Shown here one piece after another: positions 1-64,000 of a stretch of DNA of 64,000 nucleotides (position 1 is its first letter; each line of letters opens with the position of its first letter). Source of the stretch: Bdellovibrio sp. ZAP7 (GTDB lineage Bacteria > Bdellovibrionota > Bdellovibrionia > Bdellovibrionales > Bdellovibrionaceae); NCBI RefSeq assembly GCF_006874645.1, contig NZ_CP030082.1, positions 434,001 through 498,000 of the forward strand. The letters are read 5' to 3'. Position numbers and translations under genes: made by a program. Below the pieces are notes generated by a model. It had not been told where the DNA came from and ran no database searches. It saw nothing but the letters and a program-made list of their open reading frames with translations.

Positions 1-75
1 ATGACGAAGGTCTGGATGGGTCCCCCATGGTCCGGTTGCTTTGACTAACGGCTCGTCCAGTGGTTCGATAGAGAT
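1..75. other. Left flank, probably end of a preceding gene
   Basis: Two forward frames run into stops here (at 42-44 and 46-48), so the 3' end of an upstream gene is likely. Too little is present to choose the frame or name a product. The ATG at 76 has only a weak purine-rich element (TAGAG) before it. Confidence 0.3.
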
Positions 76-1389
76 ATGCGTCTGTTGAAGCTTTCCGCTT
101 TATTTGCTACGTCCTTTTTCTTGTCGTCGGTTGCGATGGCTGCAGCATTTACGTCAGTCACCATTGGCGGGGCTTCGTACTATGATCTTACAACAACTCC
201 GACCAAGCCGGTTATCTATGGGGGCTTTGCGGGTTCATGTACGGGTGATGGCAATTCAACTTGCGATAGCTGTACGGGATCTGGACTTACTCCTTGTAAC
301 AAGAATGCCACGTATCCAACTTTGATTCTAACGATCACCTTAACTGCGGATACAACTCTTCCAACGAATGGAACTGTCACAGTTAAGATCGACGACACCT
401 CCGTGCAGTTGAATTCGACACCTTATATTTCAGGAAGTTCGCTGACTGTTAAGATGTTGTGGTCGCAGATTTGTTCCAAAGTTCAAGGCGGTACAACGGA
501 TTGTTCGAATGCTGTGAATTCGGATCTGGTTGTTTCGATTTCGGGTACTGGCACCACAACGACTTCGATCTCTGCAACGATGCAGGTGATTACTTCAGCC
601 GCTACGACAGCGACTTACGCTGATTGTCCGGAGGGCACGCCAGCAACTGCGAATACTGGTTTCTGCCATTTCACGGCATTCCCTGGTGACTCTAAGATTT
701 ATACAGATCCCATCGTGTCTGATGGCTATCCAACCAGCACCTCAGGAATTGACTTCAGAGATTTGATTTTCTTTTATGAAGAACAAATTCCTGCAGATGG
801 AAATGACCCTGCAACGACAGTCGGAAGAATCACGAACGCTTCGCCAACTTCCGTTATACCAGTATCATCAACCGTGTTTCCGCCAGATGTGGATGATCGT
901 TTAACGGGTCTTACAAATGGAAAAACATATTGTGCCGTTATGGCAAACCGTGACTTGGCTGGAAATATTTATTACTTCACTCCAGCAACCGTAGATCCGA
1001 CAACGTTGTGTGCGACACCTGAACCGGTTGTAGGACTACTTGATGATAAACACTGCTTCATCGCAACCGCGGCTTTCGGCAGTGACATGGCTCCTGAAGT
1101 TCAAAGCTTCCGCGAGTTCAGGAACAAATACTTGATCCCATATGCTTGGGGTCAAAATTTCGTTAAAACGTACTATAAATACAGTCCAAAATACGCAGCA
1201 ATGATCTCGCAAAATGAAACCGCTAAAATCGCCGTGCGCGGTGTTTTGTGGCCGTTGTTATTCTTTGCTCGCTTAAGTGTCGCTTTGGGATTCTGGTTCG
1301 CACTTGCAATCACAGTTTTCGGTTGCTTGACGATTTGGGGCTTGTACCGTCGCTTGATCTTGGGAGAAAACGTTCGGGGTGAACTATGA
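76..1389 (+). CDS. Secreted CFI-box protein with C-terminal membrane anchor
   Basis: 437 aa. The N-terminus is a clear signal peptide (charged start, hydrophobic core, cleavage near AMA-A, about residue 23). Residues 25-320 are Thr/Ser/Gly-rich and beta-like with scattered Cys. A CFI-box (CFIATAAFGSDM, residues 327-338) is followed by a FREFRNKYL segment, then a hydrophobic helix near the C-terminus and a basic YRRL tail. CFI-box C-terminal domains are known from surface-anchored proteins of myxobacteria and Bdellovibrio relatives; their exact role is unclear. The stop overlaps the next start in ATGA, so translation is probably coupled to the outer-membrane-type protein downstream. Export and anchoring are well supported; the function is unknown. 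Confidence 0.8.
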   Translation: MRLLKLSALFATSFFLSSVAMAAAFTSVTIGGASYYDLTTTPTKPVIYGGFAGSCTGDGNSTCDSCTGSGLTPCNKNATYPTLILTITLTADTTLPTNGTVTVKIDDTSVQLNSTPYISGSSLTVKMLWSQICSKVQGGTTDCSNAVNSDLVVSISGTGTTTTSISATMQVITSAATTATYADCPEGTPATANTGFCHFTAFPGDSKIYTDPIVSDGYPTSTSGIDFRDLIFFYEEQIPADGNDPATTVGRITNASPTSVIPVSSTVFPPDVDDRLTGLTNGKTYCAVMANRDLAGNIYYFTPATVDPTTLCATPEPVVGLLDDKHCFIATAAFGSDMAPEVQSFREFRNKYLIPYAWGQNFVKTYYKYSPKYAAMISQNETAKIAVRGVLWPLLFFARLSVALGFWFALAITVFGCLTIWGLYRRLILGENVRGEL

Positions 1390-2546
1390 AATCGTTATGG
1401 TTGGTCTTAGTTGCCTTGCTTGCTGTTTCGATTTTTCACACCGCAAATGCCCAAACGAAAACGAAAGAATCAGCTCCTAAAGAGCCACCATTCGTTGAAG
1501 AAAGCGAATTCGATGCTCCACCAGCCGCTTCAGTGGATCCTTTGCAATCTGAAACGGACGATGCTGCAAGTATCGAAAACGAAATTCTGCAAAGTGGTGG
1601 CGAGCCGGTGGCAACTCCGCCGCCTGCTTCCAACACTGTTGATTTAAACAAAGATGTTCCTGAAGCCGGTTCTTCACTTCCAGATGATTTGATCCTTGAA
1701 GACGAAGCTCCAGCGATCGCAGCACCTAATAATGAAATTCCATCCAGCGATGCTCCGATCGAAGAACCAGTCCGCGTAAAACCTGCCCCTGTCGTTTACA
1801 GCAACGAAGTGGTTCGCAAATCTCCATCGGGTGGCGTTGAGTACATTCATCATCCCCAAGCAGCTGTCGGTTTGATTCGTATCGAAAAAGACGGCACCTA
1901 CGTTTATAAAACAAAAGACAAAGGTGAAGTTAAGTCGACTGGTTCCTTCCGTTTCGGCGCGATGGATGCACCGATCATCAAAGCCGCTGACGGCGTGACA
2001 ACATTTGAAACCATGTATTCTGGCCCTTCGGTTCCTGTTTTGACTTTCGAATACGAATGGCAGCCTTTGAAAATCTCCCAGAATTTGAAAGTCCAAGCTG
2101 GTTTCAATTTGATGATGGCAAACGGTAATGGTCGCTTCGCTGAATCTGCTCCCGGCGGCGGAACTCCTCAGGCTGGTGATAAAGCCCGCGAGGAATATAC
2201 TTTTCTAGCAATTCCGTTGAACTTGGGTCTTGCCTATCGTTTCCAATATATGGACCGTCAAGTCTTTGCTCCTTATATCGCGGGCGGCGCATCTTATATT
2301 CCCGTAGTTGAATATCGTGATGACGGTAAAAATACTAACATGGTTGGAACTCCTGCAGGCTTTGGCGGCGGTGGATTGCTCATCAATGTCGGAGCGATGG
2401 ACCGCGAAACTGCATTTACTCTGAGATCTGAGTACGGTGTGACAAATCTTTGGGTCACGTTAGATTATCGATATTTGAAATCTGTTAGTGAAGATGTCGA
2501 CTTCTCATCAAACGTAATTACCGCCGGCGTATCAGTAGACTACTAA
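1386..2546 (+). CDS. Probable outer-membrane beta-barrel protein with acidic Pro/Ala linker
   Basis: 386 aa. Signal peptide ends at about ANA-Q (residue 22). Residues 23-130 are low complexity (Glu, Asp, Pro, Ala, Ser), as in periplasmic spacers. From about residue 195 alternating hydrophobic and polar strands appear (YEWQPLKISQNLKVQAGF, YRFQYMDRQVFAPYIAGGASY), and the chain ends in Val-Asp-Tyr, typical of a barrel with an aromatic end. No named family recognised. The ATGA overlap with the CFI-box gene suggests the pair works together at the envelope. Barrel topology is inferred from the pattern, not demonstrated. Confidence 0.7.
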   Translation: MKSLWLVLVALLAVSIFHTANAQTKTKESAPKEPPFVEESEFDAPPAASVDPLQSETDDAASIENEILQSGGEPVATPPPASNTVDLNKDVPEAGSSLPDDLILEDEAPAIAAPNNEIPSSDAPIEEPVRVKPAPVVYSNEVVRKSPSGGVEYIHHPQAAVGLIRIEKDGTYVYKTKDKGEVKSTGSFRFGAMDAPIIKAADGVTTFETMYSGPSVPVLTFEYEWQPLKISQNLKVQAGFNLMMANGNGRFAESAPGGGTPQAGDKAREEYTFLAIPLNLGLAYRFQYMDRQVFAPYIAGGASYIPVVEYRDDGKNTNMVGTPAGFGGGGLLINVGAMDRETAFTLRSEYGVTNLWVTLDYRYLKSVSEDVDFSSNVITAGVSVDY

Positions 2547-2559
2547 CCGTCGGCCGGTG

Positions 2560-2642
2560 AAAAACGGCCAACTGCTTCGTTGCTCCTCGTCGGCGTACTA
2601 GGAGTACGCCTTCCTCGTCGCGCCTTGCATTTGACCGTTTTT
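2560..2642. repeat. Long imperfect palindrome with AGG loop (dispersed repeat copy 1)
   Basis: The core GGCGTACTAGGAGTACGCC (2592-2610) is a perfect 8-bp stem around AGG. It is nested concentrically inside outer arms AAAAACGGCCA (2560-2570) and TTGACCGTTTTT (2631-2642). A second copy with the same design and similar right-hand text (CTTCCTCnT, CGCCTTG) lies at 39463-39562. Confidence 0.7.
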
Positions 2643-2671
2643 GACCAGCCTCATTGGCGTCCGGAGTGTGG

Positions 2672-2771
2672 GCTCCTTGCTTTCGCAAGTCGCGGATCGG
2701 GGGCGGGAGAGCTCCTTGCCTTCGCAAGTCGCGGATCGGGAGCGGGGAGGGCTCCTTGCTTCGCAAGTCGC
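2672..2771. repeat. Three tandem units of about 40 bp
   Basis: Units beginning GCTCCTTGC and continuing TTCGCAAGTCGCGGATCGGG start at 2672, 2711 and 2751; the third is cut short after the CGCAAGTCGC part. Each contains the small hairpin TTGCnTTCGCAA. The 2547-2912 gap holds this array and the palindrome at 2560-2642; no gene is supported there. Confidence 0.8.
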
Positions 2772-2912
2772 AGTTTGATGACAATTTTGCAATTTCTGCC
2801 TCCGCTGCGGAGGTGCGGCCGTCCGCACTTTTTTCAGCCTGTTTAATTAGCTTCGAATTTTTGGGATCTTTTGTTCGTTGTAGTCCGTTATTCGAATCTA
2901 CAACGAGGCTTT

Positions 2913-3770
2913 TTATTTTTTGTTTTCGAAATGCATTAGGTAGGTGCCCAATTGGACTATTTCGTTGCAGTCTTTTTGGTTTTGCGACCAGGCTATGATT
3001 TCGTCTTGGAATTGGCGGATTTTTTCTTGGAGTTCTCCGAGTTTTTCTTTTGGGATGGGGATGTTTAGTAACCCCAGCTCCTGATTTTTGTAACCCAGCT
3101 TTTCGATGTTTTGCGACCATACTTTGAGCGTTTGTGCGTGGTATTCTTGCATGACATCGTGATTGAAGATATCGATGCCCGTATCTAGCACCGGATCACA
3201 CTGTTCGTATTTGCCGGAATTGTTTTTCAAATAACCTGCATTCAACAAAAACTTTAGTGAGCGCTCGGCTTCATCGGGATTTATGATTCCGCTCATTCTT
3301 TTTGAAATGTATTCTCCGCTTGGTTCGAAATCATTCAGCAAAGTCATTTCTCTGACTAGCAGATGATACCATTTACTTAAAATATCTCTGGCATCTTCTT
3401 GTACGAATTGGGCCAACAATTTCTTTAGGCAGGCGTGAATGTTTTTTTGGGCTTTTACGCGATCCTCATCATTCTCGGCATTTTGCAGGCGAATCAAAGC
3501 TTCAAAGTAATTTACTTCCTTCGCATTCAGCTTCAACGCTTCCGCCAAACGACGACCTGTGGTCTCGGTCAGATTGCGCTTTTCCTGAATCACCAATTGT
3601 AAATAGTTCGGACTTTTTAAACCCACCAAACTTGCAAACTGCCGATACGAAAATCCCGAGCGCAAAGATTTTTTATAATCAAAAAAATCACGCAAGAAAG
3701 CGCGGTAACAAGTGTACCGCGCTATTTCTGGATATTTATTTGCTGGTTTTGCCTGAACAGCTACTTCCAT
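2913..3770 (-). CDS. TIGR02147 / DUF4423 family protein
   Basis: About 285 aa. The N-terminal part (YTCYRAFLRDFFDYKK, then SYRQFASLVGLKSPNYL and a VIQEKRNLTETTGRRLA segment) matches the TIGR02147 family, an expanded family in Fibrobacter and Bdellovibrio with a helix-turn-helix-like start and a DUF4423 body. The DUF4423 part follows with the motif DILSKWYHLLVREMTLL. A regulatory role is inferred from the helix-turn-helix look only. ATG at 3770 is preferred; an in-frame GTG at 3776 is possible. It overlaps the end of the upstream gene by 10 bp, so it is the last gene of a leftward trio. The last 70 or so codons are unusually C/A-ending compared with the rest. Confidence 0.85.
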   Translation of the reverse strand: MEVAVQAKPANKYPEIARYTCYRAFLRDFFDYKKSLRSGFSYRQFASLVGLKSPNYLQLVIQEKRNLTETTGRRLAEALKLNAKEVNYFEALIRLQNAENDEDRVKAQKNIHACLKKLLAQFVQEDARDILSKWYHLLVREMTLLNDFEPSGEYISKRMSGIINPDEAERSLKFLLNAGYLKNNSGKYEQCDPVLDTGIDIFNHDVMQEYHAQTLKVWSQNIEKLGYKNQELGLLNIPIPKEKLGELQEKIRQFQDEIIAWSQNQKDCNEIVQLGTYLMHFENKK

Positions 3771-4264
3771 GAACACTCACTGGTGATTTTCAATGTTGCA
3801 AGAACCTTGTCCATCGCACGATTCGTATCGGGAGAGTCGGTGCCTTTCATGACGAATCCTTTGCCGTGGCCCCAGGTAACGATGTATGCAACTACGCCAG
3901 AAGTGCGCTGTTTCAATGTCAGATCGCATTGGGCTTTTTTTACTTCTTGCCACTGGCTTTTTTCAAAACGGTCAGTAAGTTGTTTTTTTGAAAGAGCGGT
4001 AGCGTTTGTAAACTCATCTGCAAATTCAGAGATCTCAAAGTATTGAGTGCCCGTTGAAAATGATTTTGTCTGGCGAATCGGTCCAATGGGACCCGAGCAT
4101 CGAACCATTTGTTCTGAAGACTGAGTGGTCACGAACAGACTTTCAATAGACGCTTCAAATCCTGATCTTAAGCTTCTGACCTTGCCGCCACCTACTCTGG
4201 AGACGGCATGACTGGTTGTGCTCGCCAATAGGATAGCTAAAAGTATTGGGCGTTTCATGCTCAT
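3761..4264 (-). CDS. Secreted hypothetical protein
   Basis: 167 aa. Signal peptide (MSMKRPILLAILLAS, cleavage near SHA) then a mixed alpha/beta body with Cys at the ends (MVRCSGPIG, KAQCDLTL, SECSWK). No family recognised. It sits 2 bp after the preceding secreted protein gene and overlaps the TIGR02147 gene, so the three are very likely one operon read leftward from about 4812. A second Met two codons in (4258) is an alternative start. Confidence 0.7.
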   Translation of the reverse strand: MSMKRPILLAILLASTTSHAVSRVGGGKVRSLRSGFEASIESLFVTTQSSEQMVRCSGPIGPIRQTKSFSTGTQYFEISEFADEFTNATALSKKQLTDRFEKSQWQEVKKAQCDLTLKQRTSGVVAYIVTWGHGKGFVMKGTDSPDTNRAMDKVLATLKITSECSWK

Positions 4265-4266
4265 AG

Positions 4267-4812
4267 CTACAGCCCAATGAATTCTACAGAAGCATTAATT
4301 TTTTCTGGTGGAGGAGTTGTGCAGCCGCTGCTGTCACAAATGGATTCTTCCTTTGGTCCGAGAGTGGTCATCAGACTATTACTATTTAAATCCTTCGATT
4401 GAATCATGGTGGAGAAATGGGTTGTAATTTTTTGAGTCTTTTTATCGGTTAGAAGGAAGCCGGTGCTAAAGGTAAGAACATCGTAATTTTCTTCGTCAGT
4501 GTAATCGCGGTTAACGAAGGCCGTGGCCGTAATAAGAGCTGTGACTTTTTTTCCGTTGTAAGTGGAGTCGCAGGAAATACTAAAATTTTCCCAGTTTGTC
4601 GGTTCCGTAGGTTGACGCCAGTCCCAAACATCGATTTGCTGTTGGTTGTCGCAGACTTTTTCAGCGGTATACTCGTACATATCCCCCACTTTTTTAAGTT
4701 CCGTTCGAAACACTGAAACTTTAATTAGTGCGCGACGATAAACGGGTTTAGTGGGCTTCGCAAAAGATACGCAAGCAATCAGCAACGTCATAAGACCAAT
4801 AAATAATTTCAT
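4267..4812 (-). CDS. Secreted hypothetical protein
   Basis: 181 aa. Signal peptide MKLFIGLMTLLIACVSFA then a basic, beta-rich domain with four Cys (KVCDNQQ, SISCDST, ESICDSSGCTTPPP). The CDSSGC pair and ISCDST region suggest disulphides in the periplasm. No family recognised. First gene of the leftward trio; the intergenic space toward truA (4813-5030) holds a perfect palindrome that could be its operator. Confidence 0.7.
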   Translation of the reverse strand: MKLFIGLMTLLIACVSFAKPTKPVYRRALIKVSVFRTELKKVGDMYEYTAEKVCDNQQQIDVWDWRQPTEPTNWENFSISCDSTYNGKKVTALITATAFVNRDYTDEENYDVLTFSTGFLLTDKKTQKITTHFSTMIQSKDLNSNSLMTTLGPKEESICDSSGCTTPPPEKINASVEFIGL

Positions 4813-4917
4813 AAAGACCTCGCGGTTAAATTTAAACTATAAATCAAAAATTTGGTGGCGCCTGAAGATGAGGCTAACTCACCCAACCGGGGAGTCAATC
4901 GAAGCAGAATACATTAT

Positions 4918-4934
4918 GAAGACATCCTGTCTTC
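4918..4934. promoter_or_regulatory. Perfect 17-bp palindrome, possible operator
   Basis: GAAGACATCCTGTCTTC is a perfect inverted repeat (7-bp arms, TCC centre) between the divergent secreted-protein operon and truA. It shares the half-sites GACA-N3-TGTC with the palindrome at 23240-23254. Confidence 0.45.
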
Positions 4935-5030
4935 ACTCGACCGTCACAAACCCCTGAAAAATCTGCCGCGCGATGCACGCGTGACAGCAAATAGATGCTT
5001 GGCTCCCTTTTGTGTGTTAAATCCCTGCGC

Positions 5031-5822
5031 ATGGAAAAGACCAAAGTTAAATTCACAGTCTCTTACGACGGCACAGGTTACTGTGGCTGGCAGAAACAGA
5101 AGCCCGAAGATCAGGTTTCTGTGGCACAGGTGATTGAGAAAGCTTTGTCGCGTATCTTTAACGAACCGATTCATCTGTTCGCTTCGGGGCGCACAGATGC
5201 CGGGGTTCATGCCCTGAATCAGGTCTGCCACTTCACGACGTCCCGTAAATTGGATCCCGCTAAGAAATGGGATCTTTGCTGGGCCCTTAATTCTCAGCTA
5301 CCTCCAGGAATCGTAGTAAAAAAGGCATGGATTGCGCCCGATGATTTCCACGCGACTCTTTCCGCAACTCATAAGACATATAGATATCTGATGCTGAATA
5401 CTCCTCGCCCGAGCGCCCATATGAATCGCCATGCCGGGTGGGAGCGTCTGCCTATCGATATCGAGCATTTGCAAGCCAGTTCTAAGTTTCTCTTGGGAAA
5501 TCAGGACTTTAAGAGCTTTCAATCGGTCGGAACCCCGGTCAAAGACACCATCCGCGAGATCTATCAGGCGGACTGGGAGTGGCGTAAACCGGGGCTTTTG
5601 CAGTTCACGGTGACCGGTAGTGGTTTCCTGAAACAGATGGTTCGCAATATCGTAGGCACCTCTTTGCTTTTAGAAAAGCAGGGGCTAAGTACTGAGAATA
5701 TGAAGGGAATTATCGAGGCTAAGGATCGCGCTAAGGCCGGTCCCCCAGCTCCCGCTCAGGGCCTGTACCTCATGCGAGTTTATTATCCTAAGGACCTTGA
5801 CAATAGGTGCCTAGAACTTTAA
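5031..5822 (+). CDS. truA: tRNA pseudouridine(38-40) synthase TruA
   Basis: 263 aa from ATG 5031. It converts uridines 38-40 of the tRNA anticodon arm to pseudouridine. The catalytic motif ASGRTDAGVHAL carries Asp56, and the family start FTVSYDGTGYCGWQKQ is intact. Later family blocks NSQLPPGIVV, DDFHATLSATHKTYRYLM and GSGFLKQMVRNIVGT are also present. An in-frame ATG at 4995 would add 12 residues before the conserved start and is not preferred. It lies directly upstream of rplM-rpsI, a widely conserved order. Confidence 0.95.
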   Translation: MEKTKVKFTVSYDGTGYCGWQKQKPEDQVSVAQVIEKALSRIFNEPIHLFASGRTDAGVHALNQVCHFTTSRKLDPAKKWDLCWALNSQLPPGIVVKKAWIAPDDFHATLSATHKTYRYLMLNTPRPSAHMNRHAGWERLPIDIEHLQASSKFLLGNQDFKSFQSVGTPVKDTIREIYQADWEWRKPGLLQFTVTGSGFLKQMVRNIVGTSLLLEKQGLSTENMKGIIEAKDRAKAGPPAPAQGLYLMRVYYPKDLDNRCLEL

Positions 5823-5937
5823 AACATCCCTTCCCGCAAACATAGTGTAAGAGCCCGTTGTTAAACTCAAACATCATATTTGCCGAATGCCTGGACGGTA
5901 AACCCAAGTATTCAAAAAGAAAACTGGAGACTCTCAA

Positions 5938-6378
5938 ATGAAAACTTTCAATGCAAAAGCAGAAGAAGTTGAAAGAAAATGGTGGATCGTTGATGCCGCT
6001 GACCAAAAAGTTGGTCGTGTTGCAACTCGTATCGCTACTATTCTTCGTGGTAAAAACAAAGCTATCTACACTCCGAACGTAGACACTGGTGACTTCGTTA
6101 TCGTGATCAATACGGACAAGATGGAACTTTCTGGAACTAAATGGGATGACAAAACGTACTACCGTCACAGCCGTTTCTTTGGTTCAATGAAAGAAATGAC
6201 AGCAGCTCAAGCGAAAGTGAAAGATTCAACTTTCATCATTCACGAAGCTGTTCGCGGTATGCTTCCAACAAACAAGCTATCTCGTCATGTCATCATGAAA
6301 ATGAAAACTTACACTGGCGCAGAGCACCCTCATGCAGCTCAAAAACCAGAACTTCTAACACTTCCAACTAAGAAGTAA
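5938..6378 (+). CDS. rplM: 50S ribosomal protein L13
   Basis: 146 aa, normal length. Family blocks are intact: WWIVDAADQKVGRVATRIA, IYTPNVDTGDFVIVIN, YYRHSRFFGSM, AVRGMLPTNKLSR. It binds 23S rRNA early in large-subunit assembly. The start has a good ribosome site (CTGGAG) upstream, and there is a 115-bp leader after truA. It is cotranscribed with rpsI, 16 bp downstream. Confidence 0.98.
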   Translation: MKTFNAKAEEVERKWWIVDAADQKVGRVATRIATILRGKNKAIYTPNVDTGDFVIVINTDKMELSGTKWDDKTYYRHSRFFGSMKEMTAAQAKVKDSTFIIHEAVRGMLPTNKLSRHVIMKMKTYTGAEHPHAAQKPELLTLPTKK

Positions 6379-6394
6379 TTGGAGAGGATAGAAT

Positions 6395-6793
6395 ATGGCA
6401 GCAGCAGAAAAATTCTTTTATGCAACTGGAAGAAGAAAAACGTCATCAGCACGTGTTTTCTTGAAGCCTGGTAAAGGCACTATCACTATCAACGGTAAAA
6501 AATCTGAAGACTACCTTAGCCGTATGCAATCTCGCATGGTTATCGTACAGCCTTTGGATCTTTTGAACCAAATCGGTAAGTTCGACGCAAACATCACTGT
6601 AGCAGGTGGTGGTGAGTCTGGACAAGCTGGTGCGATCCGTTTGGGTATCACTCGTGCATTGATCGCTTTCAACCCAGAGTTCAAAGGAACTCTTAAGAAA
6701 GCTGGATTCATCACTCGTGACCCTCGTATGGTTGAGCGTAAAAAATACGGTAAAGCCGGCGCTCGTCGTAGATTCCAATACTCTAAACGTTAA
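6395..6793 (+). CDS. rpsI: 30S ribosomal protein S9
   Basis: 132 aa, normal length. It starts with the family sequence [19 protein letters not shown] and ends with the invariant basic tail RRRFQYSKR that reaches the ribosomal P site. The ribosome site GGAGAGG precedes the ATG. It is the last gene of truA-rplM-rpsI and is followed by a strong terminator. Confidence 0.98.
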
Positions 6794-6824
6794 AATTTGG
6801 AGTGTCCGAATCTGGACCAGAATC

Positions 6825-6854
6825 AAAAAGGGAGCCTTTGGCTCCCTTTTTTTA
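6825..6854 (+). terminator. Intrinsic terminator after rpsI
   Basis: Stem AAAGGGAGCC with GGCTCCCTTT around a TTT loop, followed by a T run. Confidence 0.95.
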
Positions 6855-6928
6855 TTTGTTTAATGACGACCCTGTAATTGGGGTGCTCTTTAAATTGATG
6901 GTAATTTCATTCTCGCAGCTGAGGATCT

Positions 6929-7387
6929 ATGAAGTTATCAAAATATCTTTTCTCTCTCATCTCTCTATTGTTTTTCCACTCCATCGCTCAAGCCTCTCCG
7001 GTGAATGACACGGGAACGGGTATTGTTGCGCGAGCAGGAGACTGTGGGGCATTGAATGTTCAAGAAGCTTACTTCACCTGGTTCGGGTTTCATGGGTCTT
7101 TAGGGAAGGCCTTGATTATTAAGGCGCAAATTCGCAATGATGCTTTTGAAAAGATCGTGCGGATCACTCACGGTCGCGGCTCGGTTGAGGTTGCTGAAAA
7201 TTCGCCGTCAGCACGCCGTCTGCGTATCGAGTATCAAGGGCAAATAGGGAATATGGATCAAGTTGAGTTGACGGATCGAACAATCGGCATGGAGCTGTCA
7301 GGACTTTATATAATGTCTGTGACGATGGCTGGAGTGACTTCGGAATGTGTCTTTCAAGTGGATCGGAAGATAGCAGAGGTTAGATAA
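6929..7387 (+). CDS. Secreted hypothetical protein
   Basis: 152 aa. Signal peptide MKLSKYLFSLISLLFFHSIAQA, cleavage before SPVND. The mature part is beta-rich with two Cys (GDCGALN, SECVFQV) that could pair. No family recognised. Ribosome site TGAGGATCT lies just upstream. A single gene between two terminators. Confidence 0.75.
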   Translation: MKLSKYLFSLISLLFFHSIAQASPVNDTGTGIVARAGDCGALNVQEAYFTWFGFHGSLGKALIIKAQIRNDAFEKIVRITHGRGSVEVAENSPSARRLRIEYQGQIGNMDQVELTDRTIGMELSGLYIMSVTMAGVTSECVFQVDRKIAEVR

Positions 7388-7417
7388 AAAAAGGCGGGAA
7401 GAACCCGCCTTTTTTGT
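7386..7417. terminator. Bidirectional terminator
   Basis: AAGGCGGG / CCCGCCTT stem with A-rich and T-rich flanks. It serves the rightward secreted gene and the leftward prolyl oligopeptidase, which converge here. Confidence 0.95.
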
Positions 7418-7420
7418 TTT

Positions 7421-9544
7421 CTATTTTAGTTTTTCCCATAAGTAAGTGGTTTTCAAGGACTCCCACAAAATGCTTTGCTCGATGTTCGCATTTCCTGCGT
7501 GACCGCCTTCGGTGTTTTCATAGTAATAAACCGGATGCTTTTGTTCTTTCATGCGGGCCACGAATTTACGTGCGTGCCCTGGGTGAACACGATCGTCTTT
7601 CGTGCTCGTCATCACAAAGACTTCTGGGTACTTCGCTGTCGGACTTAATTTCTGATACGGGGAGTATTTCAAAATCGCTTTGCGCATTTCCGGATCGTCG
7701 GGGTTTCCGTACTCATCCATCCAGCTCGCTCCGGCTAGCAACTTGTGATAGCGAAGCATATCCAACAATGGAACTCCAATGACGGCTGCTTTGTAGAGGT
7801 CAGGACGAAGAGTCACTGTTGCACCCACTAACAAGCCACCGTTAGATCCACCGGAAATTGCTAGGTGTTCTGCTGAAGTAAATCCGCGCGCAATCAAATC
7901 TTCAGAAATCGCGATATTGTCTTCGTAAACTTTATAGCGGTTTTCCTTAAGGACAGCTTGATGCCATTTTGGACCAAACTCTCCGCCACCACGTAGATTT
8001 GTCAGAACGTAGACCCCACCTTTTTCAGCCCACACTTTTCCGAAAGCACCAAGATAAGAAGGAGTCATCGATTGTTGAAACCCTCCGTATCCGTATTGCA
8101 AAGTAGGATGGCTGCCATCCAACTTGATATCTTTTTTGTGAACCACAAAGTAAGGTATTTTAGTTCCGTCTTTGCTGGTGGCTTCAAAACGAGATGTCGT
8201 CAGTGAAGAGGAATCAAAACGCTTCGCTGCTTGTTTTAGCAAAGTGAACTTATTCTTCGGATCAGAGGCATTTGCCATGTAATACGAAGTTGGTGTTAAG
8301 AAATCCGTGTAGGTTGCAAGATAGGTGTCAGAGTCGTCGTCACCGTCATAGCAAGATGCCATACCATTGCTGCCCAGAGCGATGGGTTCTGATTTCCAAA
8401 TATTCGGAGGAGTGAATGTGACTTTCTCCATCTGAGTCAGAACGTTATTGGATACAACCATAATCATATGGTTTTTGGTATTGCATCCTCCCTCGATGAA
8501 TCGCTTGTCCGTTGGTGCAAAGACTACTTGCGCCTGGCTCATCGCTTTTTCGCCCAACTCCAGATTATCCAGAGGAACTGCAAGTAATGTCCCTGCTTTC
8601 ATACCATTATAATCAGAGCGAAGTTCGATCAAAAGATTGCCTTTAAACAGGCTCCAGCTTTCAGCATCATCTGGTTTTGGAACCAGCACGGCTTTTCCAG
8701 ATTTATCGTGATACCACAATTTAGTGGAGTAAAAGCCTTTGCGAATCTGATGGAAGTAAAACGGTTTGCCTTCGTCATACAGAGTGTAGGCATAAGCCGA
8801 CATGTCAGTCGTGTTTGCTTCTGCCAGAGTCTCAGCAGATGTCAGGGGAGTTCCACGTTTCCAGGTTTTCACGATGCGTGGATAACCCGAAGTCGTCATG
8901 GAGCCCGCCCCCCAATCAGTCCCGACAAACAAAGTGTCTTGATCTTTCCAGGAAGCATTTGTTTTTGATTCGGGAATAAAAAATCCATCTTTCACGAAAG
9001 ATTTTGTTTTTAGGTCAAATTCACGAACGACCACAGCATCTTTTCCACCGCGAGAAAGATGAAGCAAGACACGATCATAGCCGGGGCGACGGAAGCTTGC
9101 GCCTTTCCACACCCAGTTTTCATTTTCAGTTTTAGAAACTGCGTCCAGATCCAAAATCACATCCCATTTTGGATTTGCAGTTTGATAACTGGCTATGGAT
9201 GTTTTTCTCCAAACACCGCGCAAGTTTTTTTCGTCTTGCCAGAAATTATAAAGTTCCCCATTCGTCAATGTGACGGCCGGAACACGGTCTTTGGCAAAAA
9301 AGATTTTGCGATAATCCGCTTCGATATTTTTAAAATCAGGGTTGGATTTGAAGTGCTTGATTGTTACATCATTTTCGGCTTTTGCGAAATCAAGGGCCTT
9401 GGCGCCTTCAACTTCCTCTAGCCAAAGATACGGATCTTGTTCTGATTGTGACATGGACTTTAACTCCTTTTGAAAAGAGGAGCTTTTGCAGCCAGCAAGC
9501 AGAAGGGTCGCCAGCAAGAGTTTCGATACCGTGAATGATTTCAT
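7421..9544 (-). CDS. Prolyl oligopeptidase family serine peptidase (S9A), lipoprotein
   Basis: 707 aa. It hydrolyses peptides, normally after proline. The N-terminus has a lipobox LLLAGC (Cys19), so it is likely tethered in the periplasm. The beta-propeller starts with the S9A signature SEQDPYLWLEEVEGAKALDF at about residues 35-54. The C-terminal hydrolase has Ser567 in GGSNGG, Asp650 in the DDRVHPGHARKF block and His682 in EGGHAGNAN, so the triad is complete. Single gene bounded by terminators. It could help digest prey peptides, which is inference from the predatory host rather than from the sequence. Confidence 0.95.
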   Translation of the reverse strand: MKSFTVSKLLLATLLLAGCKSSSFQKELKSMSQSEQDPYLWLEEVEGAKALDFAKAENDVTIKHFKSNPDFKNIEADYRKIFFAKDRVPAVTLTNGELYNFWQDEKNLRGVWRKTSIASYQTANPKWDVILDLDAVSKTENENWVWKGASFRRPGYDRVLLHLSRGGKDAVVVREFDLKTKSFVKDGFFIPESKTNASWKDQDTLFVGTDWGAGSMTTSGYPRIVKTWKRGTPLTSAETLAEANTTDMSAYAYTLYDEGKPFYFHQIRKGFYSTKLWYHDKSGKAVLVPKPDDAESWSLFKGNLLIELRSDYNGMKAGTLLAVPLDNLELGEKAMSQAQVVFAPTDKRFIEGGCNTKNHMIMVVSNNVLTQMEKVTFTPPNIWKSEPIALGSNGMASCYDGDDDSDTYLATYTDFLTPTSYYMANASDPKNKFTLLKQAAKRFDSSSLTTSRFEATSKDGTKIPYFVVHKKDIKLDGSHPTLQYGYGGFQQSMTPSYLGAFGKVWAEKGGVYVLTNLRGGGEFGPKWHQAVLKENRYKVYEDNIAISEDLIARGFTSAEHLAISGGSNGGLLVGATVTLRPDLYKAAVIGVPLLDMLRYHKLLAGASWMDEYGNPDDPEMRKAILKYSPYQKLSPTAKYPEVFVMTSTKDDRVHPGHARKFVARMKEQKHPVYYYENTEGGHAGNANIEQSILWESLKTTYLWEKLK

Positions 9545-9623
9545 ATGAGCTCCGATGTTGACCTAGAAATTAAAGATCAATCTGTGAGCTGTGACAAGGG
9601 TTCCTGTCGGTGTTTCAAAAATA

Positions 9624-9652
9624 AAAAAAGGGAGCGCATGGCTCCCTTTTTC
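9624..9652 (-). terminator. Terminator of the gene at 9673
   Basis: AAAAGGGAGC / GCTCCCTTTT stem with GCATG loop and T-rich flank on both strands. The stem is very like those after rpsI and the citrate synthase gene. Confidence 0.9.
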
Positions 9653-9672
9653 ATTCTTAATTTCTTTACTAA

Positions 9673-10068
9673 TTACTTAGTGCAAGAAACTGGGTAGATG
9701 TTGCCGTTAGCAGCCATGAAACCAGAGAATGAAGCACCCTTGTTGTCAGAAGAAACGCCGAAGAAACCAGTGTTTCTGATAACGCCGTCTTCAGTTTGAG
9801 CTGACTTTTCAGTCAATGCCAACATTTGAAGGTAACCTTGTTTCATTTGGTTAGCTACAGTGCCTTTATCCAATTGAGCAAAGAAAGTTGAAGACCCAGT
9901 TTTTTCTGTTACTTGCATTGTTAGGAAATCAACAGAAGTGTCGTCGCCCAAAGTTACGTTGATAGTTGCCGCTTTACCTTTAGAAGGTGCAGAGCATTTC
10001 AAAACAGTTGAATCAGCAAAAGCTGTAGAACCAGCAAGAACAAGTGCTGCCACGATAAGTTTTTTCAT
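9673..10068 (-). CDS. Small periplasmic hypothetical protein
   Basis: 131 aa. Signal peptide MKKLIVAALVLAGSTAFA, then a compact beta-type domain with Cys near both ends (VLKCSAPSKG and the C-terminal PVSCTK), probably one disulphide. No family recognised. Size and layout resemble the protein at 63328-63666 (signal peptide, N-terminal Cys, C-terminal Cys), so the two may be distant relatives. Strong ribosome site AAGGAGACATCT. Confidence 0.8.
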   Translation of the reverse strand: MKKLIVAALVLAGSTAFADSTVLKCSAPSKGKAATINVTLGDDTSVDFLTMQVTEKTGSSTFFAQLDKGTVANQMKQGYLQMLALTEKSAQTEDGVIRNTGFFGVSSDNKGASFSGFMAANGNIYPVSCTK

Positions 10069-10136
10069 AGATGTCTCCTTAGTTGTTAATTCGAATTTGT
10101 TGACCTGATCGAGGCTATTTCACGGTCTTTGGTCTA

Positions 10137-10154
10137 GCAATGCAAATGCATTGC
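10137..10154. promoter_or_regulatory. Perfect 18-bp palindrome between divergent genes
   Basis: GCAATGCAAATGCATTGC (8-bp arms, AA centre) lies between the leftward gene at 9673-10068 and the rightward lipoprotein at 10264. Position and symmetry suit a dimeric regulator; no known consensus recognised. Confidence 0.45.
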
Positions 10155-10263
10155 GCAATATATGCGATTTGGAGTGCTCTATTGTGAGAACACAAGGAAT
10201 TCCACCGTACCAAGGTCAAGTTTCTTACAACGCTTACCGATGAGTCATGAACGGGGGATTGTG

Positions 10264-10797
10264 ATGAATAGAGGCTGGTTGGTTATTCTTGCCGGGTGTC
10301 TCATATTGGGATTTCAAAACTGCAGTCAGACGAATTTATCTGCGGCTGATTTTCCCAGCACTAGTTCACACATCGTCACTCCATCTGTTGGCGGAGCTTC
10401 CGATGCCGACGAGTCACAAACAATTTCTGCACTAGAAATCCCAGTCAGTGGGGGAGTTCTTTCCGTTGATGCTTCGACAGGACGAATTTCACTTCTTGGG
10501 CAAAATCAACAAGTGCTCGAAGAATCCTGTCTGCCAGCTGCAGAAATCGCAGAGCTACAAAGCTATTTGAAATCCAGCAACATCTGCGGAAAATCAGTGG
10601 ATGCTTCTTTGCAATGCGCACAAGTCTATTCCTCAGGCTATGCAAGCCTGATCATTGGTGATCAGAAAATGAATCTGGGCGAGAGCTATGATTCTTGCGG
10701 CCGAGGCTTCAAAGACATATGTGGCGATCAAGCCCAGTCCTTCCGCGGCCTCGTAGCCTACATCCAAAAAAACTTCCACGGTCTACTCTGCGAATAG
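10264..10797 (+). CDS. Probable lipoprotein, hypothetical
   Basis: 177 aa from ATG 10264, which is preceded by GGGGGATT. The N-terminus MNRGWLVILAGCLILGFQNC looks like a lipoprotein signal with Cys20 as the likely lipidation site, although FQNC is not a textbook lipobox. The mature part is Ser/Ala-rich, then carries Cys pairs (ESCLPAAE, SNICGKS, LQCAQVY, DSCGRGFKDICG, LLCE). No family recognised. Its stop codon lies inside the first arm of the dispersed repeat at 10796-10947. Confidence 0.7.
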   Translation: MNRGWLVILAGCLILGFQNCSQTNLSAADFPSTSSHIVTPSVGGASDADESQTISALEIPVSGGVLSVDASTGRISLLGQNQQVLEESCLPAAEIAELQSYLKSSNICGKSVDASLQCAQVYSSGYASLIIGDQKMNLGESYDSCGRGFKDICGDQAQSFRGLVAYIQKNFHGLLCE

Positions 10798-10947
10798 GTA
10801 CGGCCTTACTTAAAAAGGTACTTACTTACCTGTCGGATAATACTTAATAACTAGTGAAAATAAAAAGGCCAGTGCAATTTGCACCGGCCTTTTTTAATTG
10901 TTAACTAGGAAAGTGTGCCATGGCCCTTGCAGGTAAGGCTGTACCTT
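10796..10947. repeat. Inverted repeat arms around a terminator (GGTAC repeat, copy 1)
   Basis: Left arm 10796-10830 (AGGTACGGCCTTACTT, then AAAAAGGTACTTACTTACC) and right arm 10931-10947 (AGGTAAGGCTGTACCTT) are inverted copies either side of the terminator at 10862-10895. The stop codons of both flanking genes lie in or touch the arms. The same arrangement recurs at 63185-63330. Confidence 0.75.
10862..10895. terminator. Bidirectional terminator between lipoprotein gene and alaS
   Basis: Stem AAAAAGGCCAGTGC / GCACCGGCCTTTTTT with one mismatch, and T-rich on both outer sides. Confidence 0.9.
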
Positions 10948-13669
10948 AAAGACCTAGTGTGCTGCGTACTTTCGTGAATGCATCACCGATCTTAGAGCGG
11001 TCAGGAGCTGCACCTTGAGCAAAGTCAGGACGGCCGCCACCTTTACCACCCATGATCGCAGCCACTTCTTTCAGAACGTCGCCGGCTTTATGATCGCCAG
11101 TTAGATCTTTAGAAACGGAAACGATGATTGGGTTTGAGCCATCACCTTGGCCGACAACCACGACAATTCCAGATTGGATTTTGTTTTTAAGATCGTCAGT
11201 AACTTTTGCCAAAACTTCGCGGTCGTCCATTGGGACGTCTGCCAATACAAGTTTTGCAGCGACACCGGATTTAGATTTGAATGCCATTGCTTTACCAGCA
11301 AGTTCATCCACATTCACTTGGCCACCTTGAAGTTTCTTGATTTCTTTCTCAAGAGTTTTCACTTGCTCTTTGATCGACTCTACACGATTTGCCAAAGTCG
11401 CCTTTTCGCCAGTTACTTCCAAGTGCTTCAAGTAGTGAGCAGATTTTTGCAAACCAGCTGCTGCCAAAGCCTCGTCCAAGTGGGCGATAGAGCTCATGGC
11501 GTATTTAACTGCAGAATCACCCGTGATTGCTTCCACGCGACGTACGCCGGAGCTTACACCAGATTCAGAAACGATTTTGAACAGGCGAATATTCGCAGTG
11601 TTTTTAACGTGAGTACCGCCGCAAAGCTCACAAGAGAAATCTCCCATCGTCAGTACGCGAACGTCGTTAGCGTACTTTTCGCCGAACAATGCCATCGCAC
11701 CTTTTTCGATCGCTTGCTTGTGCGGCATTAATTCAGTTTTGACTTCAAGACCGCGAGCGATTTGTTCGTTCACCATCTCTTCGATCTTGCGGATCTCTTC
11801 AGTGCTTACTGGTTTATTGTGAGTGAAGTCGAAACGAGTTTTATCAGCGTCAACCAATGAACCCGCTTGAGTTACATGCACACCCAATACTTTACGAAGA
11901 GCTGCGTGCAACAAGTGCGTCGCGGAGTGATTGCTTGCCGTGTTTCTTCTTTCAACTGCATCGACACCGCTGACAACTTTCGCACCCGTCTTGAAGGAAC
12001 CGTGTTCAACCTCTACGTGGTGAAGAATGATGTCGTCGATTTTCGTCGTATTCGCTACGCGAGCACGATTAGTGTCTTGCATGATGTAACCAACGTCACC
12101 AGCTTGACCGCCGCCCTCACCATAGAATGCAGTTGCATCCAGGATAATTAGACCCGTGTCGCCGGTTTTAAGTTCGTTTACAACCGCTTGGCCATTAGAA
12201 AGAGCCATTACAGTACCATCGCCGATTGTACCATCGTAACCCAAGAACTTCACAGACTTACCTGATTGAAGATAGTCTTTGGCAAATTTGATCATGTGAG
12301 CTTCGTCAGCTCCCATGGATTTACCTTTCCACGAAGCTTTGGATTTCGCACGATTTGCTTCCATTTCTTTTTCGAAAGCATCTTCGTTCACTTCAATACC
12401 GTTTTCATTCGCAATTACACGAGTCAAATCGGCAGGGAAGCCGTAAGTGTCGTACATACGAAATACAACTTCGCCAGAAAGTTCTTTAACTCCTGCCGCT
12501 TTTGCTTTTGCAAGCTCTGCTGTCAGGATTTCAGTTCCTTTGTCTAAAGTTGCCAAGAAGCGGTCTTCTTCGTCACGGATCGTGTTTAGGATATGATCGC
12601 GACGAGTGGAAAGTTCCGGATAAACTTTGCCCATGTTTTCGATCAAGGCTTCCGCCATACCTGGCAAGAAAGATTTGTCGGCAGAAAGTTTACGTCCGTA
12701 ACGGATTGCACGTCTCATGATACGGCGAAGTACATAACCACGGCCTTCGTTCGATGGCAAAGCACCGTCAGCTATCAAGAATGAAGTCGAGCGGCAGTGG
12801 TCAGCCAATACGCGAAGAGCAGAAGTTGTTTCTGCCGCTTTTGCATCAGTCGCCAAGACTTTTTTGTCAGTCACGTATTTAACGCCACCGATTTTACAAG
12901 CCAGTTCGATCATTGGCAGGAACAAATCTGTATCGTAGTTATTGAATTTACCCTGCATCGCCGCCGTCACACGCTCAAGACCTGCACCTGTATCCACAGA
13001 TGGTTTTGGAAGCGGTGTCAAAGTCCCTGGCGGATTTTCAAAGTACTGCATGAATACCAAGTTCCAGATTTCCACGAAACGGTCTTCACCTGCTTCGATA
13101 CCTTTGAACGGATCAGAAATTTTACCGGCTTCAGGACCGTGATCGTAGAAGATCTCCGTGCAAGGACCGCAAGGACCTGTGTCGCCCATTTTCCAGAAAT
13201 TGTCTTTGTCGAAACGGAAAATGCGATCGCGAGGGATACCTTCTTGAGTGTGCCAGATGTCAGCTGCTTCATCGTCAGAGATATGAACTGTCACATAAAG
13301 CTTTTCTTTGGGAATAGCCAAAGTCTTGGTCAAGAATTCCCAGGCAAAGTGAATCGCGTCTTTCTTGAAGTAATCGCCGAAAGAAAAGTTACCCAACATT
13401 TCAAAGAAAGTGTGGTGACGTGCTGTAAAGCCTACGTTTTCCAAGTCATTGTGTTTACCACCGGCGCGCACACATTTTTGCGAAGTCACGGCACGAGAGT
13501 AATCACGCTTCTCAAGACCCAAGAAAGTATTTTTAAATTGATTCATACCCGCGTTTGCAAAAAGCAAGGTCGGATCATTTTCCGGAATCAAAGAAGAAGA
13601 AGCGACAGCTTTGTGTCCATTCTTTTCGAAGTATTGAATAAAAGCATTTCTGATCTCAGAGCTTTTCAT
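10946..13669 (-). CDS. alaS: Alanine-tRNA ligase
   Basis: 907 aa from ATG 13669 (AAAGG upstream). It charges tRNA-Ala. Class II catalytic blocks are seen (ENDPTLLFANAGMNQFK, RHHTFFEMLGNFSFGDYFK, GDTGPCGPCTEIFYD). The editing domain has HSATHLLHAALR and the CGGTHV zinc/editing motif (FSCELCGGTHVKNT). The C-terminal C-Ala domain has the Gly-rich MGGKGGGRPDFAQGA block. Length is close to normal. Its 5' end lies 14 bp inside the end of recX, so the two are translationally coupled. In-frame codons upstream to 13699 belong to recX and are not needed. Confidence 0.97.
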   Translation of the reverse strand: MKSSEIRNAFIQYFEKNGHKAVASSSLIPENDPTLLFANAGMNQFKNTFLGLEKRDYSRAVTSQKCVRAGGKHNDLENVGFTARHHTFFEMLGNFSFGDYFKKDAIHFAWEFLTKTLAIPKEKLYVTVHISDDEAADIWHTQEGIPRDRIFRFDKDNFWKMGDTGPCGPCTEIFYDHGPEAGKISDPFKGIEAGEDRFVEIWNLVFMQYFENPPGTLTPLPKPSVDTGAGLERVTAAMQGKFNNYDTDLFLPMIELACKIGGVKYVTDKKVLATDAKAAETTSALRVLADHCRSTSFLIADGALPSNEGRGYVLRRIMRRAIRYGRKLSADKSFLPGMAEALIENMGKVYPELSTRRDHILNTIRDEEDRFLATLDKGTEILTAELAKAKAAGVKELSGEVVFRMYDTYGFPADLTRVIANENGIEVNEDAFEKEMEANRAKSKASWKGKSMGADEAHMIKFAKDYLQSGKSVKFLGYDGTIGDGTVMALSNGQAVVNELKTGDTGLIILDATAFYGEGGGQAGDVGYIMQDTNRARVANTTKIDDIILHHVEVEHGSFKTGAKVVSGVDAVERRNTASNHSATHLLHAALRKVLGVHVTQAGSLVDADKTRFDFTHNKPVSTEEIRKIEEMVNEQIARGLEVKTELMPHKQAIEKGAMALFGEKYANDVRVLTMGDFSCELCGGTHVKNTANIRLFKIVSESGVSSGVRRVEAITGDSAVKYAMSSIAHLDEALAAAGLQKSAHYLKHLEVTGEKATLANRVESIKEQVKTLEKEIKKLQGGQVNVDELAGKAMAFKSKSGVAAKLVLADVPMDDREVLAKVTDDLKNKIQSGIVVVVGQGDGSNPIIVSVSKDLTGDHKAGDVLKEVAAIMGGKGGGRPDFAQGAAPDRSKIGDAFTKVRSTLGL

Positions 13670-14141
13670 AGATAACCTTTCTAACGGTCTCGGAATCAAA
13701 TCCTCGTGAAGTCAGCAAGCGTCCTACGCGTGCTTTTTCCTCTCGAGAAAACTTATAATCTTCATTAAATTTATTCGTCACAATCGCCATGGCCTTATCC
13801 AGTTCCAGCGCAGCATCGGTCTCCACAGTGGGCAGGCCTTTTTCTTTCAGGTAGTTGTTGATGTAACAGATACCCTTGTTGCGACGGTGAAGCGTGTCGG
13901 CCAGGCGGGCAGCGTAGTCAGAAGGATCGCCCAACCAATTTTTCTCGTTGGCAAAGGAGATTGCTTCATCGATGGCTTCGTCGCTGCCATCCTCGTCTGT
14001 GAATTTCCCGCGCAACTTGGTTCTAAGCTCTTGCTCAGAATGATCACGAGCCGCCAACAGATCCATCACTTTGCGTTTAGCAGCAGCGATTCTGTCTTGT
14101 TGGCTTTCTTGTTCATTTTGTGGGTCTTTTTCATCAGACAT
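13656..14141 (-). CDS. recX: Regulatory protein RecX
   Basis: 161 aa, normal length. Three-helix RecX repeats are visible: MDLLAARDHSEQELRTKLRGKF, the DEAISFANEKNWLGDPSDYAARLADT segment, and GRLLTSRGFDSETVRKVIYEKL at the end. A charged Gln/Glu leader occupies residues 1-18. RecX binds RecA filaments and limits them. It sits upstream of and overlaps alaS, whereas recA is about 5 kb away on the other strand, a split of the common recA-recX-alaS order. Confidence 0.9.
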   Translation of the reverse strand: MSDEKDPQNEQESQQDRIAAAKRKVMDLLAARDHSEQELRTKLRGKFTDEDGSDEAIDEAISFANEKNWLGDPSDYAARLADTLHRRNKGICYINNYLKEKGLPTVETDAALELDKAMAIVTNKFNEDYKFSREEKARVGRLLTSRGFDSETVRKVIYEKL

Positions 14142-14178
14142 AGGCAGTTAGAAATCTATCTGTTCCTGCCTGCGCATG

Positions 14179-15330
14179 TCATGCTTTTTTCAGAGTAATT
14201 TCGGTCAGTTCGCAGAACGTTCCTAGGCGCAGACTCGGCCCCCAGTAACCTGTTCCTTGATTGACATACAGCCGCATGTTTTTAAGGCTGTAAAGACCTT
14301 TGGGATAGCGTTGAAAGAACACAATCAGCAAGTTCCAAGGGAAGAATTGCCCACCATGAGTGTGGCCGGAAAGCTGTAAATCAAAGCCTTTGTCACAAGC
14401 CTTGTCAGCAATGGCCGGTTGGTGGGCCAAAAAGATCTTAAACGCCTCTGGTTTTTGCTGGCTTACCAGTTTATCCAGATCTGCCGGCTCTTTTCCAAAC
14501 TGACGAGCGGCGGGATCTGCCACGCCGGAAACTTGCAAAGTCGCGCCGTTAACTTGAAGGGTTTCAGTATTGTTGACCAAAACGTGATAACCGATTGAAC
14601 GAAAAGCAGCGAGAGCAGTCTCGATATTCCAATAGTACTCATGATTTCCGGCGACATAGAAAGTGCCAAGTTTGGATTGGACTGATTTCAGAATTTCAAA
14701 TTCAGGAAGGTGGCGAATCGCATGATCGTCCAGGATGTCCCCGGTAAAGACCACCATGTCGGCTTTTAAGTTATTCGCTTTATCCACAAGCTTTTGAACA
14801 AATTGAACGGGTAAGCCCGCTGCCAGATGTAAATCCGTGATGTGCAGGATGCGCAGACCGTTCAAGCCTTCAGGCAAATTGGTAAAGGGAATTTCAACTT
14901 TGATAACTTTAACTCCCAGGCGAACTACCAAGGTTCCTAAAAGCAAAAGGACCAAGGGAATGACTAAAAGTAACCCGGTTGCTTCGGTGCCATACAGTTC
15001 GGTGCCGACAAATTCTGGATTTGTGTAGTTCAGAATGAATCCGGCGATGTCTCGCAGGATAATGAAGGTTAACAAAAAGCTGATATAGGCCATGGAAAAG
15101 TGGGCGGCGCTGAAATAAGCATCATGCCAGGGTTTTGATTCACCTCGGGCATCACTGCGGGACCAGAAGAACAGCGGCATCGATATCACGATGGCAAACA
15201 ACGCTCCCAGAAAGGCAATGATAAATAAAGTTTGGGCTCCAGATAAGTCGGCATATCTCACCATTTGGTGAGAGACGTACATGAAAACCGCGAAAAATAG
15301 ACCAACGATAATTGCGCGAAATGCAGCCAT
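14179..15330 (-). CDS. Membrane-anchored calcineurin-like metallophosphoesterase
   Basis: 383 aa. Four hydrophobic segments (about residues 5-20, 33-55, 78-97, 118-137) precede the catalytic domain. Metal-binding motifs are complete: TDLHLA (Asp166, His168), TGDILDDH (Asp198), GNHEYY (Asn229, His230), His303 in LAHQP and SGHTHGG (322-325). The layout matches the YkuE/YaeI group of membrane-linked phosphoesterases, some of which act on lipid-linked pyrophosphates; the substrate here is not shown. It is 37 bp upstream of recX on the same strand. Confidence 0.92.
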   Translation of the reverse strand: MAAFRAIIVGLFFAVFMYVSHQMVRYADLSGAQTLFIIAFLGALFAIVISMPLFFWSRSDARGESKPWHDAYFSAAHFSMAYISFLLTFIILRDIAGFILNYTNPEFVGTELYGTEATGLLLVIPLVLLLLGTLVVRLGVKVIKVEIPFTNLPEGLNGLRILHITDLHLAAGLPVQFVQKLVDKANNLKADMVVFTGDILDDHAIRHLPEFEILKSVQSKLGTFYVAGNHEYYWNIETALAAFRSIGYHVLVNNTETLQVNGATLQVSGVADPAARQFGKEPADLDKLVSQQKPEAFKIFLAHQPAIADKACDKGFDLQLSGHTHGGQFFPWNLLIVFFQRYPKGLYSLKNMRLYVNQGTGYWGPSLRLGTFCELTEITLKKA

Positions 15331-15439
15331 GGTTATTTATAGCACGTGAGTCTGTGTTTGCACAGAAAGTTGCAAAAACACAAATCCTCGAAGAGCTGCG
15401 TCAGTGATAATCTTAAACAGGCATTGTAGGAGGTGTTCA

Positions 15440-17149
15440 GTGGCATTAAATAACGAATTCAAACAAGCTCGCGACTTCTTGATTTTACATCGTGCGGATT
15501 ATGATTATGCCACTAGGGAATTTAAATGGCCGGAGTTAACGAACTTTAACTGGGCCCTGGATTATTTCGACCCCATGGCCGAGGGTAATAACAACCTTGC
15601 TCTGTGGATCATGGGGGAAGACGGTCGTGAAGAGAAATACAGCTTTGCCGATATCTCGGCGCGCTCCTCGCAAGTTGCGAACTATCTGCGACGACTGGGA
15701 TTAAAAAGAGGCGATCATGTTTTGCTTTACATGGGAAATGAAACGGCGCTGTGGGAATTAATGCTCGCTTGTATGAAGTTGGGTGCAGTCATGATTCCCA
15801 CCAGCCCCCTGGTGGCTTTGGATGAATTGCAAGACCGTTTGGTCCGTGGCGATGTAAAACTGATAGCTACCACCATGGCGGAATCAGTGAAATTTGATGT
15901 CCAATCGCCAACGGCAATCAAGTTAACTGTCGATGGTAAAGCCCCAGGCTGGGAAGACTATTCTGAAGCCACCAGGGAAAGTGCGAACTTTGAAGCAGAG
16001 GGTGAAACCAAAGCCACAGATCCACTTTTGCTTTATTTTACGTCGGGTACTACAGCCAAGCCCAAACTTGTTGAACACACTCATCAAAGTTATCCCGTCG
16101 GCCATTTGTCGACCATGTTTTGGATCGGACTAAGGCCGGGAGATATTCACTTGAACGTTAGCTCGCCAGGTTGGGCAAAACATGCGTGGAGTAGTTTTTT
16201 TGCTCCATGGAATGCCGAGGCCACGGTTTTCATTCACAAGCAGCAAAGATTCGATGCGCAGGTGATGTTGGAAACTTTGGAGAAAAAAGGTGTAACTTCT
16301 GTCTGTGCTCCGCCGACTGTTTGGCGGATGTTGGCAGTCGAAGACCTGGGTCGATATAAAATCCGTCTGCGTGAGGCCGTCAGTGCCGGCGAGCCTTTGG
16401 ATGCAGAGATCATTCGCAAATTTCAAGAGGCATGGGACCTGACCATCCGTGATGGTTATGGACAAACTGAAACCACGGCTCAAATCGGAAATTCGCCGGG
16501 TCAGAAAGTTCATCCGGGCACTATGGGAAAACCACTGCCGGGTTATCGAATCACTTTGTTAGATCGTGATAACAACCCGGGGCCTGAAGGTGAAATCTGC
16601 ATTGATCTTACAAATCATCCGCTGGGGGTCATGAACGGATATCGCGAAAATGATATCGCACAAACTCCTAACGCCAGCTACTATCGCACCGGTGATATGG
16701 CCGCTCGTGATGAGCATGGTTGTTACACGTTTGTGGGGCGCGGAGATGATATTTTTAAATGCTCTGACTATCGAGTCAGTCCATTTGAAGTTGAAAGTGT
16801 TTTGCTTGAACATCCCGCCGTGCGCGAAGTTGCGGTCATTCCAAGTCCTCACCCGTTAAGACAAAATGTCCCGAAAGCTATCATTTTTTTAGCTAAAGGT
16901 ATGGAGCCAACGCGGGAGCTGGCGTTGCAGATTTTGAATCACTCACGATCGCGTTTGACCCCATTTAAGCGCATTCGTCGTGTAGAATTCTCGGATTTGC
17001 CAAAGACCACGTCAGGTAAAATTCGCCGTGTAGAACTGCGTGTTCGTGAACAAAAACGCGTAGCTGCGAATGAGAAATCGCAATACGAGTTTTGGGAGGA
17101 AGATTTCAAGGCAGTCCTTCCCGACACTTGGTCTCAGGATCTGCCTTAG
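15440..17149 (+). CDS. AMP-forming acyl-CoA synthetase (medium-chain/acetyl type)
   Basis: 569 aa from a GTG at 15440, chosen because AGGAGGTG lies just upstream. It activates a carboxylic acid as acyl-AMP and then acyl-CoA. Adenylate-forming motifs in order: YFTSGTTAKPKL (A3), DGYGQTETT (A5), YRTGDMAARDEHG (A7), GRGDDIFKCSDYRVSP (A8) and KTTSGKIRR with the catalytic Lys (A10). The body reads closest to MACS/acetyl-CoA synthetase enzymes. Single gene after the divergent metallophosphoesterase. Fatty acid salvage is a plausible role; chain length cannot be told. Confidence 0.92.
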   Translation: MALNNEFKQARDFLILHRADYDYATREFKWPELTNFNWALDYFDPMAEGNNNLALWIMGEDGREEKYSFADISARSSQVANYLRRLGLKRGDHVLLYMGNETALWELMLACMKLGAVMIPTSPLVALDELQDRLVRGDVKLIATTMAESVKFDVQSPTAIKLTVDGKAPGWEDYSEATRESANFEAEGETKATDPLLLYFTSGTTAKPKLVEHTHQSYPVGHLSTMFWIGLRPGDIHLNVSSPGWAKHAWSSFFAPWNAEATVFIHKQQRFDAQVMLETLEKKGVTSVCAPPTVWRMLAVEDLGRYKIRLREAVSAGEPLDAEIIRKFQEAWDLTIRDGYGQTETTAQIGNSPGQKVHPGTMGKPLPGYRITLLDRDNNPGPEGEICIDLTNHPLGVMNGYRENDIAQTPNASYYRTGDMAARDEHGCYTFVGRGDDIFKCSDYRVSPFEVESVLLEHPAVREVAVIPSPHPLRQNVPKAIIFLAKGMEPTRELALQILNHSRSRLTPFKRIRRVEFSDLPKTTSGKIRRVELRVREQKRVAANEKSQYEFWEEDFKAVLPDTWSQDLP

Positions 17150-17292
17150 GTACTGTGTCCTAAACGACGCTCGCATTTGAAAATTATTGGACGTTGTTCC
17201 AGCGCGGGTTCTTGCAATTCTGGTTAAATTTATATCACTGACGGTGAGTGGAGATCACTGTTGGTGATTAAAAAAACTGGAGAGAGGACCTT

Positions 17293-17595
17293 ATGTCGGA
17301 GCAAGAGAAAGTCGATGCAAGAGAAACTGGTAAAAGAATTTTGTGTTCCATCTTGAATGAAATGTTGGATCACGCAGAGCAAGTTGCTGTGAACTATTCT
17401 GTCGGAGATCGCACCACAATTTATAAAGTAAATTGTCATCCACAAAGCCTGGGGCAGTTGATCGGTGCCAAAGGAAAAAACATTGGTGGTATTCGTGCCG
17501 TGATTTCTGCCATGATGGCGCGCAAAGGGATTCGTGCAATTATCGAAATTCCTTACGTGGCTCATAGTAACAACCGCATGGAATTCAGTGAATAG
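17293..17595 (+). CDS. KH-domain RNA-binding protein (KhpA-like)
   Basis: 100 aa. A single KH fold: the GxxG loop is GAKG (58-61) within GQLIGAKGKNIGGIRAVISAM, preceded by TIYKVNCHPQSLG and followed by KGIRAIIEI. KhpA proteins are usually near 75-80 aa; the 25-residue charged N-terminal helix here is an extension. It probably binds RNA in the cytoplasm. Ribosome site GGAGAGAGG precedes the ATG. Alone between the synthetase and a 340-bp gap. Confidence 0.85.
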   Translation: MSEQEKVDARETGKRILCSILNEMLDHAEQVAVNYSVGDRTTIYKVNCHPQSLGQLIGAKGKNIGGIRAVISAMMARKGIRAIIEIPYVAHSNNRMEFSE

Positions 17596-17935
17596 TTTCT
17601 CGCCCTGTTAAATCTTCAACTGCGTGACGTATTTTAGAGCGTTGTGAGTTTTGCCTGGAGCTGTTGAAGATGTCGATGAGGAGCTTTGCAAGATTGGCGA
17701 AGCCCTCTCAAAGTGCAAGTCTTCCGTGGCACTTTGTAAGAGAGAGAGCCTCGCTTCAAAATAAAATCAAAAGCGGACATTCAGATTCTGATAAATGCTT
17801 CGCAAAGTCGAATCGCTAATTTTAATACCACCCATAAAACTAACTCACTACGTCATTCCTCCTTCGCTAAGGGCGGGTCGCTCGGCTCACTGCATTTTAA
17901 TTGCCTCCACATAGGGGTCGGCGTACCTCCTTGGT
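17596..17935 (+). other. 340-bp gap with a hairpin, no gene seen
   Basis: No supported ORF. An imperfect stem CTCTCAAAGTGC / GCACTTTGTAAGAGAG spans 17705-17744 with a 12-nt loop. The right part (17850-17935) is CT-rich and resembles the text beside the palindromes at 2601 and 39512, but I see no clean core there. It must carry the pgpA promoter. Confidence 0.5.
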
Positions 17936-18415
17936 ATGAGAAAATTCCTTCTAAAGTTGGCGACATTTTTTGGTGTTGGGTTAAGTCCCAAGGCACCGGG
18001 AACTGTTGCGACTGTTGCTACCATTCCGTTGGTTTTGCTTCTTAATTGGGCAGGTCCGTTCATCTATATGGGAGCAACGATCGCTATAACGATCTTGGGA
18101 ATTGTTGCTGCGCAAGCTTATGAAGACGATAAGGGCGGCCACGATCACAGTGAAATCGTGATCGATGAAGTTGCTGGTTTTCTGATTGCGATGATCTGGC
18201 TGCCGATGACATGGCAGGCCATTTTAATTGGTTTTGTGCTGTTCAGATTGCTGGACATTACTAAGCCTTTATTCATAGGATATTTAGATAAGAAGATCCA
18301 AGGAGGTCTTGGTGTGATGATTGATGACGTTGCCGCTGGTATTGTTGTCAGTCTGATCATGCAGTTTCTTTACAGCCACACCAATTGGTTGGGCTCGCAA
18401 GTTTTGGTCGGTTAA
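17936..18415 (+). CDS. pgpA: Phosphatidylglycerophosphatase A
   Basis: 159 aa. It dephosphorylates phosphatidylglycerol phosphate in the inner membrane. The family start LATFFGVGLSPKAPGTVATV, the catalytic region IVIDEVAGFLIAM and the later LFRLLDITKPLFIGYLDKK block, with the terminal MIDDVAAGI motif, are intact. Three to four membrane segments are visible. Its stop is immediately followed by the pncC start, and recA lies beyond, giving a pgpA-cinA-recA order also seen elsewhere. Confidence 0.95.
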   Translation: MRKFLLKLATFFGVGLSPKAPGTVATVATIPLVLLLNWAGPFIYMGATIAITILGIVAAQAYEDDKGGHDHSEIVIDEVAGFLIAMIWLPMTWQAILIGFVLFRLLDITKPLFIGYLDKKIQGGLGVMIDDVAAGIVVSLIMQFLYSHTNWLGSQVLVG

Positions 18416-18904
18416 ATGACTGAGATTCGCGCTAAGAGACTACAAGATTTCATTCGATCCCTTCGCGACCAAAAACTCACAGTGGGTTTTGCGGAAAGTT
18501 GTACTGGAGGTGCACTTTCGGCTTTTTTGACAGAGCAAGCAGGTATATCCGACATCTTTTTAGGCTCTGTGGTTTCTTACTCTAACGAGGCGAAGGTGGA
18601 TCTTCTGGGGGTCCGTCGAGACACTCTCATGCAAGAGGGTGCGGTGAGCGAAAGCGTCGCTCGTCAAATGGCGCACGGAGTGCGTCGACAGCTGAAAACT
18701 GATTGGTCTGTGGCAGTCACAGGTATTGCTGGTCCGAGTGGTGGAACACCCGGAAAGCCAGTGGGCACCGTGTGCTTTGCTATTGCTGGACCGAACTTTG
18801 AAGACTCGCGAAAGGAATTCTTTTCGGGAGATCGCAAAGCCATCCAGCAGGCATCCGTAGACTATTCTGTGAATTGGCTGTGCGAAGTTCTCGACAGGAA
18901 ATAG
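18416..18904 (+). CDS. pncC: CinA C-terminal domain protein, nicotinamide-nucleotide amidohydrolase
   Basis: 162 aa, the stand-alone CinA C-terminal domain without the N-terminal MoCF part. Family motifs: VGFAESCTGGALSAFLTE, DIFLGSVVSYSNEAKVDLLGV, AVTGIAGPSGGTPGKPVGTVCFA. It deamidates NMN to nicotinate mononucleotide. The ATG abuts the pgpA stop, so it is probably coupled. recA follows after 77 bp. Confidence 0.93.
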   Translation: MTEIRAKRLQDFIRSLRDQKLTVGFAESCTGGALSAFLTEQAGISDIFLGSVVSYSNEAKVDLLGVRRDTLMQEGAVSESVARQMAHGVRRQLKTDWSVAVTGIAGPSGGTPGKPVGTVCFAIAGPNFEDSRKEFFSGDRKAIQQASVDYSVNWLCEVLDRK

Positions 18905-18944
18905 AAACAGGTAGCCCCCGGCTGCTAAAAATAACAATAAGATT

Positions 18945-18960
18945 TGTGGTGAGTACCACA
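18945..18960. promoter_or_regulatory. 16-bp palindrome upstream of recA
   Basis: TGTGGTGAGTACCACA is a perfect inverted repeat (6-bp arms, GAGT centre) 21 bp before the recA start. It does not look like the usual LexA box types. Confidence 0.5.
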
Positions 18961-18981
18961 TAAATAGAGAGGGATACGCAG

Positions 18982-20127
18982 ATGGCAAACACAACTGTGG
19001 CAGATGCAAAAGCACAAAACGAAAAAAACAAAGCCTTGGAATTGGCAGTTTCATCTATTGAAAAGCAATTCGGTAAAGGTTCAATCATGCGTTTGGGCGC
19101 TAACGATTCTTTGGTTAAAGACGTTGAAGCGATCAGCACGGGTGCATTGAGCTTGGACTTGGCTCTTGGTATCGGCGGTCTTCCTAAAGGTCGTATCGTA
19201 GAAATCTACGGACCTGAATCATCTGGTAAAACAACTCTTTGCTTGTCCGTTATCGCTCAAGCTCAGAAAAAAGGTGGCGTGGTTGCATTCGTGGATGCTG
19301 AGCATGCTTTGGATATCAACTACGCTCGTAAATTGGGTGTAAACACTGAAGACATGTTGATCTCTCAACCAGACACTGGTGAGCAAGCTCTTGAGATCGT
19401 GGAAACTTTGGTTCGCTCTGGCGCAATCGACGTATTGGTTGTCGACTCCGTAGCAGCTTTGGTTCCTCGTGCAGAGATCGAAGGCGACATGGGTGATTCT
19501 CACGTAGGTCTTCAAGCTCGTTTGATGTCTCAAGCTCTTCGTAAATTGACAGCAGCTGTGAACCGTTCCAACACACTAGTTATCTTCATCAACCAACTTC
19601 GTATGAAAATCGGTGTGATGTTCGGTAACCCAGAAACAACTACGGGTGGTAACGCGTTGAAGTTCTACTCTTCTGTTCGTTTGGATGTACGCCGTGTGGG
19701 CGCGATCAAAGACGGTGAAGATGTAACTGGTAACCGTACTGCAGTTAAAGTTGTGAAAAATAAAATGGCTCCTCCGTTCACTAAAGTTGAATTCGACTTG
19801 ATGTACGGTGAAGGTATTTCTGAAGAAGGTGACTTGCTAGATCTAGCAGTGACTGCAAACATGGTTGAAAAATCTGGCGCATGGTTCTCCATCAATGGTG
19901 AGCGTATGGGTCAAGGCCGTGATGCTGCTAAAAACTTCTTGAAAGCACACCCAGAGTACATGACTCAATTGCGTACTAAAATCTTGGCAGCTAACGGTAT
20001 CGGTAAACTTTTGGTTGATGCTGAAATGGCTAAGGACGGTGAAGACCATGAAGGTTCTGAACCAACTGAAATGCCAACTGAAGATGCATCTCCGAAAAAA
20101 GAAAAAGTTAAAAAAGGTAAGCACTAG
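18982..20127 (+). CDS. recA: Recombinase RecA
   Basis: 381 aa. It forms filaments on single-stranded DNA and drives strand exchange. Walker A is GPESSGKT (77-84). Walker B-type block [24 protein letters not shown]-binding loop region [20 protein letters not shown] and KNKMAPPF are intact. The C-terminal tail is acidic as usual but ends in a Lys-rich stretch ([12 protein letters not shown]), which is unusual. Ribosome site GAGAGGG precedes the ATG; a strong terminator follows. Confidence 0.98.
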
Positions 20128-20167
20128 TCGCTGACCAGCTTTTAGCTGAAACATCTTTGGAAACATT

Positions 20168-20196
20168 AAAACCCGCTCCCTAAGAGCGGGTTTTTT
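20168..20196 (+). terminator. Intrinsic terminator after recA
   Basis: ACCCGCTC / GAGCGGGT stem, CCTAA loop, then a T run. Confidence 0.95.
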
Positions 20197-20250
20197 ATTG
20201 GTAATAGAGATTACGTTGCGACTCTGTCGGGAACGGCGTAGCTTCATAAT

Positions 20251-20994
20251 ATGAAACTTTGGTTGCTGGCAGTTCTATTTATCATTCCTGGTATTTCTTT
20301 TGCTGAAGCAAACACGGCCACCCTTCGTAAAACAGTTCTGGTCGGTGCCTATGGTTTTGCGCCTTACTATGACCTGGAAAAGGGCCGGGGAATCGTAACT
20401 GAAGTGTTGGAGCAGCTGAATTCGATGCAGGCTGATTTTCACTTTAAGGTTGTTGAGATTCCAAGCAGCCGCCGGTATCAAAGTTTTACCGATGGTAAAG
20501 TGGATATGATTTTCTTTGAGGATCCTCGCTGGGAATGGAAAGACATTCCCCATTATACTATTCCTGTCGGTATCCAAGACGCTGAGGTTTATATTGCTCT
20601 TAAGAAAAAGGCGAAGGATCAAAGTTACTTCAACTCTTTAACGGGAAAACGAATCGCCGGTATTGTCGGCTACCATTATGGTTTTGCAAAATTCAATGCT
20701 GATGAAGCTTATCTGCAATCCAAGTTTAAAATTTCTTTGGTCAGTCATAATTTGGCGTCAGTGCGATTGGTTTTACATGAACGAGCCGATGTCGCTGTGG
20801 TTCCTCTGTCCTTTATCCGACGTTACTTGCGCGAAAATCCCGAGAAGAATGCCGAAGTATTGATTTCAGAAAAAGTCGATCAACATTATGATCTGCGCTT
20901 GATCGTAAATCCGAAAGCCTCCATTCCCCGCGAGCGTTTAGAAAATCTGATGTCTAAACTGGTGAAAGAACCCTCTTACCAAGCTCTCTTCTGA
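20251..20994 (+). CDS. Periplasmic solute-binding-like protein (SBP_bac_3 type)
   Basis: 247 aa. Signal peptide MKLWLLAVLFIIPGISFA. The mature part has the fold signature of amino-acid-type binding proteins: VGAYGFAPYYDLEKGRGIVTEVLEQL, GKVDMIFFEDPRWEW, LTGKRIAGIVGYHYGF and ERADVAVVPLSFIRRYL. No transporter genes lie nearby, so it may be a sensory or orphan binding protein. Ligand unknown. Confidence 0.75.
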   Translation: MKLWLLAVLFIIPGISFAEANTATLRKTVLVGAYGFAPYYDLEKGRGIVTEVLEQLNSMQADFHFKVVEIPSSRRYQSFTDGKVDMIFFEDPRWEWKDIPHYTIPVGIQDAEVYIALKKKAKDQSYFNSLTGKRIAGIVGYHYGFAKFNADEAYLQSKFKISLVSHNLASVRLVLHERADVAVVPLSFIRRYLRENPEKNAEVLISEKVDQHYDLRLIVNPKASIPRERLENLMSKLVKEPSYQALF

Positions 20995-21139
20995 CAATAT
21001 CCGTGACTAAAATAGTGAACACTTATCAAGCAATGAAACATAAAAGTTGCGATTGTCGTTTTTTTGTTAGTTTTGGTTTTCAAAATCTAAAAAACTGCTG
21101 ACCATCGAACAAATGAATGCTGGAGTATTATAGATACGT

Positions 21140-21156
21140 GATCACAAGATGTGATC
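21140..21156. promoter_or_regulatory. Perfect 17-bp palindrome before the 27-codon ORF
   Basis: GATCACAAGATGTGATC has 7-bp arms around AGA and lies 26 bp before the ATG at 21183. The half-site TGTGATC resembles CRP/FNR-type half-sites. It follows an AT-rich stretch (TATTATAGAT, 21126-21135) that could be a -10 region. Confidence 0.45.
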
Positions 21157-21182
21157 GCACTTAACTGACATAAAGGGATTTT

Positions 21183-21266
21183 ATGTTGAAGACGTCACTG
21201 ACGACGAAAAATACATCTGCCTTTGCGGATGATGGTGATAACCGTCCTGTACCGTGGCCGTGGTAA
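21183..21266 (+). CDS. Possible 27-aa microprotein ending in PVPWPW
   Basis: ATG with AAAGGGA just upstream, 27 codons, then TAA, directly followed by a strong terminator. The peptide is basic and Thr-rich at first, then acidic (ADDGDN), and ends RPVPWPW. No signal peptide and no known family recognised. Supporting a real gene are the ribosome site, the tight terminator and the palindrome upstream. It could instead be a short RNA with a chance ORF. Confidence 0.45.
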   Translation: MLKTSLTTKNTSAFADDGDNRPVPWPW

Positions 21267-21267
21267 T

Positions 21268-21299
21268 AAAAAACCCGCTCTTTCGAAGCGGGTTTTTTA
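21268..21299 (+). terminator. Intrinsic terminator after the 27-codon ORF
   Basis: AACCCGCT / AGCGGGTT stem with T run; also T-rich in the reverse sense for the leftward lipoprotein gene. Confidence 0.93.
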
Positions 21300-21347
21300 T
21301 TTTTAGGCTGTGTTCTTAGAACAAGGTGTAGGCGATCGAAATTTCGC

Positions 21348-21890
21348 TTAGCGAGTGAATGTACCGTACAAGTAAACTGGGTCTTGAACCCAAGTACATT
21401 GTTCGACTGGTGGGTGGTGATGATCGCCAGGGTACCAGCGGCATTCACGGCGTTGGCGCATTTCACGAAGTACTTGGACTTGCAATTTAACTTCGCCGTT
21501 TTTCTCTTTGAAATCTACATACATCTTACGGCCTTGTACCATCAAAGCGCAGCGACCACGGTCAAAATCAAATTCGACAGCGTCAACTTTAGGATTCGAT
21601 TTTTTGCCAGTGATATAGACTGTTCTCAAATTTCCGAAAGAAGATTGGCAGTTGTTATTTAAGATATCCGTGCCCATTTCATTGCGATATTTCAGGAAAG
21701 GTTTGTTGCCTTCAAAACCTAAAATCAACTCGCCGGAAACACCGTTAAATTGACCAGCGTAGACACCTTCATACTTTTTGGCTTTTGAAAGATATGCGTT
21801 TGGAACGCGGCCATCTTTGATTTCGACAGTTTTACAGCCCACAGCCGCAAACAGCGTAAGACCAGCTACTAGAGCTTTAATAACGTTCAT
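21348..21890 (-). CDS. Hypothetical lipoprotein
   Basis: 180 aa. The signal MNVIKALVAGLTLFAAVGC has a good lipobox (AVGC, Cys19). The mature domain is beta-rich (GVYAGQFNGVSGELILGFEG, DAVEFDFDRGRCALMVQGRKMYVDF), with a basic, His/Pro-rich end (ECRWYPGDHHHPPVEQC) that could bind metal. No family recognised. Strong ribosome site GAGGGGGA. Confidence 0.8.
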   Translation of the reverse strand: MNVIKALVAGLTLFAAVGCKTVEIKDGRVPNAYLSKAKKYEGVYAGQFNGVSGELILGFEGNKPFLKYRNEMGTDILNNNCQSSFGNLRTVYITGKKSNPKVDAVEFDFDRGRCALMVQGRKMYVDFKEKNGEVKLQVQVLREMRQRRECRWYPGDHHHPPVEQCTWVQDPVYLYGTFTR

Positions 21891-22045
21891 AGATCCCCCT
21901 CAATAAGTTGAATAAATCATAGGCACTGCCAGAGGGCAAAAGGAAAACGAATGTTGCCGTGCTCAAATACACAAGGGGCCGAGTTGCCTGCTTGAGGAGG
22001 CCAAGAGAAAATTAATTGTCCATAAACACTTAAAAAGGAGACCCT

Positions 22046-22282
22046 ATGAAAATCGCAATGATCGCGCTGCTCCTGGTTGGCAGCACAGCAATGGCACAGA
22101 TGCCTGATACCTCGAAAATGATGGATCAAGCCAAGGGCAAGGCTTCCGATATCATGGCGGCTTGTAAAGAGGATAAGATCAAGTTCTGCGACAAGGTCAC
22201 GGAAATGAATGCGATAAAAGAGTGCCTGAAGAAAAATAAAGACGGCCTCAGCGCCGGCTGCAAATCGACTCTGGGCATATAA
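22046..22282 (+). CDS. Small secreted cysteine-rich-repeat protein
   Basis: 78 aa. Signal peptide MKIAMIALLLVGSTAMA. The mature 60 residues hold one Cys-rich repeat of the type in PF00839 (MAACKEDKIKFCDKV, then IKECLKKNKDGLSAGCKSTL), spacing C-x7-C-x10-C-x11-C. Bacterial versions are periplasmic and of unknown role. Strong ribosome site AAAGGAGA and an immediate terminator make it a self-contained unit. Confidence 0.85.
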   Translation: MKIAMIALLLVGSTAMAQMPDTSKMMDQAKGKASDIMAACKEDKIKFCDKVTEMNAIKECLKKNKDGLSAGCKSTLGI

Positions 22283-22314
22283 TAAAAAAACCCGCTCAAA
22301 GGAGCGGGTTTTTA
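22283..22314 (+). terminator. Intrinsic terminator
   Basis: AACCCGCTC / GAGCGGGTT stem with AAAG loop and T run; the same stem as after recA and at 24281-24313. Confidence 0.95.
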
Positions 22315-22334
22315 GTTTCAGAGTATTTAAACTC

Positions 22335-23033
22335 TTACTTGTTGTAAGCGATTTTCTGTCTGCCCACCAAGCCACTTGATTTCTTAGGCAACGATGCACG
22401 CGTCACCTTAGACATCCCAGCTTGGTAGGGGCTTAAATTTGAAATCTGTCTTTTTTGAACTGGTTTCGATTTAGCAACTTTAAAACTCATTGATTCAAGA
22501 ACCAATGGTTTTGCTGCTGGAGCTTGCACAACAGTGTCGACTTGCGGCTGTTGACGAGCAATTGCCACGGCTTTCACCGGAGCTGCTTTAACCGGAGCTT
22601 TAGCAACAGCTACAGAAGCCGGAGCACGGTTGGCTTTCATCACAGGCGCTTTTGCAACGGCTGTGGATTTTGGAACCGTCGCTGGTTTGAATGCTTTGAC
22701 GTTGGCTTTAGCTACAACTGCTTTTGGTTGAGCTCCTTGCTTAGCAACCACAGGTATCGGCCCAGAAGCTGGCATGCGTTTTTGAGTTGGGTCTACATAA
22801 GTTTTCGTTAAAAGAGCCTGGTTGTTAGTTTTAGAACCTTCAGCTTTAGGAGCTTCATAAACTACACGGCGAGCTGGATAAATGGACCACGTTTTCACAA
22901 CGCGTTTTTGTTTTTTATAACCTGGTTCTGCTTTCAAAGTAACTTTGAGGTCTTCAGAAGATGATGTGTTCCCCTGCGCGATCGCGCACAGCGGGAAGAA
23001 TGCTAGAAGTGTCAAAACGATGCGATGTCTCAT
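22335..23033 (-). CDS. Secreted Lys/Ala/Pro-rich protein
   Basis: 232 aa. Signal peptide MRHRIVLTLLAFFPLCAIA, cleavage before QGNTS. Residues 90-190 are low complexity with repeated A-K-A-P/V units (VVAKANVKAFKP, TAVAKAPVMKANRAP, VAVAKAPVKAAPVKAV). The C-terminus is basic (KRQISNLSPYQAGM). Probably an extended periplasmic or surface protein, maybe binding anionic polymers; no family recognised. Confidence 0.7.
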   Translation of the reverse strand: MRHRIVLTLLAFFPLCAIAQGNTSSSEDLKVTLKAEPGYKKQKRVVKTWSIYPARRVVYEAPKAEGSKTNNQALLTKTYVDPTQKRMPASGPIPVVAKQGAQPKAVVAKANVKAFKPATVPKSTAVAKAPVMKANRAPASVAVAKAPVKAAPVKAVAIARQQPQVDTVVQAPAAKPLVLESMSFKVAKSKPVQKRQISNLSPYQAGMSKVTRASLPKKSSGLVGRQKIAYNK

Positions 23034-23239
23034 TTGCGGAACCTCTGCTTGTGAATCTATAAACCAATATGCAAGGGAAATGCCGTCTATAAACTAATCA
23101 GGTGTCAATGAAGCAGTATAGTTGGCGAAGGAATCGACACTGTCTAAAATAAGTTAGGCAGTCAAAATGAGTCGCTCACTTTGAGGCGACTTCACTGGTG
23201 TCGTTCGGTTCACGCCGCTCTGTTTCACATAAAAAATCG

Positions 23240-23254
23240 GAGACAAAATGTCTC
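23240..23254. promoter_or_regulatory. Palindrome upstream of a sigma-54-type promoter
   Basis: GAGACAAAATGTCTC, perfect 6-bp arms, 58 bp before the -24 element at 23313. This is the usual spacing for an enhancer-binding protein site. Confidence 0.45.
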
Positions 23255-23312
23255 TGAAATTTTCTGACATTCCTCTGAAAACGTATCTGTTGCAGAAGAT
23301 ACATTTGAGAGG

Positions 23313-23329
23313 TTGGCAGGCTCCTTGTA
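23313..23329 (+). promoter_or_regulatory. Sigma-54-type -24/-12 element
   Basis: TTGGCAGGCTCCTTGTA fits TTGGCACG-N4-TTGCA with GG-N10-G at the right spacing; the usual -12 GC is GT. Predicted start is near 23340, 24 bp before the ATG at 23364. Confidence 0.5.
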
Positions 23330-23363
23330 TATAGGAACCGCACAGTATACACGGGGGTTAAAA

Positions 23364-23765
23364 ATGAAAAGCGTATTGGTATCACTTGTAGTTATTGCAT
23401 TCGGTGCATCAGCATTCGCAGGTCGTGGTCATCACGGTGGCGGTTACGGTCCTGGTCCAGGACATGGTCACGGTGGTGGAGGATATCATCATGGTGGTCG
23501 CGACGACAGCAACGAAGTGGCTTCAATTCTAAGTGCATACACTGGAGTTTTGATGCTGACATCGGCGACTGCTTGCGGATCCGGTGATGGTTGTGCTTAC
23601 AAACAAGTGATTATGGATTCTAAGGACGATGCAGCTCTTTATATTGCTACAGAAGGTGATGAGAAGGGTGTGAAATTCGTTCGTGCAGTGGAGCTTCTTC
23701 GTAAGATGGATCCAAAAACTCAAAGTTCAGACTTTGAATTGGCTGAAGACATCATCAACTGGTAG
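23364..23765 (+). CDS. Small secreted DUF2388-like protein with Gly/His-rich linker
   Basis: 133 aa from ATG 23364 (GGGGGTT upstream). Signal peptide MKSVLVSLVVIAFGASAFA. Residues 20-48 are Gly/His/Pro-rich and could bind metal. The C-terminal domain (about 55-133) has CGSGDGCAYKQV, then KDDAALYIATEGDEKG, FVRAVELLRKM and SDFELAEDIINW. This matches the pattern of DUF2388 proteins of Pseudomonas (DDAA-FVAS-G..G, then a helix and SDLELA). Paralogues lie at 54751 and 57186. Function unknown. Confidence 0.8.
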   Translation: MKSVLVSLVVIAFGASAFAGRGHHGGGYGPGPGHGHGGGGYHHGGRDDSNEVASILSAYTGVLMLTSATACGSGDGCAYKQVIMDSKDDAALYIATEGDEKGVKFVRAVELLRKMDPKTQSSDFELAEDIINW

Positions 23766-23769
23766 TTGT

Positions 23770-24180
23770 CTAAGAAGCTATTTTCTTTTCAACATGTGAC
23801 ATGACTGCCTGGGTTCTTAAGTACTCGTTGTAACGAGGGTTGCCCAGGTGGTCTTCATAAACTTCAGTCCATGACTTCATCGGCGTGTAAACCACCGTCG
23901 CGTAAAGCTCTTTGCTTCCAAAAGAAAACAAATGATCTTTTCCTGTTGAATCGACTCCGCAGAAAGTATCGTAGTCCGGAAACTTCGCAATGAAGTCCTG
24001 GGTGTGATCGTGATTCACGCCTTTAAGCATATCATCCACAACATATTCAGAAGCTGAAATTTTAGTGAAGTGATAGATCGTAAATGTTCGCGGAGTGAAA
24101 TTCTCGAACTGAATTTCTGATCTAACTTTTCCATAAAGTTCAAAGGCATCTTTGGCTTGAATGACTTTTCCTGTTTTCAT
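23770..24180 (-). CDS. Hypothetical protein
   Basis: 136 aa, no signal peptide or membrane segment. Mixed alpha/beta, with FTPRTFTIYHFTKISASEYVV, an acidic middle (DYDTFCGVDSTGKDHLF) and a C-terminal helix. It ends 4 bp from the convergent DUF2388-like gene. No family recognised. Confidence 0.65.
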   Translation of the reverse strand: MKTGKVIQAKDAFELYGKVRSEIQFENFTPRTFTIYHFTKISASEYVVDDMLKGVNHDHTQDFIAKFPDYDTFCGVDSTGKDHLFSFGSKELYATVVYTPMKSWTEVYEDHLGNPRYNEYLRTQAVMSHVEKKIAS

Positions 24181-24280
24181 GAATGACTTATCGGCGAGCT
24201 AGACCGGGGTCTAGAGAAAAATCTGAAAGATTTGAATAGTGTCTAAGTTTTGGTCGAAAGACGCCTCAGATTTTGGGCAT

Positions 24281-24313
24281 AAAAAAACCCGCTCAGGGGT
24301 GAGCGGGTTTTTT
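24281..24313 (-). terminator. Intrinsic terminator for the gene at 24336
   Basis: AACCCGCTC / GAGCGGGTT stem with AGGGGT loop; T-rich on both strands. Confidence 0.92.
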
Positions 24314-24335
24314 ACAAAAACGAAACTACTAAATA

Positions 24336-24635
24336 CTAGTGAGCAAGTTGTGCGCAAGTAGAGTAGTTGTAACCTTGAGCAACGCACTCATTGATAGCTG
24401 CATTAGAACCACCAGAAGCGCGTGGGCAAAGGCTTGCTGCGCGAGAGTAGTCGTAACCAGTTTTAGCCATGATAGCGCTTACGTTGCAAGTCGCTGTAGT
24501 GCTTTTAGTGCAAAGAACTTTAGCTTGATCCAAGAAGTAACCTTGTTGAAGGTAGCTAGTGATACATGCGTTTGTAGAAGTTGCGAAAGCTGGAGCTGCT
24601 GCGAAAACTGAAAGAGCGATAACTAGTGATTTCAT
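24336..24635 (-). CDS. Small secreted protein with three Cys/Tyr repeats
   Basis: 99 aa from ATG 24635. Signal peptide MKSLVIALSVFAAAPAFA. The mature part holds three related units with Cys at both ends and a central GY: NACITSYLQQGYFLDQAKVLC, TCNVSAIMAKTGYDYSRAASLC and ECVAQGYNYSTCAQ. Likely a compact disulphide-linked protein in the periplasm. No family recognised. An 11-residue N-terminal extension to 24668 is unlikely. Confidence 0.75.
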   Translation of the reverse strand: MKSLVIALSVFAAAPAFATSTNACITSYLQQGYFLDQAKVLCTKSTTATCNVSAIMAKTGYDYSRAASLCPRASGGSNAAINECVAQGYNYSTCAQLAH

Positions 24636-24817
24636 GTTAAATCCTTTTTTTAAATTTGTGTTTTTCAAACGTTAATTTCGATGGACATGATTTCGTTTAT
24701 TATCGCGAAAGAGTCAATACGGCGAAGGCACAAAGCCTTCACCGTGCGTGTGAAAGGGTCTTCACAAAGCTTGTGAAATCCTTATGGGAACAGTTGGTGA
24801 AAGTGACGATTTCCCTC

Positions 24818-25303
24818 TTAAGATAGGGCTTTTTGGATGTCTTCGACCATGTCTTTGGGCTCGTCATTGGGAGCATATCGCTTCAAAACTTTTCCATTTT
24901 TACCAATCAAGAACTTGGTGAAGTTCCACTTGATAAGTTCGGTGCCCAAGATGCCCGGCGCAGATTCTTTCATCCATTTGTAGAGTGGGTCGGCATTACT
25001 TCCATTCACATCCACCTTGGCCATTACTGGAAATTGCACGCCGTAATTCAGTGAGCAGAACTGCTGAATCTCTTCGTTGTTGCCGGGCTCTTGCGCTCCG
25101 AATTGGTTGCAGGGAAAGCCTAATATAGTAAAGCCTTGGTCTTTGAATTTTTCGTAGAGCTCTTCCAAGCCTTTGTATTGGGGAGTGAAGCCGCATTTGC
25201 TCGCTACGTTCACGACCAGGACCACTTGGCCTTGATACTTTTCTAGTGGAATATCGTGACCTGCGGAGTCTTTAACAGTGAATGACTGAAGTGATTGTTC
25301 CAT
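24818..25303 (-). CDS. Glutathione peroxidase-family thiol peroxidase
   Basis: 161 aa, normal length, no signal peptide. It reduces peroxides. Catalytic Cys37 (VNVASKCGFTPQYKGL), Gln67 (CNQFGAQEP), Trp126 and Asn127 (IKWNFTKFLI) are all present. Cys65 in FPCNQF and Cys83 are candidate resolving residues, as in thioredoxin-dependent members such as BsaA/BtuE, so glutathione need not be the donor. Ribosome site AGGAGAA. Single gene. Confidence 0.95.
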   Translation of the reverse strand: MEQSLQSFTVKDSAGHDIPLEKYQGQVVLVVNVASKCGFTPQYKGLEELYEKFKDQGFTILGFPCNQFGAQEPGNNEEIQQFCSLNYGVQFPVMAKVDVNGSNADPLYKWMKESAPGILGTELIKWNFTKFLIGKNGKVLKRYAPNDEPKDMVEDIQKALS

Positions 25304-25454
25304 GGAGTTCTCCTAATTCTGTAATCTAGCCTAGTCGTAATCTTTATATTTGAATACAGATTTAGCGTTGTATCAAATTGAGATTTTCTGTCTGGGGACA
25401 GCTCGGTATTTCATCAAGTTAAACCCTTGTGATGCCGATATGTTACCTATGGGA

Positions 25455-26861
25455 ATGAATATCTTTTTTCGCACATTTTCAGTTTTGATCGGCAGCTTGT
25501 TTTTGCAACCTAACGTGGTGCATGCTGAGTCTTCGATGAATGGTCGATCCTGCTCTTCGCAATATCCGTGTCCATCAGGTTATGAGTGTGTGAAGGGTGT
25601 TTCTCGTGATGATAAAACAGAGAATTATAATTGTAGGCAGAGATCGGGCTCGACTTCTGCGGCACGGGCGTCTGGGGTTGCAGGGACTACTGTTTGTTCA
25701 ATGCAGTTTCAAAAATTGATGGCGCAATGCTCGAATGAAATCGCATCTACGGATGGCAATTGTGATCAAAAAAATAATCAGGGTATGAACAGCGCTTCAT
25801 CGATGGCGAGTCAAATGGCTTTGGCTTATGGCGCGAAAGCGGCTTCCAGTATTTCAGAGTCCTGCACTAGCATGGCGGCATTATCTGCGACGATCAATGC
25901 GGCCGTGGCAGCTTATCGTCTGACTTGTTCCAGTGCGATTAAAGACTGTAATTCGACGTGTTCTTCGGCTCAAAGATATTTAGCAACAACGGCTGCTTGT
26001 CAAACCGACCCTAATTTGACGGCGATGAAAACCCAAGCGTCCGATTCGGTTTATCAATGTTCATCTTACACGGCAAAAATTGGTGAAGCCCAACAAGCTA
26101 TGACAAACATCGCGCAAACTGCCGCGAATGCTTCTCAGTGTGCCTCGTTGACTTCGGCGGATGGAGCTACAGACCTGCCGACTCTTTGTGCGGCAAATCC
26201 AAGTCTTGCGGGTTGTGAAAACGTCGTGATGGATTGTAATAATCCATCAATGGCTTCAAATAAAGTTTGTATCTGTTCTAAAAATCCAAGTGATCCTTCT
26301 TGTTTGGGTACTTCAAATGTTGTCGGTGATTCCGGTGGTGGATTGGCGACGATTGATAATTCATCACGTACAGGTAGCTCCGCGAGTGCGAGTGATTTCA
26401 CTGGCGACCTTCCAAATATTGGTATCGAACAAGCTGAGCTAAGCTCTGGCGGTAGCGATGCGGGTATTGATGGTAAGCAAGGTGGCGGCGTTTCTTTCGG
26501 TGGTTCCAGCGGTGGCAGTGGCTCCGGTGGTAAACAGGCAGGTGAAGGCACTGATCCTGCGAAAAGCACAGCTGTAAACGGTGGATTCCGTGGCGGTGGC
26601 GGCGGAGGAGGAATGTTTGGTGGAGGAGGCGGCTCTGATGGCGAAGGCCAAGGGGGCTTCTTTAATTCTGCTGCGAATGCTTTAGCTGCTAAAGGCGGGC
26701 CTGATCTTCGTCAATTCTTACCGGGTGGGGGGAAATACAATCCCAATGCTCGTGGAGTTGCGGGGGCGACGGGGCCTGATGGAATTACGGGTCCTCACAC
26801 GGATATCTGGAAGAAAGTTCAGAACCGTTACCAAGTAATGAGTCCTTCTTTGCTACCTTAA
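25455..26861 (+). CDS. Secreted Cys- and Gly/Ser-rich protein
   Basis: 469 aa from ATG 25455 (25449 is possible). Signal peptide MNIFFRTFSVLIGSLFLQPNVVHA. Residues 25-45 hold a small Cys knot (RSCSSQYPCPSGYECVKG). Residues 80-300 are Ala/Ser/Gln-rich helices with regularly spaced Cys (QCSNEIASTDGNC, KDCNSTCSS, VICSKNP type). Residues 300-430 are Gly/Ser-rich, and the end is a compact NARGVAGATGPDGITGPHTD motif before DIWKKVQNRYQ. Size and composition suggest a surface or secreted structural protein. No family recognised. Confidence 0.75.
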   Translation: MNIFFRTFSVLIGSLFLQPNVVHAESSMNGRSCSSQYPCPSGYECVKGVSRDDKTENYNCRQRSGSTSAARASGVAGTTVCSMQFQKLMAQCSNEIASTDGNCDQKNNQGMNSASSMASQMALAYGAKAASSISESCTSMAALSATINAAVAAYRLTCSSAIKDCNSTCSSAQRYLATTAACQTDPNLTAMKTQASDSVYQCSSYTAKIGEAQQAMTNIAQTAANASQCASLTSADGATDLPTLCAANPSLAGCENVVMDCNNPSMASNKVCICSKNPSDPSCLGTSNVVGDSGGGLATIDNSSRTGSSASASDFTGDLPNIGIEQAELSSGGSDAGIDGKQGGGVSFGGSSGGSGSGGKQAGEGTDPAKSTAVNGGFRGGGGGGGMFGGGGGSDGEGQGGFFNSAANALAAKGGPDLRQFLPGGGKYNPNARGVAGATGPDGITGPHTDIWKKVQNRYQVMSPSLLP

Positions 26862-26885
26862 TTTCTTAATTATATCTTCGATCGC

Positions 26886-27038
26886 GGGCCGTGAATCGAG
26901 CCCGCTGCTCGCTGCATGCAGCTCCGTCGACACGCCATCGTGGCTCACCGTCGCCCGCCTTTGGCGGGTGCGCGCATCCATGCGCCGACGGAGGTCGACT
27001 TCGTGCACGCATCGATCATCGGGCTCGCTTCACGGCCC
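26886..27038. repeat. 153-bp imperfect palindrome, GC-rich
   Basis: Outer arms GGGCCGTGAATCGAGCCC (26886-26903) and GGGCTCGCTTCACGGCCC (27021-27038) pair with one mismatch. The next 17 bp inward match at about 13 positions. The centre CCCGCC-TTT-GGCGGG (26954-26968) shares the same axis. It fills most of the gap between the secreted protein and lysC. No ORF supported. Confidence 0.75.
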
Positions 27039-27072
27039 TCGGTGAACTTCTTATTAAAAATTAGATAGCTCG

Positions 27073-27117
27073 AAGGGAGATCGCTCTTGTTGCGATCCCT
27101 TGGATTTCTTTTTTTGG
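27073..27117 (+). terminator. Intrinsic terminator
   Basis: AAGGGAGATCGC / GCGATCCCTT stem followed by TTTCTTTTTTT; reads rightward, downstream of the secreted Cys-rich gene and palindrome. Confidence 0.85.
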
Positions 27118-27144
27118 GTTGTGGCCCTTATTCTTAGATAGAAA

Positions 27145-28332
27145 TTAGATGAGGGCGTGAAGGGATTCGATGGTTTGTTTTCTTGAGGTTGAATCTACTA
27201 CTACTGTTACGCTCATGGCGCTCATTATTAGTTTGTGGGCTTGGAGTTGGGCGCCGTCCATTTTTTCTAGGACTTTTTGGGGGATTTCTGGGGAGGTGGC
27301 GCCTGTGCACGTTAGAGTTACTGTTGAGAAATCAGTTGGGTTGAGGGTGAAGCTTTTTTGAGCTTGGAGTTCGCGTTTTACTGCGCCCATTGTTTCTTGG
27401 GGGCCTGTTAGCAGGATTTCTGCGTGGTCTTTGTTGATTTCACAGTGCAAAAGTTGCGGGAAGGCGATTTGTTTTTCTTCGAACAGGGCTTGCAACTGCT
27501 TGAGGGCTTTTGCAGTGTTTTTTTCCTGGGATTTGATTTCCAGAACTGTTTCGTGGGAGTTCAGTGACAAGGCTTTGCAGGACTCGAACATATTCAATCC
27601 TTTTTTTACTAATGTGCCGTCGGAAGTTTTGTTGGATGCGGGGCCGATGTACAGTGTGACTTCGCGGACTTTGGCTAATTCCACTGAGCGGTAGTGCAGG
27701 ACTTTGGCGCCCCAGAAAGTCATTTCCATTAATTGATCGTAGTTCAGCTCTTGCAAGGGCTTTGCTGATTTTACGATGTTGGGATCCGCAGTGAATACCG
27801 CGGGAACATCTTTTAGGATTTCGCAGCGTTCAGCATTGAAGGCTGCTGCCATCGCTACCGCAGAAGTATCTGAACCACCGCGACCCAATGTTGTGATTTC
27901 TTTTGTGGTTGGAGAAACACCTTGGAAGCCGGCCAGGATCACTACTTTTTCAGATTTAAGGGCTTCTTCCACGCGGAAGGCTTTGACGTCTTTGATGAAT
28001 GCGTTGACGTGCGAGTCATCAGTGAAGATTCCCGCTTGGCTTCCTGTGAAACTGATCGCAGGACAACCCAAATCATTAAGTGCCATGGATACAAGCGACA
28101 TACTGATACGCTCGCCCACACTCATCAACATATCCATTTCGCGACGTTGGGGGTGAGTGGAAACTTGGGCTGCTAAATCAATCAAAGAATTTGTGGTCTT
28201 ACCCATCGCACTGACGACGACAATTAATGAGTTGTCGTTAGCTTGGTTTGCCACGCGTGCGGAAACGGCTTTGATCTTTTCGGGATCAGCAAGTGTAGCT
28301 CCGCCGTATTTTTGCACGATCAGGGGTTTCAT
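27145..28332 (-). CDS. lysC: Aspartate kinase
   Basis: 395 aa from ATG 28332. First step of Lys/Thr/Met synthesis and of diaminopimelate for peptidoglycan. Kinase motifs: VQKYGGATLADPEKI, VVVSAMGKTTNSL, TLGRGGSDTSAVAMAAA and CEILKDVPAVFTADP. Residues from about 265 on are ACT-type regulatory segments, so feedback control is expected. The last ~150 codons on this strand use an unusual mix of C- and A-ending codons (CTA, ATA, AGA), so the plus strand is strongly G+T-rich there. Confidence 0.95.
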   Translation of the reverse strand: MKPLIVQKYGGATLADPEKIKAVSARVANQANDNSLIVVVSAMGKTTNSLIDLAAQVSTHPQRREMDMLMSVGERISMSLVSMALNDLGCPAISFTGSQAGIFTDDSHVNAFIKDVKAFRVEEALKSEKVVILAGFQGVSPTTKEITTLGRGGSDTSAVAMAAAFNAERCEILKDVPAVFTADPNIVKSAKPLQELNYDQLMEMTFWGAKVLHYRSVELAKVREVTLYIGPASNKTSDGTLVKKGLNMFESCKALSLNSHETVLEIKSQEKNTAKALKQLQALFEEKQIAFPQLLHCEINKDHAEILLTGPQETMGAVKRELQAQKSFTLNPTDFSTVTLTCTGATSPEIPQKVLEKMDGAQLQAHKLIMSAMSVTVVVDSTSRKQTIESLHALI

Positions 28333-28356
28333 GAAATGGACCTCAATCAAAACGTA

Positions 28357-29322
28357 CTAATTGCGATTTGCAAAACTTGACGCCATCAACGCTGCACCTT
28401 TTGGTACACGAATCGCGTGTTTTCCAACCTGACGAGGAATGTACCCCAGGTACAGCTCGGCATTCAAATCTTTTAGTGATTTTCTTGTGACGCCTAAATG
28501 ATCAGCAAGTGAATTCAGCTCTGTGCCGCCAGGAACATAGACGGTTTCGTACTCAAGCGGATCCATTTTTTCCAAGTCGCGAAAGCCATAAAGGTTCGGA
28601 GCTTTCGATATAAGCATCGCTGCAAGAATTTTTGGAACGTACTCTTGGGTTTCTACAGGAAGTGCAGAGAGTTTAATGAGCGTCCAGTAATCTTTGGTGC
28701 CATATTTTTTAATCTGACGACGAAGACCGTTTTCACCCATGTTGTAGCTTGCAGCAACCAAGTACCAAGAACCGAATTCTTCATACAGGTCTTTCAAATA
28801 TTTAATCGCAGCCGTTGTGCTTTTATGCAAATCACGGCGCTCATCAAGCCACCAATTTTTATTCAAACCGTAACGAACACCTGTTGGCTCAATGAATTGC
28901 CAAGGGCCGACTGCTGCTGCCGAGCTGACAGCATTCGGGGCAAAACCACTTTCGATCATCACCATGTAAGCAAGATCGGTTGGCAGATTTGCTTTTCTTA
29001 ATTCCGATTGAATAAAGGGCATGTACTTGTAAGAGCGCTGCAACCATTCGCGGAACCACTTGTTGCCTTTAACCTGGTAATAGGAAACCCACTTGCTGAC
29101 TTTGTTATTGTAAGTCACGGGCAGATCGAAAATCAGATTGTCGGATTGAACATGCGTTGATCGCGCTGTCAGGGCCTTCAATTTCTCTTTTAAAGTCAGA
29201 GCATTTTGCGGCGCCAAAGGGCTTGGTGGAAGCATGGGTACTGCTGCCTTAGGATTGGCTTCTGCAAAGGCAGAAGCAGACATTTGAAATGTAAGCAAAG
29301 CAGCGAACAACGTTCTTCTCAT
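28357..29322 (-). CDS. Membrane-bound lytic murein transglycosylase, MltD-like
   Basis: 321 aa from ATG 29322. Signal peptide MRRTLFAALLTFQMSASAFA. SLT catalytic domain about 95-235: MVMIESGFAPNAVSSAAAVGPWQF has the catalytic Glu124, followed by YLKDLYEEFGSWYLVAASYNMGENGLRR. A single LysM-type segment (about 265-315, VYVPGGTELNSLADHLGV) ends the protein; E. coli MltD has two. It cleaves glycan strands in the periplasm. A longer reading frame to 29433 adds sequence before the signal peptide and is not used. Convergent or divergent partners give no operon. Confidence 0.93.
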   Translation of the reverse strand: MRRTLFAALLTFQMSASAFAEANPKAAVPMLPPSPLAPQNALTLKEKLKALTARSTHVQSDNLIFDLPVTYNNKVSKWVSYYQVKGNKWFREWLQRSYKYMPFIQSELRKANLPTDLAYMVMIESGFAPNAVSSAAAVGPWQFIEPTGVRYGLNKNWWLDERRDLHKSTTAAIKYLKDLYEEFGSWYLVAASYNMGENGLRRQIKKYGTKDYWTLIKLSALPVETQEYVPKILAAMLISKAPNLYGFRDLEKMDPLEYETVYVPGGTELNSLADHLGVTRKSLKDLNAELYLGYIPRQVGKHAIRVPKGAALMASSFANRN

Positions 29323-29341
29323 AAGCCTTATTATGAAGTCG

Positions 29342-29367
29342 ATTCTTTGACACTGTCGACAAAGAAT
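29342..29367. promoter_or_regulatory. Inverted repeat between mltD-like gene and flgF
   Basis: ATTCTTTG-N10-CAAAGAAT, perfect 8-bp arms, 20 bp before the transglycosylase start. Possible operator. Confidence 0.35.
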
Positions 29368-29501
29368 TGCCGCCAGCGAGACACCATGACGAAGGTCCTT
29401 GCTTCGGTCAAATCGCAGAAAACTTGAGTCCATAAATTTTCATCGCGACGAAGGTCCGGTGTGGAGTTCTTTTCCTAGACTAAGATCGGTCCTGTCAAAT
29501 G

Positions 29502-29518
29502 CTGGCATACACCTTGCT
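29502..29518 (+). promoter_or_regulatory. Sigma-54-type promoter of the flgF operon
   Basis: CTGGCATACACCTTGCT matches the -24/-12 consensus with the invariant GG-N10-GC spacing and a full TTGCT block. Predicted start is near 29529, 14 bp before the flgF ATG and just before its ribosome site (GAGGGAG). Confidence 0.6.
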
Positions 29519-29542
29519 GCTCAACAGGAAGAGGGAGATCTG

Positions 29543-30364
29543 ATGAGTGTAAAAGGCGTCTATACTGCACTGAGCGGAGCGATGGCACAAAGTACGAAAC
29601 TGGATACGATCGCCAATAATCTGGCGAACGTGAACACGCCTGCGTTTAAACGCGATCAGCAACTCTTTCAAGAGTATCTGACGGCCAATGAAAAACCCCC
29701 TGAAGTTATTCAAATCCCTCGTGATGTCGCTTCGATAGAAAGCTTCTATAACATGCAGGGTGGCGACAAAAGTTATGTCGACACTAAAGGCACATTCACT
29801 GATTTCTCTCAAGGTGGTCTTAAACCTACTGGCAATACTTTAGACGTGGCGATTGATGGCAAAGGTTTCTTTGAAGTTGCAACTCCGGGGGGAGTGAAAC
29901 TAACACGCGCCGGGAATTTTACATTGGATGGCAACGGTCAATTGGTAACTAAAGATGGTCATCCAGTTCTTAGAGCGGATGCCGCTGGTGGAGCAGATCC
30001 TGCTTCCCGCGTTTTCCGATTAGAGGCCGGCGGTGGTCCTATCACTATTGCAGATAATGGCGATGTGGTTCAGGGCACCAATAATTTGGGGAAACTTTCT
30101 TTGGTGAACGTGGCTAATCCCGATTCTTTGCAAAAGATGGGAAGTTCTTTGTACGGATTTAAACCCAATATGAATGCGGAAGTCACAAACATTGCGAACC
30201 CAAGTGTTCGTCAGGGTTTTATTGAAACTTCCAACGTCAACGTCGTACAAGAAATGACGGACATGATTCAAACCAACCGTGTTTTTGAAAGCACGCAAAA
30301 AGCCATCCACGCCTATGACCAAATGGCTGAGAAGATGGTTAACGTAGTTGGTAGCGTTAAGTAA
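29543..30364 (+). CDS. flgF: Flagellar basal-body rod protein FlgF
   Basis: 273 aa from ATG 29543 (GAGGGAG upstream). Proximal rod subunit, exported through the flagellar secretion system. N-terminal rod signature GVYTALSGAMAQSTKLDTIANNLANVNTPAFKRD; LDVAIDGKGFFEVATPGG in the middle; C-terminal NVNVVQEMTDMIQTNRVFESTQKAIHAYDQM coiled-coil end. The frame extends 48 codons upstream, but those residues lack rod features. First gene of flgFGAHI(J). Confidence 0.96.
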   Translation: MSVKGVYTALSGAMAQSTKLDTIANNLANVNTPAFKRDQQLFQEYLTANEKPPEVIQIPRDVASIESFYNMQGGDKSYVDTKGTFTDFSQGGLKPTGNTLDVAIDGKGFFEVATPGGVKLTRAGNFTLDGNGQLVTKDGHPVLRADAAGGADPASRVFRLEAGGGPITIADNGDVVQGTNNLGKLSLVNVANPDSLQKMGSSLYGFKPNMNAEVTNIANPSVRQGFIETSNVNVVQEMTDMIQTNRVFESTQKAIHAYDQMAEKMVNVVGSVK

Positions 30365-30412
30365 TAGATTTAAAAGTTTTTAGTTAGTGAGAAATTCCAG
30401 GAGGGAATTTAA

Positions 30413-31195
30413 ATGCTTAAGAGTTTGAATACAGCGGCTACGGGCATGGCGGCACAACAGACAAATATGGATGTTATTGCCAATAATATTGCCAACTCCT
30501 CGACGTCAGGTTTCAAAAAATCACGCGCTGAGTTCGAAGATCTGATGTATCAAACTCAAAAAGAGCCAGGTGCTGTGACCGGCATGAACTCGGTTTCTCC
30601 AAACGGTGTGCAAACAGGTTTGGGCGTTCGCACAGCAGCGATTCAAAAAGATTTTGAAAATGGTAATGCGCAAGTCACAAAAAATCCTTTCGACATTCAA
30701 GTGGAAGGTGCGGGCTTTTTCCGTGTGATGACTGGCGATGGCGAAGTGGCTTACACTCGCGATGGTTCCTTCAAAAAAGATCCAACGGGTCGTTTGATTG
30801 ATAAAAACGGTAATACTTTGCAGCCTGAAATCACGATTCCAGCAGGGACATCGGGGGTGGAAATTTCTCCGACAGGTGAAGTTCGCGCGGTTCAAGGTAA
30901 CGAGGCTCCACAAGTGGTGGGGAATATTGATCTTACAACATTCGTGAACCCGGCTGGTTTGAAAGCTATGGGTAAAAATCTATTCACGCAAACACCAGCC
31001 AGCGGTCAACCGGTGACTTCTCGTCCGGGTTTGAATGGGACAGGCTATTTGGCGCAAGGTCAGTTGGAATCCAGCAACGTCAATATCGTTGATGAGATGG
31101 TAAACATGATCACAGCTCAACGTGCTTACGAAACAAACTCTAAAGTGATTCAAGCTTCCGATCAGATGCTTCAATCCATCAACAATTTGAGATAA
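30413..31195 (+). CDS. flgG: Flagellar distal rod protein FlgG
   Basis: 260 aa, normal length. MLKSLNTAATGMAAQQTNMDVIANNIANSSTSGFKKSRAEFEDLMYQ is the classic FlgG start. DIQVEGAGFFRVM is in the middle and SNVNIVDEMVNMITAQRAYETNSKVIQASDQML at the end. Ribosome site CAGGAGGGA. 48 bp after flgF, 5 bp before flgA. Confidence 0.97.
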   Translation: MLKSLNTAATGMAAQQTNMDVIANNIANSSTSGFKKSRAEFEDLMYQTQKEPGAVTGMNSVSPNGVQTGLGVRTAAIQKDFENGNAQVTKNPFDIQVEGAGFFRVMTGDGEVAYTRDGSFKKDPTGRLIDKNGNTLQPEITIPAGTSGVEISPTGEVRAVQGNEAPQVVGNIDLTTFVNPAGLKAMGKNLFTQTPASGQPVTSRPGLNGTGYLAQGQLESSNVNIVDEMVNMITAQRAYETNSKVIQASDQMLQSINNLR

Positions 31196-31200
31196 TTTTG

Positions 31201-32130
31201 ATGAAAGTACTTTTGGCTCTGACTTTACTAATCAGTACTCAAGCCTTTGCAAGGCCTGAGATTTCCATTCCGGCGACGGTGGAGATTTCCCAACGTCCAT
31301 TGTTGCGTTTGGGTGATGTCGCTGTTGTTAAAGGTGCCAATGAGTCTTTGGTTGCGCAAATAGAGTCGATCGTTATTCGTGAAGATGCCCGTGAACTTTT
31401 GATCTCTCAAAAACTGGAAGCCAAGGAAGTTTTGACCATTCTAAAAAATGAAATGGAAAATAACGAGGACTTCCGTAATTCCAAACCGGCGTTTCGTATT
31501 CCCAGCGTGGTGAAAGTGGAGTTTGCAAAAACTCCGGTTTCCCGCCAGGAAGTTGAACGCAAAATTACTAATTACCTAACGGCCCGCTGTGCGGATTGTG
31601 AGTACAAGATCACAATTCAATCCACGCCAAATCCAGCTAACCGTACCTGGGACCTGGATATGTCGCAGCTGAGCACGAAGGGTGGCTTCCTGTTGCCGGT
31701 CCGCGACGGAGACTCACGTCAAATTAAATGGATTTCCGGCACTATTCGCGTTTCGAAATTAACCCCCGTGACGACGAAACTGATCTCACAAGGGGAGCGT
31801 GTTAATTCCCAGGATCTTCAAATGCAAATGGTCGATGTGACCTTCGCGAAAGACAGTGGTCTTCGCATTGAAGATGCCAACGGGCAATTGGCCGCTCGTG
31901 CACTTCCCGTCGGAACTCCAGTATGGGCTTCCGATCTCAAACGTGAACCGGCAGCTAAGAGGGGACAGATTGTTAAAGCCATCATCGGCGACGACAGTTT
32001 TGAAATCTCTGTCAATGTCCAAGCAGAGGACACGGGCTACGTCGGCGACTTGATTAAGGTTAAAAATCTGGAAACACAAAAAGTTCTTTCAGCGATTATC
32101 GCTGAAAAAGGCGTGGTGAAGTTACAATGA
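31201..32130 (+). CDS. flgA: Flagellar P-ring assembly chaperone FlgA
   Basis: 309 aa from ATG 31201. Signal peptide MKVLLALTLLISTQAFA. The C-terminal SAF-like domain is clear: TTKLISQGERVNSQDLQMQ, ALPVGTPVWASDLKREPAAKRGQIVKAIIGDDSFEISVNVQAEDTGYVGDLIKVKN. It helps FlgI assemble around the rod in the periplasm. The end overlaps the flgH start in ATGA. Confidence 0.93.
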   Translation: MKVLLALTLLISTQAFARPEISIPATVEISQRPLLRLGDVAVVKGANESLVAQIESIVIREDARELLISQKLEAKEVLTILKNEMENNEDFRNSKPAFRIPSVVKVEFAKTPVSRQEVERKITNYLTARCADCEYKITIQSTPNPANRTWDLDMSQLSTKGGFLLPVRDGDSRQIKWISGTIRVSKLTPVTTKLISQGERVNSQDLQMQMVDVTFAKDSGLRIEDANGQLAARALPVGTPVWASDLKREPAAKRGQIVKAIIGDDSFEISVNVQAEDTGYVGDLIKVKNLETQKVLSAIIAEKGVVKLQ

Positions 32131-32906
32131 TGAATTTTGGTAAAACCCCATTCGTTAAGTTTACTGCCGTTATGGCAATTTTCACGGCAATGATCCTGGC
32201 AACAGGTTGCGCGACAGTGAATGATTTCGTCACGTCTCTTAAAGGCAAAGAAGAAAATCCTCCCTTAGAGAAAATCGATCAGGCGCCACGTTATTCAGAT
32301 GCCGCGAACATGAAAGTACCAACGGATCGTCAGTATAAACGCATGACAAAAAATCGCATGGAAGAAGAATCTGAATTGCAAGCCAATGCGGGTTCCACTT
32401 GGGTGATGGAAGGACAAGGTTCATACCTGTTTGCTCAAAATAAAATGCGCCGTGAAGGTGACATGTTGAATGTGAAACTGGATGGTTCAGCGCAAAAGCA
32501 GGTTGAAACCAAAGTCAGCGTTATCAAAAAATTGTTGAAACAATTGGAAGAGCAGGAAAAAGGTGCACAAGCGCCGTTAAGCAACGGCTTGGCAGCGAAT
32601 GCAGAGGGCGGCCGTGCCCCAGCCGCTGCAGCTCCAGCAGCTCCTGCAAAAGAAGAAGCTAAAGATGACAAAGAAGGATTGGCTGATGTGCAAAACATCC
32701 CGTCTAAAATTGTCGAAAAGTTGGCTGATGGAAATTACCGCGTGAAAGGTCAACAGCCCTTCATGATCGGCAAGCGTGAATACAAAGTGATTTTGACGGG
32801 CATGCTACGTCCCGAAGATTTCAATGACGAAGGCATCACGTCTCAAAAACTACTCGATCCCCAGTATGATGTTGTAAGCATCAGAAGGAACGCGACACAT
32901 GAATAA
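32127..32906 (+). CDS. flgH: Flagellar L-ring protein FlgH
   Basis: 259 aa. Lipoprotein signal with ILATGC lipobox. The FlgH core is visible (GSYLFAQNKMRREGDMLNVKLDG, then PSKIVEKLADGNYRVKGQQPFMIGKREYKVILTGMLRPEDFND). It carries an inserted Ala/Pro linker (about residues 155-185, RAPAAAAPAAPAKEEAK) not typical of enterobacterial FlgH. It overlaps flgA by 4 bp and flgI by 8 bp. It forms the outer-membrane ring. Confidence 0.94.
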   Translation: MMNFGKTPFVKFTAVMAIFTAMILATGCATVNDFVTSLKGKEENPPLEKIDQAPRYSDAANMKVPTDRQYKRMTKNRMEEESELQANAGSTWVMEGQGSYLFAQNKMRREGDMLNVKLDGSAQKQVETKVSVIKKLLKQLEEQEKGAQAPLSNGLAANAEGGRAPAAAAPAAPAKEEAKDDKEGLADVQNIPSKIVEKLADGNYRVKGQQPFMIGKREYKVILTGMLRPEDFNDEGITSQKLLDPQYDVVSIRRNATHE

Positions 32907-33909
32907 ACTTTTTAAAATCATCACTCTGGGTTTGGTACTGTTGGCGGCGTCTGCCGAAGTGGCTCAGGCCGCGCGTTTGAAAGACATCGCGACGATTCGT
33001 GGTGTTCGTGAAAATCAATTGATCGGTTACGGTATCGTTGTCGGCCTTAAAGGCACAGGCGATGGTAAAAATGAATTCATGAGTAAATCCATGGTGCGCA
33101 TGTTTGATAAACTGGGCGTGAAACTTGAGGGTCAAGATTTCTCAAGTAAAAACGTGGCAGCAGTTATCATCACAGCGTCTATGCCAGCATTTGGTAAAGC
33201 GGGAAATCCAATCGATATTACGGTGAGTGCTATCGGTGATGCTTCATCATTGGCGGGTGGTACTTTGCTGCAATCGCCTTTGCGCGCAGGGAATGATGAA
33301 GTCTATGCAGTCGCACAAGGTTCCATCATCATTGGTGGTGATCCAAAAGATGCTCATCTAACTTCCGGCAGAATCCCTAATGGTGCGACGATTGAAAGAG
33401 ATATGACAGCGGACTTTGCGACTCGCAAAATGTATCGTCTGACATTGATCAATCCTGATTTCACGACAGCGGCCCGTTCTGTGTTGACCATCAACAAAGA
33501 GCTTGGCGGCCACTATGCCTCTGCAAAAGATGGCGGTACGATTGATATTATCACGCCATTTGCCTATGAAAATCGCGGTGTCGAGTTGCTCGCAACGATC
33601 GAATCTATCGACATCAATCCTGATATGAAAGCGCGTGTTGTTGTGAATGAAAAAACCGGCACGATCGTGATCGGTGATAAGGTGAAGATTTCAAAAGTTG
33701 CGATCTCTCATGGTTCACTCTCTGTGAAAGTGGGCGATGGCAAAAAAGGAACTGTTGAAGAAAAGGTCGCAGTTCTTGAACCGGGTGTCAGTGTCGGGGA
33801 TCTTGTGCAGGCTCTTAACAAAATGGGAGTCACGCCAAAAGACCTGATAACTATACTTCAGTCCATCAAGGCAGCTGGAGCTTTGCACGGGGAACTCGAA
33901 GTATTATGA
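32899..33909 (+). CDS. flgI: Flagellar P-ring protein FlgI
   Basis: 336 aa. Signal peptide ends near AQA. FlgI blocks: RLKDIATIRGVRENQLIGYGIVVGLKGTGDG, DITVSAIGDASSLAGGTLLQSPL, the VYAVAQGSIIIGG strand and the C-terminal VSVGDLVQALNKMGVTPKDLITILQSIKAAGALHGELEV. It forms the ring in the peptidoglycan layer. Overlaps the end of flgH; its stop overlaps the next ATG. Confidence 0.97.
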   Translation: MNKLFKIITLGLVLLAASAEVAQAARLKDIATIRGVRENQLIGYGIVVGLKGTGDGKNEFMSKSMVRMFDKLGVKLEGQDFSSKNVAAVIITASMPAFGKAGNPIDITVSAIGDASSLAGGTLLQSPLRAGNDEVYAVAQGSIIIGGDPKDAHLTSGRIPNGATIERDMTADFATRKMYRLTLINPDFTTAARSVLTINKELGGHYASAKDGGTIDIITPFAYENRGVELLATIESIDINPDMKARVVVNEKTGTIVIGDKVKISKVAISHGSLSVKVGDGKKGTVEEKVAVLEPGVSVGDLVQALNKMGVTPKDLITILQSIKAAGALHGELEVL

Positions 33910-34271
33910 AATTTTTGTTTCATAATGACGCACCTTTTAATAAACTGAATTTATATGTCTTAGACACATGGAAGTGTTTAGGACGCGGGGAGGGTGAGGA
34001 AGAGATCGCGAACCATGGATGGTCAAGAGTACAAGTTTTCTCGCAGGAAACAGAAGCAAAAGATCAGCAAGGTCACGGAGTGACCAAATTGAGCCGAAGC
34101 TACACTCTAAAGAGTCAAGTACAGGATGTACATGATTCTCCGAATCTCACTCCCCATTTTTTTTCTCTTTCTCTTAGTTCTATAGACGACGACGGATTGG
34201 CGAAAGGCTCCAAGCGGAGCTTTTCTCTTCGGACAGTCCTCGCTCATGATGGTTCAATTCAATTAGTATGA
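33906..34271 (+). CDS. Doubtful ORF between flgI and flgJ
   Basis: 121 codons. The ATG overlaps the flgI stop (ATGA) and its own stop overlaps the next ATG (ATGA), which is what coupled genes look like. But the peptide is Ser/Thr/Lys-rich without recognisable domain, its codons are unlike neighbours, and the DNA is full of hairpins (ACTCTAAAGAGT at 34103, GTACAGGATGTAC at 34119, left arm of a 31-bp inverted repeat at 34194). It may be structured spacer rather than a gene. Confidence 0.25.
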   Translation: MKFLFHNDAPFNKLNLYVLDTWKCLGRGEGEEEIANHGWSRVQVFSQETEAKDQQGHGVTKLSRSYTLKSQVQDVHDSPNLTPHFFSLSLSSIDDDGLAKGSKRSFSLRTVLAHDGSIQLV

Positions 34272-34360
34272 AACGTGGTTCGATGTTTTTCTTTCTTTCT
34301 TCATTTCCCACAGTGCTGCGGAACTTGATAAAAGCTCCGCTTGGAGCCTTTCGCCAATCC
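34194..34360. repeat. Perfect 31-bp inverted repeat, 105-bp spacer
   Basis: Arms 34194-34224 and 34330-34360 are exact reverse complements. Each arm also contains a small terminator-like hairpin (GGCTCCAAGCGGAGC followed by TTTT). The spacer holds the ATG at 34268. No target-site duplication is visible at the edges. Confidence 0.9.
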
Positions 34361-35425
34361 TCATTACTAGATTCTGAGAGTAATAAAAATACATTGGGGA
34401 GTGATTCGGGAAATGTGCATCTGTCTCGCTCTGGAGGTAGCTTCGAAGTCCCTGTGGCGTCGGGGAATCATCTTCTTCCGTTTGTTCCGGTTAAGTATGT
34501 GGCTTCTGTTTCTTTGGTTGTGTTTGGCTTGCTTGCTTTGCAAGCTCGCGCGGAGATGATGGAGATTCCTTTGAAGGTTAATCCGGCTGTGCAGGCGCAG
34601 TTGGAGGCTCGGGAGAAGGCGGAGGCGGAGGCTAAAGTTGCGGCCGCTGCTGCTGCGCAGGCCGCTAAGAGTGGGCAGGTTGTGGATTCGGCTGCTGTTG
34701 CTGATCGGGCTAAGTTTAAGGCTTTGCCTTCTCGGTTTATGGGTAGGCCTCAGCAGAAGTCGGCTGATGAGAAGTTGAAGGATGTTTCTAAGATGTATGA
34801 GAAACATTTTTTGGGCGAGATGATGAAAGCTATGCGATCCACTGTTCATGAGAGTGGATTTATTCAGGTGAATCAGGCGGAGAAGATTTTTCGTGAGCAG
34901 CTTGATGGTGAGTATGTTGATAAGTGGAGTGAGAAGGGTGGCATTGGGCTTTCTTCGATGATCTATGATCAATTGGTGCAACGTTATGGTGCGCAGTTGG
35001 GGATTGCTAAGAAAGAATTGAAACCTATGGGGCCGATTGCTTTGAATGAGAAAAGTAATTTTACGGCTCATCAATTTCGTCATCCTGGGCGTGCAAAAGA
35101 TTCTATGTCATATCGCATTTCTCGAACCGCTCCTCCGGTTGCGGGGGCAAAAGCTGTTGAGGCATCTGAAAATCAGGTGAAAGCCCCATGGGGTGGGACT
35201 TTGCGGGCTGTGCGTAACTTAGTGGATAAGCAAACAATGGTGGAAATTGAGCACGACAATGGTCTAAAAAGCCAGGTCGTGTTTTTGGGCGAAGTGTCTC
35301 AGATTGAGACAGGTAAAAAGGTCCAAGCTGGCGAGACCCTTGGCATTTTGAGCTCAGAGGCAAAAAGCCTTTATTGGACAGTGGAACCAGACCATCCGAC
35401 AGGACAAGAAACTGTCTCAGAATGA
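34268..35425 (+). CDS. flgJ: FlgJ-type rod-binding protein with degenerate LytM/M23 C-terminal domain
   Basis: 385 codons if read from 34268, but the first 80 or so look non-native. A hydrophobic signal-like stretch (VKYVASVSLVVFGLLALQARA) precedes MMEIPLKVNP at about 34557, so the true start lies in 34450-34560. Rod-binding domain about 170-240 (KDVSKMYEKHFLGEMMKAMRSTVHESGF, then EKIFREQLDGEYVDKWS). C-terminal about 305-375 (WGGTLRAVRNLVDKQTMVEIEHDNGLKSQ, GKKVQAGETLGI) reads like M23/LytM, but the first HxxxD zinc motif and the final HxHxE motif (SLYWTVE here) are missing. A regulatory wall-binding role is inferred. Confidence 0.8.
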   Translation: MKRGSMFFFLSSFPTVLRNLIKAPLGAFRQSSLLDSESNKNTLGSDSGNVHLSRSGGSFEVPVASGNHLLPFVPVKYVASVSLVVFGLLALQARAEMMEIPLKVNPAVQAQLEAREKAEAEAKVAAAAAAQAAKSGQVVDSAAVADRAKFKALPSRFMGRPQQKSADEKLKDVSKMYEKHFLGEMMKAMRSTVHESGFIQVNQAEKIFREQLDGEYVDKWSEKGGIGLSSMIYDQLVQRYGAQLGIAKKELKPMGPIALNEKSNFTAHQFRHPGRAKDSMSYRISRTAPPVAGAKAVEASENQVKAPWGGTLRAVRNLVDKQTMVEIEHDNGLKSQVVFLGEVSQIETGKKVQAGETLGILSSEAKSLYWTVEPDHPTGQETVSE

Positions 35426-35426
35426 T

Positions 35427-35455
35427 TTGGTAGAAATGTCTCGATATGGTACTAT
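35427..35455 (+). promoter_or_regulatory. Sigma-70-type promoter before flgM
   Basis: TTGGTA (35427-35432), 17-bp spacer, TACTAT (35450-35455). Predicted start is near 35462, leaving a 65-nt leader to flgM. Confidence 0.5.
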
Positions 35456-35469
35456 GTTAAGAATAGAAA

Positions 35470-35508
35470 GAGTGTTTTGTAACACTCACGGACTCTGAAC
35501 TTCAGAGT
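35470..35508 (+). promoter_or_regulatory. Two hairpins in the flgM leader
   Basis: GAGTGTT-TTGT-AACACTC (35470-35487) and ACTCTGAA-C-TTCAGAGT (35492-35508). ACGGA lies between them, and the ribosome site AGAGGAG follows. The layout could allow translational control of flgM. Confidence 0.4.
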
Positions 35509-35526
35509 TAGAAAGAGGAGCTGTCG

Positions 35527-35856
35527 ATGAAAATTACACACAACAAAGTAGGTCAAAATCTGAACCTTACTGATGCTGGTAAATCCGACAAAGCTGCGGG
35601 CGTAGCAGGTAAAGCTGCAAGCAAAATTGCTGACGTAAAAGCGGATGCAATTGCGCAAGCTCAAGATGAATCTTCAAAAGTTCAATTGTCTCCTCGCGCA
35701 CAAGAAGCGAAACGCATCAAGGAATTGGCAATGTCAGCTCCAGATGTTGATGAAGCGAAAGTTGCGAAGTTCCGCGATATGATCGACAAAGGAACTTACA
35801 AAGTTGATGCGAAATCAATCGCAGACAAAATGGTTGATGAACACTTAGAATTCTAA
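35527..35856 (+). CDS. flgM: Anti-sigma-28 factor FlgM
   Basis: 109 aa, close to normal length. The conserved sigma-binding C-terminal half is clear: VQLSPRAQEAKRIKELAMSAPDVDEAKVAKFRDMIDKGTYKVDAKSIADKMVDEHLEF. The N-terminal half is basic and disordered, as needed for export through the flagellum. It holds FliA inactive until the hook is complete. Strong ribosome site AGAGGAG. Confidence 0.93.
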   Translation: MKITHNKVGQNLNLTDAGKSDKAAGVAGKAASKIADVKADAIAQAQDESSKVQLSPRAQEAKRIKELAMSAPDVDEAKVAKFRDMIDKGTYKVDAKSIADKMVDEHLEF

Positions 35857-35996
35857 TTTAAAATCTCAGTGTTGGGGAGTGCACGATAAACTACTCCCGC
35901 CATCAGCCAAGGATGACTGATGGATCTCCAAGAACCGTCTGAAGTAAAAGGCGACTTGTCCGCCAAAGCTTCAGCGAAGGCGGAAGGATAAATACA

Positions 35997-36521
35997 ATGG
36001 ATGTAGCAGTAGCAGAAAGAGCGTTTCAGAAGCTCGAAGCCAACCTTGAAGAACTCACCAAAATTTACCGCACTCTTCTTGATCTTGTTCGCAAAGAAAA
36101 AGAAATCCTGATCCGTGCGGATCGTGAAGCCTTGGATGAAAACAACTCCATCAAAGAAGAATTGCTCTATAAACTAAGAGCACAGGATTCTTTGCGTTCC
36201 CGTTATGCAATGGACCTTGCGGGGGTTATTGGCGGCGACGTGGAAAATCCACGTTTGTTGGAGTTGGCTCAGAAGATGGCTTTCAATCCAGCAGCAGCGG
36301 ATCGCTTGCGCACGCAGCATGCGGCCTTGGATATGCTGATCAAACGCATTACCGAAATTAATAAATCCAATGAAGAGCACGCGCAAACTGCGCTACAAAC
36401 TTTGAATGGTGCCTTGGATAATATTAAAGAAACTTTGTCTGGTAAGAAAACTTACGAGAAAAAGGGCGGCTACAAGTCAGGCCCTCAAGTTTCCGGTAAC
36501 TTCGTCAGCAAGGAAGCCTAG
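35997..36521 (+). CDS. flgN: FlgN-type chaperone for hook-junction proteins
   Basis: 174 aa, cytoplasmic, almost all helical. Family-like segments: LEANLEELTKIYRTLLDLVRKEKEILIRADREALDE, NNSIKEELLYKLRAQDSLR, ALDMLIKRITEINKSNEEHAQTALQTLNGALDNIKETLSG. The basic, Gly-rich tail is extra. FlgN proteins guard FlgK and FlgL before export, which fits the next two genes. Preceded by hairpins at 35900-35923 and 35958-35983 and the ribosome site GGAAGGAT. Confidence 0.82.
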   Translation: MDVAVAERAFQKLEANLEELTKIYRTLLDLVRKEKEILIRADREALDENNSIKEELLYKLRAQDSLRSRYAMDLAGVIGGDVENPRLLELAQKMAFNPAAADRLRTQHAALDMLIKRITEINKSNEEHAQTALQTLNGALDNIKETLSGKKTYEKKGGYKSGPQVSGNFVSKEA

Positions 36522-36622
36522 GCTAGTTCCTAAACCTATACTGTTGAAGTACACTAGGTATTAGTAATAAGTAAACGAACCAACCCCACGGATTACCAGG
36601 ATGGTGATCTCTAGGAGACAGA

Positions 36623-38029
36623 ATGTCGAAGATTTCGGCAATGATGGACACCGGCAAACGCTCTCTGATGAATTCTCAGACAGCGTTGCAAACGGTCGGT
36701 CATAACATCGCCAATAAATCCACGGAAGGTTTCTCTCGTCAAAGAGTGGAACTTCTTTCGAACGTTCCTATTGGTGAGGGTGGTTTGCAAATCGGTATGG
36801 GTGCCCGTGCCGGTGTCGTAACTCGCGTTAATAATCCTTGGTTAGAAAAACAAATTCAAAAAGAAGGCATGACCATGGGATTTGAAGATTCCCGTGCTGA
36901 TGGTCTTTCTCGTGTTGAACAAATTTATAATGAACAAAATAATAAAGGTCTGAACCAATACGTTACGGACTTTTTCAATGGTTTCCGTGAACTTTCCAAT
37001 AACCCGGAGTCATTGGCTTCCCGTACAATGGTGCGTGAGTCAGCTGTGGGGATGGTAAAAGATTTCGGTCGCGTGACGTCTCAGTTGCGTGGCGTTCAGG
37101 AAGACCTTGATGCCCAAATCAAAACAACTGTCGGCGAAGTGAATGAGATCACCAAAGAGATCGCTTCCCTGAATGAAAAAATTCAAACAGTTGAGGTTTC
37201 AAAAGTTCCGGCGAATGATGAACGTGATCGTCGAGATCTTTTGCTTAAAAAGCTGGGCGATAAAATCGATATCACTTGGGCTGAAGGTAAAGATGGCATG
37301 GTTTCCGTAACTGCGGGTCGTACAGCGATCCTGGTTTCCGGAACAGGTGCGTCTGAATTGAAAGCTCGTCAAACGGATACTCGTGACCGTATGGAGATCT
37401 TCTATCAAGGCACAGGAACTCCGGCGAATGTGACTGAGCAGATTTCGGGTGGTCGTATTGGTGGTGCTTTGGATGTTCGTGACCATGTGATCGAAGATCT
37501 ATTGGGTCATATCGACAATCTGGCTTACACATTGGCGACAGAAGTAAATAGAGCCCATATCGAAGGTTTCGATCGTAATGGCAACACAGGCGTTTTGTTC
37601 TTTGAACAACCCGAATCTGTGAAGGGTGCCGCAGCAAACATGGCGATGAATAAAACTATTTTCAATGACGTTTCCAGAATCGCAGCCGGCTCTCGTGCGG
37701 ATGCAGCTGGTGACAATACAGTCGCGAACGTAATCTCGTCTTTGCAATATAAGCAAGTGATGGATGGCGGAACGGCGACAATGGACGACTATTACAACAC
37801 GCAAGTGGGTCAAGTCGGTGCCATGGTTCAGCGTGCAGTAAAGTCGCAGGAATCACAAAAGAACGTCATCAGTCAGTTGACGAATATCAGGGAATCCATC
37901 AGCGGTGTTTCTTTGGATGAAGAGACCACGAAAATGATCGAGTTCCAAAAAACTTATGATGCTTCTGCACGTTTAATCAAAACGGCGGATGAGATGTTCG
38001 ACACAGTTCTTAACTTGAAACGTCTATAA
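36623..38029 (+). CDS. flgK: Flagellar hook-associated protein FlgK (HAP1)
   Basis: 468 aa. N-terminal MSKISAMMDTGKRSLMNSQTALQTVGHNIANKSTEGFSRQRVEL and C-terminal VSLDEETTKMIEFQKTYDASARLIKTADEMFDTVLNL are the conserved coiled-coil ends. The middle has ADFFNGFRELSNNPE-type (DFFNGFRELSNNPES) and INWAEG-type segments. First junction protein between hook and filament. Ribosome site AGGAGA. Confidence 0.97.
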   Translation: MSKISAMMDTGKRSLMNSQTALQTVGHNIANKSTEGFSRQRVELLSNVPIGEGGLQIGMGARAGVVTRVNNPWLEKQIQKEGMTMGFEDSRADGLSRVEQIYNEQNNKGLNQYVTDFFNGFRELSNNPESLASRTMVRESAVGMVKDFGRVTSQLRGVQEDLDAQIKTTVGEVNEITKEIASLNEKIQTVEVSKVPANDERDRRDLLLKKLGDKIDITWAEGKDGMVSVTAGRTAILVSGTGASELKARQTDTRDRMEIFYQGTGTPANVTEQISGGRIGGALDVRDHVIEDLLGHIDNLAYTLATEVNRAHIEGFDRNGNTGVLFFEQPESVKGAAANMAMNKTIFNDVSRIAAGSRADAAGDNTVANVISSLQYKQVMDGGTATMDDYYNTQVGQVGAMVQRAVKSQESQKNVISQLTNIRESISGVSLDEETTKMIEFQKTYDASARLIKTADEMFDTVLNLKRL

Positions 38030-38077
38030 GCGGCGGTAGCCGAGCAGAGCTGTAGCTGAAGCAGCGAAGGATATGAA

Positions 38078-39160
38078 ATGAGAATCGCGGATAAAATGGC
38101 TTTCAATCAGGTGAATCAGAACGTGGGCAAAAATCGCTCCGATATGTCTGATTTGCAGAATCAAGCCGCGACTCAAAAGCGTATCAATAAGCCTTCGGAT
38201 GATCCGTTGTCTGCAGCGCGTGTCCTGGCGGCTCGTACTGAAGAGCATGGGAATTCCCAATTCATTAAAAATATTAATAACGCCAAATCTTTCCTGGAGT
38301 TCTCGGATCAGTCACTCGGCGAGTTGTCTGATGCCTTGGTTCGTGCGAAAGAACTTGCGATCTCTCAGTCCAATGATGCCAGCGGTAACGCTGAGACACG
38401 TATGGTGACGGCATCTGAGATTGGGCAAATTTATAATCAAGCTGTACAGATCGGTAACCGTAAGTTGGGTGAGCGATATGTGTTTGGCGGTTACAAAACT
38501 CAAACAGCTCCTTTCGATCACTCTGGAAACTATTTCGGTGACGATGGGGATATGAAAATCCAAACCAACAAAGACTCTTTCGTTGCCATGAATATTTCTG
38601 GCAATAAAATATTCACAGGGCGTGGTTTGGATGGGGATGGCGTGGTTCGTCCTCGTTACGAGACTCCAACGACAGTTCAAGAAGTTCAGGAGTTCAAACA
38701 GGAAGAAATGGAGCGTCTTCAGAAAAATGAAGACGTGGAGCGCAATTTCTTAATGACTCGCGGTCCCGCAGGTGAGTTTGAAGGTAACGGCAAGCACAAG
38801 CAAGACCCGGTTACTGGTGCTCGAGGGGTGAATATTTTCTCGGTTCTTAAGGGCCTGGAAACCAGTCTGAAAGCGAATGACAAGGTCGGTGTCCAGGAGA
38901 CGATGGATCTTCTAGATCAAGCGATTTCCCAAGTAGTTCTCGCTCGTTCCGAGGTTGGGTCCAGAGTTATGTCCGTAAATAACACCATGGATTCTCTCCA
39001 AAAAGCGATCGTGGACAACAAAGCGACGGCTTCCCAATTGGAAGACGCTGATGCGTTCCAAGTTATCTCTGACATCAATAAGACTGATAGCACCCTTAAG
39101 GCGACTCTCGAAACGTCGGGTAAGCTAATTCAACCAAGCCTTCTTGACTTCCTAAGATAA
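38078..39160 (+). CDS. flgL: Flagellar hook-associated protein FlgL (HAP3)
   Basis: 360 aa. MRIADKMAFNQVNQNVGKNRSDMSDLQNQAATQKRINKPSDDPLSAARVL is the FlgL/flagellin-type start. Middle ERYVFGGYKTQTAPFD; end SQVVLARSEVGSRVMSVNNTMDSLQ. Second junction protein. Follows flgK by 48 bp; csrA follows with its own promoter. Confidence 0.96.
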   Translation: MRIADKMAFNQVNQNVGKNRSDMSDLQNQAATQKRINKPSDDPLSAARVLAARTEEHGNSQFIKNINNAKSFLEFSDQSLGELSDALVRAKELAISQSNDASGNAETRMVTASEIGQIYNQAVQIGNRKLGERYVFGGYKTQTAPFDHSGNYFGDDGDMKIQTNKDSFVAMNISGNKIFTGRGLDGDGVVRPRYETPTTVQEVQEFKQEEMERLQKNEDVERNFLMTRGPAGEFEGNGKHKQDPVTGARGVNIFSVLKGLETSLKANDKVGVQETMDLLDQAISQVVLARSEVGSRVMSVNNTMDSLQKAIVDNKATASQLEDADAFQVISDINKTDSTLKATLETSGKLIQPSLLDFLR

Positions 39161-39170
39161 AAATAATACC

Positions 39171-39197
39171 TACAGTTCCGCTAAATTTTACCGATAA
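39171..39197 (+). promoter_or_regulatory. Sigma-28 (FliA)-type promoter before csrA
   Basis: TACAGTTC-N11-ACCGATAA matches TAAAGTTT-N11-GCCGATAA at 13 of 16 positions with exact spacing. It starts 11 bp after the flgL stop and lies 24 bp before the csrA ATG. Confidence 0.6.
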
Positions 39198-39220
39198 CGA
39201 CTGCAGCAAAAGGAGTTGTC

Positions 39221-39448
39221 ATGCTGGTTCTCACACGGAAGTTGGGTGAAAGCATCGCTATCGATGATCACATAAAGATCAGAGTAGTACAAATCAAAGG
39301 GAAACAGGTTCGTTTAGGAATCGAAGCCCCTAAAGACACTAAGATTCACCGCGAAGAAGTGTACGTCGCCATTCAAGAACAGAATGTGCAATCCGCTGAT
39401 GTCTCCGCAGACAAATCTCGTTCTGTCGCTAAGCTTTTAAAGCCCTAA
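39221..39448 (+). CDS. csrA: Carbon storage regulator CsrA
   Basis: 75 aa. MLVLTRKLGESIAIDDHIKIRVVQIKGKQVRLGIEAPKDTKIHREEVYVAIQEQN is full CsrA, with Arg at the RNA-binding ends, followed by a 15-residue extension. It binds GGA in mRNA hairpins and blocks or stabilises messages. Ribosome site AAAGGAG. It pairs with the FliW antagonist downstream, the arrangement known from Bacillus and Campylobacter. Confidence 0.97.
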   Translation: MLVLTRKLGESIAIDDHIKIRVVQIKGKQVRLGIEAPKDTKIHREEVYVAIQEQNVQSADVSADKSRSVAKLLKP

Positions 39449-39462
39449 GGGGCTTATTGAGG

Positions 39463-39562
39463 GATGTGCCGCTAAGCAGGCACTTTCCGCGTTGGTCGTC
39501 GTCGCTGTACAGGAGTACAGCTTCCTCCTTCCGCCTTGAAATTGCCTACTTATCGACACATC
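39463..39562. repeat. Long imperfect palindrome with AGGA loop downstream of csrA (copy 2)
   Basis: The core GCTGTACAGGAGTACAGC (39504-39521) is a 7-bp stem around AGGA. Outer arms TAAGCAGGCACTTTC (39473-39487) and its partner at 39538-39552 match at 13 of 15, and pairing continues to 39463/39562. It begins 15 bp after the csrA stop. The rest of the gap to fliW (39563-39760) shows no gene. Confidence 0.75.
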
Positions 39563-39760
39563 TGTTTTGCGTTTTCTGGCTTCCGCTTTGCGGGTTCGCG
39601 CCCTTTGGGCTGCTGGGAGCGGGTGTGACGTGCGTCAAATTCATTAAATTTTATTGAGTCTCCCTGGATTTAGGTCCAGATTTATAGTTGTACTTACCCG
39701 AAGTGTATCCTGGCGTGTCTAAGATATGGGTAAGTCCGCTTTGTCCAGAGGGGGAATTGA

Positions 39761-40288
39761 ATGATCATTTCAACATCGAGATTCGGCCAAGTTGAGCTGA
39801 AACAAGAAGATGTTCTGACTTTTCCGGAAGGTCTATTGGGCTTTGCGGATCTAAGAAAGTTCGTTCTTCTCGATGATCCAAGTGATGAGATCTTCGCTTG
39901 GTTGCAAAGCTGTGAAGCTGCGCAAATCGCATTTCCTGTCCTAGAGCCTGAGTTGTTCGCACCAGCTTACAAAGCTAACCTGACTAAAGGTGACATGGAG
40001 TCGATCAAGCTTTCAGCAACAGACAAAGCGCGCTTCTTCTCTATCGTGACTATCCCTGATGATCCGACACAAATGACTGCAAACTTGAAAGCTCCCGTAG
40101 TGATCAACGTTGCCGAAAAAATTGCTCGTCAGTGTGTTTTGCAAGATAACAACTTGGCGATCCGTGAACCTATCTTCACGAAGCTTCAACAACGTGTTGT
40201 GCAAAATCCTGCAGTGGCGATCAAAAATCAATCCACTGGTATCGATGTAGCGACAAAGCTTCACATCGTAAGAGACGCAGAACTGTAA
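39761..40288 (+). CDS. fliW: Flagellar assembly factor FliW
   Basis: 175 aa; family members are usually about 130-150, so the C-terminal 30 residues are extra. MIISTSRFGQVELKQEDVLTFPEGLLGF is the conserved start; FSIVTIPDDPTQMTANLKAPVVIN and QCVLQDNNLAIREP follow. It binds CsrA and, in other species, flagellin, setting flagellin translation. Flanked by csrA, so the switch is complete here. Ribosome site GGGGGAA. Confidence 0.94.
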   Translation: MIISTSRFGQVELKQEDVLTFPEGLLGFADLRKFVLLDDPSDEIFAWLQSCEAAQIAFPVLEPELFAPAYKANLTKGDMESIKLSATDKARFFSIVTIPDDPTQMTANLKAPVVINVAEKIARQCVLQDNNLAIREPIFTKLQQRVVQNPAVAIKNQSTGIDVATKLHIVRDAEL

Positions 40289-40416
40289 AAGTTAATACAA
40301 CGAATGATATGGAACAGGCTTCGATTAAACACCGAAGCCTTTTTTATTACCCGCGAAAAGCCTTTTCTCCTCGAAGAACCATGTTATCCTTGTGTGACCT
40401 TTGGAGGCTCGATCTG

Positions 40417-41385
40417 ATGAAGTTATGGGGATTCCTGACACTGCTTACAAGCAGTTTCATTCTAACAGCGACACTGCCTGCGATGGCGGCGCCGGTGCCT
40501 CATATCTCCCTGTTTTGGGAAGTTCAGAATTGGGAATCTGTTTTTGGAGTGGTCACTGCAGCGACAGCGAATGAGAAATTCGAAAAAGGCAGCCGCGAAC
40601 TTTTTAAATCTCAAAAAATTGATCTGACTCAGCCCTTTGCCAAAATCGAATTCGACGGCAACAAAGTTCGCATCCAAGGTTTGGATGAACCATTGATCAT
40701 GGGAGCAACAGCGGCGGAGTTCTCTTATCAAAACGTGGCATTCACTTACAAACCAAAGAAAAGTGTAAAGTCCAACTTCGAAGAAATGCGCAAAGTTTGG
40801 AAAGGGTTTCCGGAATTGAATTTTCCAGCAAGTCTTTCAAACCGTAATCTCGCAAGCTCCGAAACTCCCGTGTATGCCACGCTATTTACGATCGTCGGTG
40901 CGGCAGCAACACTGGGTGATACCGGTATCCCTGTCGGTGGTTACTTCGGTTTTAAATGGTACAAAAATTCGGCAGAGCCCATTCTGTTGGAGTGTAGCCC
41001 CGGTAAAAGCGCTCAGGTGAAGGGCAAGGACCGTTTGGTGGTGGAGGCCCTTCCAGATGGTCAGCAAGTATTTTACAGCGAATCTGGAGGCCAAAAGGGC
41101 ATTCAAGGGGAGCTTGAGAAAATCACTCTGCGCGGGAAAGAAAGTTTCGCAATCACCAACGGCAATGAAGCCGTGAATGATTTGCGAATCGCCGATGCAG
41201 TTGAATTAAATAAAAAATTAATGGCGATGAAGACTTTGTGCTCAAATCCTGAAGAAGTTGAACACTTCAACAATTCATCCCGCCGAATCCAGGAAGCTAT
41301 CAATGCAGGAAAAGTAAAGCTTGCCTCTGAACACCGCGCTTCAAACTCGGTCAAAGATCCCGACTCCGTCTCCGGCATCCGCTAA
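40417..41385 (+). CDS. Secreted hypothetical protein
   Basis: 322 aa from ATG 40417, chosen for GGAGG upstream and a signal peptide right after it (MKLWGFLTLLTSSFIL, cleavage near AMA-A). The mature protein has two beta-rich halves: IKFDGNKVRIQG-type strands near 60-110, then a domain with VVGAAATLGDTGIPVGGYFGF and LLECSPGKSAQVKG. A charged C-terminal helix ends it. No family recognised. The longer frame from 40309 is not preferred. Confidence 0.75.
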   Translation: MKLWGFLTLLTSSFILTATLPAMAAPVPHISLFWEVQNWESVFGVVTAATANEKFEKGSRELFKSQKIDLTQPFAKIEFDGNKVRIQGLDEPLIMGATAAEFSYQNVAFTYKPKKSVKSNFEEMRKVWKGFPELNFPASLSNRNLASSETPVYATLFTIVGAAATLGDTGIPVGGYFGFKWYKNSAEPILLECSPGKSAQVKGKDRLVVEALPDGQQVFYSESGGQKGIQGELEKITLRGKESFAITNGNEAVNDLRIADAVELNKKLMAMKTLCSNPEEVEHFNNSSRRIQEAINAGKVKLASEHRASNSVKDPDSVSGIR

Positions 41386-41510
41386 AAAGGTGCCAGGTCC
41401 TGTCTCTTGTCGCATGCCGTGCATTGAATCGCAGTGTGTGTCCAATCCCGGAACCCAACATAATCGTGTGCTCTCTTTTTTCGCGCATGTAAAACACTCG
41501 AGTATTTTTT

Positions 41511-42644
41511 TTAGTAGAAAACTTGCGAGGAGAACATCAATCCGATGACGTCGATAGCGGACTGATTGTTAGCGTTTGGAAGGACTTTATAATAATAAGA
41601 TCCAAGAACGATTTCGTTGGCCCGTTGTTTGATGATTAATCCTGCACTGTAAAGCTGCGCTTCGCTGTTCGCGAGTTTGGAGTAAGCAAGGCCCGCGACT
41701 GGTTGCCACTTGTTTGCGGTAGGCATTTTCCAACCCAAACTGTAGACGAAGTTTTCATCGGATTTTTTATTGTCGCCGTTATAATCTTTCGCATCGCTGC
41801 CGCCGCTATAGGAGACGTCGAAATAGAGTTCTTGCGCTAAAATTTTAAACTTTTGCCCAAGTACCGCTCCGACGGATGAAGTTCTGGAAGGCCTGTATGA
41901 TCTTGATTCCTCTTGGGGAGTTGTGGGAGTTGAAGAGTTCGTTGAAGAGGAGTAGTAAGCACCTTCCGACAAAATAGGTGAACTCTGCAGACTTATATTT
42001 ATTCCTAGGTTGTAAATATCTGTCGGTTTCCAGAGTGCCGCGGCGATTGCCAAGGGTTGGATTTCCTTTTGAAATGTCTGAGAGTATTGTGTTGCTAAGC
42101 TGGTAGGGCCTGTCACCTGTGTGTAGGTATACGTTTCTTGAGTGGTGTAGATACCGCCTAAAGTAAATCCCCAAGCAAGTGTATCATCCCAAGGGCGTCC
42201 ATAAGCGAAACCACCCATTAAAATATTACTCTTGAGTGCAAGGCGCAGCGCCAGATTGTAACCTGTGAGTGGTGACGTATGGCTTTGAGAAACATTAAAG
42301 GCCACGGGATTTGCGATAAATATCGCAGCATGTCCTTTCGCCAAGGGAGACGTTGTGCTGGCCAAGGTTGGACGAATGATCACTGTGGAGCTATTGCCCA
42401 TATTGGGGATTTCAAAACTTTGCTGTTCTAGGGCGTTACCGCTAAGGGTGACGCTGACGTTGTTGTCGTCCAGAAATCCCAAGCCCGCAGGATTATAAAT
42501 TGCATTTCCTGGTGAGGCCGAAAGTGCAGCGCCAGTGTTGGCCATCAAGGCTTCAATATGACCCACCGGAAAAGTCATCTCTGAAAAGCTGAGTTGAGAA
42601 TAAAATAAAGTCGAGCAGAAGATGGCGAATAAGTGAAATCTCAT
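41511..42644 (-). CDS. FadL-like outer-membrane barrel protein
   Basis: 377 aa. Signal peptide MRFHLFAIFCSTLFYSQLSFS. The segment ALMANTGAALSASPGNAIYNPAGLGFLDDNNVSVTLSG resembles the start of OmpP1/FadL proteins (NPAG, N-terminal hatch). Many amphipathic strands follow (LYFDVSYSGGSD, YSLGWKMPTANKWQPVAGLAYSKL), and the chain ends in FSSQVFY, an aromatic barrel end. Likely an outer-membrane channel for hydrophobic solutes; ligand unknown. 12 bp upstream of rmuC on the same strand but downstream in reading order. Confidence 0.75.
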   Translation of the reverse strand: MRFHLFAIFCSTLFYSQLSFSEMTFPVGHIEALMANTGAALSASPGNAIYNPAGLGFLDDNNVSVTLSGNALEQQSFEIPNMGNSSTVIIRPTLASTTSPLAKGHAAIFIANPVAFNVSQSHTSPLTGYNLALRLALKSNILMGGFAYGRPWDDTLAWGFTLGGIYTTQETYTYTQVTGPTSLATQYSQTFQKEIQPLAIAAALWKPTDIYNLGINISLQSSPILSEGAYYSSSTNSSTPTTPQEESRSYRPSRTSSVGAVLGQKFKILAQELYFDVSYSGGSDAKDYNGDNKKSDENFVYSLGWKMPTANKWQPVAGLAYSKLANSEAQLYSAGLIIKQRANEIVLGSYYYKVLPNANNQSAIDVIGLMFSSQVFY

Positions 42645-42656
42645 TCGCCAATTAGA

Positions 42657-43880
42657 CTATGTCGTTTCCAATTGTGGCAAAGATTTTTCAGTTTTTGCGC
42701 CCAGGCGTTTCAAATCTTCGACTTGATCGATCAGATTGCCACGACCGTCGGAAAGCTTTTTAGTGACTTCCTCGTGCGCTTTTTGAGCGGCTCCTAGTTT
42801 TTCTCCAAGGTTTTGGATGTCTTTCAAAAGATTCGCGAATTTTTCGTAAAGCAAGCCACCGCGCTTGGCGATTTCCAAAGCGTTCTTTTCCTGGCGGTCT
42901 TGTTTCCACAAAGCCGTGACCGTTCTGAGTGTCGCGAGCAATGTCGTGGGGCTGACGATCGCTATATTGCGCTCCCAAGCGTATTGGAAGATGTCTGGTT
43001 TCAATTTAAATGCCAAAGCAAATGCTGGTTCCAAAGGCATGAACAGGATCACGAAGTCTGGAGAAATCAATTTATCAGCCGCGTGATATTTTTTCTCGGA
43101 CAAACCGTCGATGTGTTTTTTCAAAGAATCGATATGGAATTTCCCGAACCGTTCTTGCTCTTCCAAGGTTTCAGCTGACGAGTATTGTTCGTAGGCCACC
43201 AAAGTCATTTTAGAATCCACGATCAAGTGTTTGCTGTCTGGAAGGTTCACAATCACGTCAGGACGAAGCATCTGACCGTCTTCACCACGCAGATCCATAT
43301 CCACGCCTTGAACGACGTATTCTTCGCCTTTGCGCAGGCCCGAACGTTCCAAGATATTTTCCAGGATCAACTCGCCCCAATTGCCTTGGGTTTTTGTTTC
43401 GCCTTTAAGGGCCTTGGTCAAATTCTGAGTTTCCGTGGACATCACTTTGTTCAGTTCCATTAACTTTGTCAGCTCGCCACGCAAAACACCGCGCTCGGAA
43501 CGTTCCGTGGAGTAGGATTCTTCGACTTTCTTTTCAAAGTCTTTGATGCGTTCTTTAAGTGGCTCCAAAACAGAAGCTATATTTTTGTGATTTTGATCGG
43601 TGAACTTTGCGGACTTTTCTTCAAAAATCTTTTGAGCCATGTTCTCAAACTGAGTGTTCATGCGGTTTGCGAGTTCTTCTTGCTGTTTGCGAGCTTCACT
43701 CATGAGAGATTTAGATTCACTGAGGTTCTGCGTCAGAAGTTCGTTCTTCATTTGCAAAGATTGAACATCCGCCAGGAGCTGGGACTTTTCAGCCATCGCC
43801 TGTGCTTTAGATTTGAAATAAACGATTACTCCGGCAATCAATGCGCCTGCAAAAAAAGCGATCAGGGTTACAAAGTTCAC
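42657..43880 (-). CDS. rmuC: DNA recombination protein RmuC
   Basis: 407 aa from a GTG at 43880, chosen because AGGAGG lies 6 bp upstream. The ATG at 43919 would add 13 basic residues and lacks a ribosome site. An N-terminal membrane helix (FVTLIAFFAGALIAGVIVYF) is followed by a long coiled coil to about residue 120. The RmuC nuclease-like core follows: GNWGELILENILERSGLRKGEEY, RPDVIVNLPDSKHLIVDSKMTLVAYEQY, PDFVILFMPLEPAFALAF. It limits inversion at repeats in E. coli. Confidence 0.94.
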   Translation of the reverse strand: MNFVTLIAFFAGALIAGVIVYFKSKAQAMAEKSQLLADVQSLQMKNELLTQNLSESKSLMSEARKQQEELANRMNTQFENMAQKIFEEKSAKFTDQNHKNIASVLEPLKERIKDFEKKVEESYSTERSERGVLRGELTKLMELNKVMSTETQNLTKALKGETKTQGNWGELILENILERSGLRKGEEYVVQGVDMDLRGEDGQMLRPDVIVNLPDSKHLIVDSKMTLVAYEQYSSAETLEEQERFGKFHIDSLKKHIDGLSEKKYHAADKLISPDFVILFMPLEPAFALAFKLKPDIFQYAWERNIAIVSPTTLLATLRTVTALWKQDRQEKNALEIAKRGGLLYEKFANLLKDIQNLGEKLGAAQKAHEEVTKKLSDGRGNLIDQVEDLKRLGAKTEKSLPQLETT

Positions 43881-43963
43881 GCGGTTCCTCCTGTTGGGTT
43901 CACGAATCAGATTTGCCATTAGAAGTGCTTTTGGTCACACGAAAAACGGTGTATGATGCGCCC

Positions 43964-44842
43964 ATGAGTCAAATTAAGAGTGTTCTTTTAGCTTTCCGCC
44001 CAAAAACTCTGACTGCAGCCTTGGTTCCGTGCCTGGCTGCCACAGCCCTGGTTAAAGCCATTGGTCTTTCTTGGGACGGGCAGGTTTTATTTTTCGCCTT
44101 GGCGGCGTCATTCCTTATCCAAATCGGCACAAATTTAGTGAACGATGCGGTGGATTTCAAAAAAGGTGCTGATACAGAAAAGCGTATTGGTCCACAACGT
44201 ATCACTCAGGCCGGAATTCTTTCCGCCAACCAAGTGATGGCCTTGGGCTCATTGTGTTTTGCTTTGGCGATTGCCTGTGGGATTCCGTTGGTGATGAAAG
44301 GTGGCATGGTTATCGTGGTAATCGGGATCGCTTCGGTATTAATGGGCTACTCCTACACCGCGGGGCCGTTCCCTTTGGCTTACCTGGGGCTGGGTGATCT
44401 GTTTGTGATCCTGTTCTTTGGTTTGTTGGCGGTCATGGGTATGGTGTTTTTAAATACTGGTGACTGGATGATGGAGGCCTTTGTTTTGGGACTGCAAATT
44501 GGTTTCCATGCAACGACCTTGATTGCCATCAACAATCTTCGCGACCATACCGGGGACCGCCTGGTGAATAAGAAAACCTTGGCCGTTCGTTTCGGAGTTA
44601 AGTTTTCTCGCTATGAAATCGCAGCCATGGCGTTCTTGCCATTTGTGTTGAATTTGTACTGGTGGTTTGAGGGTTATAAGATCGCAGCCATCGTTCCGAT
44701 GTTTGCATTGCCTTTGGCGGTCAAGTTAACAAAAAATGTTTTCAATACTGAGCCGGGACCTGTTTATAATAAGTTTCTGGGCCAGGCAGCAGGCCTGCAT
44801 TTGGTCTTTGGACTTTTAATCACCTTAGGATTTGCACTTTGA
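43964..44842 (+). CDS. menA: 1,4-dihydroxy-2-naphthoate polyprenyltransferase MenA
   Basis: 292 aa from ATG 43964. It attaches the isoprenoid tail in menaquinone synthesis, in the inner membrane. Asp-rich motif 1 is NLVNDAVDFKKGADTEKR (61-70); motif 2 is NNLRDHTGDRLVNKKTLAVRFG. Eight or so hydrophobic segments fit UbiA proteins. The longer frame from 43841 overlaps rmuC and is not used. Its stop overlaps the menC start (TTGA). Confidence 0.94.
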   Translation: MSQIKSVLLAFRPKTLTAALVPCLAATALVKAIGLSWDGQVLFFALAASFLIQIGTNLVNDAVDFKKGADTEKRIGPQRITQAGILSANQVMALGSLCFALAIACGIPLVMKGGMVIVVIGIASVLMGYSYTAGPFPLAYLGLGDLFVILFFGLLAVMGMVFLNTGDWMMEAFVLGLQIGFHATTLIAINNLRDHTGDRLVNKKTLAVRFGVKFSRYEIAAMAFLPFVLNLYWWFEGYKIAAIVPMFALPLAVKLTKNVFNTEPGPVYNKFLGQAAGLHLVFGLLITLGFAL

Positions 44843-45825
44843 TCAAACTTAGCTACTACGAATATGTACTGACGCCATTTACTACTTTGAACGCAGTCAG
44901 CGCAGGTCTTCCTCGCCGCGGAGCCTTGATCAAAGTGGAATGGCCTCAGGGATTCGTAGGCTATGGTGATTTGCACCCTTGGCCAGAACTTGGTGACACT
45001 CCATTGGATGAGCAATTGGCGGCGTTGAAAAAAGGCCGCATTTCTGCGCAAATGGAGCAAACGATTTGGCTGGCTCGCAAAGATGCGAACCTTCGTAAAA
45101 AAGGTAAAACCATTCTGACAGCTGGCGAGAAAGTTCGTAACAACTTTCTGGTTTCTAATTCCGCAGAAATTGTTCCGGGTTTCCTGGATGAATTAAAAAG
45201 ACAATCTTACTCGACAATCAAATTGAAAGTCGGCCGTGACCTGGCTGCAGAAGCCACAGCGATCACTCGCATGGCTGCGGCGGGTTTTAAAATCCGTCTG
45301 GATTTTAATGGCACGGGCAGTTGGCAGATTTTCGAAAAATTCTTTTCCGGTCTGACAGCACAGGAAAAAGTTTGGATCGAATATGTTGAAGATCCATTCC
45401 CTTATGAAGCAGACACTTGGGCTGACGCTAAAAAACTGGTGAAGGTCGCGTGCGATGCCCCCTATGAAAAAGTCGATTGGGAAAACTCCGCAAAAGTTCC
45501 CTTTGATATTCTGGTTATTAAGCCTGCCAAGATGGATGTCGATAAAGCGATCGAGCGCTGCAAGAAGTTTAATTTGAAAGCGACAGTCACAAGCTACATG
45601 GATCATCCAGTGGGTTCACTGGGAGCCTTGGCTGTGGCAATGGAGTGTAAAGAGCTTTACCCCAACATCATGCTCGATGCAGGTTGCTTGACCTATCGCT
45701 CGTATCAAATGGATCAATTTGCGGCGAACATCAATACAACGGGACCTTTTCTTTCCAACGTTAAAGGAACTGGCATTGGGTTTGATCTTTTGCTTAGAGA
45801 TTTGCCGTGGCAGAAACTCAATTAA
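44839..45825 (+). CDS. menC: o-Succinylbenzoate synthase MenC (enolase superfamily)
   Basis: 328 aa from a TTG overlapping the menA stop. It dehydrates SHCHC to o-succinylbenzoate. Enolase-superfamily residues: KLKVGRD (Lys128, Lys130), RLDFNGTGS (Asp155), YVEDPFPYE (Glu184), ACDAPYEK (Asp206) and DILVIKPAKMD (Lys228). Activity as OSBS is inferred from the position between menA and menE. Overlaps menE by 19 bp. Confidence 0.9.
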   Translation: MIKLSYYEYVLTPFTTLNAVSAGLPRRGALIKVEWPQGFVGYGDLHPWPELGDTPLDEQLAALKKGRISAQMEQTIWLARKDANLRKKGKTILTAGEKVRNNFLVSNSAEIVPGFLDELKRQSYSTIKLKVGRDLAAEATAITRMAAAGFKIRLDFNGTGSWQIFEKFFSGLTAQEKVWIEYVEDPFPYEADTWADAKKLVKVACDAPYEKVDWENSAKVPFDILVIKPAKMDVDKAIERCKKFNLKATVTSYMDHPVGSLGALAVAMECKELYPNIMLDAGCLTYRSYQMDQFAANINTTGPFLSNVKGTGIGFDLLLRDLPWQKLN

Positions 45826-46967
45826 GCCAGGAGCTTTACTCTGACGACAATCTGATTTTACTGAATCCTCGTTGGCCCCAGAGTGATTATAATAATTTAA
45901 AAAAATTAGCAGAAACTGCCCAAGCAGAGCGTGGCTTAAAAGGCCACGTGTGGATTGCAACCTCTGGTTCCACCGCAGAATCTGCGAGTGCTACGAAGCT
46001 GGTCGCTCTTTCCAAAAAAGCCCTGATGGCATCTGCGAAATCCGTGAATCAGCATTTGTGCGCCACCAATCAAGACGTGTGGACTCAGGTTCTTCCACAT
46101 TTTCATGTGGGTGGTTTTGGTATTGAAGTGCGAGCTTTGTTGTCCGATGCTCGCGTGGTGCCAGCATTGAAAGACGGACGATGGGACGTGGATTTCTTTT
46201 ACGATGTTTTAGTAAAAGAAAAATGCACACTTTCGGCTTTGGTACCGACACAAGTTTTTGATTTGGTGGAAAAGGGATACAAATCTCCAGCCTCCTTGCG
46301 AGCGATCGTTGTCGGTGGGGGAGCCTTGGAAGTTTCATTGTATGAAAAAGCCCGTGCGATGGGGTGGCCACTTTTACCAAGTTACGGAATGACCGAGACA
46401 GCGTCACAGATTGCGACGGCGTCTTTGGAATCGCTTAAGGAATCCGTCTATCCTGAAATTGAATTATTGTCCCACGCTCAAGCTAAAACCAATTCCGCGG
46501 GATTCTTAGAAGTCACTGCGGAATCCCTGTTCACGTGTTATGCGCAAAATACCTCGGAAGGTATCAAGCACTGGGATCCTAAAAATGGAATCTGGTTCAC
46601 GACGGAAGATCGCGGTGAGGTTCAAGGAAATGCCCTCAAGATTTTCGGTCGCAGTAAGGATTATATCAAGATCGGTGGAGAGGGGACGAACGTCGCAAGA
46701 CTTCGTGCTTTGTTAGAGCAATCTGCCTTGGACTTAAATCCCCAGTGGCCGATGCATGTAACGTTGTTAGATATGCCATCGGAGCGTTTAGGTTCAGAAA
46801 TTCATATGGTTAGCACTTTGCCATCAGAGGCGAACCTAAAGATTGCTGAATCGTATAGTGCAAAAGTTTTGCCGTTTGAAAAAATAAGACAGACCCATGT
46901 TGTCGCGGGAATTCCCCGCAGTGATCTGGGAAAGATTTTGTGGCAGCAGCTAAAGAAATTATTGTAG
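45807..46967 (+). CDS. menE: o-Succinylbenzoate-CoA ligase MenE
   Basis: 386 aa from a GTG inside the end of menC. It activates o-succinylbenzoate as CoA ester. Adenylate-forming motifs: IATSGSTAESASATKLVALS (A3, with an insert before the Lys), LPSYGMTETASQ (A5), FTTEDRGEVQGN (A7), GRSKDYIKIGGEGTNV (A8), GIPRSDLGKILW (A10). Shorter than the usual MenE of about 450-490 aa: the first N-terminal subdomain is reduced. Confidence 0.9.
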   Translation: MAETQLSQELYSDDNLILLNPRWPQSDYNNLKKLAETAQAERGLKGHVWIATSGSTAESASATKLVALSKKALMASAKSVNQHLCATNQDVWTQVLPHFHVGGFGIEVRALLSDARVVPALKDGRWDVDFFYDVLVKEKCTLSALVPTQVFDLVEKGYKSPASLRAIVVGGGALEVSLYEKARAMGWPLLPSYGMTETASQIATASLESLKESVYPEIELLSHAQAKTNSAGFLEVTAESLFTCYAQNTSEGIKHWDPKNGIWFTTEDRGEVQGNALKIFGRSKDYIKIGGEGTNVARLRALLEQSALDLNPQWPMHVTLLDMPSERLGSEIHMVSTLPSEANLKIAESYSAKVLPFEKIRQTHVVAGIPRSDLGKILWQQLKKLL

Positions 46968-46976
46968 GAGTAAGCG

Positions 46977-47282
46977 ATGATTCGCAAAGAAGAAAATCCC
47001 TGGAGTGATGCCCTTGTTATGATTTGCACGAAGTGCGGCAAGTCTATCTCTGGTATGAAAGAAGCGAATGTCGCAGAAAATTTAAAAATGTTTTATAAAA
47101 AAAGCCTGAAAGACAGCGGCGACGGTAAAAAGATCCGTGTCGTGACTTCAAGCTGTTTGGATATTTGCATCGATGAGTTTCAAGCGATCACAGTCGCATC
47201 AAACGATAAGACTGAAAGCTTTATCATGCATCCTGAAAAAGACCGCGATGCTTTCTTAGAGCTTCTAAAAGAGAAGCTCTAA
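46977..47282 (+). CDS. Thioredoxin-like [2Fe-2S] ferredoxin-type protein
   Basis: 101 aa. Two Cys pairs: CTKCGKSISG (Cys17, Cys20) and SSCLDICIDEFQAITV (Cys60, Cys64). The second is the C-x3-C of thioredoxin-like 2Fe-2S ferredoxins; the first pair is C-x2-C where the family has one Cys about 12 residues before other elements. It may bind 2Fe-2S or zinc. Starts 9 bp after menE (AGGAGTAAGCG), so it is probably cotranscribed with the men genes. Stops overlap those of the convergent lipoprotein gene. Confidence 0.7.
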   Translation: MIRKEENPWSDALVMICTKCGKSISGMKEANVAENLKMFYKKSLKDSGDGKKIRVVTSSCLDICIDEFQAITVASNDKTESFIMHPEKDRDAFLELLKEKL

Positions 47283-49207
47283 GGGCCTGTCACAGAGAAG
47301 TTTCCATACATAATTGGCAAAGTTAACAAGCCTGTCCCATTGAATATCAATGACAGGCTTGAGCCAGAGTATGAGCTGGAAAGTTTGATATAGAATTTAT
47401 ACTGATTTGAGTTGTATGGGGCGATCGGAGCATACACATTCTCTGCAAATGCCGTCGATGAGCAGCTTGAATCCGTATACAACGTCACATCACCCGCGGC
47501 GGCACCGGAGCTATTCGAGAATGCCAAGTTAATTGGGTTTAAGGCCGGAATAATTCCCGCATAGTCATTTAAAGTCAGCATCACATAATTGCAGCTGCCT
47601 TTAGCCAGTGTATAGCTTGGTGCTGTTTCAAATCCAAACCCTGTTGCAACCACACTGACGCTAACTTCACGAGAGACCGGGTTCATTCCCGTCGCAGTCA
47701 TAGTGATGACGCTTGTGGAGTTTTGTCCTGCCGAAGATTTCACGTAAACCTTCGACATCACGGCACCCTGAGTAACTACAAGATTTGAAAGTGCATTCGT
47801 ACAGTTTGAGTCGGAGTAAAATTCCAGACCTGCTACAGTAGAGCTCGAAGAGAAATTAAAAGTATAGTCTTTATCCGCGGGAACGGGCGTCCAATTTCCA
47901 TTCGCAGTTACAACTGTATAAGGACTGCAATAGCTGCGACTGACAGTCGTCGGACCCCAGAAATCCACGTTCGCAATTGTTGTTTTGTTAGATAGATCCA
48001 CGCGTACCGGGAATGACGGGTTGTCATAGTTGGCATCGCTGACCGTGTAGTTCACTTCGACTTTAGTGAAATTCGTCGTCGAAGTGGTGTTGCCTGGTTC
48101 ATATCTCACGTAAATTTTTGATTGGCTTACGTATGACGCGAAAAACACGGAGCTTGTTTTTGAACTCGAGTTACAATCATCCGCGGTATAGAAAAGCAAT
48201 TTCGCATCGGAAGGAGCCAGCGTCAGACTGATTGAATCGGTCATACTTCCTGAAGTCTTGTTGTAATCCAAGCGCTGCATCGTGATCGGATAGCAAACAT
48301 TTTTATACAATGTGCCTGGAGCATCCGTCATCGAAATGAAACGATGAGACGACGCAGGATCACGCAACGTTACAGGTGTCGCGGCCGTCGCAGCTGTTAG
48401 TCCGCCCGAAAGCGAAGTCACCGTAAAACCAAGAACCGTATCTATCGGAGTCGTCGGCATTTTGACATAAATCTGCAACTGACTTTTATTCGCGGCGATT
48501 GTGAATGATGTTTGCGGGCTGTAACTTGAAGAGCAATCCGCGATTGATTTATAGGTCGAAATGCTTGTGCCTGCCGGAGGATTTACAGAGAACGTGGCTG
48601 CTGTGCCCGTTGAAGTTTCATTTCCGTTCGCGTCAGTTACAAACACAGTGAACATCTCACACTGTCCAGCGCCACCAAAGTCTTTTGGGAAAATTTTGCG
48701 CAAAGCAAGTTTCGCAGCCGAGCCGACATTTTCTCCCGAACCTTTTTTAGGATCAGGTATTGTTAGGGTGCGAGTATCACCAAAGAAAGTGGAACCTTTA
48801 ATATAAATGTTATCCACCGAAGAAGAATCACTGTTCACCGTGATTCCCCAGATGCTGAGCAAATCTGCGGCTGTCACATAAATATCAAACTTACCATCAG
48901 AGCAATCGTTGTCATTGGTAACGCTGCCCAAAGTGGTATTAGAAGTGTCTGGAGATGTTGGAGCCGAGTGATAATTGATGTCATCAAAGCTGATAACCAC
49001 GGGACCCACCCGTGGATCGCAGGTGCCTGTGATCTCAACGTAATTTTGCGTATCCATGTCTTGATCGAACGGACTTGAGCTTGTCAAAACAGGCGCCGCC
49101 AGTTTTCTACCCAACGTAGAAACTGAAACCGCCGGGTCTTCACAGCCCGCTAAAAAGGTCGTCGCAGCGATCAAAAATAACAGTGGTTTGCAGGTTACGT
49201 TCACCAT
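47279..49207 (-). CDS. Large hypothetical lipoprotein with repeated beta domains
   Basis: 642 aa. Lipobox FLAGC (Cys22). The rest is Ser/Thr/Asn-rich and beta-type. Four or more repeated segments of the form SIADCSSSYSPQTSFTIAANKSQLQIYVKMP recur, each with a SDxNC or DDCNSS-type Cys and a YVK strand (FYSDSNCTNALSN, FYTADDCNSSSKTS, LYTDSSCSSTAFA). These look like tandem Ig-like surface domains. No named family recognised. Likely surface-exposed; adhesion is a guess. Confidence 0.8.
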   Translation of the reverse strand: MVNVTCKPLLFLIAATTFLAGCEDPAVSVSTLGRKLAAPVLTSSSPFDQDMDTQNYVEITGTCDPRVGPVVISFDDINYHSAPTSPDTSNTTLGSVTNDNDCSDGKFDIYVTAADLLSIWGITVNSDSSSVDNIYIKGSTFFGDTRTLTIPDPKKGSGENVGSAAKLALRKIFPKDFGGAGQCEMFTVFVTDANGNETSTGTAATFSVNPPAGTSISTYKSIADCSSSYSPQTSFTIAANKSQLQIYVKMPTTPIDTVLGFTVTSLSGGLTAATAATPVTLRDPASSHRFISMTDAPGTLYKNVCYPITMQRLDYNKTSGSMTDSISLTLAPSDAKLLFYTADDCNSSSKTSSVFFASYVSQSKIYVRYEPGNTTSTTNFTKVEVNYTVSDANYDNPSFPVRVDLSNKTTIANVDFWGPTTVSRSYCSPYTVVTANGNWTPVPADKDYTFNFSSSSTVAGLEFYSDSNCTNALSNLVVTQGAVMSKVYVKSSAGQNSTSVITMTATGMNPVSREVSVSVVATGFGFETAPSYTLAKGSCNYVMLTLNDYAGIIPALNPINLAFSNSSGAAAGDVTLYTDSSCSSTAFAENVYAPIAPYNSNQYKFYIKLSSSYSGSSLSLIFNGTGLLTLPIMYGNFSVTGP

Positions 49208-49312
49208 GCATTACTCTTCGACGTCCAAACCTTTTGTCTTAAGACTTAGATTGAGAAACTTTCAGATTGTAAGGAAGTTGCAAGAACCGCGTTTCGAAAT
49301 GAGACGGGGAAA

Positions 49313-49768
49313 TTATTTTCCCCAGCCTTTTTCACTTTCGATTTGTTCGCGCAGTTGGCGCTCGATGCTTTCGGCTGGAACGACTTTTCCACGTCCCACG
49401 CCGGGACAGAAGGCTTTGACATCTTTTGCCCAAGATTTTGCATTCATCACTTCGGGCCAGAACGGCCAAGTACGGCATTGAGTAGGGCGAGCTTCGTAAA
49501 CTCCGCAACCCTTGCCTTTAAGGAACATGCAGTCTGTGTTTTTGGGATCTTCTTTCAAATGCCAGATGCCGCCGGTTTTTTCGCAATAACGACGAGTGAA
49601 AGCCGAAGTGCTGATCTTCAAGTGTTTGGCAAAACGTTGGCGGTCCTCAAGATTCAAATAAACGAAACCGTACTCGCCATGGGAAGTACAGCATTTGCCG
49701 GAACCTGTGCATTCAAAACGCACGCCTTCACGCCACCATTCTTTTCCTGTGAACTTGAACTCTTCCAC
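49313..49768 (-). CDS. YkgJ-family cysteine-cluster protein
   Basis: 151 aa from a GTG overlapping the upstream stop by one base. The cluster is complete: FECTGSGKCCTSHGEYGFVYL, RYCEKTGGIWHL, DCMFLKGKGCGVYEARPTQCRTWPFWP, AFCPGVG. This is the CxxxxxxxCC / CxxY-RPxxCRxxP pattern of PF03692, predicted to bind zinc or Fe-S. Function not known. Read with the thioesterase gene. Confidence 0.9.
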   Translation of the reverse strand: MEEFKFTGKEWWREGVRFECTGSGKCCTSHGEYGFVYLNLEDRQRFAKHLKISTSAFTRRYCEKTGGIWHLKEDPKNTDCMFLKGKGCGVYEARPTQCRTWPFWPEVMNAKSWAKDVKAFCPGVGRGKVVPAESIERQLREQIESEKGWGK

Positions 49769-50184
49769 TAATTTTTCTCCAAGTAAGGTTCCAAACGGGA
49801 TTTCATCAACGCAGGGATCGCCGTTTTCTGTTTAGTTTTTAAATCCAAAACAGAGTGAACCATCGTGACCACCGCATGAATTTTATCGCCTTGAGTGAAG
49901 ACGTACTTCATTTTGAAAGAAGTTTCACCAAAACTTGCGACCATCACTGAAATATCGTAGGTCTCGCCCGGAAAAAATGGAGCCAGATAGTTGGCTTCAG
50001 AGTGGCGAAGGGGGATCGCATAGTTCTGATCCTGGAAATACTCTTTCCAAGTATACCCGGCGTCCACGATGAATTGCTCAAAGGCGTCGTGGGCAAAGCC
50101 GTAAATATTCCCAAAAAACATGATTTTCGCGGGATCAGCTTCCCTGAAAGTCAGGGTCTTTTTCGTTCGGAAGACTTTATTCAT
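49768..50184 (-). CDS. Hot-dog acyl-CoA thioesterase, possible DHNA-CoA hydrolase
   Basis: 138 aa from ATG 50184. 4HBT fold: FREADPAKIMFFGNIYGFAHDAFEQFIVDAG has the D-x7-G catalytic region, then LRHSEANYLAPFFPGETYDISV and MVHSVLDLKTKQKTAIP. Hydrolysis of 1,4-dihydroxynaphthoyl-CoA (MenI step) is otherwise unfilled here, and this gene lies between menE and the prenyl synthase, so that role is a reasonable inference. No direct substrate evidence. The frame to 50253 adds residues without family features. Confidence 0.8.
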   Translation of the reverse strand: MNKVFRTKKTLTFREADPAKIMFFGNIYGFAHDAFEQFIVDAGYTWKEYFQDQNYAIPLRHSEANYLAPFFPGETYDISVMVASFGETSFKMKYVFTQGDKIHAVVTMVHSVLDLKTKQKTAIPALMKSRLEPYLEKN

Positions 50185-50265
50185 AATGATTGGAACTTTA
50201 AGACTGTAATGGCCTTGACAGCAAGCGCGAATATCGCCATTTTGGGGCCTCATTAGGAGTCTTAA

Positions 50266-51225
50266 TTGTCGCGCAATGTCATTGATCTGAAAGTCTATGA
50301 TTCCAGGGATTTCCCTGCCTACTTACCAAAGCTGAATAAGCTTTATGATGACCTCTTTTCTGGAGGCAAAGGATTCCGCGCGAAATTGATCCGCATGATG
50401 TCTTCCAGTCTTTCTCTGGATGGAAAGTCTGAACATCTTTTGGCGCAAACGATCGAGTTCATTCACAACGCTTCGTTGTTGCATGATGATTTGATCGATC
50501 GCTCTCATCTTCGTCGTGGTAAAACGACGGCGTGGCTTAAGTACACTCCCGAATACGCAGTTCTTGCGGGTGACTACTTGCTTGCGCGCGTGATGGTGAA
50601 TCTATCTGGTCACGGCAATATCAAACTTGTGCAATACACAGCGGAAATCATCTCGGACCTTTTGGAAGGTGAGTGGTTGCAGGATTCTGTGATTGGTGAC
50701 TACTTTGTGACGCTTGAGCAGTTGGATCGTATTCATAATTTGAAAACGGCTTCGTTGTTCAAATGGTGTATCCGTGCACCGTTCATCGCACAGGAACGCT
50801 ATGATGCTGAACTTCACCAAATCCTGGAAGAGATGGGAACGTTGTTAGGTCAATTGTTTCAACGCTCTGATGATTTGCTCGATTACGACATCCGTAATGA
50901 CGAGGGCAAAGCGATCTTGGGTGATTTGAAATCCGGTTACTTGAATTCTTTTGGTGCCTATGTGACTGCAGGTCGCACTCGCCAGGAGATCGATCAAATC
51001 GTAAAATCTAAAAACCTTGAGCAGTACTATGCAAGCATCGGTGGCAAAGAAGCTTTTGATAAAAAAGTGGAAGCCTTTGATGAAATGAACAAAGGTTTGA
51101 TCGCCATGTACGATCATCACTTGGAACGCTTGAAAAAGCATTTAAAACCGGGTGAGGAAAAGCTGATCAATCAACTTCGTCCTTTGACGGAGATCTTGTA
51201 TTGGAGAAGGAAGCCTTCTTCGTGA
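50266..51225 (+). CDS. Polyprenyl diphosphate synthase
   Basis: 319 aa from TTG 50266 (TAGGAGTC upstream). Trans-type prenyltransferase that makes the isoprenoid chain. GGKGFRAKL, first Asp-rich motif LLHDDLIDRSHLRRGKTTAW (74-78), second LFQRSDDLLDYDI (202-206). Length normal. Likely supplies the menaquinone side chain, given menA and a MenA-like gene on either side. Stop overlaps the next start (GTGA). Confidence 0.92.
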   Translation: MSRNVIDLKVYDSRDFPAYLPKLNKLYDDLFSGGKGFRAKLIRMMSSSLSLDGKSEHLLAQTIEFIHNASLLHDDLIDRSHLRRGKTTAWLKYTPEYAVLAGDYLLARVMVNLSGHGNIKLVQYTAEIISDLLEGEWLQDSVIGDYFVTLEQLDRIHNLKTASLFKWCIRAPFIAQERYDAELHQILEEMGTLLGQLFQRSDDLLDYDIRNDEGKAILGDLKSGYLNSFGAYVTAGRTRQEIDQIVKSKNLEQYYASIGGKEAFDKKVEAFDEMNKGLIAMYDHHLERLKKHLKPGEEKLINQLRPLTEILYWRRKPSS

Positions 51226-52292
51226 GTGAGTTCGTTACCTTAAGCAAAAGCTCGCCTGAATTTGAATCCTACTTGCTTGGTACTTTTGCCAAGGACAAGC
51301 GTGCTTTGCCTGTGCAGACGTTGAATGTGAATTCCGCCTCTGAAACCGTGACGTTTAAAATTGTTTCAGTCAGTACTTTAGAATTTCCTCCGCGTATCGT
51401 GCGCATCATGAAAACGGTCAAGTTCAGAAGCTTTCTGTTTATTCTGGTTCCGCTGTTCTTGATTCTAACAAAAAATATTGTGGATCAGACTTTGCGTGAT
51501 CCTATTTCCACTTTGATTTCTACGTTCGGTGTGATCTGCGCGTTTATTTCCGTAAACCTTCGCAACGACTATACAGATCACGTGCGCGGGGTGGATCGGG
51601 TTCTTGAGCGCAGTGGCAGTCGTGCGATTCAAAACGGCTGGACGACGGCAGCTCATATCAAATCGCTATCGACGGTCTTTTTGTGGATCTCCTTGATTTG
51701 CTCTTTGCCAGTGATGTTTGCATACAACGAAGTTGCAATCGTGATTGTGGTGGCAGCCTTGATTGGTTTGTGGGCGCAGTTTCAAAAACGCATTTCCTTT
51801 AAATATCAAATTGGTGGCGAGTTCGCGCTGTTCCTGATGTTTGGTCCCCTGTTGACGGTGGGCTATCAGTTAGCGATGGGGGCTCCATTTGATAAAGAGT
51901 CCTTGTGGATTGGTGTCGTTTGGGGCTGGGCTGTTTTATTTGTGGTCCACCTACGTAATTTTATTAATATTCTTCCCAGCAGCCAGGCCGGTTTTAGAAA
52001 TACTGTGAACTGGTTGGGCTTTGATCGTTCTCGTCGCTTGATTGCGATCTGGTGGGCGATTTTTTTAATCATCAATCTTTTCTATCACACGGTGTATGCC
52101 GGAAAGTATTGGGGAGTTTACGTCAGCGTGGCGCTGGTGTTCTTGTCTTGTACTTTCATTTCCAAGCTTAAAAGCCTTTCTAGCCCTGTGGGTGGTGATT
52201 TACGCCAGGTTTTCAAATACGGATTCACTTTGTTCTTATTCACCATTGGACTGTGGGTGTTTGAATGTCTTTGGTATCTTCTGGCGAGCTAA
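51222..52292 (+). CDS. MenA/UbiA-like prenyltransferase homologue with altered second motif
   Basis: 356 aa from GTG 51222, which overlaps the synthase stop in GTGA and has GGAGAAGGAAG upstream. About 60 N-terminal residues are not part of UbiA. Then eight hydrophobic segments. Motif 1 is VNLRNDYTDHVRGVDRV, close to MenA. Where MenA has NNLRDHTGDRLV this has HLRNFINILPSSQAG, lacking both motif-2 Asp. It may have another substrate or no transferase activity. Confidence 0.8.
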   Translation: MSEFVTLSKSSPEFESYLLGTFAKDKRALPVQTLNVNSASETVTFKIVSVSTLEFPPRIVRIMKTVKFRSFLFILVPLFLILTKNIVDQTLRDPISTLISTFGVICAFISVNLRNDYTDHVRGVDRVLERSGSRAIQNGWTTAAHIKSLSTVFLWISLICSLPVMFAYNEVAIVIVVAALIGLWAQFQKRISFKYQIGGEFALFLMFGPLLTVGYQLAMGAPFDKESLWIGVVWGWAVLFVVHLRNFINILPSSQAGFRNTVNWLGFDRSRRLIAIWWAIFLIINLFYHTVYAGKYWGVYVSVALVFLSCTFISKLKSLSSPVGGDLRQVFKYGFTLFLFTIGLWVFECLWYLLAS

Positions 52293-53020
52293 AACAAATC
52301 TGTGTCATCGCCGATGATGCTGGAATATCCAAGGGACACCAGTGGGCTCAGTTTTTAAATTGCCCCTTGAACCCTCCTTCTGTGGATTCTTACTATTTCC
52401 GTTTCAATGTAGAAGGCGAGCGCGTTTACGTGCGCGATCAAGATAAGCGTCTGCTGGAAATCGACTTCGACAAAAATCATCTGGATTACGAGCGCAAAGG
52501 TCACCGCGGAAAGCAGGAAATGATCGCCAAAGCTTTGGGCGCGGCTAAAGGTTGCAAGAAAGTTTTGGATCTTTCTGTGGGCATGGGAATCGACAGCGTT
52601 TTTCTGACTCAATTGGGATTTCAAGTCACGGGTGTCGAGCGTTCGCCGGTTTTGTATGCGCTTTTAAGTGAAGCCTTCGCGAAAACACAAAAGGAATATC
52701 TAAAGTCTTATAAATTGCACTTTGCAAACAGCCTGGACTTCCTGCGCGAGCAAAACGGAAAAATCGAGATCGATTCTATTTATTTTGATCCCATGTATCC
52801 GCATAAGAAAAAGTCATCATTGCCCAAGCAAGAGATGGTCGTGTTCCGCGATCTGGTCGGCCACGATGATGATGCGGCAGAGGTTTTAAAAGAAGCCCTG
52901 AAGTGGCCAGTGAAACGGGTGGTAGTCAAAAGACCGATCCACGCGGAACAACTGTTGCCCGGTGTGATTCACTCTTTTGAAGGAAAGGTGGTTCGTTATG
53001 ATTCTTATGTGGTTGGGTAG
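52265..53020 (+). CDS. rsmJ: 16S rRNA (guanine1516-N2)-methyltransferase RsmJ
   Basis: 251 aa. SAM motif I VLDLSVGMGIDSVFLTQLGFQVTGVERSP and motif IV IYFDPMYPHKKKSSLPKQEMVVF are characteristic of RsmJ. It methylates small-subunit rRNA. The start lies 28 bp inside the prenyltransferase gene; 3' overlaps the next gene by 23 bp, so the three are tightly packed. Confidence 0.92.
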   Translation: MSLVSSGELKQICVIADDAGISKGHQWAQFLNCPLNPPSVDSYYFRFNVEGERVYVRDQDKRLLEIDFDKNHLDYERKGHRGKQEMIAKALGAAKGCKKVLDLSVGMGIDSVFLTQLGFQVTGVERSPVLYALLSEAFAKTQKEYLKSYKLHFANSLDFLREQNGKIEIDSIYFDPMYPHKKKSSLPKQEMVVFRDLVGHDDDAAEVLKEALKWPVKRVVVKRPIHAEQLLPGVIHSFEGKVVRYDSYVVG

Positions 53021-54170
53021 TTTTGTCCTGATGATGTTTGGTCTGACGAAGTCCCAAAAAAGTGCGGCGCAAATGTTCCGCTCTTTTCAAAAGTCTTTTT
53101 TGGATAAGAACATCGATCAACCGAAAATGATCAAAATGTTTCAGTACTGTCTGGATGTGGTATTGCTGGAAGTATCTCCGCAAAAATCTTTGTATGCCGG
53201 AATGGGTATGTACAATCTGCGTATTGCGAGCCTGCGTCCCAGTGCTTTGGTGATGTGTCTCTCCACGCTGGGTGCCTGGTGGGTGGCCATATTGGGAATG
53301 TTATTCCTAAGTTTCAATGGGTCGTTCTTGTTGGGGCTTTGTGCTTTAGGACTGATCACGGTCATCATGACACCCAAAATCCGCACAGTTTTAGAATGGA
53401 TTTTAGGTACAGGAATCTTTTTGATTGGCGGGGAGTTGATGCTAAAAAACTCCAACGTTTTGATTATGGCCTTAGGGCAAAGTGATTTGGCATTTTTCCT
53501 GGCTGATGGAAGAATCATATCGGTGGCTTCTATCTTGCTTGCATCGGCTTTGATCAGTTTGGTGGTGCGTGTAGAGTTTTGGTCCCTGGCTTTGGGGCTT
53601 TCCCTTTTATTTGTAAATGTGATTTCTTTAAATGGTGCGATCGCCTTGCTTGCGGGTGAACGTGTGGGCCGTATGATTTTATTCTGGTGGCATACGCGGT
53701 CTCTGAATCAGGATTGCCGTCGTGTGGGTTTACAATTCTCTCTGGTTTCAATTGCGGGAGCTATTTTGGGAATGCTTTTGGCCGGGGAAGTCCGGGTCAC
53801 CCTTAACATGGGATACACTTCCGAAATGAGCGCCTATCAGGATAAGAGCCTGCAATACGTGATTCTATTTTTGATCATTCTAAGTGTGCAGTTCTTGGCG
53901 CAAATGGTGTGGGGCCACTTCGGCAGCACCAAGCAATTGGACGAGATGCAAGATCCAAAATACATTTCTCAAGTTTGGTTGTCTGAGGAGTTCGCTTCGC
54001 CTGGAGTTTATCAATGGGCGAAATCAAAAATTCATAAACGCTTAAGTGAGGTACGGTATCACTTGCAAGGACTCAACACTCTGAAAGAGGGGCAAGTCCC
54101 AGATCCAATCCAAGCTCGTTTAAAAGAGGAAGAACAGCAGCTTTCCAATTTGGAAGCGATGCTTAGTTAG
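52998..54170 (+). CDS. Divergent Na/Pi-cotransporter-like membrane protein
   Basis: 390 aa from ATG 52998 (AAGGAAAGGTGG upstream). About eight to nine hydrophobic segments. WLGSFVLMMFGLTKSQKSAAQMFRSF and LLAGERVGRMILFWWHTRSLNQDCRRVGLQF sit where PNaS (NptA) proteins have GLxLFLxGM and GxNxGTT blocks, but QSSSA is replaced by LRPSAL and GTT by ERVGR. A helical cytosolic tail (about 340-390) is where NptA carries PhoU-like helices. Transport of phosphate is doubtful. Confidence 0.6.
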   Translation: MILMWLGSFVLMMFGLTKSQKSAAQMFRSFQKSFLDKNIDQPKMIKMFQYCLDVVLLEVSPQKSLYAGMGMYNLRIASLRPSALVMCLSTLGAWWVAILGMLFLSFNGSFLLGLCALGLITVIMTPKIRTVLEWILGTGIFLIGGELMLKNSNVLIMALGQSDLAFFLADGRIISVASILLASALISLVVRVEFWSLALGLSLLFVNVISLNGAIALLAGERVGRMILFWWHTRSLNQDCRRVGLQFSLVSIAGAILGMLLAGEVRVTLNMGYTSEMSAYQDKSLQYVILFLIILSVQFLAQMVWGHFGSTKQLDEMQDPKYISQVWLSEEFASPGVYQWAKSKIHKRLSEVRYHLQGLNTLKEGQVPDPIQARLKEEEQQLSNLEAMLS

Positions 54171-54492
54171 GGAATTCTTCCTTGATAACTTTTCCAGTAT
54201 CCAAATCAATTGAATTGCTAAAGCCTTCCCAATCGAGGGCTTTGGCTTGCGATCCGAATTTTAGAATCGCCGTATAGAAGCGGGGTTTACGCCCTTGAAT
54301 CTGCCAGCGAATGCTCATGTCTTTATTCAGAAATAGGATATTGTCATAGAGCTTTCGGGTCGGAATCTTTTCATTGAAGATATTCAATAAAACCAGAATC
54401 CCGTCCTCGAACTCCATAGCGTTTTCTATCGTGTGAATTAGGAAAAGATTTTGTCCGGAATACTGAATCTGGTGATTTTCAATTCTTAGCAT
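54163..54492 (-). CDS. Small conserved-looking hypothetical protein
   Basis: 109 aa, no signal peptide. Beta-rich: IENAMEFEDGILVLLNIF, NILFLNKDMSIRWQIQG, FYTAILKFG, and an ending SNSIDLDTGKVIKEEF. The pattern of residues like NKDxxIRWQI and DLDTGKI is common in small proteins of unknown role found near many genes. Overlaps the convergent membrane protein gene by 8 bp. Confidence 0.65.
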   Translation of the reverse strand: MLRIENHQIQYSGQNLFLIHTIENAMEFEDGILVLLNIFNEKIPTRKLYDNILFLNKDMSIRWQIQGRKPRFYTAILKFGSQAKALDWEGFSNSIDLDTGKVIKEEFPN

Positions 54493-54688
54493 GTTCCTTC
54501 GTTTCTTTCTTTTAGCCCGCGCAGGAATCAGCCATGCAATATCATTTCCCAGCTGAAATAGTGTTTAAAGGGCCCTTTGTCCGACAGATGTTCTAGTTCC
54601 GGACAGGGACTAATTATCTTTTTGTTTCCAATTTTTGGTTCGTGTCTACTCCTTGGTCATCTGAAATGAGCTTTAATCGGTTCTTTGT

Positions 54689-54705
54689 GTGGTCCGTGGG
54701 TTGCA
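54689..54705 (+). promoter_or_regulatory. Sigma-54-type -24/-12 element
   Basis: GTGGTCCGTGGGTTGCA keeps the invariant GG-N10-GC and a full TTGCA block. Start predicted near 54716, 35 bp before the ATG at 54751. Upstream, GACAGATGTTC and CCGGACAGG at about 54583-54606 could be activator sites. Confidence 0.5.
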
Positions 54706-54750
54706 CTTAGGATTCCAGATTCAAAAAATTAAAGATCTAAAGGAGCCCCC

Positions 54751-55026
54751 ATGAAAAGTGTTTTGTTTGTTTTAGTATCCGCAATGTCGATGAATGCGAT
54801 GGCGTTGGAAATCTCAACATCCATCAAAATCACTCAAGCGAACCAGGAAAAAACTGCGTATGAGCAAATGCTTTTAGATGCGCAACCGGATGCTGCGATT
54901 TATATCGCTTCAGGTGGTAAAGAGTTGAGACCTCAATTGGCTCGCACGTTCGAAGTTATCCGTTCAAAGAACGGGAACAAAGGTTCAAATATGGAGCTTG
55001 CAGAATCGATCGCGAACGCAAAATAG
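54751..55026 (+). CDS. Small secreted DUF2388-like protein
   Basis: 91 aa. Signal peptide MKSVLFVLVSAMSMNAMA. The mature protein is the bare domain: QPDAAIYIASGGKELRPQLARTFEVIRSK and SNMELAESIANAK. It shares the pattern DAAxYIAxxG, xARxxEVxR and xELAExI with the proteins at 23364 and 57186, without their Gly-rich linkers or Cys. Ribosome site AAAGGAG. Function unknown. Confidence 0.82.
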   Translation: MKSVLFVLVSAMSMNAMALEISTSIKITQANQEKTAYEQMLLDAQPDAAIYIASGGKELRPQLARTFEVIRSKNGNKGSNMELAESIANAK

Positions 55027-55052
55027 TTAGAAAACCCCCACGTATATTGCTT

Positions 55053-55078
55053 AGAAGGCCACCCTCTGGTGGCCTTTT
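55053..55078 (+). terminator. Intrinsic terminator
   Basis: AAGGCCACC / GGTGGCCTT stem, CTCT loop, T run. Confidence 0.93.
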
Positions 55079-55215
55079 ATTTTGAGCTGAGCAAACTAAT
55101 TTGCCTGCCCAAAAGCGGCACCCTGTTCAAATCTCCAGCAATCTAAAGACTTTAAAAGCGATTGGTTCTATTTGAGGCACCTTCCCTGTGGCAGGAACTT
55201 TGTAAGTAATTGATT

Positions 55216-57171
55216 ATGCTTAAAACTCCGCTTTTTAAACACATCATCGCCTTCTCTTTGCCGCTTCTGACGGGAGTGATGGCCCATGGTTTTGAATATC
55301 GTCTGGTAACGTCTTTACCTTCCGATCAACGTGTGGCGGTCCAGAATCTTTTAAAGCAAGCAGAACAAAAACTTCCTGAAACATTAAAGGCGGCTTTAAG
55401 GACCGTCGACGTGCGATTCGATCAGCTTCCTTCGTTCAGTGCACTTTCTCCGAATATCGGTGTCGCAAGCTTTCAACGTCGTGATCTGACGATCAATACA
55501 TTGATGCTGGCGGAAATTGTTAAAGGACCTCAAGGTTCCACGCGCACGACTCGCACTCATGGCAATATGTACAACGAAGTGCTGGCGACAGTCCTACATG
55601 AAACGACTCACTTGTATGATTTTGCCAATGTTCACAGTGATTCAGAAAAAGAAATGATCAGACGCTGTGACACCAAGTTTGCAAAATCCAAAGAGGAACG
55701 CATTCAAAATGGACCGCGTCCGTATGCCTGCAAATACTACGAAAAGATGACGACTTCTTTCTCTTCGAATCCCTACTATTTGCAAGTCGCGGGTTGGACG
55801 GGGCAAAGCGAGAACGTGATGAATCAACGTTCTCCAGATATCTATGAGCTTAAAGATAAACGCGAGCATTTCGCTGTGAACATGGAATACTTCCTGATGG
55901 ATCCACAGTTTAAATGTCGTCGTCCTTCTTTGTATAAAGTCCTGTCTTCGCAATTCCAACACGTGCCTTTTCAAAATGTGACGTGTGAAACCCAGTTGGG
56001 ATATGTGATTCCTAATAGTGGTGCGATGTACAGTCAGATTTTGCAGATCAATCCGGATCGCATTTATCAAGTTCACTATCTATTTGCAGAAAAGGGCAGC
56101 GACATTTCTTCGGGTTGGGGTCACTCGATGATTCGCTTGGTTATGTGTGCTCCAGAACGCAAAACAGTGGGACCTGATTGCCTTCGTGACGTGGAATATT
56201 CCGTGGTTTTGAGTTTCCGTGCCTGGGTTGAATCGATTCAGCTTAGTATGTGGGCGGGACTGGCAGGAGATTATTCTTCCCGTTTGTTCATTTTGCCTTT
56301 AAGTCAGGTTGTTGATGAATATCCAAAAGGGCAATTCCGTTCATTGCGCAGTATCCCTTTAAAGCTTACCCGTGAACAAATCCGTGACCTGGTCGTACGC
56401 TCTGTTGAAACGCACTGGGGTTACGAAGGCAGATATAAATTTATCACCGCAAACTGTGCGACGGAAACGTTGGATCTGTTGCAATCAGTATTGCAATCGC
56501 CAGCCATGATGAATGTGGATATTAAAACTCCAGCAGGATTGTATTCTGTTTTGCAAAAATTGAATCTTGCGGATGATTCTGTATTCAGAGATCCGAAAAC
56601 TGCTAAAGAATTGGGTTACTATTTTGAATCCTATGAAGAGCGCTATAACAATACGTTCAAATTAATTAAAGACGCGGGATTCACTCCGCTGAAAGTCTTT
56701 AAAGAGTGGATCAAAGCCGATGCGGCTTATCGCCAGAAAGTCATTCGTGCCATTCCGAAATCTCACCCTGAGTATAAGAAAATGATTGCTTCACTGTTTG
56801 TCTTGGAATTTGCGGCGCAAAGACAGATTCAAACTTATATTTTGCAGGATTTAACCGGCTTGATGGCTGAAGGCAAGACGAGTGCCGAGGCTGACAAAGC
56901 CCAGCAGACCGCAAAAAACTATATGAAGATTTCTGAGTTGTTCGCAAAACCGTCATCGTTTTTGCCGAAGGGCAGAGGTTACGGTTTACCGCTTCCGGCG
57001 GAAATGGCAGCTGCGAAAGAGCTGGTGGCTGTGAAAGCCAAGGAAGCAATCAAGATTTCTGAAGAAACAAAAAAAATGGCTGATCAACTGACCGACACCG
57101 TTCTGATGAGGCAGGTCGAGACCAGCAACGAAAATATTAAATTGTTACAGCAACTGCTTCGCTCGAAGTAG
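55216..57171 (+). CDS. Secreted zinc-metalloprotease-like and DUF4105 fusion protein
   Basis: 651 aa from ATG 55216. Signal peptide ends near AHG (residue 25). Residues 115-240 look like a gluzincin: VLATVLHETTHLYDFANVH gives HExxH (128-132), and REHFAVNMEYFLMDPQFKCRRP offers a downstream Glu. Residues about 270-460 are DUF4105: SSGWGHSMIRLVMC and YKFITANCATETLDLL. The C-terminal 150 residues are helical and charged. A cell-wall or prey-directed hydrolase is plausible but unproven. Followed at 14 bp by a DUF2388-like gene. Confidence 0.85.
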   Translation: MLKTPLFKHIIAFSLPLLTGVMAHGFEYRLVTSLPSDQRVAVQNLLKQAEQKLPETLKAALRTVDVRFDQLPSFSALSPNIGVASFQRRDLTINTLMLAEIVKGPQGSTRTTRTHGNMYNEVLATVLHETTHLYDFANVHSDSEKEMIRRCDTKFAKSKEERIQNGPRPYACKYYEKMTTSFSSNPYYLQVAGWTGQSENVMNQRSPDIYELKDKREHFAVNMEYFLMDPQFKCRRPSLYKVLSSQFQHVPFQNVTCETQLGYVIPNSGAMYSQILQINPDRIYQVHYLFAEKGSDISSGWGHSMIRLVMCAPERKTVGPDCLRDVEYSVVLSFRAWVESIQLSMWAGLAGDYSSRLFILPLSQVVDEYPKGQFRSLRSIPLKLTREQIRDLVVRSVETHWGYEGRYKFITANCATETLDLLQSVLQSPAMMNVDIKTPAGLYSVLQKLNLADDSVFRDPKTAKELGYYFESYEERYNNTFKLIKDAGFTPLKVFKEWIKADAAYRQKVIRAIPKSHPEYKKMIASLFVLEFAAQRQIQTYILQDLTGLMAEGKTSAEADKAQQTAKNYMKISELFAKPSSFLPKGRGYGLPLPAEMAAAKELVAVKAKEAIKISEETKKMADQLTDTVLMRQVETSNENIKLLQQLLRSK

Positions 57172-57185
57172 TGAAAGGTGAACCT

Positions 57186-57578
57186 ATGAAAAAGGCGATT
57201 GTTACCGCTATCATTATGCTTACAGGTGCTTCTGCGATGGCCCAATATTATCCAGGTCCTGCGCCTGGTGGTTACTATCCTCCTCCAGGTGGCGGCGGGT
57301 ATCACCACCAGCAACCGGATCCGAATGATCAAGCTTCTGCGATGAGTGCCGCGACAGGTGCCATGTTTCTTTCCTTAGCTACGATGTGTGGTGCTGGTCC
57401 AGGTTGCTATTACAAAAACCTAGTGGCTGCAACTCAAGAGGAAGCAGTTCTTTTTAAAGTGGATGGTTCCGTAGGTCCGTACTTGGCAAGAACTTTAGAA
57501 GTATCTAAAACTCGTGAAGGTCTTAAGGATCTTTCTTTAGAGCAGCAGATCGAGAACATCATCCAGTTCAAGCCTTAG
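57186..57578 (+). CDS. Small secreted DUF2388-like protein with Pro/Gly/Tyr linker
   Basis: 130 aa from ATG 57186 (GAAAGGTG upstream). Signal peptide MKKAIVTAIIMLTGASAMA. Linker QYYPGPAPGGYYPPPGGGGYHHQ. Domain: SAATGAMFLSLATMCGAGPGCYYKNLV (Cys pair as in the 23364 protein), EEAVLFKVDGSVGPYLARTLEVSK, LEQQIENII. Third family member of the window, in operon with the metalloprotease gene. Confidence 0.8.
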   Translation: MKKAIVTAIIMLTGASAMAQYYPGPAPGGYYPPPGGGGYHHQQPDPNDQASAMSAATGAMFLSLATMCGAGPGCYYKNLVAATQEEAVLFKVDGSVGPYLARTLEVSKTREGLKDLSLEQQIENIIQFKP

Positions 57579-57607
57579 TTCGCTTACTCTAGTCGACCCG
57601 ACTTAGG

Positions 57608-57637
57608 GCCGAGTCAGGAATCACTGCCTGACTCGGC
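57608..57637 (+). terminator. Perfect 11-bp hairpin without T run
   Basis: GCCGAGTCAGG / CCTGACTCGGC with AATCACTG loop, between the DUF2388-like and PP2C-like genes. No T tract follows, so it may stabilise a 3' end or act with Rho. Confidence 0.55.
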
Positions 57638-57665
57638 TGTAAAACAAATCTAAAATAAGAGCGTT

Positions 57666-58559
57666 ATGACGAATGATCCAAACGCTCTCAAAGAACGCAT
57701 TTCTGATTTAGAACATGAACTAGCTGTGAAAGAAGCAGAAGTTCATCGTTATCGTTTGGAACTGGGTAAAGCCAATCAAGCTCTGGAGAAAATGATTCAT
57801 CAGATGAATCAGGAATTGAAGCTTGCTCAGGCGCTGCAGAAAAAACTTTCCCCCACAGAATTACCCAATGTTCAAGGTTTCGAGTTTTCCACCAAGTTTT
57901 TGCCGGGGACTCGTTCGGGTGGGGATTACTTCGACATTTTCGAACATGAAGACAAATTGAAGTTTGGAATTCTGATTTCCAGTGCGACTGGATACTCCCT
58001 GTCCTCGATGCTTCTTTCGGTTATCATTAAAATTTCATCTCAGATGGAAGCACGCCGCGGGCTTGAAGCTCACAAAGTTGTGGGTATATTGGCAAATGAC
58101 GTAGTACCGAACATCACGAACGACGATCGTGCGAATATCTTTTATGGTGTCGTCGATCGACGCAGTTATGAATTTCAGTATTGTTCAGTTGGCGACATCG
58201 ATGGCTTTCACCAGATCTATGGCAAGGATGCACTATCGGAACTTATGGCGACGGGGCCGAGCTTAGGTAAGGATTTTAACACGGAGCCTCAAAGTCGCAC
58301 CATTCAACTGAACCCCCGTGATAGACTGATTTTGGCGACCGAAGGCCTCAAAAACTCTCAGAACTCTTTGGGAGTTGGCTGGGGTGGGCATAATCTGATG
58401 GACGCCATATCAAAAGCGCCTCGTCAGGGGGTGCACGAGCTGCGTAACGAGATTCTTTATGCGAACCAAAAATATTCCGGTAAAGAGGATCCCGTCAGAG
58501 ATCAGACTCTGATCGTCACTGAGGTGAAGGATCGAGTGATCAAGCTTGCCAAGAACTAG
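57666..58559 (+). CDS. SpoIIE/RsbU-type PP2C phosphatase, metal site partly altered
   Basis: 297 aa. N-terminal coiled coil (residues 5-60), then a SpoIIE-type domain. GTRSGGDYFD (81-90) keeps the first metal Asp. The usual DVxGHG is ISSATGYSLSS (104-114), so that Asp and the GHG are gone. TDG is ATEG. RDQTLIV keeps the final Asp. Such enzymes reverse phosphorylation of anti-sigma antagonists; with these changes activity is doubtful. No sigma partner lies nearby. Confidence 0.8.
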   Translation: MTNDPNALKERISDLEHELAVKEAEVHRYRLELGKANQALEKMIHQMNQELKLAQALQKKLSPTELPNVQGFEFSTKFLPGTRSGGDYFDIFEHEDKLKFGILISSATGYSLSSMLLSVIIKISSQMEARRGLEAHKVVGILANDVVPNITNDDRANIFYGVVDRRSYEFQYCSVGDIDGFHQIYGKDALSELMATGPSLGKDFNTEPQSRTIQLNPRDRLILATEGLKNSQNSLGVGWGGHNLMDAISKAPRQGVHELRNEILYANQKYSGKEDPVRDQTLIVTEVKDRVIKLAKN

Positions 58560-58610
58560 CTGGTTTTATATGACTTATTTTATTCTACTTCCACTGGAAA
58601 GGAACCCCAC

Positions 58611-59750
58611 ATGGCTGAAGTAAATATCTACGAAGGCGCTTTAGATAAAGGTCTTGAAGGCGTAGTCGCTTGTACAACGAAAGTATCTTTCATCGTTGGC
58701 GATAATCTTAATTTCCGCGGTTACACAATCGACGATTTGGCTGCGAACTCTACATTCGAAGAAGTTACGTACCTTCTTTGGAATGACAAACTTCCGAACG
58801 CTTCTGAGTTGGAAAAGTTCTCTAAAGAACTTCACGGCGAAATGGCATTGTCTCCAGACTTCATCAAAGTTTTGAAAGGCATTCCAACTGACGTTCACCC
58901 AATGGGTTGGTTGCGTACAGCTGTATCTTTGATGGCTCACTATGATAAAGATGCTAACGATATGTCTGCGGAAGCAAACCTTCGTAAGTCTGTTCGTTTG
59001 ACAGCTAAAATGGGAACTCTTCTTTGCGCATTCGATGCAATCCGCAAAGGTAAAGAGCCTGTAGCTCCAAAAACTGACAAGTCTATTGCTTGGAACATGA
59101 TGTACATGCTTGCTGGCGGTAAAGAGCCAAACGCTGAACACGTAAAAGTAATGGACACTTGCTTGATTCTTCACGCTGACCATGAATTGAACTGTTCTGC
59201 ATTCGCAACTCGCGTAACAGCTTCTTCATTGTCTGATCTTCACTCTGCAATCGTTTCTGCGATTGGCGCGTTGAAAGGTCCATTGCACGGTGGTGCAAAT
59301 GAGCAGGTTATCTTGATGCTTCAAAAAATCGGCACAATGGATAAAGCTCAACAGTTCGTTAAAGATGCTCTTCAAGCCAAAGAAAAAGTGATGGGTATCG
59401 GTCACCGCGTTTACAAAAACGGCGACCCACGTGCTCGTATCCTTCGCACTATGTCTGAAAAATTGACTAAAGCGGCTGGCATGGAAACTATGTATCAAAT
59501 GTCGACTTTGATCGACGATACAATGTTCAATGAAAAAGGTTTGATGCCGAACGTGGATTTCTATTCTGCGACTGTGTACTTCTCAATGGGTATCCCGACT
59601 GATTTGTTCACTCCGATCTTTGCAGCTTCTCGTATTTCTGGCTGGTGCGCTCACGCGTTCGAGCAATACGCGAACAACCGTATCTACCGCCCTCGTGGTA
59701 AATGGGCTGGTAAAGAAGGTTTGACTTGGAAACCAGTAAGCCAACGATAG
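58611..59750 (+). CDS. gltA: Citrate synthase (short type)
   Basis: 379 aa, typical of the short citrate/2-methylcitrate synthase group. It joins oxaloacetate and acetyl-CoA. Catalytic His226 (GPLHGGANE), His265 (GIGHRVYKNGDPRA) and Asp316 (PNVDFYSATVY) are present; C-terminal NRIYRPRGKW binds CoA. Codon use is strongly biased as for a highly expressed gene. Ribosome site AAAGGAA, own terminator. Confidence 0.96.
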   Translation: MAEVNIYEGALDKGLEGVVACTTKVSFIVGDNLNFRGYTIDDLAANSTFEEVTYLLWNDKLPNASELEKFSKELHGEMALSPDFIKVLKGIPTDVHPMGWLRTAVSLMAHYDKDANDMSAEANLRKSVRLTAKMGTLLCAFDAIRKGKEPVAPKTDKSIAWNMMYMLAGGKEPNAEHVKVMDTCLILHADHELNCSAFATRVTASSLSDLHSAIVSAIGALKGPLHGGANEQVILMLQKIGTMDKAQQFVKDALQAKEKVMGIGHRVYKNGDPRARILRTMSEKLTKAAGMETMYQMSTLIDDTMFNEKGLMPNVDFYSATVYFSMGIPTDLFTPIFAASRISGWCAHAFEQYANNRIYRPRGKWAGKEGLTWKPVSQR

Positions 59751-59797
59751 TTTGATTCATTCCGACTCTGGTCGGATTGGAAAATATTTTGGTCTGT

Positions 59798-59825
59798 AAA
59801 GGGAGTCGCAAGACTCCCTTTTTCT
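59798..59825 (+). terminator. Intrinsic terminator after citrate synthase
   Basis: AAAGGGAGTC / GACTCCCTTT stem, GCAA loop, T run. Confidence 0.95.
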
Positions 59826-59945
59826 TTTTGCATCTTCACAAATCCATCCATTTAGAATCTGAAATTTTCTAGGCTACGGCCTTGATGGCTCTAACATATT
59901 CACTGGCTCAGGATGAGTATGGAATAGAGACGGCAAGGAGAAGCT

Positions 59946-61526
59946 ATGAATATGTTCTGGAAAAGAATTCTCGTTCTTTTGGTGGCTTTTGGCTTTTATT
60001 CTGCTGATAAAAGTTATGCGCAGCTTGAAGCGCAAAACCCTTTCCTGGAAACGGAACCGCAATTTGCTCCTGGGGATTACACGCGGCTTTTTTCGAACAT
60101 GAGTGTCGACGATATGCGAGCGACGATGTTGAAATCCTGGGTGCATGGTGTGAATCCCGTTTATTACTGGCGCCCTGATATGGAAAAAGCTTTTCAAGAG
60201 GGCGGAGCGAGTTCTCCCGGATTGAAAGCTAAAACCGACGATAACTACCTTAAACTTTTGCAGGACATCTCCATCGGAAGTGCCAATCCCGTTTTGATGG
60301 GAACGGATGTTAAGTTCGTGCAGAAAAAATTCCTCTCGCCAAAATATTTGCAAATGTTGATTAGCTCCAGCGGCTCCCGCCCGGATCTGCTGATGGATAA
60401 TTTGGCGCCGCAAAATCCCCCTTACAATGCGCTGAAGGCGGCGATTGCGAAAGTCTATCCAGCCTGCGGTGATGGTACTTGGACACCTCTGAAACCATTT
60501 AAAAAACCTTTAAAACTTGGCATGAAAAACCCTGGCGTAATTGATTTGAAAAAACGTTTAAATCTTCTGGGTTATCCGATCGTGAATTTCGACGAGACGT
60601 TCGATAGGGAAGCACAACTTGCTGTGAATGATATCCAGTGGAATCTTCATTGGAAGCCTGATGGGATTCTTTCTCCAGGTGGGCGCACATGGAATTTTTT
60701 AAGTGTTTCTTGTAAAGACCGGACACGGCAGATTCAAGCAGACATGGAGAAAATGCGTTGGTTCCCGCAAACATTCCCAGACAGATACATTTTTGTAAAC
60801 ACCGCGATGACCTACTTTGGGATGATCGACAAAACGCAACCTGAACGCTTTACGATGGCATTTAAAACCATCAATGGTCGTCCTGAAAGAAAAACACCCA
60901 CAATGGCAGACAGCCTGGTACGGGTGATTTTAAATCCCTTCTGGATTGTGCCGCCGACGATTTTCATTCAAGACAAAGTCGAGGATATCAAGAAACTGAA
61001 TTATTGGGAGATTAATGCTTATTTTGATTCTCACAATTACGAAGTCTGGAACAAGGAATTCACGCGCAGACTGGATCCTGCAAGTATCAACTGGTGGGCT
61101 TATGATAGCGCCCAAGATGCTGACATCTATATTCGCCAAAAACCTCACCTGGGAAATGCTTTAGGTATTGTGAAGTTTGAGCTGACGAATTCCTTTGCGA
61201 TCTATCTGCATGACACCAACCAACGAGAACTTTTTGTGGAGGCAAACCGCCAACTTAGTTCTGGATGTGTGCGCTTGGAAAAACCATTGGATCTGGCAGA
61301 GTACTTATTGCGTGGAACGCCATGGGATCGCCAAGCGATTGAAAATACGATCGCAAAACCCGGCCAGGTTATGACCAAGGATACTAAAATTTCTTTGAAA
61401 GAGCCAGTCGCGGTTTATATCGGCTTTATCACTTCGCAAATGTTCTCTGATAAGGTGATTCGTTTCGCGACGGATTCCTACAATCAAAATGCTAAAGTTT
61501 TATCTTTGATGAGGGCTCCTTTTTAG
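59946..61526 (+). CDS. L,D-transpeptidase, YcbB/LdtD-like
   Basis: 526 aa. Signal peptide ends near SYA-Q. Scaffold region, then a peptidoglycan-binding segment (about 195-255: KNPGVIDLKKRLNLLGYP, FDREAQLAVNDIQWN). The catalytic domain has YLHDTNQRELF and RQLSSGCVRLEKP with Cys441 and the conserved His and Arg. It forms 3-3 crosslinks or modifies wall stems in the periplasm. Predators use such enzymes to remodel prey wall, but the target here cannot be told. Ribosome site AAGGAG. Confidence 0.94.
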   Translation: MNMFWKRILVLLVAFGFYSADKSYAQLEAQNPFLETEPQFAPGDYTRLFSNMSVDDMRATMLKSWVHGVNPVYYWRPDMEKAFQEGGASSPGLKAKTDDNYLKLLQDISIGSANPVLMGTDVKFVQKKFLSPKYLQMLISSSGSRPDLLMDNLAPQNPPYNALKAAIAKVYPACGDGTWTPLKPFKKPLKLGMKNPGVIDLKKRLNLLGYPIVNFDETFDREAQLAVNDIQWNLHWKPDGILSPGGRTWNFLSVSCKDRTRQIQADMEKMRWFPQTFPDRYIFVNTAMTYFGMIDKTQPERFTMAFKTINGRPERKTPTMADSLVRVILNPFWIVPPTIFIQDKVEDIKKLNYWEINAYFDSHNYEVWNKEFTRRLDPASINWWAYDSAQDADIYIRQKPHLGNALGIVKFELTNSFAIYLHDTNQRELFVEANRQLSSGCVRLEKPLDLAEYLLRGTPWDRQAIENTIAKPGQVMTKDTKISLKEPVAVYIGFITSQMFSDKVIRFATDSYNQNAKVLSLMRAPF

Positions 61527-61548
61527 GAAGCCCTTCGGGGAAAATTCT

Positions 61549-62442
61549 TTATTTATTGTGGGAACGAATGACGATGGTGGGAACGGTGCTGCTCATGATC
61601 GTTTCGCGTGCGGTGCTACCTAAGAAAGCTTTTACGAAAGAACTTCGTCCATGGGTTCCCATTACCAGATACTGATAATTTCCCGACGCTGATTCGTTAG
61701 CAATCGCTGTCTGGGAGGTCGGCTGATGAGAGTCCATCTTAAAGGAGCATTTCACGCCATCGGCTTTAAAGCCTTTTACTTTTTTAAGCAGTGCTTCTTT
61801 GGACTCTGCATACAAAGTATCGATCGTCGATTGATCCATGAATGCCGTTCCAGAAGCTGCCGCATATTGTTCAGCAATTCGTAATGATTCAAGAGCCGAA
61901 TAGATCAAGACCACTTCAAGGCTTAAAGCCTTTGCCAGTTTTTTTGCATAGGCTTCCGCGCGACGACTATTGTGAGTTAGATCTGTGGCGAGGAGAATTT
62001 TACCTTTTCCTACCGGCGCCTTGGTAACTTTTGGTCCAATAACCATGACTGGGATAACGGCATTGCGAACGACTTCTTCAGCGACACTGCCTAAGAAAAA
62101 TCTTTCCAAACCTTTTTTGCCTTGGGTGCCGATTACAACCAAACCGGGTTGCGGGGCGCTGGTTTCCAGACGAAAAATTTCGTCCACGGGATTTCCGAAA
62201 GCTTCAATCACTTGAATTTTCTTGCTGCTTTGGCGGATTTTCTCCAAAGTCGTTTGAATACGTGTGCGTTCATTGGTTTTCATGGTGATATCGATAGGAT
62301 TTTGAACGTACAACAGTCTGACGGGGGCGTTTAGTTTCTCGGCCAGATTCAATCCGCACTGGCGGACCATTTCGGACCGAGCTTTTGCACCGGGAGATAC
62401 ATCGAAAACATCATCGGCAATTAACATATACTTAGACGCCAT
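61549..62442 (-). CDS. Tandem universal stress protein (two UspA domains)
   Basis: 297 aa from ATG 62442 (GAGG upstream); a GTG two codons earlier is possible. Two UspA domains, about 3-140 and 150-297. Both keep the ATP-binding motif G-x2-G-x9-G-S: GTQGKKGLERFFLGS and GTHGRSSFVKAFLGS. Cytoplasmic stress protein; ATP-binding type. Convergent with the L,D-transpeptidase gene, divergent from the HIT gene. Confidence 0.93.
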   Translation of the reverse strand: MASKYMLIADDVFDVSPGAKARSEMVRQCGLNLAEKLNAPVRLLYVQNPIDITMKTNERTRIQTTLEKIRQSSKKIQVIEAFGNPVDEIFRLETSAPQPGLVVIGTQGKKGLERFFLGSVAEEVVRNAVIPVMVIGPKVTKAPVGKGKILLATDLTHNSRRAEAYAKKLAKALSLEVVLIYSALESLRIAEQYAAASGTAFMDQSTIDTLYAESKEALLKKVKGFKADGVKCSFKMDSHQPTSQTAIANESASGNYQYLVMGTHGRSSFVKAFLGSTARETIMSSTVPTIVIRSHNK

Positions 62443-62545
62443 ATACACCTCGCAGAATTAATTCTACTCCTTGTCACAAACGAATGTCATTGCCTGACTT
62501 CAAATCGCAATTCTATACTAGGGGCCAAATACAAGAGGTGCATGA

Positions 62546-62938
62546 ATGGCTTCCGTTTTTACTAAAATCATCAGTGGTGAGTTTCCTTGTTACAAAATTT
62601 ATGAAGACGACAAAGTCCTGTCATTTTTGGCATTGGATCAGGTCAATTTAGGCCACACATTGGTGATCTGCAAAGAAGAAATCAATCATTGGACGGAAGT
62701 CCCTGCCGATACATATGCGCATCTACATAAAGTTTCCCAAAAGATCGGTAAAGCAATTTTGAAAGCATCGGGTTCACCCCGGGTTGGACAAATGGTGGCA
62801 GGTTTTGAAGTGCCACACTATCACTTGCACTTGATTCCGGCGTGGTCGATTCCAGATTTGGATTTTAAAAAAGCCACACGTCGCTCTGATGATGAAATGA
62901 AAAAGATCCAGCAAGAGATCATTAAGAATTTGGCGTAA
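62546..62938 (+). CDS. HIT-family nucleotide hydrolase
   Basis: 130 aa. FTKIISGEFPCYKIYEDDKVLSFL, GHTLVICKEEINHW and the HIT triad HYHLHLIP (His91, 93, 95). Typical small bacterial HIT protein acting on adenosine mono- or dinucleotide substrates. Ribosome site AAGAGGTG. Three bases before the DUF1653 gene. Confidence 0.95.
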   Translation: MASVFTKIISGEFPCYKIYEDDKVLSFLALDQVNLGHTLVICKEEINHWTEVPADTYAHLHKVSQKIGKAILKASGSPRVGQMVAGFEVPHYHLHLIPAWSIPDLDFKKATRRSDDEMKKIQQEIIKNLA

Positions 62939-62940
62939 TC

Positions 62941-63174
62941 ATGGCATCAGAGCAATTACCCATCAGTGGCGCGATCTACAAGCATTACAAAGGAAAGCTC
63001 TATCAAGTGATCGGAGTGGGCAAACACTCTGAAACCATGGAAGAAGTGGTTTTGTATCAATGCCTTTATGAAAATTCATTGGGCCGTTTGTGGACTCGTC
63101 CATTAGCCATGTGGAACGAACTCGTTGAAGTCGACGGCAAAAAAATTCCACGCTTCCAGTTCCAATTCAATTAA
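62941..63174 (+). CDS. DUF1653 domain protein
   Basis: 77 aa. The DUF1653 pattern is complete: IYKHYKGKLYQVIGVGKHSETMEEVVLYQCLYE, GRLWTRPLAMWNELVEVDGKKIPRFQF. Small single-domain cytoplasmic protein of unknown role. Cotranscribed with the HIT gene. The GGTAC repeat array begins 10 bp after the stop. Confidence 0.92.
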   Translation: MASEQLPISGAIYKHYKGKLYQVIGVGKHSETMEEVVLYQCLYENSLGRLWTRPLAMWNELVEVDGKKIPRFQFQFN

Positions 63175-63184
63175 TCAAAAAGGC

Positions 63185-63330
63185 AAAAAGGTACGTCCTT
63201 ACCTAAAAAGGTACTTCCTTACTTGCTATAAAAAAAAGCCACCGGTGGATACCCGTGGCTTTTTTAATTTTTAATCGGGTAAGGCCCTACCTTTTTAAGG
63301 CCCTACCTTTTTAGGTAAGGACGTACCTTA
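63185..63330. repeat. Inverted repeat arms around a terminator (GGTAC repeat, copy 2)
   Basis: Left arm 63185-63224 (AAGGTACGTCCTTACCT then AAAAAGGTACTTCCTTACTT). Right arm 63276-63330 holds several reverse copies, ending AGGTAAGGACGTACCTTA. The last TTA is the reverse complement of the stop codon of the leftward gene, exactly as at 10946-10948. Confidence 0.85.
63232..63266. terminator. Bidirectional terminator inside the repeat array
   Basis: AAAAGCCACCGG / CCCGTGGCTTTT with TGGATA loop; T-rich outward both ways. Confidence 0.9.
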
Positions 63331-63666
63331 TTCTGGGATTTGGCAGCTTACTTCTAGTAGGACGTCTCTTCTCCAGATGGTGTTAACAACGGAGTCGCCG
63401 GCTTTCAGTAAAGTTGCGTCGGCGTAGTAGCGGCCTTCACCTGGAATATCAAAAATTTCTAGAGATACACGGCTGCCGTCGTTGTTGCGGATGCGGAAGC
63501 TGAAACCGTCGATGTCACCAATTTTACCGTAGCCGTTCAGAGCAGGCTTGATGACCGTCTCCAATTGCTTGTCGTTGTTTTCAGTAACTGTGCAGGCTAC
63601 CTTCAGATCCGCCGCGTGTGCGACTGTGCCTGTAAGAATCAATGCAGCCAAAGCTAGTGATTTCAT
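63328..63666 (-). CDS. Small secreted hypothetical protein
   Basis: 112 aa. Signal peptide MKSLALAALILTGTVAHA. Mature beta-rich domain with an N-terminal Cys (VACTVTEN) and a C-terminal Cys (EVSCQIPE), probably linked. Similar in size and layout to the protein at 9673-10068. Ribosome site AGGAGGAA. Its stop codon comes from the repeat arm. Confidence 0.78.
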   Translation of the reverse strand: MKSLALAALILTGTVAHAADLKVACTVTENNDKQLETVIKPALNGYGKIGDIDGFSFRIRNNDGSRVSLEIFDIPGEGRYYADATLLKAGDSVVNTIWRRDVLLEVSCQIPE

Positions 63667-63847
63667 GCGTTCCTCCTAGAACATCCCGACTCCATCTCCG
63701 TTGGAGCCTATCTTTATTACACAGGGCTATCTTTTATTCTCAATCCATTCTCAGTTAGCGTTCAGATCAATAGTTCTTAGGGCACCCAAATTGACGTTTG
63801 TGAAGGCCGAATATATGACTGCCGCCATTGGAGAATTAAAATTGATT

Positions 63848-64000
63848 ATGCGTGTTATAGCCCTTTCCCTTCTTCTATCTTTGCAGGCCTTTGCCCAAGA
63901 GAAAACTGTTAATGAAGTGACTCCATCCGTTCAGGCCGTTGCTCCAGCTCCTTCGCCTAGCGTATCTCCTTCACCCACTCCTGGTGGTACACCGGAACCA
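63848..64000 (+). CDS. Secreted protein, 3' end outside the window
   Basis: 51 codons are visible. Signal peptide MRVIALSLLLSLQAFA, cleavage before QEKTV, then a Pro/Ser/Ala/Thr-rich stretch typical of periplasmic linkers. A TTG at 63842 has better spacing from GGAG (63830), and an ATG at 63815 is also in frame. Product cannot be named. Confidence 0.6.
   Translation, partial: MRVIALSLLLSLQAFAQEKTVNEVTPSVQAVAPAPSPSVSPSPTPGGTPEP

Follow-up and report, generated by a model that had tools for sequence, protein, structure and literature searches.

The window, that is, the whole 64-kb stretch of Bdellovibrio sp. ZAP7 DNA that was analyzed, contains two intergenic regions between convergent genes in which short inverted repeats, referred to as arms, enclose a hairpin. 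At locus 1, which lies between a putative lipoprotein gene and alaS, the features are as follows.

10162–10797, + strand: putative lipoprotein gene, 211 aa, from the open reading frame (ORF) list, with a lipobox-like GFQNCS in the translation
10795–10810, + strand: outer left arm TAGGTACGGCCTTACT, 3 mismatches to the pattern AAGGTACGTCCTTACC
10815–10830, + strand: inner left arm AAGGTACTTACTTACC, a pattern match, second arm in tandem
10862–10894, no strand assigned: resident terminator hairpin with A/T tracts, called by the terminator scan
10932–10947, − strand: right arm AAGGTACAGCCTTACC, 2 mismatches to AAGGTACGTCCTTACC, overlapping the alaS stop
10946–13699, − strand: alaS, alanine--tRNA ligase (TIGR00344, 979.6 bits)

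The first-pass annotation had described inverted arms around a terminator at this junction, with the stop codons of both genes lying in the arms, and both descriptions were borne out. The arms are present at 10795–10830 and 10932–10947, the TAG of the putative lipoprotein gene (10795–10797) forms the first bases of the left arm, inside TAGGTACGG, and the TAA of alaS, which reads TTA at 10946–10948, shares 2 nt with the right arm. The enclosed hairpin qualifies as a predicted intrinsic terminator (a G+C-rich hairpin followed by a T run), and the pairing of the arms was reflected in fold z-scores of −5.3 and −4.3 on the two strands, compared with shuffled sequence. Pfam and NCBIfam profile searches gave no match for the putative lipoprotein gene. 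Among related genomes, the ortholog in G022 carries GGTACGGACACACTTTCTCCAT at the same base as the outer left arm, the tandem second arm is found in G021 as well, and a hairpin resembling the terminator is present in G011, G021, and G022. The alaS–lipoprotein junction of G019 has its terminator enclosed by arms of a different family (GGTACCTGCTTCC), which suggests that this spot has been hit repeatedly.

At locus 2, the features are as follows.

62941–63174, + strand: DUF1653 gene (PF07866, E 7.8e-27), TAA stop at 63172–63174
63188–63203, + strand: outer left arm AAGGTACGTCCTTACC, exact match
63208–63223, + strand: inner left arm AAGGTACTTCCTTACT, 2 mismatches to the pattern
63232–63265, no strand assigned: terminator-like hairpin between the arms, with 15-nt arms of its own that are 93% complementary, followed by a T run
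63278–63293, − strand: inner right arm AAGGTAGGGCCTTACC, a pattern match, with a further degenerate arm at about 63294–63312
63314–63329, − strand: outer right arm AAGGTACGTCCTTACC, exact match, overlapping the stop of the leftward ORF
63328–63666, − strand: leftward ORF of 112 aa, from the ORF list, with a TAA stop (TTA at 63328–63330)

Here the TAA of the leftward ORF overlaps the right arm, as had been noted at first; the left arm begins 13 nt beyond the DUF1653 gene stop, which lies outside the repeat, so that only one stop is in contact with it. The arm pairing gave fold z-scores of −9.1 and −8.9 on the two strands against shuffled sequence, the consensus terminator scan made no call for the hairpin at 63232–63265, and the leftward ORF had no match in Pfam or NCBIfam profile searches.

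Arm copies and the transposase genes that they flank

A search of the window with AAGGTACGTCCTTACC, allowing up to 3 mismatches, gave seven matches, all within the two intergenic regions named above, against 0.1 expected, and none of 100 shuffles gave seven. In the whole window genome (G000; 4.12 Mb, one contig), AAGGTACGKMCTTACY had 46 matches at up to 1 mismatch, compared with 3 for the reversed-pattern control, and 34 and 39 copies were found in G015 and G021, respectively. Copies were examined as stretches around such matches, so that the counts may miss divergent copies elsewhere. The family was nearly restricted to the genus among the 40 genomes searched and was patchy inside it, ranging from none to 46 copies. 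An Rfam search of the window gave no match. Exact matches to AAAAGGTACGKMCTTACYT were observed on four contigs of Paraglaciecola.

The dispersed arms occur as singles and as pairs. In G015, taken as Bdellovibrio bacteriovorus kdesi, most paired copies are a palindrome of about 69 bp that holds no gene and whose halves are the two arms, and the same two ends immediately flank a gene for a 229-aa PF01797 tyrosine transposase. Four more transposases, which are 50–54% identical, were found in G019, G010, G022, and G021, the gene in G021 carrying an internal TAG. Those of G019, G021, and G022 are enclosed by inverted GGTACGGACACACTTT arms, and for that of G010, which lies at a contig end, one GGTACGGACACACTTT arm was found. 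In the window genome, the search for a cognate transposase was negative, the nearest (40%) bearing GGTAACAGTTCCC arms, so that the arms of this genome look orphaned as judged from sequence.

These arms are most probably (at a rough probability of 0.8) the non-autonomous, dispersed ends of a Bdellovibrio family of RAYT-like tyrosine-transposase elements of the TIRtron kind. TIRtrons are tyrosine transposases between long inverted repeats (PMC3733652), and the likeness lies in a Y1 (PF01797) gene placed directly between inverted repeats of more than 15 bp, as in G015, G019, G021, and G022, and in repeats that are also dispersed, as singles, dimers, and clusters in TIRtrons and as singles and pairs in Bdellovibrio. 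In contrast to TIRtrons, the Bdellovibrio arms often enclose a resident terminator, and the window genome is one in which no cognate gene was found. RAYTs are defined as being flanked by inverted REPs (PMC2817692), and the arrangement of inverted palindromic repeats on either side of a PF01797 gene is likewise shared with RAYT-REP/BIME systems, or REPtrons (PMC2817692, PMC8266576), and with REPINs (PMC3116915). The copies in Bdellovibrio number in the tens and not in the hundreds, the GTAG foot of the GTAG class is replaced by arms that begin with GGTACG or GGTAAC, and the transposase scored just under the cut-off of the NCBIfam model REP_Tyr_transpos (70.5 bits against 80; E 1.4e-19). In the literature searched on RAYTs, REPs, and HuH elements, Bdellovibrio was not mentioned, and no paper on these repeats was found.

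MITEs of DDE transposons are also short and gene-free with inverted ends, and the 69-bp copies are MITE-like; they differ in their linked transposase, which is a HuH/Y1 enzyme, and in the flanks of 13 kdesi copies, which revealed no common target-site duplication. An assignment to Tc1/mariner-IS630 elements, which duplicate a TA target, was dropped because the duplication was not consistent and the linked gene encodes a tyrosine transposase. It would also be conceivable that the copies are plain bidirectional intrinsic terminators that have become alike by convergence, as some of them are perfect hairpins with A/T tracts. Strong folds accompanied by T runs were obtained for simple arm pairs. 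The loci share a specific sequence of 16–20 bases, however, which is patchy among species and recurs at the ends of transposase genes, and this association with a transposase refutes such a convergence, leaving it a very slight chance.

A second palindrome family, GGTAACAGTTCCCTTTT, is present in the window genome in 23 exact copies at 25 places, from 220717 to 4033618, and has its own transposase at 2474784 with the GGTAACAGTTCCC arms mentioned above. In this family, 9 of 21 stop-facing arms lie at −1 to +2 nt and in 5 more the arm itself contains the stop, as GG-TAA-C, and some of its sites in the window genome are empty in G022. This second RAYT-linked family of the same genome behaves alike and is counted in support of the arms being transposon ends. 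Around 3674186, 3041103, 906515, and 525639 of the window genome, a different PF01797 group (DHVHLLVRG motif) is found amid repeated GGGGTATCGGTCA words, which may represent a further repeat family with a transposase of its own. Other Bdellovibrio transposases have inverted ends of their own, for example GGTGCCTGG, GGTGCCAGGTCC, and GGTTCCCGG, nearly all of which start with (A)AGGT, and the genus seems rich in transposase-linked repeat families.

Position relative to stop codons and gene orientation

It had been proposed that the repeat supplies the stop codons of the flanking genes. At locus 1, the stop of the left gene meets arms in G022, G021, and G010, and the alaS stop has arms at or within a few bases in G022 and G021. 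In G005, the terminator stands alone and a TAG ends the same gene, and the sites of the second family (GGTAACAGTTCCC arms) that are empty in G022 already have a stop at or about the same codon. The proposal was not upheld: orthologs without arms stop at the same codon, indicating that the arm overlaps or abuts a pre-existing stop. The terminator was likewise rejected as a cargo of the arms, because it is specific to its locus and is retained by orthologs that have few arms or none.

The distances of the copies to stop codons and the orientation of the adjacent genes were determined in G000, G015, G021, and G022, with genes called around the copies by a simple codon-usage script and not taken from curated annotation. 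As the null for stop distance, each element was slid within its own free space; a null over the whole gap (41 of 133 against 4.2) was too lenient and was replaced by this one. As a result, of the 93 outermost arms in G000, G015, and G021 that face a stop, 36 lay at −1 to +2 nt from it, compared with 11.2 expected, and G000 alone gave 17 of 39 against 3.8; in these counts, the two arms of a pair are not wholly independent of each other, and sites are partly shared by descent. Many arms sit tens of bases away from a stop. The 97 occupied gaps of the four genomes comprised 45 convergent, 46 tandem, and 6 divergent ones, while the baseline of gaps is 16–18% convergent and 18–32% divergent, by length or by count. 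The copies are, accordingly, not spread without regard to stop codons or orientation. The suggestion of insertion or selection at convergent 3′ ends holds as to non-random placement and, through the identity with transposase ends, as to insertion; convergent ends are not required, as about half of the repeats sit between co-directional genes, and selection is only possible.

The contact with stop codons is in register. The stop-adjacent codons of the four genomes were 33 TAA, 8 TAG, and no TGA, although TGA makes up 12.5% of stops, and the junctions, arranged by distance, were TAA-AA-GGTAC (22), TAA-A-GGTAC (5), TAA-GGTAC (6), and TAG-GTAC (8). Among stop-adjacent arms, 18 of 34 have CT ahead of the A-run, compared with 6 of 93 other arms, which fits the published cleavage of REPs at CT (PMC8266576). 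Intergenic spread, a convergent bias, and contact with stop codons are shared with RAYT-REP/BIME systems and REPINs; most convergent REPs are reported to sit no more than 20 bp from each of the two 3′ ends, and REP termini are said often to give TAG stops to flanking genes (PMC3733652).

Such positions might have been forced, if random insertions had been purged from genes in a gene-dense genome and the remaining copies had been left near stops in tiny convergent gaps. About a quarter of the convergent gaps are indeed about 1 nt or less, and some occupied gaps, such as that at G015 1576370, have almost no free space. The excess survives the correction for free space per element, however, it is also seen in long gaps (636074, 1677435, and 2140069; all +2), and C before T is enriched at the stop-adjacent arms only, which makes forced placement improbable. 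A more specific idea, which we hold tentatively and regard as rather unlikely, is that the transposases target the stop codon itself, cutting after T (often CT) or TA and joining an AAAAGG, AGG, or GG end that re-forms TAA or TAG in frame.

Arm change between close genomes and the proposed origin

G022 and the window genome share about 90% identity. At or near the same positions of loci 1 and 2, G022 has arms on both sides that are of the GGTACGGACACACTTT type, like those enclosing its own transposase gene. When nine paired loci of the two genomes were compared, 19 arm positions differed, of which 13 were altered on both sides with the pairing kept, 4 on one side, and 2 on both sides with the pair lost. 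That whole types were replaced on both sides points to conversion between copies, to template switching, or to re-insertion, and not to stepwise compensation, although a hairpin under selection would show a similar pattern. For the GGTACG family, the two closest genomes yielded no clean pair of an empty and a filled site, most sites being occupied in both.

The arms could instead be selected 3′-end RNA structures, in which a bidirectional hairpin after the stop, often around a terminator, ends or shields both convergent transcripts, with the transposon origin being history only. The stop register and the convergent excess are consistent with this, as are the preservation of pairing between species, the A-run and T-run around the stem, and the high stability of the folds (simple arm copies, −39.7 and −38.5 kcal/mol; locus 1 of G022, −72.8 kcal/mol). 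Against it, both loci in the window already have resident terminators, relatives such as G005 live without the arms, the family is missing from several species of the genus, and the arms have been swapped as whole subtypes that match transposase ends. We consider such selection possible but rather unlikely.

Taken together, insertion is well supported, since the arms are identical to the ends of a tyrosine-transposase element, and selection for a 3′-end function is possible. For the dispersed transposon ends, we infer that a transposase, present or past, put hairpin units or single arms into gene-free spots, probably by single-strand cutting and joining. An insert beside a stop codon would be harmless, because the A-run and the GG with which the arm starts preserve the reading of the stop as TAA or TAG. 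Where two arms face each other with a resident terminator between them, they may later have been rewritten together, via conversion between family copies, hairpin template switching, or re-insertion, and would thereby stay complementary. In a secondary role, the arms may add to the termination or 3′-end protection of both transcripts. What weighs against this explanation is that the arms enclosing a terminator differ from a simple insert of one unit, together with the negative search for a cognate transposase in the window genome, the transposase score under the NCBIfam cut-off, and the failure to find a clean pair of empty and filled sites for the GGTACG family between the two closest genomes.

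This analysis provides Bdellovibrio predators with a repeat family and its likely mobilizer. Base-level counts and the orthologs of close species show a register between the repeats and stop codons and a joint change of facing arms. If the transposases do target stop codons, the 3′ ends of genes would be safe insertion sites, and the facing arms there would afterwards be rewritten jointly, with the resident terminators between them. It is now a testable matter whether RAYT-type enzymes are directed to the 3′ ends of genes or whether the cell keeps the hairpins for its transcript ends.
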